Shown here one piece after another: positions 1-22,490 of a stretch of DNA of 22,490 nucleotides (position 1 is the first letter of the stretch; each line of letters opens with the position of its first letter). Below the pieces are notes generated by a model. It had not been told where the DNA came from. It was given only the letters and a program-made list of their open reading frames with translations, and searched no databases. A program made the position numbers and the translations under genes. Source of the stretch: a virus; the IMG/VR virus record IMGVR_UViG_3300020172_000247, positions 1-22,490 of that record; one strand, written 5' to 3'.

Positions 1-48
1 ATTGCAATAGACGAAGGTGCTGTACTGTCAATCAAGTACAACTATTAA
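1..48 (+). CDS. C-terminal end of an upstream gene (partial)
   Basis: Frame 1 is open from the first base to a TAA at 46-48 and encodes the last 15 residues of a protein, IAIDEGAVLSIKYNY. The gene starts outside the window. The tail is too short to assign a family. It is followed by a 40-nt gap with a promoter-like element and a ribosome binding site, so it probably ends one transcription unit before the packaged-protein block begins. Being real coding sequence is an inference from the dense same-strand gene packing. Confidence 0.5.
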   Translation: MAIDEGAVLSIKYNY

Positions 49-61
49 CACAAAAAAATAG

Positions 62-68
62 CTAAATA
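62..68 (+). promoter_or_regulatory. CTAAATA late-promoter-like element
   Basis: CTAAATA lies in the gap before the gene at 89, with the ribosome binding site CGGAG between it and the ATG. The same seven bases occur in three other intergenic gaps of this window (10780, 14138, 20110). It resembles the T4 late promoter box TATAAATA. No good -35 box precedes this copy, unlike the other three. Its function is inferred from position and recurrence. Confidence 0.4.
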
Positions 69-88
69 CTCTAATAACGGAGTTTGTC

Positions 89-466
89 ATGCTATTAAAT
101 GAATTTTTCGGGTCTATAAATTTAAAAAATAACCCCGAGTCTTCAAAGAAAGAAGAACACAAAAAAATCAAGCAGGAAGGTCTATCTGCTGATGTATTTG
201 AATACATCATCAATAATGACAAGCTACACAAAACAGCATTCTTTCCCATTGCTGAAAAGATAATCAAAGAAGCCACAAAAGAACATGACCCAAAAATGTG
301 GATGCCGATAGTTAATAAAGGTTGTATGGAATTTTACAATGCAACAAAAATGAAAGAGAATCCTAAAGAATTATTTACAGAAGAATTCCGTGAAGAACTG
401 TGCAATAAAATGGCAGAGCATTACAACCGAGACATCTTAAAAGGTGTTTATAATTTAGGAAAATAA
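89..466 (+). CDS. Small conserved phage protein with an MLLNEFFG leader
   Basis: A 125-residue protein of unknown function, rich in charged residues and predicted mostly helical. It opens with MLLNEFFG, close to the MLLNQLFAPK start of the next gene, which places it in the family of leader-bearing genes of this block. No clear aliphatic-x-Glu cut site follows immediately. The middle and C-terminal part (MWMPIVNKGCMEFY, then EELCNKMAEHY) is reminiscent of small hypothetical proteins I associate with marine T4-like phages, from memory only. The ATG is supported by CGGAG at 79-83, and its stop abuts the start of the next gene. I infer a head-associated or packaged role from leader and neighbours; no catalytic motif is visible. 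Confidence 0.8.
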   Translation: MLLNEFFGSINLKNNPESSKKEEHKKIKQEGLSADVFEYIINNDKLHKTAFFPIAEKIIKEATKEHDPKMWMPIVNKGCMEFYNATKMKENPKELFTEEFREELCNKMAEHYNRDILKGVYNLGK

Positions 467-3400
467 ATGTTATTGAATCAATTATTTGCTCCTAAAAAAT
501 TATTCGAAGGCGGTAATCTAGCCAGTCACAAAGCTGACGGGCAACCTATGCCAGGATGGCAGGGCGTTCCTGGACAACATCAAGCACAAGAATTAGATTT
601 AAATGTACACAACCGTACAGAAGTTGTAGCTGTGTTATCAGACTTGTTACACAGTATTAATGATTTATTTGCACAACAATACAAAGAACCGTTATGGCAT
701 GAAAACTCTGTGAAAGCTCAGAAGTTTTTAAGTGGCAGCACTATGAGATTCTTTGATAAGAAAATACCAGACGAAGAATTTGTACGTGTTAAACCCACAG
801 TAGGTGACATTGATACACAAGCACCGGATAAACACGAAGGAACAATTAAACAATTCCTTACAGGTTTAATCGGCAAGCAGGTAGGCGATACTAAATTTAT
901 TGGATTTAGTCCAGGTAACAATCAATATACCAGTATGTGGCAGGTTACATTGCAGGATATGCCGGTTAAACTTCAAATAGATTTTGAGTACGGATCACAT
1001 GATCCTACAACAGGACTGCCTACACCTTGGCAAGAATATAGCCATAGCAGTTCTTGGGAAGATTTGTCAGCAGGTATTAAAGGTGTGTTTCATAAGTACA
1101 TTGATCGTGCATTGCCTTATGCTTCTACAGTCAGTACCAAGTATGTTGCTCGTGTATTAAAGAAAAGTACAAAGATAAGCGACGAGCCGGTAACAGATTC
1201 AGACTACAGTTTTGCTGTCAGTGGCCAAGGTGGTGGCGGAGTAAGTAGAAAATATGTTCCTTACGATGATCCGTCTACTGGTGCTCCTATGGAAAGAGAC
1301 GGCATTCCGGTTATGCAGTTGTTAGATCCTGCTAATCGTCAATACATACAAAATCTCGGACAACAGTTTGAAATATTCTTTGGTCGTAAACCTAAAGGCA
1401 ACGATCAACAACTTAAAAATAGTTTTGTAGGTACTGTAGATCTAGCTAACAAATATCTAGATGACCAACAACGCACAGAATTGTTTAATAGATTTGTATC
1501 AATATGCTTTGAGCCCGGTAGTCAAATGATTACCAAAGGCGATCCAGTAAGAGATCGTACTATTAAAATGGCTGCTATTGATTATATGATTCAAAATATG
1601 AAACTAGCTAATCCGCAGGCTATGCGAAAGCAGGCTATTAAAACAGCCATGGACTACGAACAGGCATTCACCTCTAAACAAGCAGGTAAAGGATTGAACG
1701 AAGCCGAAGTTAAAGCACAGTTTAGAAAAAGCATGCCTCACCTTAAAGATCTAAAACCCATTGACTTTTTAGATCTATTAGACGAATTAGATCAAGGCGA
1801 TGGTAAATTTAAATTAAAGAATATTCCATTAAATGTTAAAGTCGACGGCTTTGGTGGACGCTTTGGTAAGAACTCAGAAGGTAAGCCGTTTATGGCTACC
1901 AGTAGAACTGAGCCTCGTTATCAAGCAGGTTTTGTTGACTATCATCAAAAGAAAGGCACAACTGATCCTGAAATTCTAGGTCGTGCTCAATTGTTTGATG
2001 ATTTGTTTTCAGAAATGATGACTGCTGTGGAAATGGTCGACAACAAACTAGGTCCTGACTTTTTAGTAAACAAACAAGTAACCTGCGAAGTACTGTATCT
2101 ACCATTTGCTACAGAAACACCTGAAGGCAAATTAAAATTTGTAGGTATACAATATGATAAACTTCCACAAGGTGTAGAACTAGCCTTAGTTCCATTCCGT
2201 GTAACAGATGCAACTACAGGCGAGGATATCCCAGATTCAAATAAAGCAGTTAAGGCATTAACAGGTGTAGGACGTCAAGGTAGTGTGATGTTTATTGATA
2301 ATAGTCTAACACAAAACGACGAATTAGATGTCACTGAAATTATCAATGTTTTAGACAACATTGAAGAATTAAAACAGATTGTATCAGACACTGCGGGCAA
2401 AAGAGATCGTGCTAGTCTAGATCTTAGACGCCAAGTAGAAGAAAAACTTCAACCTGTTAAAGTAGAACTTGAAAAAGCAATTATCAACGATCCAAATATC
2501 ATTGGCAAAGATTTATTAGGTAAAGATTATGAAGGTATTGTTATTAATAGTCGCTTAGGTCCTATTAAAATTACCAGCCAAGAACAACGTGATGTTATCA
2601 GTACTAAAAATGCTGCTAAAATAAGTGCAAGAACAGAGCAGCCAAGAGGCGAGGCCAAGACAGCAGTAGTAGCTATAGGTAGTTTTATTGGTCACAAAGG
2701 TCATGAAGAACTGTTTACCTATACAATTAACAAAGCCAAAGAAGTAGGTGGAGACCCTTATTTGTTTATTGGCAATGCTGAAGGTAAGAATGATCCTATT
2801 CCACCTGATGTCAAAGTACAGACATGGCATAAATTGTATCCAGAGTATGCTAAGAATATCAGTACTGTACAAGAAGGTGGACAGTTGATACAAAAAATCA
2901 AACACGAATTAATTAATCCACTGCCAGGCAAACCTCCACGCTACGATAACATTATTATTATGGTTGGTGAAGATCGTGCTGGTATGAATATGCCCACAGC
3001 ATTGATGAAAGCTGTAAACAAGTTCCAAGGTTACGAACATGTCAAGATAAGCCTTGATGTTACTCCGCGTGGAACTGGAATTAGTGGAACTGCATTACGT
3101 AATAGTTTAAAAAATGATCCTCCAGAAAAAGCATTAGCTACATGGTCTAACGCTTTTGATGTAAACAAACTTGGTGTTGATTGGATCAAACATCTAATGA
3201 ACATAACGAGAAAAGGTATGGGAATTCAAATGACACAACCTCCGGCGCAACAACCAGCTGCACAACCTGCACCAATGGCTGAAATGAGATTATTCAATGC
3301 TCTTATGGCACCAAAACATAGATTGGTAGAGGCAGATGATTCAAAATTTGTAGGATTTATGAATCAAGCATTAGGAAAAAAAGTCGACGAGCCTTCTAAG

Positions 3401-5398
3401 AAAAGTAAATCAGGAATCGATGATTACGACAATGCTCCTACAATGAATTTAGATAGTTATAAGCCTGCATTAGATTTTTGTATGAAAATCATTCAAAAGT
3501 TAAATTCAACACAGAAAACTAAACTTAGCACTAAGGGCGAACATGGAGTAGTACGTTGGCTAACGAAACAGGCCACTGACGCAGGTTTGGTTCCTAATAA
3601 ATTTGTCGAGGAAGACATTGACGAAGTTCAAGAACAACTTCCTGAAATATTTAAAGATCCTGCTATTACCAGTTGGGCACTAGTTTTAACCGACGGAGAA
3701 CCTTTGCCAAAACCCCCGTCTAAAGGACCATTTAACATAGAAATGAATAAGGGATATGGTCCAGGAAAAGATGACAAAGGTAATTCATGGGGAGGAGGGT
3801 ATAAAAATCAAGATTGGGTTACTGTAGATACCTTAGATAATTTACCCGATGCAGAAAAAATGTTTCAGGGACTTGTGAGAAAAAATTCTAAATATTATTT
3901 TGGTATAACAGACGCTACTGGAAAATGGGCAAAATTTTATGACCCTAGTAAAGAACAAGGAGTAGCCGAGGGACAACTAGAATTAAACACCCCAAATCCT
4001 GTTGTAGTGATATCTGATACTAAAACAGGTAAAATTTTAGATAAAATAAATTTAAATATTGCCGCACAAAAATATCGTTTAGGTAACCCCGCAGATGTAA
4101 AAAATCAATTAGCACATCAAAACTATACTAACATCGGAAACTATACTATTTCTGCTCCAATGACTGGGCAACCACAAGATCAAACAACCACAGGACAGAA
4201 GAATACATTTGCCACTGTGGAAGGCGGCATTGCCACTGTGGGTTGGCCCGACGACGAAGATAGTCATACCAATAATCGTCCTCCTGTAAACGTAGGCGGT
4301 ACGTTTCCTGCTAGACCTGTGGTCAAGCGAGGCAGCTTAGTCAAAGCCAGCGGACTTACTGGTGTATACCGTGTAATGGACATTCTTAGAGATGAAGCCA
4401 AAATTGTACAAGAAATACCCCGTACCGGCGTGTCAACTTATGTTCCAATGTCAGACTTAAGGGTGTGGACTAATAAACCAATCAGAGAGAAAGACGTAGC
4501 AGAAGGCTCTGGCGGGGCTCAGTACAAAATAAAGAGTATTGGCCGTGATGCTAAAGGTGATTACTATATCAGCCCAAGTACAGGCAAGAAAGTATACAAG
4601 TCTGGTGTAAAGCGTGGTGACCACGAAAATCCTAAAACAGGTGAACATAAAGGTGTGGCGGAAGGTCTAGGTAAACACGTTGCTGGTGCTGCATTAGCAG
4701 GTGCTATGGCATTAGGTGGTGCAGGAGCACACGCTCAAAGTTCAGGTGAAGATTACCTTCCAGACATTGTTGCTCACGTAAAATTTAAAGTCAACGGCAA
4801 AGAAATATCTAAAGATATTAATCTAGGAACACAATATAAGTCTCCTAGAGAAGCAGCAGAGGCACTCGAAAAATTCTTAAGATCAAAAGGAATCAAATAT
4901 TTCGAGTACGATCTCGAACGTATAAAACCCAAAGACGACGACTACATGGATAAAACACCGTATACTGACCCTACATCTAACGAAAGTGTAGAAGAAGCTA
5001 TGTCAGCAGCCGTGCGTTTTCAACGTGCTTGGGAACGTCAACAGGCCAAAAGTGCTGCAAGTCGTAAACGTGGTGAAGAACTTCTAAATCCTAAAAAGAA
5101 AGAAGAACCTAAGCCAGAAGAAAAGAAAACTGAAATGATGGATCCTGATAAATTCTCAGGTTATCCTAAAAACAAACTAGGATCAGCAGCACATTTAAAA
5201 GGCACAACTAAACGTGGAGCTCATGCAGGTGATCTAGTCGGAGAAACAGATAAGAAAAAAGGCGCAGACGGTAAGGCATGTTGGGACGGATATCGTTACA
5301 ACGGCACTGAGAACGGTAGTGATAAATGCGTTAAAATTGGCGAAGCATGGGAAATAGAAATGTCTCATGCTATCAGTAAACTATTTGAAAACCGATGA
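467..5398 (+). CDS. Giant multi-domain polyprotein: NTase, ATP-ligase-like, NMNAT-like domains and processed linkers
   Basis: This 1643-residue protein begins with a leader, MLLNQLFAPKKLFE|GG, whose LFE|G fits a T4-type prohead protease site. Residues 88-210 look like a pol-beta-fold nucleotidyltransferase (GS at 90-91, GDID at 113-116, a third Asp in QIDFEY). Residues about 430-705 look like a covalent nucleotidyltransferase/ligase domain: KVDG at 458-461, CEVLY at 540-544, EGIVI at 689-693 and K701. Residues about 732-915 look like an NMNAT-type adenylyltransferase (GSFIGHKGH at 738-746, ISGTALR at 872-878). A proline/glutamine linker leads to a second leader at 940-956. VAEG sites follow at 1166-1169, 1344-1347 and 1397-1400, then a signal-peptide-like stretch (1401-1423) and a Cys-containing tail module (1604-1626). 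Repair of nucleic acid ends and NAD synthesis are inferred roles; domain calls rest on motifs only. Confidence 0.85.
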   Translation: MLLNQLFAPKKLFEGGNLASHKADGQPMPGWQGVPGQHQAQELDLNVHNRTEVVAVLSDLLHSINDLFAQQYKEPLWHENSVKAQKFLSGSTMRFFDKKIPDEEFVRVKPTVGDIDTQAPDKHEGTIKQFLTGLIGKQVGDTKFIGFSPGNNQYTSMWQVTLQDMPVKLQIDFEYGSHDPTTGLPTPWQEYSHSSSWEDLSAGIKGVFHKYIDRALPYASTVSTKYVARVLKKSTKISDEPVTDSDYSFAVSGQGGGGVSRKYVPYDDPSTGAPMERDGIPVMQLLDPANRQYIQNLGQQFEIFFGRKPKGNDQQLKNSFVGTVDLANKYLDDQQRTELFNRFVSICFEPGSQMITKGDPVRDRTIKMAAIDYMIQNMKLANPQAMRKQAIKTAMDYEQAFTSKQAGKGLNEAEVKAQFRKSMPHLKDLKPIDFLDLLDELDQGDGKFKLKNIPLNVKVDGFGGRFGKNSEGKPFMATSRTEPRYQAGFVDYHQKKGTTDPEILGRAQLFDDLFSEMMTAVEMVDNKLGPDFLVNKQVTCEVLYLPFATETPEGKLKFVGIQYDKLPQGVELALVPFRVTDATTGEDIPDSNKAVKALTGVGRQGSVMFIDNSLTQNDELDVTEIINVLDNIEELKQIVSDTAGKRDRASLDLRRQVEEKLQPVKVELEKAIINDPNIIGKDLLGKDYEGIVINSRLGPIKITSQEQRDVISTKNAAKISARTEQPRGEAKTAVVAIGSFIGHKGHEELFTYTINKAKEVGGDPYLFIGNAEGKNDPIPPDVKVQTWHKLYPEYAKNISTVQEGGQLIQKIKHELINPLPGKPPRYDNIIIMVGEDRAGMNMPTALMKAVNKFQGYEHVKISLDVTPRGTGISGTALRNSLKNDPPEKALATWSNAFDVNKLGVDWIKHLMNITRKGMGIQMTQPPAQQPAAQPAPMAEMRLFNALMAPKHRLVEADDSKFVGFMNQALGKKVDEPSKKSKSGIDDYDNAPTMNLDSYKPALDFCMKIIQKLNSTQKTKLSTKGEHGVVRWLTKQATDAGLVPNKFVEEDIDEVQEQLPEIFKDPAITSWALVLTDGEPLPKPPSKGPFNIEMNKGYGPGKDDKGNSWGGGYKNQDWVTVDTLDNLPDAEKMFQGLVRKNSKYYFGITDATGKWAKFYDPSKEQGVAEGQLELNTPNPVVVISDTKTGKILDKINLNIAAQKYRLGNPADVKNQLAHQNYTNIGNYTISAPMTGQPQDQTTTGQKNTFATVEGGIATVGWPDDEDSHTNNRPPVNVGGTFPARPVVKRGSLVKASGLTGVYRVMDILRDEAKIVQEIPRTGVSTYVPMSDLRVWTNKPIREKDVAEGSGGAQYKIKSIGRDAKGDYYISPSTGKKVYKSGVKRGDHENPKTGEHKGVAEGLGKHVAGAALAGAMALGGAGAHAQSSGEDYLPDIVAHVKFKVNGKEISKDINLGTQYKSPREAAEALEKFLRSKGIKYFEYDLERIKPKDDDYMDKTPYTDPTSNESVEEAMSAAVRFQRAWERQQAKSAASRKRGEELLNPKKKEEPKPEEKKTEMMDPDKFSGYPKNKLGSAAHLKGTTKRGAHAGDLVGETDKKKGADGKACWDGYRYNGTENGSDKCVKIGEAWEIEMSHAISKLFENR
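3284..3334 (+). other. Internal copy of the capsid-targeting-like leader
   Basis: Residues 940-956 of the giant protein read MRLFNALMAPKHRLVEA. They match its own N-terminus, MLLNQLFAPKKLFEG, in spacing: M-x-L-x-x-L-[FM]-A-P-K-x-x-L-x-E. The predicted cut would be LVE|A. It follows a low-complexity Pro/Gln/Ala linker, as expected where two once-separate genes were fused. Reading it as a protease site is inference. Confidence 0.6.
4652..4666 (+). repeat. GVAEG box, DNA-conserved copy 1
   Basis: GGTGTGGCGGAAGGT encodes Gly-Val-Ala-Glu-Gly. The first 12 bases recur in the gene at 6203 (6575 and 6755), and 11 of them at 6401. Two other VAEG sites in this giant gene (3959-3973 and 4493-4507) use different codons. 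It sits just before a hydrophobic, signal-peptide-like segment. Confidence 0.75.
4977..4996 (+). repeat. 20-bp direct repeat (NESVEE), copy 1
   Basis: The 20 bases CTAACGAAAGTGTAGAAGAA are identical to 7056-7075 in a different gene and encode N-E-S-V-E-E in both. V-E-E|A here fits an aliphatic-x-Glu cut site. Identity at the base level suggests a recent shared origin of this linker. Confidence 0.7.
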
Positions 5399-5664
5399 AA
5401 CAATATAGAATATCAGGATTTCCCATAGACGCCGGCACTGACCCAGACTGTGCTTTGTCCCCAGACGATCCTATACATAAATTAAAGGCCAGCAATTGGC
5501 TAGGCGAACTAGGTGCTGAAGCTAGAATGGCAGAATACAATAACAGTGGTCGCACACCTGCATGGAATGATCCACGCAGTGAAAATGCTCGTATCATGCG
5601 TGAGCAGGGCATTAAACCAGGAACACCTGCTTGGTTTGAGCTTTGGTTTGGAAAAAATAAATAA
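5395..5664 (+). CDS. Hypothetical protein, 89 residues
   Basis: A small soluble protein that overlaps the stop of the giant gene by four bases (ATGA), so the two are probably translationally coupled. It has no leader of the block type. Visible features are a proline/aspartate-rich start (FPIDAGTDPDCALSPDDP), a helical middle (GELGAEARMAEYN) and a C-terminal part with TPAWNDPRSENARIMREQ and GTPAWFELWFG. I see no catalytic or metal-binding motif and do not recognise the family. Context suggests it is made together with the packaged-protein block. The reverse-strand reading over the same bases is rejected, as all neighbours are on the + strand. Confidence 0.7.
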   Translation: MKQYRISGFPIDAGTDPDCALSPDDPIHKLKASNWLGELGAEARMAEYNNSGRTPAWNDPRSENARIMREQGIKPGTPAWFELWFGKNK

Positions 5665-5670
5665 CATATT

Positions 5671-6045
5671 ATGAGAATATCTGAACTATTAACTGAAGTA
5701 CGAGCTGGTAAAATCAGCAAGCGAGCACAGCAGTCTAGCCGAGGTATAAACACCTATGGCGATGTTGAACACGCAAGCAGTGACTATGTAGGCTTTAAAC
5801 TAGGACAGGCCATGGCAATGAGTGACGGCTCAGGTGCTCCTATAGATATTGATCCTAAGAGTTGGTACGGTAAAAAGAAAACTGTTCATCCTTATTCAGA
5901 AATAGAACAACAGATGTTTAAAGATGCAGCTAAAATAGTTGGGGCAGAATACAAAGACGTAAACAACGGCGACATGCGAAGCAAAGAATTAGACAGCACT
6001 TACACAGTAAGCCCTGTGCCTGATAGAAAGAAACTGTCAAAATGA
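5671..6045 (+). CDS. Leader-bearing small phage protein (MRISELLTE)
   Basis: A 124-residue protein of unknown function beginning MRISELLTE|V. The first nine residues match the leader type of this block, with LTE as the predicted cut. The remainder is basic at first (RAGKISKRAQQSSRG), then contains DPKSWYGKKKTVHPYSEIE and ends TYTVSPVPDRKKLSK. I recall similar short proteins in marine T4-like phage genomes, always without function. The start has only a weak upstream ribosome site (GGAAAA, about 15 bases away). Its stop overlaps the next ATG (AATGA). A DNA-binding or internal head role would fit the basic composition but is inference. Confidence 0.75.
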   Translation: MRISELLTEVRAGKISKRAQQSSRGINTYGDVEHASSDYVGFKLGQAMAMSDGSGAPIDIDPKSWYGKKKTVHPYSEIEQQMFKDAAKIVGAEYKDVNNGDMRSKELDSTYTVSPVPDRKKLSK

Positions 6046-6206
6046 AGATTCAAGAATTATTAGAAACAGCAACGGGTATGGGTACTGCTAGTATCGCTAC
6101 TAGTATTGCTACTAAGAAACCTAAGAAAGGGCAGAAATTAAATCTGCTAGGAACTCCTGTATCTGAAACAGGTAAAGAAATTAAAGTAATAAAGAGACAA
6201 CCATGA
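6042..6206 (+). CDS. Leader-bearing mini-protein, 54 residues (MKIQELLE)
   Basis: A short open frame between two longer genes, overlapping both by four bases (ATGA at each end). It encodes MKIQELLE|T, a clean copy of the block leader, then an Ala/Thr/Ile/Ser stretch (GTASIATSIATKK) and a basic tail ending KVIKRQP. The perfect overlaps and the leader argue that it is real despite its size. The next gene lacks an N-terminal leader, so this could be a detached leader peptide or the remnant of a once-continuous gene. No function is visible in the sequence. Confidence 0.65.
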   Translation: MKIQELLETATGMGTASIATSIATKKPKKGQKLNLLGTPVSETGKEIKVIKRQP

Positions 6207-7276
6207 ATCATCCAGACCACGAAATAGAAATGGCTCGTTCCGAACTATATTCAATAGCCAAGTATGCTATGGCACTTCACGAGATGTTAGAAAATGTCAG
6301 TGAGCTAGAAGGCATGGAAGGTTGGCAACAGAGTAAAATTACCAAAGCAGCTGATTACATGGAAAGTGTTTATCAAAGCATTACACATGAAATGAAATTT
6401 GGTGTGGCGGAGAACACAAATTCTCCCGCCTATCAAAGAGTGGAACTTTACAATCAAGGTCGTAAAGCAGGTCTAAGTGGCAAAGGTACCAATCCCTACG
6501 GTGATCCAGATAACAGTAGAGAAGCATATTTCTGGCAAGAAGGTTACGAAGATGGTCAAATACTTAGAAGCAAAGGTGTGGCGGAAGGCGACTATCCCAA
6601 CGACCCATTCAGAGAAATACACAGTCAAGGTCAACAGGCAGGTATTGCCGGAAAACCAAACAATAATCCATACGGCGAACCGGGCGATAGCAAAGAAGCA
6701 TCTTACTGGGACGACGGTTATGAACTTGGTCTACAAATTAGAAGAAAAAGAACAGGTGTGGCGGAAGCAGGACGCGGCAGTAATAAAGGATATGCTCCTG
6801 GATTTGCCAGTCCAACAGCACCAAATCTAAGACCTGTTGGCGGTCCAAAACAAGATGATGAATATGTAAATGGCGGTCCAGTAAACAATATCGAAGTATC
6901 TATTAACGATCGTCCTTGGAAGATATTTCCAGGCAAGGGGCCGGATGGTAGCAAGGCATTTTTCCAACAAAAACAAGACGTTGACGAAATGTGCAAACGC
7001 AAGACTGCCGCAACTGGCAAAAAATGGAGTTGGGGTGTCACAGGTGACCCTGCTACTAACGAAAGTGTAGAAGAAAACAAAAAAGGTGTACGTGCTGTCA
7101 AGCATACTACAAAACCTAGAAATCCTGTAATGGCTGGAGACAAGCCGGGCAAAGCCACTGTTACTCATAAAAATAAAAAGAAAGATGCAGAACGCGGAAT
7201 TGAGAAACACAAAGGCAAAGAGCCTGCCTATGAATCTCGTCTTTGGAACGCACTTTCGCAACATCTAGAAAAATAA
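6203..7276 (+). CDS. Modular protein with two RMF-like repeats separated by VAE sites
   Basis: A 357-residue modular protein. Residues 1-66 are a helical domain (EMARSELYSIAKYA, WQQSKITKAADYME) of a kind I recall from marine phage proteins. GVAE|N follows at 67-71. Two tandem repeats follow (71-129 and 130-189), each with x-x-G-x-x-A-G-x-x-G-x(5-6)-NPYG and then W-x-x-GYE-x-G, ending in GVAEG or GVAEA. The repeat pattern resembles ribosome modulation factor (RMF). Residues 229-281 form another module (VSINDRPWKIFPGKG, KKWSWGVTG). TNESVEEN follows at 285-292, then a Lys-rich stretch. There is no N-terminal leader, but the C-terminus ESRLWNALSQHLEK resembles the internal leader EMRLFNALMAPKHRLVE of the giant protein. 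Ribosome binding is an inference. Confidence 0.8.
   Translation: MNHPDHEIEMARSELYSIAKYAMALHEMLENVSELEGMEGWQQSKITKAADYMESVYQSITHEMKFGVAENTNSPAYQRVELYNQGRKAGLSGKGTNPYGDPDNSREAYFWQEGYEDGQILRSKGVAEGDYPNDPFREIHSQGQQAGIAGKPNNNPYGEPGDSKEASYWDDGYELGLQIRRKRTGVAEAGRGSNKGYAPGFASPTAPNLRPVGGPKQDDEYVNGGPVNNIEVSINDRPWKIFPGKGPDGSKAFFQQKQDVDEMCKRKTAATGKKWSWGVTGDPATNESVEENKKGVRAVKHTTKPRNPVMAGDKPGKATVTHKNKKKDAERGIEKHKGKEPAYESRLWNALSQHLEK
6401..6415 (+). repeat. GVAE box, DNA-conserved copy 2
   Basis: GGTGTGGCGGAGAAC encodes Gly-Val-Ala-Glu-Asn and matches the first 11 bases of the other boxes. It marks the junction between the N-terminal helical domain and the first RMF-like repeat. Confidence 0.7.
6413..6589 (+). 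repeat. RMF-like module 1 (59 residues)
   Basis: Residues 71-129 of the gene at 6203. Key residues are NQGRKAG, NPYG, then W and GYEDG, ending in KGVAEG. Compared with module 2 the glycines, NPYG and the W..GYE core are kept while other positions differ, so this is an old protein-level duplication rather than a fresh DNA copy. Confidence 0.75.
6575..6589 (+). repeat. GVAEG box, DNA-conserved copy 3
   Basis: GGTGTGGCGGAAGGC encodes Gly-Val-Ala-Glu-Gly. With the three A bases in front, it matches copy 1 at 17 of 18 positions. It separates the two RMF-like modules. Confidence 0.75.
6590..6769 (+). repeat. RMF-like module 2 (60 residues)
   Basis: Residues 130-189 of the gene at 6203. Key residues are SQGQQAGIAG, NNPYG, then YWDDGYELG, ending in TGVAEA. 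AGIAG is also the wording found in E. coli RMF (QRGYQAGIAG), as I recall that sequence. Confidence 0.75.
6755..6769 (+). repeat. GVAEA box, DNA-conserved copy 4
   Basis: GGTGTGGCGGAAGCA encodes Gly-Val-Ala-Glu-Ala and shares 12 bases with the other boxes. It ends the second RMF-like module. Confidence 0.75.
7056..7075 (+). repeat. 20-bp direct repeat (NESVEE), copy 2
   Basis: Identical over 20 bases to 4977-4996. Both copies are preceded by a similar D-P-T/A-x-x context (DPTSNESVEE and DPATNESVEE), so the related stretch at protein level is about ten residues. Confidence 0.7.
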
Positions 7277-8523
7277 TGCGTATAGTAGAACTAGTCGAAT
7301 CATCAAAGCGTACACCAGATTTGATGGATGCTTTTGCTGCGTTCTTTCCTCTAGCCATGCAAGAGTTAGAAATTGACCGATTGCCTGATATTAAATTAGA
7401 ACTACATTTAGAATTAGATGAACAGCCTTCATTTGGTAAGTTTGTTCAAAGTGAAAATAGAATGTATCTAGCAATAGAAGATCGACATCCAGTTGATATT
7501 CTTAGAACACTGGCACACGAACTAGTACATTACAAACAGGGTGTAGAACACGAATTAACTTCCAATAGTGGCGATACTGGTAGTCCTCAAGAAAACGAAG
7601 CACATGAAGTTGCTGGCATTATTATGCGACATTTTAATAAACAGCATCCAGAATTCTTCGATACTTCTGCCATTAATATCAGCGAAAGTTTTAAAAAGAA
7701 AGCAGCGGGTCTAGCATTAGGTGCATTGTCTTTAGGTGCTCAAGCTACTGCTCCCCAGATAGTTCAACAGATTGTTGAACCAGGCGATACTGTGTATTCC
7801 ATTGCAAGACAGAATAATGTTCCTCCTGCAGAGATTATGAAACTTAATAAAATGGGCAAGCAGACAAAACTTGAAATTGGTCAAAAGGTAAAAGTGCCTG
7901 ACTATTCGAAGCCAATTAAATTGCCCAGCACAGTAACTCCTACTGTTAAACAACCTCCTAATATTTCTCCAGCAGCACAGGCAGCACCTATGAAAGTATT
8001 GCCCAAAGTTGGCGATGAAGTTTCTTTGTTGAGTGACAATCCTGATGCAGAAGCTGCTTTACAAACTGCTGCCAAAGCCGCAGGACTTAAAGGTGCAGAA
8101 CTAGCACAGTTTATGGCACAGACTCGACACGAAAGTTGGGACTTTGGTAAAATGAAAGAAGTAGGCAACAAGAAAAGATTTGCCAAATATGAAACTCCAC
8201 GTAAAGCAAGACAGTTGGGCAACAAAGTAAAAGGCGACGGTGAAAGATTCAAAGGCCGCGGCTTTATACAATTAACTGGACGTGATAATTATACTCGTGC
8301 CAGTGAGCAAATTTTTGGTGATGACAGACTAGTTCGTAAACCCGAATTAGCCAGTGACCTTAATGTTGCTGCTAAGATTGCTATTTGGTATTGGAAGAAT
8401 CAAGTTAGACCTAATGTTAATAATTTTAACAATACAAAAGAAGTAACTAACGCAATTAATCCTGGTCTAAGCGGGCTACAAGATAGACATAATAAATTTA
8501 AAGAATATCTAGCAATATTATGA
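7276..8523 (+). CDS. Modular lysin: HExxH metallopeptidase-like domain, LysM, GH19-type lysozyme, with block leader
   Basis: Starting at the ATG that overlaps the previous stop (TAATG), the protein has 415 residues and begins MRIVELVE|SS. Residues 40-125 hold a zinc-peptidase-like motif, HELVH at 81-85 with a following NEAHE (107-111). ISE|S at 135-138 precedes a basic-then-hydrophobic stretch ending in AQATA (139-159) that looks like a signal peptide. Residues 166-208 are a LysM peptidoglycan-binding domain (PGDTVYSIARQNNV, IGQKVKVP). Residues about 258-400 are a GH19 chitinase/lysozyme-type domain with RHESW (E286) and GRGFIQLTGRDNY (328-340). The likely job is cell-wall degradation. The leader suggests it could be virion-borne and cut into two parts, but it may also be the late lysis enzyme. 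No holin is seen nearby. Confidence 0.85.
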   Translation: MRIVELVESSKRTPDLMDAFAAFFPLAMQELEIDRLPDIKLELHLELDEQPSFGKFVQSENRMYLAIEDRHPVDILRTLAHELVHYKQGVEHELTSNSGDTGSPQENEAHEVAGIIMRHFNKQHPEFFDTSAINISESFKKKAAGLALGALSLGAQATAPQIVQQIVEPGDTVYSIARQNNVPPAEIMKLNKMGKQTKLEIGQKVKVPDYSKPIKLPSTVTPTVKQPPNISPAAQAAPMKVLPKVGDEVSLLSDNPDAEAALQTAAKAAGLKGAELAQFMAQTRHESWDFGKMKEVGNKKRFAKYETPRKARQLGNKVKGDGERFKGRGFIQLTGRDNYTRASEQIFGDDRLVRKPELASDLNVAAKIAIWYWKNQVRPNVNNFNNTKEVTNAINPGLSGLQDRHNKFKEYLAIL

Positions 8524-9038
8524 GAGCAGATGAATTTATAAATGAAAACACCGCCGATGGCATCAACAAGATGTTTAACAATCTAGGTGATCCTGTGTAT
8601 GCTAATCTACAACGAGTAGCATTATTAGCCATGCAAGGAAGACAGCAAGAAGCAGCCGGACGCTTACAATCAGTAATCAAAAATGCTTCCCCTAATGTGC
8701 AAAAAAAAATCACAGATGCAGTAAACAATATTAAACCTGTTACAATAGATGGTAAAATAGCCGATTCTAGTACATTGGATAAAAGTAAACAACATCAGGA
8801 TTGGATCTTAAACACATTCATTCCGTGGGTAACGTCTTTATTAGATCAGCAAGGCATGGCAGAAAATTTTGCTGACGGTAAGAATCCTGGACGAAAGGGT
8901 CTAGCTAAACGTAGTGGAGTAAATACCAAAGCCAGTGTTAGTAGTCTGCGTAAGACTGCAAAAAATTCATCGGGTGAAAAGCAACGTATGGCACACTGGT
9001 TGGCTAATATGAAAGCAGGAAGGGCAAAAAAGAAATGA
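8520..9038 (+). CDS. Leader-bearing modular protein (MRADEFINE) with basic C-terminal module
   Basis: A 172-residue protein overlapping the lysin stop by four bases. Its start MRADEFINE|N is strikingly like T4 internal protein leaders (MKTYQEFI-x-E). A helical middle follows (ANLQRVALLAMQGRQQEAA). Then comes GMAE|N at about 113-116 and a basic C-terminal module, ADGKNPGRKGLAKRSGV to the Lys-rich end. The C-terminal module resembles a short domain I remember as recurring in marine phage proteins of unknown function. Nucleic-acid or head-interior binding would fit the charge, but this is inference. Confidence 0.75.
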   Translation: MRADEFINENTADGINKMFNNLGDPVYANLQRVALLAMQGRQQEAAGRLQSVIKNASPNVQKKITDAVNNIKPVTIDGKIADSSTLDKSKQHQDWILNTFIPWVTSLLDQQGMAENFADGKNPGRKGLAKRSGVNTKASVSSLRKTAKNSSGEKQRMAHWLANMKAGRAKKK

Positions 9039-9697
9039 AAATAACTGAACTATTAACAGAGTCTGCTAAGAAAGGTCTTTACTATTACGTAAATAAACGT
9101 AAGAAAGCAGGTACTAGTAGAAGCAAAAATAATCCTAAAGCGCCGTCTGAACAAGATTGGAAAAATACTGCCAAGACTGCTAAAAACGAAGGCGGCAATC
9201 CTCGACAGGCTGCTATTGCCATTGCTAAACGTGAATCAGGAAAATACAATAAAGATGGTGAGCGTATAAAAGAAGATTCATTATTAGATCAAGAATTTGA
9301 TCTTATTGAATCAATCATCGAAAAATTAGCAGAACATAACGGTGTAGATGCAGAAGTAATCTGGGAGGACCTAGAAAGTCTCACAGAAGATGAACTCTAC
9401 GCTTTTGCTGTGACGTCAGAGCCTGTGATGGAAGACTGGCAAAAGGCCAACAAGCGTGACAACACAGATGGCATGAGTCAAAAGGCTGTGAATGCGTATC
9501 GCAGAGAGAATCCTGGTTCAAAGTTGAAAACTGCTGTGACCACCAAGCCGTCAAAGTTAAAGAAAGGCTCAAAGGCTAGCAAACGTCGTTCAAGTTATTG
9601 CAGTCGTAGTCGCGGACAGATGAAGATGCACAGTATTAGCTGTAGTAAAACTCCAGACAAAGCAATCTGCAAAGCACGTAGACGTTGGAACTGCTGA
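9035..9697 (+). CDS. Leader-bearing modular protein (MKITELLTE) with Cys-containing C-terminal module
   Basis: A 220-residue protein with ATGA overlap to its predecessor and leader MKITELLTE|S. Residues 13-75 form one basic module (KKGLYYYVNKRKKAGTSRS; GNPRQAAIAIAKRESGKYN). Residues 80-130 are acidic and helical. Residues 133-220 form a third module with DWQKANKRDNTDGMSQKAVN, then SYCSRSRGQMKMHSISCSK and the end RRRWNC. Cysteines at 189, 203, 212 and 220 could bind metal or form disulfides. I recall the third module as a domain of unknown function recurring in marine phages (possibly DUF6321; from memory, unchecked). No enzyme motif is visible. Confidence 0.78.
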   Translation: MKITELLTESAKKGLYYYVNKRKKAGTSRSKNNPKAPSEQDWKNTAKTAKNEGGNPRQAAIAIAKRESGKYNKDGERIKEDSLLDQEFDLIESIIEKLAEHNGVDAEVIWEDLESLTEDELYAFAVTSEPVMEDWQKANKRDNTDGMSQKAVNAYRRENPGSKLKTAVTTKPSKLKKGSKASKRRSSYCSRSRGQMKMHSISCSKTPDKAICKARRRWNC

Positions 9698-10236
9698 TGA
9701 GAGATTTATTGACTATTATAGAAGCTGTAGAGACTAAAAAGTTAACTACAGAAAAACTTCCCTATGGTAAGTCAGGACTCAATCCTGTAATGAGCGATGC
9801 TAGCATCAACTATCATTACGAAAAACTAGCCAAGGGTTATGCAGAAAGATATAACAAAGGCGAAGGTGATCCTACGTTTAATGAAGCAGGAAACTTTCTT
9901 CACAATTTGTTTTTTCCTCAACTACAACCTCCAAAGGCCAGTAACAAGCCTGCAGGTGCATGTCTAGAACTTATTGAGAAAAAATTTAAATCATTTGAAA
10001 AATTTCAAGAAGATATCCAAACTGAAGCTATGAAGATACAGGGCAGTGGATGGATTTATCTCAGCACATCCGGTGCTATTAAAACAATTAAAAATCACGA
10101 AGTTAGAAAAGATATAGCATTGTTAATTGATTGGTGGGAACATGCCTGGGCATTGGACTATCAAGCAGACAAACAAAAATATCTTAAAAACATTTGGCGT
10201 ATAATTAATTGGGAAGTTGTCAACTCAAGATTATAA
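9697..10236 (+). CDS. sod: Fe/Mn superoxide dismutase with block leader
   Basis: The best start is the ATG at 9697, overlapping the previous TGA, giving 179 residues. The protein converts superoxide to oxygen and hydrogen peroxide. The four metal ligands of the family can be placed at H40 (NYHYEKLAKGY), H69 (NEAGNFLHN), D145 and H149 (DWWEHAWALDYQ). The C-terminal KYLKNIWRIINW is typical. The family usually has about 190-210 residues; the N-terminal helical region is short. The metal-site region FLHNLFF replaces the usual NHxxFW, so the second ligand rests on a gapless alignment by eye. Its start MRDLLTIIE|A resembles the block leaders and is not part of ordinary SODs, so it may be packaged in the head. 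Metal preference cannot be told. Confidence 0.85.
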   Translation: MRDLLTIIEAVETKKLTTEKLPYGKSGLNPVMSDASINYHYEKLAKGYAERYNKGEGDPTFNEAGNFLHNLFFPQLQPPKASNKPAGACLELIEKKFKSFEKFQEDIQTEAMKIQGSGWIYLSTSGAIKTIKNHEVRKDIALLIDWWEHAWALDYQADKQKYLKNIWRIINWEVVNSRL

Positions 10237-10237
10237 C

Positions 10238-10759
10238 ATGAATCAAAGACCATTGTATTTTATTTCTCGAAGAAAAGAATTAGAATTAATTAATAAACTA
10301 GAAACTATTGTCGATAACAGATTGTTTCACCCTTCTAATACTGCTGTGATACAAGCCAGTGTTGATTTTGCAGGAACTGCGGCTATGCATCTTGCTCATT
10401 CTTGGTCTGTTGGTGGGGAAATTATTCCGATTATTCCAATTGAAGTAACGTATCCCAACGAATCCTACGACTATGTTCGATCAAAATTTCAATACGATAT
10501 GCGTTGGCAACTAGAACATTTTGATTATAAACGATTTGTAGTTGTCGAAGCAGGTATTATTCGCGGTGGAAATTGGAAATGGATTTTAGAAGAATTTGCT
10601 CTTTTAAATGTTCCTCGAGAAAATATCACACTAGTAACTATGGTAGAAAATATTCATGCAGTTATAAAGTCTGACTATGTTGGTGAGTATTACGATGACG
10701 ATAAAGAAGATCTAACCTTCTACTTTGAAAAATTCAACAAGCACTGGCCAGTAAAGTAA
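10238..10759 (+). CDS. Unknown protein, possibly phosphoribosyltransferase fold
   Basis: Using the ATG at 10238, just after the SOD stop, gives 173 residues. The segment RFVVVEAGIIRGGNWKWI resembles the PRPP-binding loop region of phosphoribosyltransferases (four hydrophobic residues, an acidic residue, then a Gly-rich turn), followed by an alternating helix/strand pattern (NVPRENITLVTMVEN). The usual D-D pair of that loop is not there (V-E-A instead), so a degenerate or unrelated protein is possible. The gene lacks the block leader and probably ends the first transcription unit, because a promoter follows. I do not recognise the family with confidence. Confidence 0.65.
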   Translation: MNQRPLYFISRRKELELINKLETIVDNRLFHPSNTAVIQASVDFAGTAAMHLAHSWSVGGEIIPIIPIEVTYPNESYDYVRSKFQYDMRWQLEHFDYKRFVVVEAGIIRGGNWKWILEEFALLNVPRENITLVTMVENIHAVIKSDYVGEYYDDDKEDLTFYFEKFNKHWPVK

Positions 10760-10768
10760 CCAAACAGG

Positions 10769-10797
10769 TTGCTTTCTACCTAAATAATCTATACTAT
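10769..10797 (+). promoter_or_regulatory. Sigma70-like promoter upstream of the dsbA-like gene
   Basis: TTGCTT (10769-10774), a 17-base spacer and TACTAT (10792-10797). The spacer contains CTACC and CTAAATA (10780-10786), shared with the promoters at 14120 and 20099. The ribosome site AAGGAG follows before the ATG at 10818. Confidence 0.6.
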
Positions 10798-10817
10798 AAC
10801 ACACAAGGAGATAATCT

Positions 10818-11090
10818 ATGGGAAAAGCATTTGGAGCCCCAGAGCAGGCTAAAATTAAACAAATCGTTGCCGAAGGCATGACAGTCATGCAGGAAATTCA
10901 AGACCTTACAGAAGGATTGAATGATACAATTAAAGCAGTGGCAGAAGAACTAGAAGTTAAACCTAGTGTGATTAAAAAAGCAATTCGCATTGCACAAAAA
11001 GATCAATGGGATCAAGTCTGGAGAGAATTTGACGATCTAGAAACTATTGTTGACATCAGTGGACATAGTTTCCGTAAAAAAGATGATTGA
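10818..11090 (+). CDS. dsbA: DsbA-like double-stranded DNA-binding protein
   Basis: A 90-residue protein preceded by a promoter and a good ribosome site (AAGGAG). The stretch AEELEVKPSVIKKAIRIAQK (42-61) followed by FDDLETIVD (71-79) matches the layout of T4 DsbA (AKDELGV then a helix with HKD, and a VVELYDTV end), which has nearly the same length. T4 DsbA binds double-stranded DNA and is linked to late transcription; here that role is inferred from resemblance by eye. The gene overlaps the next one by eight bases and lies close upstream of the polymerase. Confidence 0.65.
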   Translation: MGKAFGAPEQAKIKQIVAEGMTVMQEIQDLTEGLNDTIKAVAEELEVKPSVIKKAIRIAQKDQWDQVWREFDDLETIVDISGHSFRKKDD

Positions 11091-11373
11091 AATTTTTAGA
11101 CCTACCTTTGAATGGATTCGTAATGATTGGAATTCTAATCGCTTTCGCTTTTTTGTTGAGTTGCTTGCTTGGGCTATATCTATCGGGTGTAGCATTACGA
11201 TGGCATCCACGGTTCCAAATCCACCCCTACTTATTCTCTATCCTATATGGATTATGGGTTGTGCTATGTACGCTTGGGCTGCTTGGACTAGGAAAAGTTT
11301 TGGCATGCTGGCTAACTATCTATTGTTAACCACAATAGATTCGATTGGCCTAATTAGAATGTTAAATAATTAA
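11083..11373 (+). CDS. Small membrane protein
   Basis: Starting at the ATG at 11083 (inside the end of the dsbA-like gene) gives 96 residues. After a short charged N-terminus there are about three hydrophobic segments, roughly 25-43 (VELLAWAISIGCSITMAST), 47-66 and 74-92 (GMLANYLLLTTIDSIGLIRM). The inner membrane is the likely location. I recall similar small membrane proteins near replication genes in marine phages, but no function is known to me. An alternative open frame at 11087-11329 is also hydrophobic; I prefer this frame because it runs on to a stop just before the polymerase leader and has charged segments flanking the hydrophobic ones. Confidence 0.65.
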   Translation: MIEIFRPTFEWIRNDWNSNRFRFFVELLAWAISIGCSITMASTVPNPPLLILYPIWIMGCAMYAWAAWTRKSFGMLANYLLLTTIDSIGLIRMLNN

Positions 11374-11391
11374 GAGAAAGGTTCGACCAGC

Positions 11392-11431
11392 CATAAATGG
11401 TTATGAAGGTATTTGTCAGCCGCAAATGACA
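11392..11431 (+). promoter_or_regulatory. Possible translational operator upstream of the DNA polymerase
   Basis: The polymerase leader contains small inverted repeats: CATAA/TTATG (11392-11396 with 11401-11405), ATTTG/CAAAT (11411-11415 with 11423-11427) and TGTCA/TGACA (11414-11418 with 11427-11431). The last two overlap, so they cannot form together. The TGTCA/TGACA stem ends directly before the ribosome site TGGAG (11432-11436). T4 gp43 represses its own translation at such a position. Stems are only 5 bp, so this is tentative. Confidence 0.3.
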
Positions 11432-11441
11432 TGGAGAAAAT

Positions 11442-14111
11442 ATGAGTTATGTTGATTCCGTCTGGGATCGCGACAAAGACACCATTCGAGTTGTCGAGCG
11501 AGACCCTACTAAAGGTAGACAGTTTAAAGACTTTCCTGCCAAATATGTTTTTTACTATCCAGACCCTAAAGGAAAATATCAATCCATTCACGGAGATCCT
11601 TTAACTAAAGTCAGTGTAAAAAGCCATAAAGAATTCCAAAAAGAACTACGCATACACAGTGGTAAGAAACTGTTTGAAAGCGATATCAATCCAGTATTCC
11701 GTTGTCTAGAAGAAAATTATCTAGGCAAGGATGCACCAAAATTAAACGTAGCGTTCTGGGATATTGAGGTAGACTTCGATCCAGAGCGTGGCTACGCAAG
11801 TCCTGATGATCCTTTTATGCCAATTACTGCTATTGCTGTACATCTACAATGGATGGACACATTAGTATGTCTTGCTATACCGCCCAAGACTATGACTATG
11901 GAGCAGGCGCAGGAAGCAGTTAAAGAATTTCCTAACACTATTCTGTTTGATTCAGAATATGACATGTTAGATACATTCTTAAATTTAATTCAAGATGCTG
12001 ATGTGTTAAGTGGTTGGAACAGTGAAGGGTTTGATATGCCGTATACTGTTAACCGTGTTATTAAAGTTTTAAGCAAAGAGGACACACGCAGATTCTGTTT
12101 GTTTAACCATTATCCTAAAAAGAGAGAATACGAAAAATATGGTAAGGACGCTGTTACTTATGATCTTATTGGTCGCGTACATCTTGACAGTCTCGAGCTA
12201 TACAGGAAATACACTTATGAAGAAAGACATAGTTATCGACTAGATGCTATTGCCGAATATGAACTAGGCGAAACTAAAACTGTCTATGAAGGCACACTAG
12301 ATCAACTTTATAATAATGACTTTAAAAAGTTTATTGAATATAACAGACAAGACTGTGCCCTGCTTGACAAACTAGATAAAAAACTTAAATTTATTGATCT
12401 AGCCAACACCGTTGCACATGAAAACACAGTATTGATTCAAACTACAATGGGTGCTGTAGCTGTTACTGAACAGGCAATTGTAAATGAAGCTCATCATAGA
12501 GGTATGATTGTTCCAGGTCGTCCTAAACGTGATGAAGAAGTTGATACACAGGCCGCAGGTGCTTATGTAGCATATCCTAAAAAAGGATTGCATGACTGGA
12601 TTGGAAGCATGGATATTAACAGTTTGTATCCAAGTGCAATTCGTGCATTAAACATGGGACCAGAAACTATTATAGGTCAATTGCGTCAAGATTACACCAA
12701 ATCAGAAATATCTAGCAAAATGAGCAAAGGTAGCTCGTTTGCGGCTGCATGGGAAGGTAAGTTTGGCAGCAACGAATATGAATTTGTAATGAGTAAGGAT
12801 CGGGCAACTGACATTACTATCGACTGGGAAGATGGTAGAGTAGATGTTCTCAGTGGTGCTCAAATTTATGAATTAATTTTTGAAAGCAATCAACCTTGGA
12901 TGTTGAGTGCCAACGGTACTATTTTTACCTACGAGCGTGAAGGTATTATTCCCGGACTGTTAAAACGTTGGTACGCTGAACGTAAGGAAATGCAGGCCAA
13001 GTTAAAGGAAGCTATTGTCGCAGGAGATAAAGTACAAGAAGAATACTGGGACAAACGTCAACTAGTTAAGAAGATTAACTTGAACAGTTTGTATGGTGCT
13101 ATTCTGAACGCAGGTTGCCGTTTCTTTGATAACCGCATTGGACAAAGCACTACACTGACTGGTCGGAGAATTGCTCGTCATATGGCTAGTAAAGTTAACG
13201 AAGTTATCACAGGAGAATATAATTACATTGGAAAAAGTATTATCTACGGTGACACTGACTCTGTTTACTTTTCAGCATACACTACGTTGAAAAACGACAT
13301 CAATAAAAAACTTATTCCGTGGGATAAAGACACAATTATTCAACTGTATGATACAATCTCAGATGAAGTTAACAGTACATTTTCCCAGTATATGCTAGAC
13401 GATTTTCATTGTCCAACTAGCAAGGGTAGTGTTATTAAAGCAGGCCGAGAAATTGTTGCAGTTAAAGGCTTGTTTATTACCAAGAAACGGTATGCTGTTC
13501 TTTACTTTGATAAAGAAGGCAAACGTAGTGATGTAGAAGGTAAACCAGGAAAGATCAAAGCCATGGGGCTAGATTTGAAACGTAGTGATACTCCAGAATT
13601 TATGCAAAAGTTTTTAGAAGAAGTATTAACCAAAGTACTCAATGGTGCTGAGGAAAAAGATATCTTAGAAATGATTGGTGAATTCCGAACTGAGTTTAAA
13701 GCAAGACCCGGTTGGGAAAAAGGCAGTCCCAAACGTGCTAACAACATTGCTGAGTATCAGGCTAAAGAAGTCAAGGCTGGTAAGACTAATATGCCAGGGC
13801 ATGTACGTGCTAGTATTAATTGGAATACCTTAAAGCGTATGAACGGTGACAAATACAGTCAACAAATTGTAGACGGTATGAAAGTTATTGTTTGTAAACT
13901 AAAAGATAATCCACTAGGATATACTTCAGTAGCGTATCCAGTAGATGAGCTACGTCTACCTAAGTGGTTTCAAGAACTTCCATTTGATCACGGTGAAATG
14001 GAAGCAACAATTATCAATAACAAACTTGATAACTTAATCGGTGTGTTGGAATGGGACTTGGCGTCAACAACACAAAATAACACCTTTGGTAGTTTGTTCA
14101 GCTTTGAATAA
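11442..14111 (+). CDS. gp43: Family B DNA polymerase, T4 gp43 type
   Basis: The replicative polymerase with 3'-5' proofreading, 889 residues, close to T4 gp43 in length. Exonuclease motifs are visible: DIEVD at 107-111 (D107, E109), NSEGFD at 193-198 and YNRQD at 300-304. Polymerase motif A is DINSLYPS (391-398), motif B KINLNSLYGA (544-553) and motif C YGDTDS (602-607). The C-terminal peptide NTFGSLFSFE (880-889) corresponds to the clamp-binding tail of gp43-type polymerases. The sliding clamp gene follows directly. The ATG is backed by TGGAG six bases upstream, and the leader may carry an operator. All key catalytic residues are present, so it should be active. Confidence 0.97.
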   Translation: MSYVDSVWDRDKDTIRVVERDPTKGRQFKDFPAKYVFYYPDPKGKYQSIHGDPLTKVSVKSHKEFQKELRIHSGKKLFESDINPVFRCLEENYLGKDAPKLNVAFWDIEVDFDPERGYASPDDPFMPITAIAVHLQWMDTLVCLAIPPKTMTMEQAQEAVKEFPNTILFDSEYDMLDTFLNLIQDADVLSGWNSEGFDMPYTVNRVIKVLSKEDTRRFCLFNHYPKKREYEKYGKDAVTYDLIGRVHLDSLELYRKYTYEERHSYRLDAIAEYELGETKTVYEGTLDQLYNNDFKKFIEYNRQDCALLDKLDKKLKFIDLANTVAHENTVLIQTTMGAVAVTEQAIVNEAHHRGMIVPGRPKRDEEVDTQAAGAYVAYPKKGLHDWIGSMDINSLYPSAIRALNMGPETIIGQLRQDYTKSEISSKMSKGSSFAAAWEGKFGSNEYEFVMSKDRATDITIDWEDGRVDVLSGAQIYELIFESNQPWMLSANGTIFTYEREGIIPGLLKRWYAERKEMQAKLKEAIVAGDKVQEEYWDKRQLVKKINLNSLYGAILNAGCRFFDNRIGQSTTLTGRRIARHMASKVNEVITGEYNYIGKSIIYGDTDSVYFSAYTTLKNDINKKLIPWDKDTIIQLYDTISDEVNSTFSQYMLDDFHCPTSKGSVIKAGREIVAVKGLFITKKRYAVLYFDKEGKRSDVEGKPGKIKAMGLDLKRSDTPEFMQKFLEEVLTKVLNGAEEKDILEMIGEFRTEFKARPGWEKGSPKRANNIAEYQAKEVKAGKTNMPGHVRASINWNTLKRMNGDKYSQQIVDGMKVIVCKLKDNPLGYTSVAYPVDELRLPKWFQELPFDHGEMEATIINNKLDNLIGVLEWDLASTTQNNTFGSLFSFE

Positions 14112-14119
14112 AAATTTCA

Positions 14120-14148
14120 TTGACTTCTACCAATTTTCTAAATATAAT
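14120..14148 (+). promoter_or_regulatory. Sigma70-like promoter upstream of the sliding clamp
   Basis: TTGACT (14120-14125), a 17-base spacer and a perfect TATAAT (14143-14148). CTACC lies in the spacer and CTAAATA (14138-14144) overlaps the -10 box. The ribosome site AAAGGA is at 14154-14159, seven bases before the ATG. Confidence 0.75.
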
Positions 14149-14166
14149 TAACAAAAGGATTTTATC

Positions 14167-14901
14167 ATGCAAGATTTATTAAAAGATATCGTAGGTCACA
14201 CACATAACCTTGGCTTCCTAAATGTTGTGAAAATTACTGGCGAAGAATCTAAAACCAGTATTGACAGTATGGCAGATGACCGTACGGTTATTATGTATGC
14301 TGAGACAGCTAATCCATATCCAGATATGATTGGTGTTTTTGGTATGCCACAATTAAACAAACTACGTTATCACTTAGATTGCCCGGAATATAAAGAGGGT
14401 GCTAAGATTGAAGTTGTTAAAGCAGACCGTAATGGCGAAACAATGCCAATTGGTTTGCATTTTGAAAATGCAACCAAAGACTTTAAAAACGATTATCGTT
14501 TTATGAGCACTGAGATTATTAATGAAAAACTAAAAACTGTTAAGTTCCGCGGTGTTAAGTGGGATGTTGAAATTGAGCCTTCAGTACAGGCTATTCAACG
14601 TTTTCAATTCCAAGCGGCTGCTAACAATGAACACACAACATTCTTGGCAAAAACTGATGGCGACAAGTTAATTTTTACATTTGGTGATCAAAGCACACAC
14701 GGTGGTGAATTTGTATTTGCCATAGGCGTTACTGGCAAAATTACCAAGGCGTGGACATGGCCTGTTAGCAGTGTTTTAAGTATTCTTAAAATTGCCGATG
14801 CTAACAATGCTAAACTGAGCTTTAGTAATGAAGGTGCTATGCAGATTACCTTAGATAGCGGATTGGCTACTTACAAATATATTATTCCAGCCAACGCATG
14901 A
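14167..14901 (+). CDS. gp45: Sliding clamp, T4 gp45 type
   Basis: A 244-residue processivity clamp (T4 gp45 has 228). It would form a trimeric ring that tethers the polymerase and, in T4, also activates late transcription. Recognition rests on overall pattern: an N-terminal NPYPDMIGVFGMPQLNKL, a middle EIEPSVQAIQRFQFQAAAN, and a C-terminal WPVSSVLSILKIADA plus LATYKYIIPA end, the domain layout expected of gp45 proteins. Its position right after the polymerase, behind its own strong promoter and ribosome site, supports the call. It overlaps the next gene by four bases. No clamp loader genes are in the window. Confidence 0.92.
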   Translation: MQDLLKDIVGHTHNLGFLNVVKITGEESKTSIDSMADDRTVIMYAETANPYPDMIGVFGMPQLNKLRYHLDCPEYKEGAKIEVVKADRNGETMPIGLHFENATKDFKNDYRFMSTEIINEKLKTVKFRGVKWDVEIEPSVQAIQRFQFQAAANNEHTTFLAKTDGDKLIFTFGDQSTHGGEFVFAIGVTGKITKAWTWPVSSVLSILKIADANNAKLSFSNEGAMQITLDSGLATYKYIIPANA

Positions 14902-15266
14902 TAAAAGGTTTAATGGGTATTCGAGGCATTGCTGTAAATGGTGGCGACACCAGCGTACCCTACGTCAATCAAAATGTATCAAACCCTATGCAGGGTATGA
15001 TTAGAGTTTGGGGTACAGACATGCAGGTGTTTGACGGTAGTGGTTGGACTAACATTCAGTCCAGTTATACTACTGTCGGGCTCGATCCAGTTACCCAAGA
15101 AGCCATTGACTGGGTTAAACAAAAGATGCAGGATGAAAAAGAACTACATCAATTGTCCAAAGAAAACCCTGCTGTTCAAATAGCATTGGAGAATTTAAAA
15201 CGGGCCCGTGAACAATTAGATGTTACAATAATACTAAGCAAAGAATATGAAAAATCCACCAGTTAA
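14898..15266 (+). CDS. Conserved small phage protein of unknown function
   Basis: A 122-residue protein overlapping the clamp stop (ATGATAA). The N-terminal half is rich in Gly, Asn and beta-type residues (VRGIAVNGG-like start, MIRVWGTDMQVFDGSGW), and the C-terminal half is helical (QEAIDWVKQKMQDEKELH, then ALENLKRAREQLD). The layout, a small beta part with GMIR...VFDGS.W followed by a coiled-coil-like helix, recalls short proteins of cyanophages and marine T4-like phages, from memory. VFDGSGW is the sort of motif seen in phage structural proteins that mark virion surfaces. Function is unassigned. Its end overlaps the next gene by 20 bases. Confidence 0.7.
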   Translation: MIKGLMGIRGIAVNGGDTSVPYVNQNVSNPMQGMIRVWGTDMQVFDGSGWTNIQSSYTTVGLDPVTQEAIDWVKQKMQDEKELHQLSKENPAVQIALENLKRAREQLDVTIILSKEYEKSTS

Positions 15267-16866
15267 TTTAACACCATTACAAAAAGACTACGCTGTCTAC
15301 TTGCCAGCTATCAGTAGTTTTTACAGCACCTACGTTGCCAAACAACGTCTAGAAGAATTTGTTCCTAAAGATCGTATTCCTGCAGGGTTCGATCGTGGAA
15401 TTGAAGGTATGAACTTTCTTAATCCAGAACAAGGTTACTTTACTTATAAGTATGGTCTGTATTCAGCAGGTCATGCACAATTAGACTTGAATAAATCAAT
15501 GACTCAAGAGTCTATGATTCAACAACGTGACCGTGCTAACACAATGATCTTAGGTGACTCCGGTGGATATCAAATTGGTAAAGGCGTTCTTAAATTTGAT
15601 TGGTTAGATTTTGAAGGTAAGTCAGCAAACAAAACACGTCAAAGTATTTTAGAGTGGCTTGAACTTACTGCTGATTGGTCAATGATGCTTGACGTTCCTA
15701 CGTGGGCTTGTGACCATATACATAGTCCAAAGACAGGATTAAAAACATTTGAAGACTGCCTAGATAAGACACGTTTTAATAATGATTATTTCCTAATGAA
15801 TAGGATTGGTCAAACAAAATGGCTCAATGTTCTGCAAGGCGGAGACTGGGATACTGCTGAAAAGTGGTACCAAGGTGTTAAAGAATTTAGCGATCCTAAG
15901 GGCAAGTATAAAGGTCGTGAAGCAGAAGGTTGGGCCTTTGGTGGTGCTAATATGTGTAAAATGGATATTACTCTTAAACGTCTAATGACGCTAAGAGACG
16001 ACGATTTGCTAGAAAGCAAAAACTGGATCCATTTCTTGGGTACAGCTCAGTTGGATTGGTCATGCTATCTAACTTCAATTCAACGACAAATCAGGAAACA
16101 TATTAATGAAGAAATTACCATATCTTTTGACTGCGCCTCCCCGTTCATTGCAACAGCACACGGACTTGTCTATACCAACGCAGTCCACACACCAAAAAGG
16201 TGGAGTGTTATTATGGACAAAGCCCCAGACAACAAATCCTTGTCAGGAAGCGATATCCCATTCCCATTCGAATCAACAATCGGTCGCCGATTAACTATAG
16301 CAGATATTGCCTACTATAATTTAGGCATACGCAAGACTGATGCAGAATTAGGTAAAGTTAAATTTGATCATTTAAATCCAGAACACTATCACGAAGTTCC
16401 AAGACTTAATAAACTAGGTAAAATTCCAAACAAAACATCGTGGGATAGTTTTGCCTATGCATTAATGATGGGGCATAACGTAGAATGTCATATTGTTGCT
16501 GTACAACGTGCTCAACAGTTAATGGATATTGAATGTGCTAGACATAAGCCAGACTGGCGTATGTGGGGCTTAGAAGGTAAGAAAGAAATTGAATTTAGTG
16601 ATTGGGTTCCACGTAAGATTCTTTACTTTGACCGATTTGTTAAAGAACTTTTTGAAACTAAAACTAAAGCAGAAGCATTTGCAATGATTGATCAAGCTAT
16701 GCCATTCCTACGTAGTTTAGAAGGTGCTCGACTACAAGGCGGGCCTGCTCAAAATACTTTTGGTAATTTGTTTGAAGTAGAGCAAGTTGTTAAACAAGAA
16801 GAAATCGATCTTGCTAATCCAGACGATGAAGAACTACGTGCATTAGAAGAAGGACTTGTAGAATGA
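15247..16866 (+). CDS. dpdA: DpdA-like guanine transglycosylase with C-terminal clamp-binding-like peptide
   Basis: A 539-residue member of the tRNA-guanine transglycosylase superfamily. Phage DpdA enzymes of this superfamily swap guanine in DNA for a 7-deazaguanine. Family residues can be placed: D104 in DSGGYQ (104-109), D149 in MLDVP, Q197 in LQGGD, FGGANM (231-236, the counterpart of GG-A-x-G), FLGTAQLDW (263-271) and the presumed nucleophile D295 in SFDCASP. The Cys3-His zinc site of tRNA-type enzymes is not seen, which favours a DNA-type enzyme. QNTFGNLFE (502-510) copies the polymerase tail NTFGSLFSFE, suggesting binding to the adjacent clamp. FolE, QueE and a QueD-like gene in the window support 7-deazaguanine synthesis. 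The exact base is unknown. Confidence 0.82.
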   Translation: MKNPPVNLTPLQKDYAVYLPAISSFYSTYVAKQRLEEFVPKDRIPAGFDRGIEGMNFLNPEQGYFTYKYGLYSAGHAQLDLNKSMTQESMIQQRDRANTMILGDSGGYQIGKGVLKFDWLDFEGKSANKTRQSILEWLELTADWSMMLDVPTWACDHIHSPKTGLKTFEDCLDKTRFNNDYFLMNRIGQTKWLNVLQGGDWDTAEKWYQGVKEFSDPKGKYKGREAEGWAFGGANMCKMDITLKRLMTLRDDDLLESKNWIHFLGTAQLDWSCYLTSIQRQIRKHINEEITISFDCASPFIATAHGLVYTNAVHTPKRWSVIMDKAPDNKSLSGSDIPFPFESTIGRRLTIADIAYYNLGIRKTDAELGKVKFDHLNPEHYHEVPRLNKLGKIPNKTSWDSFAYALMMGHNVECHIVAVQRAQQLMDIECARHKPDWRMWGLEGKKEIEFSDWVPRKILYFDRFVKELFETKTKAEAFAMIDQAMPFLRSLEGARLQGGPAQNTFGNLFEVEQVVKQEEIDLANPDDEELRALEEGLVE

Positions 16867-17381
16867 ATAGGGATTACTCCACAGGCACTGCTGATAATAT
16901 AGCATTTTTTACAGGCAAAGAAATTGAGCATAGTCCTGCATATGGAATGTCTACATTATTTGTCACAGGACTTCAAAATCCTGCCGAAGTTTTAATACTG
17001 GCTAAACAAGAAAAAGTTAAACACATTTATTTTGGTGCTAATCAAAGTTTTAAGCCTACTAGCACAGATGAACTTAATCATTGGCAAAAGATGATTATTT
17101 CTCTCCTGAAACAAAATTTTTGGTGTACTTTGGATTTTGATGTCAAGTACGCAGAAGATATTTTGGAAACAGGATTGAATGAAGAACGGAAATTCATTTC
17201 GATGATTTCTGTAAAGCTGCCCTACTTGACACAATTTAATTATAATAGTATACTAAAGATTGACGACAAAGACTTCGAGGCTACCAACCCAGGTGTTTGG
17301 ACTCATAGGTTGCATGACCTATTGGACAGTAACAAGTTTACTGATTGGGATCAATATAAAGAGGATGAAATTGCAAAATGA
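16863..17381 (+). CDS. Conserved phage protein between dpdA and queD-like genes
   Basis: A 172-residue protein overlapping the transglycosylase stop by four bases. It starts NRDYSTGTADNIAFFTGKE and contains SPAYGMSTLFVTGLQNP, HIYFGANQSF, WCTLDFDVKYAEDILE, KLPYLTQFNYNSILKIDDKDF and NPGVWTHRLHDLL. Alternating strand/helix segments suggest an alpha/beta fold. I recall close relatives in marine T4-like phages, all unannotated. Its place in the 7-deazaguanine gene run, translationally coupled to dpdA, makes a helper role in DNA modification plausible, but no catalytic motif is seen. A cysteine count of one argues against metal clusters. Confidence 0.72.
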   Translation: MNRDYSTGTADNIAFFTGKEIEHSPAYGMSTLFVTGLQNPAEVLILAKQEKVKHIYFGANQSFKPTSTDELNHWQKMIISLLKQNFWCTLDFDVKYAEDILETGLNEERKFISMISVKLPYLTQFNYNSILKIDDKDFEATNPGVWTHRLHDLLDSNKFTDWDQYKEDEIAK

Positions 17382-17581
17382 AAGAATTTGTAATTAAAGA
17401 TAGTAACGCATTTCGACTACGTGTTAAAATGTGGAAGTGTTTAACTCCGTCAGATCTTAACAGCATTGAATTTATTCAAGAATGTAAAGATGACACTGGC
17501 GAAGTTAATTTTAGTTCAACTTATAATTACTTTTTAACTGACGAAGATATTAAAGTAATGGTAGATGGTTTTTCAAAATGA
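17378..17581 (+). CDS. Hypothetical protein, 67 residues
   Basis: A small acidic protein overlapping both neighbours by four bases (ATGA), which is the main reason for accepting it. It begins MKEFVIKDSNAFRLRVKMW and ends DEDIKVMVDGFSK. A short beta-rich start and a C-terminal helix are likely. I do not recognise a family. It probably is co-translated with the queD-like gene that follows. Confidence 0.6.
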   Translation: MKEFVIKDSNAFRLRVKMWKCLTPSDLNSIEFIQECKDDTGEVNFSSTYNYFLTDEDIKVMVDGFSK

Positions 17582-17976
17582 ATCAAACAACAATGAAACA
17601 AGACTGGCGCCCAAATAAAATGATTTGGGTTACCTTCCGCAAAGAAGGTATGCATCGTTATCCAGCAGCCGCAACAGATCCCACACTGGCAACAGGTGAC
17701 GAGTATGATGTATCATTTCTAGCAAATGAGCATCGTCATATTTTTCACTTCCGTGTTTGGATTGGTGTAACACATAATGATCGTGATATTGAGTTTATTC
17801 AATTCAAACGTTGGTTGGAAAATCTTTATAAAGATAGTACACTAACACTTGATCATAAAAGTTGCGAAATGATGTCAGACGAACTGTATGACATGATTTC
17901 ACAAAAGTATCCAAGTCGCGAGATTTGGATTGAGGTCTCCGAAGACGGAGAAAATGGTTCATTTATCAAATATTAA
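17578..17976 (+). CDS. queD: Divergent QueD / 6-pyruvoyl-tetrahydropterin synthase-like protein
   Basis: A 132-residue protein. HRHIFHF (52-58, with a preceding H26 in MHRYPA) matches the His-x-His zinc arrangement of QueD/PTPS enzymes. RDIEFIQFKRWLEN (69-82) matches the segment that in the family reads G-M-V-x-D-F-x-x-L-K. TLDHKSCE (90-97) and the end WIEVSEDGENGS (117-128) match the L-D-H and V-x-E-T regions. The family Cys that normally acts in catalysis, just before the His-x-His pair, is not there; the only Cys is C96. The reaction, making carboxytetrahydropterin from the FolE product, is therefore uncertain. A start at residue 6 (M) is possible. Presence with FolE, QueE and DpdA supports the assignment. 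Confidence 0.5.
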   Translation: MNQTTMKQDWRPNKMIWVTFRKEGMHRYPAAATDPTLATGDEYDVSFLANEHRHIFHFRVWIGVTHNDRDIEFIQFKRWLENLYKDSTLTLDHKSCEMMSDELYDMISQKYPSREIWIEVSEDGENGSFIKY

Positions 17977-17989
17977 TAAGGAAAGCTAA

Positions 17990-18238
17990 ATGGCATTGCC
18001 ATCTTTTATTCAAAAAACTCTTGTAATGAAACCCGAAGTTGAGAAAATCTTTGATGATCTTGACGCATGGTTAGATCATTGCCGCTTCAATATGTTGCCC
18101 TTTAATCCTGCAGACCTATATAAGTCTCAGGAATATCGCAACTTTCAGCGATATCAAAATGGTGGCGAACGCCGACCATACTTAGGCAAAAAGCCTCGCT
18201 TTGAGAACAAGAGCAATGGCGAACGTTTTTCTCGTTGA
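17990..18238 (+). CDS. Hypothetical protein, 82 residues
   Basis: A small protein behind a good ribosome site (AAGGAAAG at 17979-17986). It starts MALPSFIQKTLVMKPEVEKI, continues FDDLDAWLDHCRFNMLPFNP and has a basic, Arg-rich tail (ERRPYLGKKPRF). I recall similar short proteins in marine phages without function. The basic tail could contact nucleic acid. The next gene starts inside its last 23 bases. Confidence 0.65.
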   Translation: MALPSFIQKTLVMKPEVEKIFDDLDAWLDHCRFNMLPFNPADLYKSQEYRNFQRYQNGGERRPYLGKKPRFENKSNGERFSR

Positions 18239-19313
18239 TTTAGAATCAGTTGAAACCAGGTACACGGGTCAGTGGAAGACTCATGTACCTGCTCTCTTAC
18301 GAAAGGCAGGACACAATGTCAACATTATATCAGGTCCTACGGACATTCCTAGTGCTACCACTCCTGGAGCATTTCTCAACTTTGGCGGCACTAATATATA
18401 CAAAGCTAGTCAAGTGGAGCAGATGGGCCGTTTATTTTGTAGCGGATCCGTTCATCCTGGCGACCACTTTATTTTTACTGATGCTTGGCATCCAGGCATC
18501 ATAAACTTAAAATACATGAGCGAGTTACTGGGTATTCCAGTAACTACACACGGCTTATGGCATGCTGGTAGTTATGATCCCCAAGACTTTTTAGGACGCT
18601 TAGTTGGTAGCAAACCTTGGGTTAGACATGCTGAGAAAAGTTTTTATCATGCGTTCGATCATAACTATTTTGCCACAGAGTTTCATGTACATCTATTCAT
18701 GAAAAAATTACTCAACGACGGGTATACTATCGAAAATCCATGGTGGCATGAAGATTGGCATGAACGTTACGACAGCGGCAAAATTGTCAAGACTGGTTGG
18801 CCCATGGAGTATATGGACAATGCTCTTGTAGAATATAAGAACATGCCCAAACGTGATCTTATCTTATTTCCGCATCGCATTGCTCCAGAGAAACAAGTTG
18901 AAATCTTTCGCGACTTAAAAGAACAACTGCCACAGTATGAATTCGTTGTTTGCCAGGATCAACAGCTAACAAAGAATGAGTATCATAATTTATTAGGCGA
19001 AGCTAAAATTGTGTTTAGTGCCAGCCTACAGGAAACACTGGGTATTGGCTGCTATGAGGGAGCATTACTTGATGCTGTTCCTATGGTACCAGATCGACTT
19101 TCATATAAAGAAATGTATCACGAAGGTTTTAAGTATCCTAGTGCATGGACAGAAAACTGGGATAGCTATCTTAGACATAGACAAGAACTGTGCCATCACA
19201 TTATAGTTACTATGACCCATTATGAAAAACGTATTCCACAATTACGCAAACAAACGGAAGACTTGTCTAAATATTTCTTTAGTGCAGGTCGTCTGCTGGA
19301 GAATATTAAATGA
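18216..19313 (+). CDS. GT-B fold glycosyltransferase (GT4-like)
   Basis: A 365-residue protein from the ATG at 18216, preceded by AAGAG. The C-terminal half has the layout of a nucleotide-sugar binding domain: LILFPHRIAPEKQVEIF (215-231), KIVFSASLQETLGIGCYEGA (264-283), and PMVPDRLSYKEMY (289-301). E273 and E281 are at the positions of the E-x(7)-E motif of GT4-type enzymes. The N-terminal half is less typical. It would transfer a sugar from a nucleotide donor; the acceptor could be a modified DNA base, a virion protein or a host glycan. The overlapping neighbour downstream encodes a UDP-sugar dehydrogenase-type protein, so the two may act on the same sugar. A weak upstream TTG start at 18201 is less likely. 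Confidence 0.8.
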   Translation: MANVFLVDLESVETRYTGQWKTHVPALLRKAGHNVNIISGPTDIPSATTPGAFLNFGGTNIYKASQVEQMGRLFCSGSVHPGDHFIFTDAWHPGIINLKYMSELLGIPVTTHGLWHAGSYDPQDFLGRLVGSKPWVRHAEKSFYHAFDHNYFATEFHVHLFMKKLLNDGYTIENPWWHEDWHERYDSGKIVKTGWPMEYMDNALVEYKNMPKRDLILFPHRIAPEKQVEIFRDLKEQLPQYEFVVCQDQQLTKNEYHNLLGEAKIVFSASLQETLGIGCYEGALLDAVPMVPDRLSYKEMYHEGFKYPSAWTENWDSYLRHRQELCHHIIVTMTHYEKRIPQLRKQTEDLSKYFFSAGRLLENIK

Positions 19314-20113
19314 GTGAAATGTTTCAATTACCAAAGATTGGTATCGTAGGTCTAGGATTTGTTGGTCAGGCTATTAGAGAAAGTATCAGTGGCTACAATG
19401 TAGTCACTGTTGACAGTGACCCTAGCAAAGGCAGTGATAAATTTGAAGACTTATTTGCCTGCGAAGGTATTTTTATCTGTGTTCCTAGTCCACAGTTAGA
19501 AGATGGCACTTGCGATACTTCAATTTTAGAAAGTGTCTTAGAAAAACTTCAAGGATATACAGGTGTTATTATTAGTAAGTGTACAGCACCGCCAGATGCT
19601 TATAAACGATTAAATGATCTTTATCCAAACCTTGTTCATGTTCCAGAATTTTTAACTGCGGCTAGAGCCAAGTTAGACTACCTAGGCGGTAAATTTGCCT
19701 TTATTGGCGGAAATGTTCGTGCATATCAGCATGAAGCAGAACGAATTATTAGAATAACACAGCATAGTCTTAACAAAGTTATCTACTGTACTATCGGAGA
19801 GGCAGCATTAGCCAAGTATACGATTAACAGCTTCTTAGCCACTAAGGTAACTTTTATGAATGAAATTTATATGCTGGCGCAGAACCTAGGTCTTGATTAT
19901 GAAAAAGTTGCAGAAATGGTTGTCTGTGATGACCGTATTGGCAAAAGTCATATGCGGGTTCCTGGCCCTGAAGGTTTATTTGGATTTGGCGGGATGTGCT
20001 TTCCTAAAGATACATCCGCATTGATTAAATTTGCAGAACAGGTTGGTGTCCATGTTAATGTCGTCGATGCCGCAGTAAAGAAAAATACTCTGCTTCGCTT
20101 GACAAAAACCTAA
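19310..20113 (+). CDS. Short UDP-glucose/GDP-mannose dehydrogenase family protein
   Basis: A 267-residue NAD-dependent sugar-nucleotide dehydrogenase-type protein. The Rossmann motif is GLGFVG (14-19). ALAKYTINSFLATKVTFMNE (166-185) is the family's central segment with K169 and N173, and GGMCFPKDT (227-235) holds the catalytic Cys (C230). Family enzymes usually have about 390-450 residues with a third domain that binds the UDP part; here the protein stops soon after the catalytic loop. It may be a reduced phage form with altered substrate or one that needs a partner. It overlaps the glycosyltransferase by four bases. A start at 19319 (MFQ) is possible. The last codons overlap the -35 region of the folE promoter. 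Confidence 0.85.
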   Translation: MSEMFQLPKIGIVGLGFVGQAIRESISGYNVVTVDSDPSKGSDKFEDLFACEGIFICVPSPQLEDGTCDTSILESVLEKLQGYTGVIISKCTAPPDAYKRLNDLYPNLVHVPEFLTAARAKLDYLGGKFAFIGGNVRAYQHEAERIIRITQHSLNKVIYCTIGEAALAKYTINSFLATKVTFMNEIYMLAQNLGLDYEKVAEMVVCDDRIGKSHMRVPGPEGLFGFGGMCFPKDTSALIKFAEQVGVHVNVVDAAVKKNTLLRLTKT

Positions 20114-20127
20114 ATAAACTATATAAT
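20099..20127 (+). promoter_or_regulatory. Consensus sigma70 promoter upstream of folE
   Basis: TTGACA (20099-20104), a 17-base spacer and TATAAT (20122-20127): both boxes are perfect matches to the sigma70 consensus. The spacer has ACCTAAATA, shared with the promoter at 10769. It starts within the previous gene. CGGAG precedes the ATG at 20172. Confidence 0.8.
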
Positions 20128-20171
20128 AAACAAATGGCAATCCTCTGCCTTAACATCGGAGAATAATAAAA

Positions 20172-20951
20172 ATGGTATATCAAAATGCATATGAAAGTCA
20201 CGACGAGGAACCTAGTGACAAAAAAGAATCAATTTTAGACATTGACGAAAAAGGTTACGAAGTTGGCTATCTAGGTACGCAAATACGTCAACGAATGAAA
20301 CGTGATAAAAAACGTTTTTGGGCAGGTGACAATATCAGTGAATATCTTAAGCCCGGCGATAAAGAAATTCTAATTAGTGATGCTACAGAAGCATTTGAAC
20401 AAGTATTAGACACATTACTAATTGATCAAGAAACTGATCCTAATTCAAAAGGAACAGCAAGACGATTAGCCAAAATGTATTTTAATGAAATAATGGCAGG
20501 AAGATATGACCCAGCACCAGATGCAACAGCATTCCCAAATGATTCAGCAGACAGATACGAGGGTATGTTGGTTGTGCGTAGCGAACTACGTAGTATGTGC
20601 AGTCATCATCATCAACCTGTTAGTGGAGTGGCATACATTGGAATTATTGCGGCAGAAAAACTTATCGGCTTGTCCAAGTATACACGTATTGCCCAATGGT
20701 GTGCTCGTCGAGGAACCTTACAGGAAGAATTGTGTATTGACATAACCAATGAGATTATGGCTGCAACTGGTAGCAAGGATGTTGGTGTTTATATTCAAGC
20801 AGTACACGGATGTTGTGAGAATCGTGGCATTATGGCACACTCTAGTCTAACACAAACAACTGTACTTAGAGGTGCGTTCAAAGATGATCCCAACACTAAA
20901 AAAGAATTTATGGACAATGTTAAATTGCAACAAGAATTTGCACCTCGATGA
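20172..20951 (+). CDS. folE: GTP cyclohydrolase I
   Basis: A 259-residue enzyme that opens GTP to 7,8-dihydroneopterin triphosphate, the first step toward folates and 7-deazaguanines. SMCSHHHQPVSG (141-152) holds the zinc ligands C143 and H146, and AVHGCCENRG (210-219) holds the third ligand C214 and the R218 of the family motif H-x-C-M-x-x-R-G. TRIAQWCARRGTLQEEL (171-187) is also typical. The N-terminal 60 residues are an extension beyond the bacterial core. It has its own consensus promoter, so it may be made strongly and early. With QueD-like, QueE and DpdA in the window, its product most likely feeds DNA base modification. Confidence 0.95.
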   Translation: MVYQNAYESHDEEPSDKKESILDIDEKGYEVGYLGTQIRQRMKRDKKRFWAGDNISEYLKPGDKEILISDATEAFEQVLDTLLIDQETDPNSKGTARRLAKMYFNEIMAGRYDPAPDATAFPNDSADRYEGMLVVRSELRSMCSHHHQPVSGVAYIGIIAAEKLIGLSKYTRIAQWCARRGTLQEELCIDITNEIMAATGSKDVGVYIQAVHGCCENRGIMAHSSLTQTTVLRGAFKDDPNTKKEFMDNVKLQQEFAPR

Positions 20952-21082
20952 AATACATCACTAACATAACAGGGGAGATCAAACTTCCCTGGGAGCCTGG
21001 GCTATTAGAATGGTTACAGGAACGTTATCCTGCTTCAAAATATCGTATAGTGGAAGAATATCAAGATGAAGAAATTTCTTAA
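20948..21082 (+). CDS. Mini-protein, 44 residues
   Basis: An open frame starting in the folE stop (ATGA at 20948) and ending 17 bases inside the next gene. The product starts MKYITNITGEIKLPWEPG and continues LLEWLQERYPASKYRIVEEY; it is acidic and probably a single helix plus a strand. The overlapping start and the dense packing support it. No family is recognised. It fills what would otherwise be a 114-base gap between two genes. Confidence 0.55.
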   Translation: MKYITNITGEIKLPWEPGLLEWLQERYPASKYRIVEEYQDEEIS

Positions 21083-21527
21083 TTGGTTGGATAAGTTAGG
21101 TCGCAAACGCATTGTTATGGATCGTATTAACAACGAACCATACTTAGAACGTTATTATCTTTTTCTAAAAGATCGTAAACGGTTTCCATTCAATGTGTTT
21201 CTACATAAGTTTCTTAAATCAGATCCAGATGACGTACATGATCATCCTTGGCCCTATGCCACGTTGATTCTAAAAGGCGGCTACTGGGAGTGGATTCCTC
21301 ATTTTGATAGTCATGGTAAAAAAGTTAATGAAACTGCCGAGTGGAGAGGTCCTGGTCATTTTCGTATTTGTAAAGAGAACAGCTATCATCGTATAGAAAT
21401 CGATCCTGACATAGCATGTTGGACATTGTTTATGCCGGGTCCTCAACGTAGAGAATGGGGATTTTTAGTTAACAACAAATGGATTCATAACGAAACATAC
21501 TTAACAGAAAGAGCAAAAAATGGATAA
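21066..21527 (+). CDS. Cupin-fold phage protein
   Basis: A 153-residue protein with a cupin-like metal site. The segment from LHKFLKSDPDD to HDHPWPYATLILKGGYWEW has the H-x-H pair typical of the first cupin motif, and ICKENSYHRIEI followed by CWTLFMPGPQRREWGF corresponds to the second motif with another His. I recall similar proteins in many phages. Known cupins include dioxygenases, isomerases and sugar epimerases; which of these applies cannot be told, though a role in modifying a sugar or base would suit the neighbours. The ATG has GAAGAATATCAAG upstream, a weak ribosome site. Confidence 0.75.
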   Translation: MKKFLNWLDKLGRKRIVMDRINNEPYLERYYLFLKDRKRFPFNVFLHKFLKSDPDDVHDHPWPYATLILKGGYWEWIPHFDSHGKKVNETAEWRGPGHFRICKENSYHRIEIDPDIACWTLFMPGPQRREWGFLVNNKWIHNETYLTERAKNG

Positions 21528-21810
21528 CAAGGTAAACGAGATATTACATATCCTCCAAGAAGAATGTGCAGAAGTTACGCAGGCAATTAGTAAGTGTTTT
21601 CGATTTGGATTGAACAATGCCAAACCCGGAAAGCCGTTAACTAATGTAGAACACCTAGAAGGTGAAATTGGGGATTTACTTGCAATGGTAGATCTGCTAA
21701 AATGTTATAATGTTGTCAGTGAAGAAGGCCTAAACACTGCCAAACAAGCAAAAATTGAAAAACTAAAAATGTGGTCTAATATTTACGAAGGTGAACCAGA
21801 TGGCATATAA
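21520..21810 (+). CDS. mazG: MazG-like nucleotide pyrophosphohydrolase
   Basis: A 96-residue single-domain member of the MazG/all-alpha NTP pyrophosphohydrolase superfamily. The two metal-binding motifs are visible: E15-x-x-E18 in EECAEV and E49-x-x-D52 in EIGDLLAMVD. KCFRFG (25-30) between them is usual for the phage form. Such enzymes hydrolyse (d)NTPs or alarmone-type nucleotides; in marine phages they are thought to tune host nucleotide metabolism. It overlaps the cupin gene by eight bases and the next gene by 11. Substrate is unknown. Confidence 0.85.
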   Translation: MDNKVNEILHILQEECAEVTQAISKCFRFGLNNAKPGKPLTNVEHLEGEIGDLLAMVDLLKCYNVVSEEGLNTAKQAKIEKLKMWSNIYEGEPDGI

Positions 21811-22030
21811 AACAGTTTATACAGAAGTGGAAGTCGATGTTGATCTTGCAGATTTTGACACTGATGATTTGCTAGAAGAACTAGAAGAACGTGGAGCATT
21901 ACCTGTCGAAGGGCAATATGATTCTAAAGAAATTTTGGAAGCAATCTATCATAAACGTAGACTTGGTCGCACAGATTACGAAAAAGAATTAGATCAATTA
22001 ATCTACGCAGGATTAGGAAAAATAGTATGA
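21800..22030 (+). CDS. Small acidic phage protein, 76 residues
   Basis: The ATG at 21800 gives MAYKTVYTEVEVDVDLADFD and then DDLLEELEERG; an upstream GTG (21791) is less likely. The C-terminus has EAIYHKRRLGRTDYEKELDQ and LIYAGLGKIV. It is strongly acidic at the start and helical at the end. I recall small proteins of this kind in T4-like marine phages, often with the same YHKRR...ELDQLIY pattern, without known function. It overlaps mazG by 11 bases and queE by four. Confidence 0.7.
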   Translation: MAYKTVYTEVEVDVDLADFDTDDLLEELEERGALPVEGQYDSKEILEAIYHKRRLGRTDYEKELDQLIYAGLGKIV

Positions 22031-22490
22031 GCAAAATTAAAATAGCAGAATTATTTTACAGCATACAAGGTGAAGGAAGATATATGGGAGTTCCTTCCGT
22101 TTTCTTACGTACCTTTGGTTGTAACTTTAAATGTCAAGGTTTCGGCATGCCTAGAGGTGAGCTTAGTGTTGAGGCAGACGAACTGGGCAACCTTGCTCAT
22201 ATGTTTAACAAATATGAAGAACTTCCGCTGGTTAGTACAGGTTGTGATAGTTACGCTAGTTGGCATCCAGACTTTAAAGATCTAAGTCCAATGCTTACTT
22301 CGGATGCTATAGCTGATCGAATTATGGAAATTCTTCCACACGGCAAATGGCTAGACGAACATCTAGTTATTACAGGTGGTGAGCCGTTGCTAGGTTGGCA
22401 ACGTGCTTATCCAGATTTGTTGAATCATCCTAAGATGGCAGGATTAAAAGAAATTACATTTGAAACAAATGGTACTCAAAAGCTAACAGA
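22027..22490 (+). CDS. queE: QueE-like 7-carboxy-7-deazaguanine synthase (3' end outside the window)
   Basis: The first 154 codons of a radical SAM enzyme, starting at the ATG overlapping the previous stop. FYSIQGEG (10-17) and VFLRTFGCNFKC (25-36) are typical of QueE, and VITGGEPLLGWQ (about 113-124) is the radical SAM glycine-rich GGEP motif. The enzyme makes 7-carboxy-7-deazaguanine from carboxytetrahydropterin. The iron-sulfur cysteines are unusual: C32 and C36 fit C-x3-C, but position 39 is Phe, not Cys. The best candidate for the third Cys is C73 in STGCDSYASW, about 37 residues later. It completes FolE, QueD-like and DpdA as a base-modification set. QueC is not in the window. Confidence 0.9.
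   Translation, partial: MSKIKIAELFYSIQGEGRYMGVPSVFLRTFGCNFKCQGFGMPRGELSVEADELGNLAHMFNKYEELPLVSTGCDSYASWHPDFKDLSPMLTSDAIADRIMEILPHGKWLDEHLVITGGEPLLGWQRAYPDLLNHPKMAGLKEITFETNGTQKLT

Follow-up and report, generated by a model that had tools for sequence, protein, structure and literature searches.

A single open frame that joins three nucleotidyl-transfer domains in a virus raises the question of whether its product works as one enzyme or is a precursor from which several are released. The window analyzed here, meaning the whole stretch of 22,490 bases, also encodes a T4-type DNA polymerase (11442-14111; nearest in the phage collection are jumbo T4-superfamily phages, e.g. Sinorhizobium phage Phosso, 51.5%). 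An earlier note, made from the letters alone, had assigned the three domains to a gene at 467-3220. The start stands, and the end does not, since the frame runs on to 5398 and the interval spans the first 918 of its 1643 codons (Table 1). All the motifs quoted in that note were found in frame and in place: GS (residues 90-91) and GDID (113-116) in the first domain (D1), KVDG (458-461) and EGIVI (689-693) in the second (D2), GSFIGHKGH (738-746) and ISGTALR (872-878) in the third (D3). Searches with the ORF in Pfam, NCBIfam and PADLOC returned no usable name; its sole Pfam-A match was FAD_syn (0.089), with none to the RlaP nucleotidyltransferase, and its PHROGs matches comprised two families of unknown function and a cytidyltransferase (3.3e-13, on D3). 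From the domains, conserved residues, N-terminal signal, site conservation and fusions computed here, the gene is likely that of a head-targeted polyprotein in a phage of the T4 superfamily, predicted to be cut into D1, D2-D3 and tail modules and to be delivered with the DNA.

Table 1. Features of the polyprotein gene and of related genes in the window; an arrow marks a predicted cut.
Feature	Residues and sites	Position	Strand	Evidence
Upstream gene (125 aa)	N-terminal signal MLLNEFF, as on the polyprotein	89..466	+	Signal score 13.6
Whole polyprotein gene	1643 aa	467..5398	+	Open frame, 1643 codons
Head-targeting-like signal and cut site	1-14, MLLNQLFAPKKLFE↓GGN	467..508	+	70/70 relatives, score, disorder
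D1, predicted Pol-beta-fold nucleotidyltransferase	15-400	509..1666	+	Model, folds, invariant motifs
Disordered D1/D2 linker	406-420, candidate site LNE412↓AE (E412 codon 1700-1702)	1682..1726	+	76/76 relatives; pLDDT
D2, KxDG ligase-type covalent nucleotidyltransferase domain	415-722	1709..2632	+	Invariant motifs, Foldseek, hhalign
D3, HIGH-superfamily (NMNAT/PPAT-like) nucleotidyltransferase	729-922	2651..3232	+	VIA, PHROG, invariant motifs
D3/tail joint	924-955, MAE939, then second signal-like stretch RLFNALMAPKHRLVE955↓A	3236..3331	+	Sites, disorder
Tail modules	956-1643	3332..5395	+	Joints VAE1168↓G, VAE1346↓G, VAE1399↓G, VEE1510↓A, IGE1626↓A
GH19 endolysin	MRIVELVES start, HELVH metallopeptidase-like module, LysM	7276..8523 (ORF 7243-8523)	+	Leader-like start
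MKITELLTES gene	YYYVNKRKKAG module	9035..9697	+	Module also upstream of D1 in relative L184

Relatives of the polyprotein were collected by several scans, one of which found 17 viral loci, while a profile scan and a D1 scan were each represented by 80 relatives (of 213 and 222, respectively). The 172 pooled viral loci collapsed to 78 that are unique by D1, with D1-D2-D3 in one frame in 74, D1-D2 in 2 and D1 in 2. An AlphaFold model of residues 1-932, built on 50 relatives, reached a mean pLDDT of 85.6 and a pTM of 0.48, the sole stretches that fall under a pLDDT of 50 being residues 1-15, 406-420 and 924-930; D1 modelled alone reached a pLDDT of 95.8 and a pTM of 0.91. Structure prediction had been proposed in the earlier note as a check on its three folds, and the fold matches agree with it, strongly for D3, moderately for D1 and weakly for D2. 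The three domains are real: the folds follow one another in the order claimed, and their active-site residues are conserved across the aligned unique relatives (n = 73 for D1, 75 for D2 and 73 for D3).

Within D1, residues G90, S91, D114, D116 and D172 are invariant in 73/73 relatives and K109 is present in 72/73. Pol mu, TdT, Pol beta, Pol lambda and TUT7 are among the VIA matches listed (Z 7.5-8.5), with an rmsd of mostly 3.6-4.4 over mostly 175-190 residues for Pol X and TdT, and the Foldseek matches listed include Pol mu, Pol beta, SpoT and small alarmone synthetases (E 0.005-0.2, best 0.0046) together with a few unrelated proteins. Searching PDB sequences with D1 yielded no convincing match. 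Membership of D1 in the Pol-beta nucleotidyltransferase superfamily has moderate support from the modelled fold, completed by the invariant GS, DxD and D. D2 keeps K458, D460, G461, R465, E541, E689, G690 and K701 in 75/75 relatives and K468 in 73/75, and so carries motifs I, IIIa and IV and the motif V lysine of the KxDG covalent nucleotidyltransferase (ligase) superfamily, with K-I/V-T at motif V instead of K-x-K. Among the Foldseek matches listed for the three-domain model are ASFV DNA ligase (probability 0.97-0.99, E ~0.01), human Lig1 and a fungal tRNA ligase, which presumably fall on D2. No OB fold follows motif V in the model, where helix 705-722 alone precedes D3. T4 Rnl2 is likewise not known to have one, so that its absence from D2 counts against a DNA-ligase-type layout and not against the superfamily. 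An NAD-dependent ligase was considered for D2 and set aside, no Ia-type domain being seen in the model. An hhalign comparison of D2 with one DUF6267 protein gave nothing above 20%, with a motif order similar by eye; a literature search found no paper on DUF6267. In D3, G738, H743, G745, H746 and R878 are invariant in 73/73 relatives and S873 is present in 67/73, and PPAT, NMNAT, NadD and FAD synthetase are among the VIA matches listed (Z 10.5-13.2). The modelled fold and the GxFxxxHxGH and SxxxxR motifs strongly place D3 in the HIGH nucleotidyltransferase superfamily, within which PPAT, NMNAT and NadD are indistinguishable by fold.

The prohead protease of T4, gp21, is described in PMC9026906 as cleaving after L/I-x-E and thereby taking off capsid-targeting propeptides. 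A site of this kind directly precedes D1 (LFE14↓GGN): among the 70 relatives whose sequence extends far enough upstream (the other 8 of 78 rows were dropped), position -1 is E in all 70 and position -3 is L in 43, I in 22 and V in 5, the leader being variable apart from these two positions. The D1/D2 linker is hypervariable, ranging from ~18 to >100 residues. In counts that rest on a short motif and on relatives that are not independent, [LIV]xE occurs in this linker in 76/76 relatives (shuffle mean 34.6, max 45), in the D2/D3 linker in 0/74 (shuffle mean 9.5) and at most 45 residues after D3 in 58/73 (shuffle mean 33.6, max 46), the other 15 tails having none. When the relatives were thinned to 70% D1 identity, the site before GGN was present in 28/28, that in the D1/D2 linker in 27/27 (shuffle max 20) and that in the D2/D3 linker in 0/27; at 60% the respective values were 19/19, 17/17 (max 12) and 0/16. 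The shuffle mean for the D2/D3 linker at 70% thinning is 2.8, and hence its depletion is not significant alone. The two clearest candidate sites, E14 and E412, fall in stretches modelled as disordered, and the V at P3 of the VAE joints and the M of MAE939 go beyond the L/I-x-E motif of T4. The earlier note had the three domains acting joined in one protein; the protease-type site conserved in the disordered D1/D2 linker speaks against this, and probably D2 and D3 alone remain joined.

The natural arrangements of these domains bear on the same point. A tblastn search of cultured phages with the whole ORF (1e-5) recovered relatives of D1 only, in 22 records (Campylobacter 15, Vibrio 6, Xanthomonas 1); relatives of D2/D3 are weak there (24 records at E up to 0.1), and D3-type proteins are common, with 531 phage records matching the one of Methylophilales phage Melnitz. 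Xanthomonas phage X1 has a run of separate genes after a primase/helicase, namely D1, a 334-aa gene, D2 and D3; hhalign matched D1 at 99.9% and D2 at 98.7%, and D3 was recognized through Pfam CTP_transf_like. In Vibrio phage phiKT1024, Xanthomonas phage X1 and Stenotrophomonas phage IME-SM1 the stand-alone D1 begins MGGN; that of Campylobacter phage CP21 begins MKLSELILILE↓GGN. A methionine that precedes glycine is normally removed, and therefore an MGGN start and cutting would yield the identical GGN end, so that the stand-alone starts match the end predicted for the cut polyprotein. Nine relatives carry an extra module in frame before GGN, with [LI]xE adjoining GGN and the signal missing at that place. 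The module is an orthologue of the upstream gene (89-466) in L032, L036, L081 and L193, the HELVH metallopeptidase-like module of ORF 7243-8523 in L126, L029, L030 and L016, and the module of ORF 9035-9697 in L184. The HELVH module of these four relatives was not seen in the polyprotein ORF of the window, and its Pfam peptidase matches are weak, below cut-off. In phage Melnitz (L104 1266-5929), neighbouring genes for a 361-aa protein, a DUF6267 protein and a HIGH nucleotidyltransferase each have a leader-like start; the leaders of this cassette end in sites of the LSE↓A, ITE↓D or IIE↓A type, and that of Syn9 in LSE↓A. The gene beside D2 in cultured phages (L098 3982-4986, L099 4116-5717, L104 1266-2351) appears by eye to be PD-(D/E)xK nuclease-like, and this component had no Pfam match.

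A looser pattern for the N-terminal signal was tried and set aside. It matched 21/262 ORFs against 85/4460 internal pieces in G001, the 221-kb contig of a relative, and 4/26 against 13/480 in the window; because many of these matches are doubtful, it was replaced by a matrix built from 38 unique N-terminal octamers of the polyprotein family. In G001, whose own polyprotein contributed to the matrix, it picks 3 of 262 ORFs, namely the polyprotein, its upstream gene and an 81-aa gene that sits between the portal and prohead protease genes. The polyprotein of the window scores 13.9, and 0 of 68,509 internal positions reach 12. Of 9 contigs, 8 have the signal on the small portal-protease gene, with scores between 11.1 and 18.2, and L215 is without it. 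The equivalent interval of T4 holds the prohead core genes 67 and 68; hhalign gave 2.6% for gp68 (shuffled controls up to 4.2%) and 0.1% for gp67, and the small gene is therefore not called gp67 or gp68. G001 also encodes an S77 prohead protease (PF03420, E 2.1e-25) and a T4-type portal, which lie outside the reach of the window, as does gp23. The latter was found in 1/5 and 8/15 of the records searched (record G003 being counted in both sets), and 9/9 of these gp23s have L-x-E at the cleavage position of T4. Packaging in the head, which the earlier note had raised, gains considerable indirect support from the signal, the conserved cut sites, the fusion series and the gp23 L-x-E. Window genes 5671-6045, 8520-9038 and 9035-9697 score 0.6-2.7 on the matrix and 9685-10236 scores -8.3, and the leader peptides of Melnitz, Syn9 and T4 score below 0; their putative head signals hence rest on likeness by eye.

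A module in common with another ORF was found in the tails of 46 of 59 relatives, and in alignments that are not independent 56 of 232 module boundaries lie at most 3 residues from an [LIV]xE, about twofold more than at random points (11.6%). The VAE motif occurs 5 times in the ORFs of the window (shuffle mean 0.12, max 1); in G001 its total of 3, one of them in the polyprotein, is within the shuffle range (mean 0.78).

Packaging, cutting, ejection and chemistry are what we infer from these features. The short N-terminal signal would bring the precursor into the prohead core, where the S77-type prohead protease of the phage would cleave after [L/I/V]-x-E, taking the signal off at E14↓GGN, splitting D1 from D2-D3 at E412↓A and splitting off the tail modules. 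The freed D1 and the fused D2-D3 would remain with the DNA and be ejected into the cell, where their most likely task would be the repair or modification of nucleic-acid ends, with an adenylylated cofactor provided or regenerated by D3. One head-targeting signal would load a chain of enzymes, and the cargo could grow through gene fusions on either side of an [LIV]xE joint. Loading an enzyme chain into the head and cutting it there is a route of arming particles rarely considered for DNA phages. Head-delivered enzymes are already known; for the way in which large phages expand such cargo, the modular precursor offers a simple rule, whereby the head would take up any domain that follows a signal and an [LIV]xE joint, and if it is true, cargo becomes predictable from sequence in uncultured freshwater phages.

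Two other accounts of the layout have to be set against this. One takes the gene product as an intact three-domain enzyme, either packaged or synthesized in the cell, whose parts work together in sealing nucleic-acid ends and restoring NAD, as the single D1-D2-D3 frame of 74/78 unique relatives and the conserved active sites of all three domains would allow. We regard it as unlikely in view of the protease-type site conserved in a disordered, hypervariable D1/D2 linker, the solitary D1 of Vibrio, Campylobacter and Stenotrophomonas phages, the separate D1, D2 and D3 genes of Xanthomonas phage X1 and the pTM of just 0.48 for the three-domain model. Less probable still is a cytoplasmic multi-domain protein that has nothing more than flexible joints in its linkers and [LIV]xE stretches and resembles the portal-protease gene at its N terminus by coincidence; L/I/V-x-E is indeed a short motif, but the 70/70, 76/76 and 0/74 pattern of sites, the lack of any score of 12 at 68,509 internal positions and the in-frame series of upstream fusions all argue against it.

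Within the polyprotein layout, two readings of the chemistry stand side by side. The pairing of a Pol-beta nucleotidyltransferase with a ligase is known in RNA repair (PMC7824862). Among 11 contigs that carry the gene and may be incomplete, an ATP DNA ligase was found in 1 and an NAD ligase or RNA_ligase in 0, and the 10 contigs without any of the three ligase families are suggestive, being in line with a repair role, as are the many tRNA genes of G001. Chemistry on nucleic-acid ends, taken alone, is nevertheless a tentative assignment that falls somewhat short of an even chance. The alternative, a set of metabolic enzymes that serves NAD or a different dinucleotide cofactor, with D3 as main actor and D2 as a modified nucleotidyltransferase, is possible but rather doubtful. 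It would account for the fold matches of D3 to PPAT, NMNAT and NadD, for the K-x-T of D2 at motif V with no OB fold after it, and for the NMNAT-like proteins that PMC10665884 and PMC9602691 report from cyanophage virions by mass spectrometry, with their authors' caution about possible carry-over; NAPRTase is present in 3/11 of the possibly incomplete contigs. In 8/11 of the same contigs NAPRTase was not found, however, the Pol-beta domain is left unexplained, and the 41 tRNA genes within ~13 kb of G001 (L105 5650-18512) fit a conflict over tRNA equally. That D2-D3 recharges its own cofactor, as a ligase-type enzyme that includes an adenylyltransferase, is, taken alone, improbable. The wider proposal, a true polyprotein strategy with D2-D3 as such a self-recharging enzyme and hence a nucleic-acid repair kit that is injected and usable from time zero, stands at even chances, most of which belong to the polyprotein part; if it is true, a Pol-beta, ligase-type and adenylyltransferase set would be in the cell at injection, ahead of host defences.

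The predicted polyprotein combines traits of T4 internal proteins with traits of polyvalent proteins. It resembles the T4 internal proteins and Alt, in the account given by PMC9026906, in its short N-terminal propeptide, L/I-x-E cut and ejection with DNA, the latter predicted here, and a relative's contig (G001) encodes the same protease family. The T4 internal proteins are described there as single units trimmed at their ends, whereas here one signal would serve a chain of several enzymes with internal sites; the T4 core proteins gp22 and gp67 are broken down into fragments, most of which exit from the head. Polyvalent proteins, as presented in PMC5512222, likewise have several enzymatic domains per chain and a supposed delivery by phage, as here three catalytic domains and tail modules share one polypeptide, and some relatives of the gene carry a metallopeptidase-like module. 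The prediction for them is that a metallopeptidase within the chain does the splitting, in contrast to the prohead-protease-like joints seen here, and the listing in that source gives pol-beta nucleotidyltransferases solely in conjugative-element versions. The NMNAT-like or cytidyltransferase proteins of T4-like cyanophages, neighbours of DUF6267, are of the D3 type, are reported in virions and have an adjoining KxDG gene; they differ in being separate genes, with no joined Pol-beta domain and no origin from a polyprotein. Pairs of an RNA ligase with an RlaP Pol-beta nucleotidyltransferase (PMC7824862) share the placing of such a domain beside a ligase and differ in genetic linkage and packaging, and neither D1 nor D2 gave a Pfam match to any such family (E up to 1). 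Literature searches found no published description of the polyprotein layout, NMNAT-like virion proteins having been reported already; if true, the layout would bear on those cyanophage proteins.

Several other window genes were noted in passing. An Fe/Mn superoxide dismutase is encoded at 9685-10236, with a likely start at 9697 (Pfam Sod_Fe_C 5.5e-24, Sod_Fe_N 3.2e-06); its start, MRDLLTIIEA, resembles a head-targeting leader by eye, with a negative matrix score (-8.3). A UDP-glucose dehydrogenase-like gene lies at 19310-20113 and a GTP cyclohydrolase I gene at 20172-20951. The frame at 6203-7276 contains a pair of ribosome-modulation-factor-like repeats (Pfam RMF 4.5e-12); GVAEG/GVAEA stretches separate the repeats and also follow them.

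Follow-up and report, generated by a model that had tools for sequence, protein, structure and literature searches.

Two long open reading frames (ORFs) in a fragment of an uncultured phage genome encode chains of small modules, and the peptide V-A-E recurs along these chains, in several cases encoded by one and the same DNA sequence. We asked whether this sequence marks the borders of modules, and whether it is held constant as a peptide, as DNA, or as both.

A recurrent DNA sequence at module borders

The window, meaning the whole stretch of DNA analysed, comprises an entire IMG/VR record; with 22,490 bases it is a fragment of a phage, and a count made in it does not cover a complete genome. 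A first-pass annotation had located VAE sites at 3959, 4493, 4652, 6401, 6575 and 6755 (each number being the position of the codon preceding the V) and stated that four of them share the 11-mer GGTGTGGCGGA, including its GC-rich GTG-GCG codons, and that those at 3959 and 4493 use other codons. Both statements were confirmed (Table 1). Four copies of the 11-mer (4652, 6401, 6575 and 6755) are present in the window, all on the + strand, compared to 0.12 expected, and none of 100 shuffles of the window gave four; no fifth copy was found in the window when up to one mismatch was allowed. All four copies are in frame and are spread over two ORFs. Their GTG and GCG codons stand out because the window is AT-rich (about 31-46% GC in 500-base windows) and because, among 189 non-redundant ORFs that contain the box, GTG represents only 18% of Val codons and GCG 6.8% of Ala codons.

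Table 1. Boxes, ORFs, modules and repeats in the window
Feature	Position	Strand	Remarks
Diverged box (Q-G-V-A-E-G)	3957..3973	+	Codons GGA GTA GCC GAG GGA
Diverged box (D-V-A-E-G)	4491..4507	+	Codons GAC GTA GCA GAA GGC
Exact box AAGGTGTGGCGGAAGGT (K-G-V-A-E-G)	4650..4666	+	
Exact 11-mer box (F-G-V-A-E-N)	6399..6415	+	Preceding bases and following codon off consensus
Exact box (K-G-V-A-E-G)	6573..6589	+	Separates two RMF-like modules
Exact 11-mer box (T-G-V-A-E-A)	6753..6769	+	After second RMF-like module
Multi-module ORF, 1643 aa	467..5398	+	N-terminus MLLNQLFAPKKLFEGG, similar to a capsid-targeting sequence (CTS-like); regions like phrog_19290 and like a cytidylyltransferase, followed by small modules with VAE sites at the joints
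Multi-module ORF, 357 aa	6203..7276	+	Three exact boxes; helical module at the N-terminus, then two RMF-like ones and further modules at the C-terminus
Shuffled module GSGGAQYKIKSIG...	4505..4651	+	Has various upstream neighbours in other phages
RMF-like module 1	6413..6574	+	PF04957, 2 stretches
RMF-like module 2	6587..6754	+	PF04957, best stretch residues 134-177
D-P-T-S-N-E-S-V-E-E repeat	4966..4996	+	Second V-x-E site, without wide occurrence as a DNA box
D-P-A-T-N-E-S-V-E-E repeat	7045..7075	+	Partner of 4966-4996

The VAE sites had also been placed at module borders, and this held at all six: homologs of the window's modules have different neighbours in other phages at 3959, 4493, 4652, 6401 and 6755, and the site at 6575 separates the members of a tandem pair of RMF-like (PF04957) repeats. 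The module that begins at 4505 follows various upstream modules in five loci (L051, L055, L075, L235 and L280), always behind GVAE; the module after 3959 has other upstream modules, again following a GVAE site, in L074, L160 and L225; and the helical module that precedes 6401 has other sequences downstream of it in L124, L126, L140, L160 and L225. Single-sequence structure prediction for the ORF at 6203-7276 was weak (mean pLDDT 48) and was moderately confident only for the first helical module, which ends just before the first box. Separately, the N-E-S-V-E-E repeat was considered as a second box and was rejected, since outside the window it was found only in L121, a near-identical relative.

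Beyond the window, more than 300 copies of the 11-mer were found in more than 150 other viral contigs. Random spread in relatives, which would have spoken against the first-pass reading, was not what we observed: the copies occupy a few long genes per phage and are almost always in frame (142 of 143 copies in the window and the first 127 loci lie in the frame of the longest open frame), and in records of up to 374 kb they sit in one or a few places, usually clustered, on a single strand in all records but one. When viral contigs were scanned for the peptides KGVAEG and QGVAEG with synonymous positions left free, exactly GGT-GTG-GCG was used in 42 and 58, respectively, of about 120 matches each, the next codon sets accounting for 12 and 6. 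The phages that carry the box are uncultured members of the T4 superfamily, several of them jumbo phages, with 76-97% identity among their gp23 proteins; gp23 of one of them is 67-70% identical to those of Vibrio phage 2.275.O, Sinorhizobium phage Phosso and PA5oct.

Two further sources of the box were considered and rejected. As a general cellular word, its 18-nt form gave 26 scattered single matches in 84,980 species, mostly in GC-rich genomes, none in arrays and near chance level. The cultured relatives tested are essentially without it, there being no exact box in PA5oct, Vibrio 2.275.O or Phosso and a single one, about the chance number, in Atu_ph07. Three cyanophage-family records have modules in common with the box phages and no box, and two box ORFs had no match among 50,697 phage records. 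In Synechococcus phage S-RIM8 (L346, 2756-4525), some of the same modules occur, without the DNA box, in a gene that adjoins the neck and terminase small subunit genes.

The box is fixed at the level of bases well beyond what codon usage predicts, with GGT-GTG-GCG expected in 0.55% of GVAE sites and, with one ascertained copy per ORF dropped, observed in 73% of those in frame, or in 81% under another rule. Key figures were recomputed without one ascertained copy per ORF because the sequence logo partly reflects our search patterns, a possible selection bias. The codon before the box (Q, K or E) ends in A in 99% of cases compared to a background of 67-81%, and G opens the following codon in 93% compared to about 37%. 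The core of the box is 16 nt long, AAGGTGTGGCGGAAGG, and is read [Q/K/E]-G-V-A-E|G; by inspection, it is not palindromic. Among homologous modules, four-fold sites differ by 5-16% within the box and by 25-47% in the adjoining module. The number of unlike contexts in which a 13-mer recurs reached 160 for the box and at most 4 for any other, point-mutated boxes excepted, and the ORFs remain open across up to seven boxes.

Homology breaks and inferred module exchange at the box

We compared 332 distinct boxes, each with 150-nt flanks, after near-identical duplicates had been removed. Seventy-four pairs of boxes were alike upstream only, 72 downstream only and none on both sides, and identity dropped from about 80-85% to the random level of 28% no more than a few bases away from the box. 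Without reference to the box, 136 sharp junctions were located among the fetched loci between stretches of 93% identity or more, and at 55 of these (40%) an exact box was present in at least one partner, compared to 1.7% at random; where both partners had a box (24 junctions), the shared stretch ended at the box edges. About 60% of the sharp junctions lie away from the box. Ends of local alignments fell in a box roughly nine times more often than random positions did, an analysis in which boxes account for many, not all, module borders. Of the 29 module families with at least three members, 22 had more than one left neighbour and 24 had more than one right neighbour.

Pairs of alleles that differ by a single insertion or deletion were also found. 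Over 1,006 nt, L117 and L200 share 97% identity, after which L117 carries 903 nt extra before homology resumes; AAGGTGTGGCGGAGG stands at both ends of this extra stretch and once in L200. The same kind of difference, of 318 nt and with AAGGTGTGGCGGAAGGC, separates L055 from L075. Both indels are in frame, a box is present at all three junctions, and the junctions of the alleles share exactly the box, 15-17 nt. Each pair is the expected product, or signature, of recombination between direct repeats. Only some of the candidate indel alleles join exactly at the box, others joining at weaker or different sequences, and these two are cited as clean cases. The same junctions turn up in separate contigs from different datasets, an observation that speaks against errors of assembly.

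The first-pass annotation had proposed that the boxes act as recombination points through which modules are exchanged, and that module gain and loss should then break at them. Such breaks were seen in flank homology, junctions, alignment ends and indel alleles, and the proposal itself is strongly supported by the homology breaks, the junctions and the indel alleles. Judged from sequence comparison alone, the box behaves as expected of a short-homology recombination joint, a short sequence common to several genomes at which their homology breaks; the breakpoints are comparative observations, and the process of recombination is inferred from them.

Probable protease sites and inferred head packaging

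The boxes had further been read as aliphatic-x-Glu protease sites, and for this reading the support is indirect. T4 gp21 cuts after L/I-X-E (PMC9026906). VAE fits a relaxed aliphatic-x-Glu rule, its V at P3 lies outside the published T4 motif (L/I), and there is no proteomics. We compared 665 homologous module starts, of which 128 had an exact box, 26 had GVAE with other codons, 179 had another aliphatic-x-Glu at the same place, 170 had one within four residues and 162 had neither. An aliphatic-x-Glu site was thus kept at the same place in 35% of the module starts without GVAE, compared to 1.9% by chance.

An S77 (gp21-type) protease (E <= 1e-24) and the capsid protein Gp23 (about 1e-81 or better) were both matched in the same 7 of 33 box records, and most of the box records without an S77 match are fragments. 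Neither protein was matched in the 200-340 kb box records G041, G042 and G049, and neither was seen in the window record, itself a fragment. Gene order in box records is T4-like, running portal - protease - scaffold-like - capsid, with the portal and scaffold-like genes named by eye and from annotated relatives. The scaffold-like proteins of box phages are full of [ILV]xE[AGSDN] motifs, and in one of them VAEG is coded GTT-GCT; the peptide can therefore be encoded without the codons of the box.

In T4, the first 10 residues of IPIII, which constitute a CTS, suffice for packaging (PMC9026906). N-termini that match a CTS-like pattern defined in this analysis were found in 55% of 96 box ORFs compared to 18% of 560 other ORFs; the box ORF at 6203-7276 has no clear CTS at its start. 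It is plausible that the box proteins are packaged in the head and cut at VAE, which is inferred and not shown, there being no cleavage or virion data. Several modules right after a box start in a Sec- or Tat-signal-like manner, e.g. LGKHVAGAALAGAMALGGAGAHAQ and DRRGFLKGLGAAAVAGAAG (window 4666-4740; L089, L293), and such starts would become N-terminal once the protein was cut at VAE.

The modules recognised included RMF-like (in the window), GNAT, DnaJ, LysM, Tat-signal and several DUF families, and a check of 58 ORFs for polyvalent-type domains recognised few (ParB_N once, along with GNAT, DnaJ, LysM and DUFs). Because most modules have no recognised domain, calling them delivered effectors is, for most, a guess.

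Several other features of the window were observed. The RMF-like (ribosome modulation factor) modules stand in tandem within a phage protein (6413-6754), for which a weak second case was found in record G026 at 49400. The window also encodes a family B polymerase and an Fe/Mn superoxide dismutase (PF02777, PF00081; 9685-10236) whose first residues, counted from the first ATG (MRDLLTIIEAVET), look CTS-like, and which is possibly packaged. A single ORF (7243-8523) combines a metalloprotease-like region (HELVHYKQG), a signal-like stretch, LysM and GH19. Genes for a TGT/DpdA-like protein (15247-16866, identified by eye, no Pfam match), GTP cyclohydrolase I (20172-20951) and the start of a QueE-like radical SAM protein (22027-22488) together suggest 7-deazaguanine DNA modification.

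Explanations, precedents and meaning

We consider it probable that the box is a dual-use joint, serving both recombination and gp21-type cleavage, in multi-module proteins that are probably packaged in the head. As DNA, it would be a reusable short stretch of homology, and recombination of one box with another, in the same gene or genome or in a different one, would insert, delete or swap in-frame modules, each event leaving one intact box per joint, by which the boxes would stay identical. As a peptide, it would be a cleavage site of the phage's gp21-type prohead protease, so that modules in any order could be cut apart during head maturation and be deliverable with the DNA; both steps are inferences. 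Recombination may most simply be carried out by the phage's own UvsX/RecA-type system, which is inferred from the presence of the gene (a RecA-family gene is found in 9 of 11 large box records). A homology of 16-18 nt is short for RecA-type recombination, which counts against this proposal.

It is also conceivable, and in our estimation rather unlikely, that selection acts on the protein only: V-A-E|G would be a protease linker, recombination of any kind would occur, only junctions at linkers would survive, and the identity of the DNA would reflect recent common origin. That many modules have other aliphatic-x-Glu sites, in ordinary codons, at their borders, and that point-mutated boxes exist (GTAGCG, GCAGAA, GMAE), would fit such a history. 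However, conservation at synonymous sites is about 3-7 times higher in the box than in the modules that flank it in the same homologs, identity at the box edges tracks bases (NAA, GNN) and not residues, and the junction alleles have exactly the box in common (15-17 nt).

A dedicated enzyme, either a site-specific recombinase or a homing-type endonuclease, might instead recognise the box and move modules as cassettes in an integron-like manner, which would account for the fixed sequence, the one box per joint, the in-frame units and the bounding of modules by boxes as direct repeats. We regard this as very unlikely: no box-linked recombinase is known from these data (there was no systematic search for one), the box is no palindrome, boxes that have decayed persist, and general homology with a UvsX-type system could suffice. 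It is highly improbable that translation or RNA, for example a pause between domains, keeps the codons and that module borders merely coincide with them; rare GTG and GCG codons and a G-rich stretch at domain borders could be taken to hint at this, yet it leaves unexplained both the way homology ends at the box, with exactly 15-17 nt of overlap, and the ordinary codons at homologous borders without a box. False joining of contigs at a short repeat is close to negligible as an explanation, as the box records are all metagenome-derived IMG/VR contigs but the ORFs stay open through up to seven boxes and a repeat of 16-18 nt is below the usual assembly word size.

The reading of the box as a dual-use joint has partial precedents. 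Boundary sequences of lambdoid phages and mycobacteriophages are short common sequences at mosaic joints between genes, whereas the box lies in frame within a gene. Integron cassettes are units each bounded by a common short site and gained or lost singly; the box modules resemble them in both respects and differ in being protein modules within one reading frame, with no integrase or attC-like structure seen (there was no systematic search). Within T4-type phages, recombination between conserved motifs inside the gene has been described for T-even tail fibres (Tetart et al. 1998, cited in PMC3797505), as have mobile regulatory cassettes (Arbiol et al. 2010, cited in PMC3797505). As far as these works are represented in the citing article, they are alike in that short conserved motifs supply the homology for module exchange, and unlike the box in that they concern adhesin genes or regulatory cassettes, involve no protease site and do not reuse one sequence several times per gene across many unlike modules.

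At the protein level, the box proteins share with T4 internal proteins and Alt (PMC9026906) CTS-like N-termini, a gp21-type S77 protease and Gp23 in the same records, and aliphatic-x-Glu sites. Each T4 internal protein is one unit with propeptides at its termini, whereas box ORFs hold many modules each and internal sites with a fixed DNA sequence. The polyvalent proteins that phages and conjugative elements encode are long, multidomain and variably ordered, with a presumed early entry into the host (Iyer et al. 2017, PMC5512222), and one of them, P1 DdrB, is processed before packaging (PMC5512222). The box proteins resemble these in being multidomain with shuffled architecture, but few of the domains named in that paper (ART, ArdC-N, MPTase, DdrB-like ParB, PBECR and others) were recognised in them, and neither 'linker' nor 'shuffl' occurs in its text. 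Precedents thus exist for short homology joints inside T4-type genes (tail fibres), for CTS-tagged internal proteins and for polyvalent proteins; for their combination, in which one invariant DNA word serves as a joint and probably also as a cut site, no description was found in the limited literature searched.

In its strongest form, the proposal would make these genes a dedicated in-frame protein-cassette system of T4-like jumbo phages, in which one DNA word is both recombination site and protease site, possibly driven by a box-specific enzyme; we hold this to be unlikely at present. If true, any recombinant order of effector modules would be released automatically as separate proteins in the head. 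The dual-use joint by itself would show how phages can shuffle their cargo of delivered proteins without breaking the reading frame or the processing, the same 16 bases defining a recombination joint and a probable cut site. With the box as a DNA tag, metagenomes can be searched for candidate delivered modules whose function is unknown, and the speed at which phage protein domains are mixed would become directly testable by counting joints in populations.

Follow-up and report, generated by a model that had tools for sequence, protein, structure and literature searches.

The DpdA-like DNA transglycosylase encoded in a 22,490-nucleotide stretch of viral DNA (IMG/VR record IMGVR_UViG_3300020172_000247, analysed whole and hereafter called the window) carries near its C-terminus a peptide that resembles the end of the polymerase of the same genome. 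This tail is probably (roughly three chances in four) a sliding-clamp-binding short linear motif that would hold DpdA at clamps on new DNA. Comparison across phage genomes supports both the motif and the way it matches the tail of the accompanying polymerase.

The enzyme (539 aa; positions 15247-16866, plus strand) is assigned to the TGT superfamily from its predicted fold and a profile match, given that the family libraries are silent: Pfam, PHROGs, NCBIfam and PADLOC assigned it no family, and a PDB sequence search with alignment A1 gave no match. An AlphaFold-type model of medium confidence (pLDDT 71) predicts the TGT-type (beta/alpha)8 fold, and its best 17 PDB fold matches are all TGTs (E 1e-6 to 8e-4). 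In the TGT/DpdA superfamily, the aspartate of DSGG(F/Y/L)Q serves as general base and that of I-S-(F/Y)-D as nucleophile. The window DpdA contains the catalytic motifs DSGGYQ and ISFD; D104-G107 and D295, which include their aspartates, are invariant among distant relatives in alignment A1, and the motifs also occur in alignment A2. The CxCxxC zinc motif of the tRNA TGT site (CxCxxC...H) is absent from the 539-aa sequence, and the protein is thus not a canonical tRNA TGT. Homology to the nt-1 DpdA2 family was detected by hhalign profile comparison over 192 columns (probability 94.5, E 8e-8). Since nt-1 DpdA2 and the window enzyme listed different phages when used as tblastn queries, the window enzyme is a remote relative or sister subfamily of nt-1 DpdA2. 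It is provisionally named a DpdA2-like DNA transglycosylase, with activity on DNA (exchange of guanine for a 7-deazaguanine) presumed from family membership.

In the window clade, as in phage Paride and the 9g-type phages, dpdA is grouped with polymerase and clamp genes. The family B DNA polymerase of the window is of T4/RB69 gp43 type (11442-14111, plus strand; phrog_262 E 3e-199; PDB RB69 polymerase E 3e-63). Its reading frame ends in ...STTQNNTFGSLFSFE and contains the putative clamp-binding tail NTFGSLFSFE (14079-14108, plus strand), which is conserved in relatives and whose role is taken from T4/RB69 (PMC2988020). The candidate sliding clamp (14167-14901, plus strand; 244 aa) found no match in Pfam or NCBIfam; its AlphaFold model (pLDDT 91) points to a PCNA fold, only PCNA-type clamps appearing among the PDB matches listed (best E 2e-11). 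The sequence-only reading had placed a clamp gene between polymerase and dpdA, and the positions bear this out, with a product of predicted PCNA fold. The 7-deazaguanine pathway is represented in the window by two genes only, encoding GTP cyclohydrolase I (FolE), which catalyses the first step (20172-20951, plus strand; Pfam PF01227 E 6e-39), and a QueE-like 7-carboxy-7-deazaguanine synthase that runs off the window end (22027-22488, plus strand; phrog_2076 E 3e-31 and QueE models). At positions 18201-20113, a gene for a GT4-like glycosyltransferase (370 aa) comes immediately before one that resembles UDP-glucose dehydrogenase genes. A homologue of the glycosyltransferase gene adjoins dpdA in each of Paride, ACP17 and X1, and in Phosso one is located near the clamp gene. 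These arrangements suggest that the DNA contains a glycosylated 7-deazaguanine.

The motif QNTFGNLFE spans DpdA residues 502-510 (16750-16776, plus strand), and the residues and coordinates that the sequence-only reading gave for its match to the polymerase-terminal NTFGSLFSFE are exact. Unlike tails of the T4 gp43 type, it stands 29 residues before the C-terminus. Residues 496-517, motif included, are modelled with pLDDT below 50 and are probably disordered. Among the 25 non-redundant sequences of the window clade, F505 is retained in 23, L508 in 22, F509 in 24 and a hydrophobic residue at 511 in all 25, while one member (L027) has lost the LF pair. L508-F509 is under purifying selection (pN/pS 0.08) while the adjoining downstream linker drifts (0.69). 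Beyond this linker lies a conserved acidic segment (residues 519-533, EIDLANPDDEELRAL; 16801-16845, plus strand), with a pN/pS of 0.21 against 0.69 for the linker between motif and segment; a helix is predicted in this region, at residues 527-538.

In RB69, the polymerase peptide docks on a hydrophobic patch of gp45, and in T4 the tails of gp43, gp55 and gp33 are interchangeable, with an internal gp55 motif still functional (PMC2988020). In T4, such tails are borne by a polymerase, a sigma factor and a co-activator, whereas in the present case a base-exchange enzyme has one. In DpdA, a flexible linker would carry the hydrophobic peptide F-x-x-L-F-x-(F/V/W), which may occupy the pocket of the PCNA-type clamp that is also used by the polymerase tail. 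A trimeric clamp would offer three such sites, allowing polymerase and DpdA to be held together or in turn. Docked DpdA would be kept on freshly replicated duplex DNA, where exchange of guanine for 7-deazaguanine could follow replication, coupling modification to the fork.

Clamp binding might also operate apart from the fork, a possible but clearly less probable arrangement in which DpdA would act on mature DNA, drawn there by clamps that stay behind at nicks, sites of repair or late promoters. T4 late transcription provides a precedent, proceeding from DNA-loaded gp45 clamps engaged through the same type of tail (PMC2988020), and TGT-type exchange is independent of replication. Among phage DNA-modifying enzymes, the T4 alpha-glucosyltransferase is known to bind the sliding clamp physically (Sommer 2004, as cited in PMC13216743), and the pull-down was repeated in 2026; its share of glucosylation in vivo is, however, set mostly by expression and activity rather than by gp45 binding (PMC13216743). 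This enzyme differs from the proposed DpdA in that it glucosylates hmC rather than exchanging a base, and it ends in QFDIITK without a C-terminal LF tail. Against an uncoupled reaction, the grouping of dpdA with polymerase and clamp genes hints at joint early expression, without proving it.

The motif was also sought in other phage DpdAs, as the sequence-only reading had proposed, and was found in nearly all close relatives of the window enzyme and in distant lineages; DpdA2 of the KVP40/nt-1 type is without it. The absence from DpdA relatives that would have counted against the sequence-only reading was thus for the most part not observed. The nt-1-type DpdA2, encoded beside preQ0 pathway genes (Hutinet 2019, PMC6884629), represents the TGT-like family to which the window DpdA belongs by profile. 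Most relatives of this type, though not nt-1 and KVP40 themselves, have a T4-type LF tail, which in T4-type phages lies at the extreme C-terminus and resembles that of T4 gp43 (ASLDFLFG). The endings SLDDLFG and SLEELFG of DpdA2 share with gp43 and gp55 (SLDFLYEAND) a hydrophobic and acidic character, an LF/FF core and a flexible linker. Among 39 non-redundant proteins drawn from 80 IMG/VR loci, 29 have [LFM]F no more than two residues from the end, compared with 36 of 981 background ORFs (3.7%) from four genomes; the commonest such ending is the gp43-like SLEELF. The tail is not required for base exchange as such, given that nt-1 phage DNA contains dPreQ0 (PMC6884629) even though its DpdA2 is tail-less; the DpdA2 proteins of KVP40 and nt-1 end in AEFPAFKEQE and AEYPDFKS, and their polymerases retain TLESFFG.

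Polymerase and DpdA2 tails match within individual phages (polymerase first: SLESLFG/SLEELFG in X1, SLEDLFGW/SLDDLFG in Marzo, SLDDLFE/TLDELFE in ACP17 and TLDDFFS/SLDSFFD in BUCT-ZZ01), and they covary, sharing unusual variants (TVDDLFG/TVDSLFD, TLAGLFS/TLGDMFV, SLEDFFG/TLENFFE). In a permutation of partners over a pair list collected by hand from the loci available, own pairs were closer than swapped ones (p 1e-5 for 26 pairs; 2e-5 for 18 tailed T4-type pairs), values that overstate independence because related phages share both tails and the pairs are not phylogenetically independent. This covariation and the adjacent clamp gene argue against binding to a different component of the replisome (the clamp loader, for example) or a role in DpdA self-assembly instead of docking at the polymerase site of the clamp, as does the terminal position of the tail in DpdA2 and 9g-type proteins, which resembles that of known clamp tails. 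Such an alternative is unlikely, though TGT enzymes are dimers, tail similarity is the sole measure, and tails of similar appearance are found on T4-type gp26-like baseplate proteins. These proteins (about 250 aa, with a terminal GLxxFF) were considered as further clamp partners and rejected, those tested being gp26-like; they were identified in three of four T4-type genomes (ACP17 88633-89394, Marzo 43228-43989, BUCT-ZZ01 7844-8554) and seen in the fourth by the tail only (X1 84546-85328). They were kept as a control, and they imply that a clamp-type motif alone is not proof.

Comparable pairs occur in distant relatives. In Vibrio phage 2.275.O, whose DpdA is about 30% identical to that of the window, DpdA ends in NNNDLFGW and the polymerase in NNTDLFDW, and none of the other ORFs among the 496 has a [STNDKG]LFx[FWV] ending. 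The Paride DpdA (about 44% identical) ends in SNSFNSLFDVD and its polymerase in HFDSLFGW. DpdAs of the Phosso lineage have only a terminal GLF or GIFS, and the Phosso dpdA is located away from the clamp gene; the DpdA tail of pf16 is degenerate. Single-query IMG/VR scans with the Vibrio DpdA and with the Paride DpdA found nothing, and one with the Phosso DpdA found two loci. The Paride polymerase gene (L081:3623-8849) is divided into two parts that flank an annotated homing endonuclease gene. At G040:C1:54838-58674 (L327, L328), about 1.15 kb separates the two pieces of a polymerase match inside an open frame reported as 1288 aa, which looks like an intein.

The DpdA of phage 9g (DpdA1) resembles the window case in DNA base exchange, a terminal LF tail (RLQDLFDE) and an adjacent clamp gene, but differs in belonging to another DpdA family and in having a clamp annotated as beta-subunit type. 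LF endings recur in the 9g-type DpdAs of PSTCR7 (RVQELF), PaMx25 (RIQELF), Seurat (RVMELF), VspDsh_1 (MIQGLF), PSASB_03 (EQMELF), RHph_N17 (REQRLF), Dp-1 (RQRRLF) and GH32 (DQPGLF); unlike the others compared, the Typha DpdA has none. In 9g, PaMx25 and PSASB_03, dpdA is directly followed by a gene whose annotation is beta-type clamp or processivity factor. The consensus of the bacterial beta-clamp-binding pentapeptide is QLxLF, and the (Q)xLF endings of 9g-type enzymes resemble it, in keeping with the annotation of the 9g clamp. A broader and finely poised reading makes clamp tethering the general route of phage DpdAs to DNA, with independent gains for PCNA/gp45-type clamps (DpdA2 and jumbo-phage DpdA) and for beta-type clamps (9g-type DpdA), and with 7-deazaguanine insertion steered towards phage DNA that has just been replicated.

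The similarity between QNTFGNLFE and the polymerase tail exceeds that of shuffles of the same tail (P = 2e-4). When every ORF of a genome was scored by its last 45 residues against the tail of its own polymerase, DpdA took first rank in six of nine phage genomes (ORFs in brackets): G002 (375) and G005 (334), both long relatives, Vibrio 2.275.O (495), ACP17 (210), Marzo (231) and X1 (301). It ranked third of 235 in BUCT-ZZ01 and ninth of 436 in Paride; in Phosso no similarity of DpdA to its own polymerase tail was detected (rank 559 of 668). A ranking on the last 12 residues only fails for the window clade, where the motif is internal, and 45 residues were therefore used for all. In G005, [STNDKG]LFx[FWV] occurs within the last 60 residues only in polymerase and DpdA. 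A chance or low-complexity likeness in a drifting C-terminal tail is most improbable and was rejected, for although the motif is short, other ORFs per genome match [STNDKG]LFx[FWV], and Phosso and KVP40 are without it, the rank tests, codon constraint and recurrence in several divergent lineages indicate from sequence that the match between DpdA and polymerase tails is not due to chance.

The sequence-only reading had identified the DpdA peptide with the clamp-binding tail of the polymerase. The resemblance stands by comparison (close relatives, distant lineages, pairing with the own polymerase, predicted disorder and the clamp gene), and binding to the clamp and coupling to the fork remain the probable interpretation of it. 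The same reading knew of no such coupling in a described DpdA. A full-text literature search, with most subscription papers outside its reach, likewise found no link between DpdA and a sliding clamp, and a review of jumbo phages names the enzyme in passages that make no connection to a clamp; the motif has, however, proved less special to this phage than that reading supposed. Clamp tails on DpdAs are apparently widely distributed and undescribed, while clamp-bound DNA modification itself is known from the T4 alpha-glucosyltransferase.

Matching tails on related enzymes of very different phages suggest a possible physical link between DNA modification and replication. The DpdA fold leaves unexplained the choice of DNA over tRNA and of phage over host DNA; if clamp tethering holds, substrate choice would be made by attachment to the replication clamp, which would help to explain how a tRNA-modifying fold became a DNA-modifying enzyme. 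It would also link 7-deazaguanine-based anti-restriction to the replisome and add base exchange to the tool-belt of the clamp. The tail could further serve as a sequence handle for finding other clamp-tethered DNA modifiers in phage genomes.

Similar endings were observed on a few other proteins. In the Synechococcus phage BUCT-ZZ01, a protein encoded directly upstream of dpdA2 (L182:153-1496; 447 aa) ends in SAGSLEDFFND, like the tail of its own polymerase; considered as a DpdA paralogue, it turned out to be GT4-like, and is possibly a second clamp-tethered modification enzyme. An annotated glycosyltransferase of Phosso (L193:1553-2425, equivalent to Phosso 223052-223924; weak TAGT similarity, E 0.01-0.03) is encoded beside a gp55-like late sigma gene and ends in LSDLFDFG, resembling the polymerase tail FNDLFTF. 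Relatives of both proteins are few. Phosso also has a 167-aa ORF (153391-153894) with the ending LNDLFDFG.
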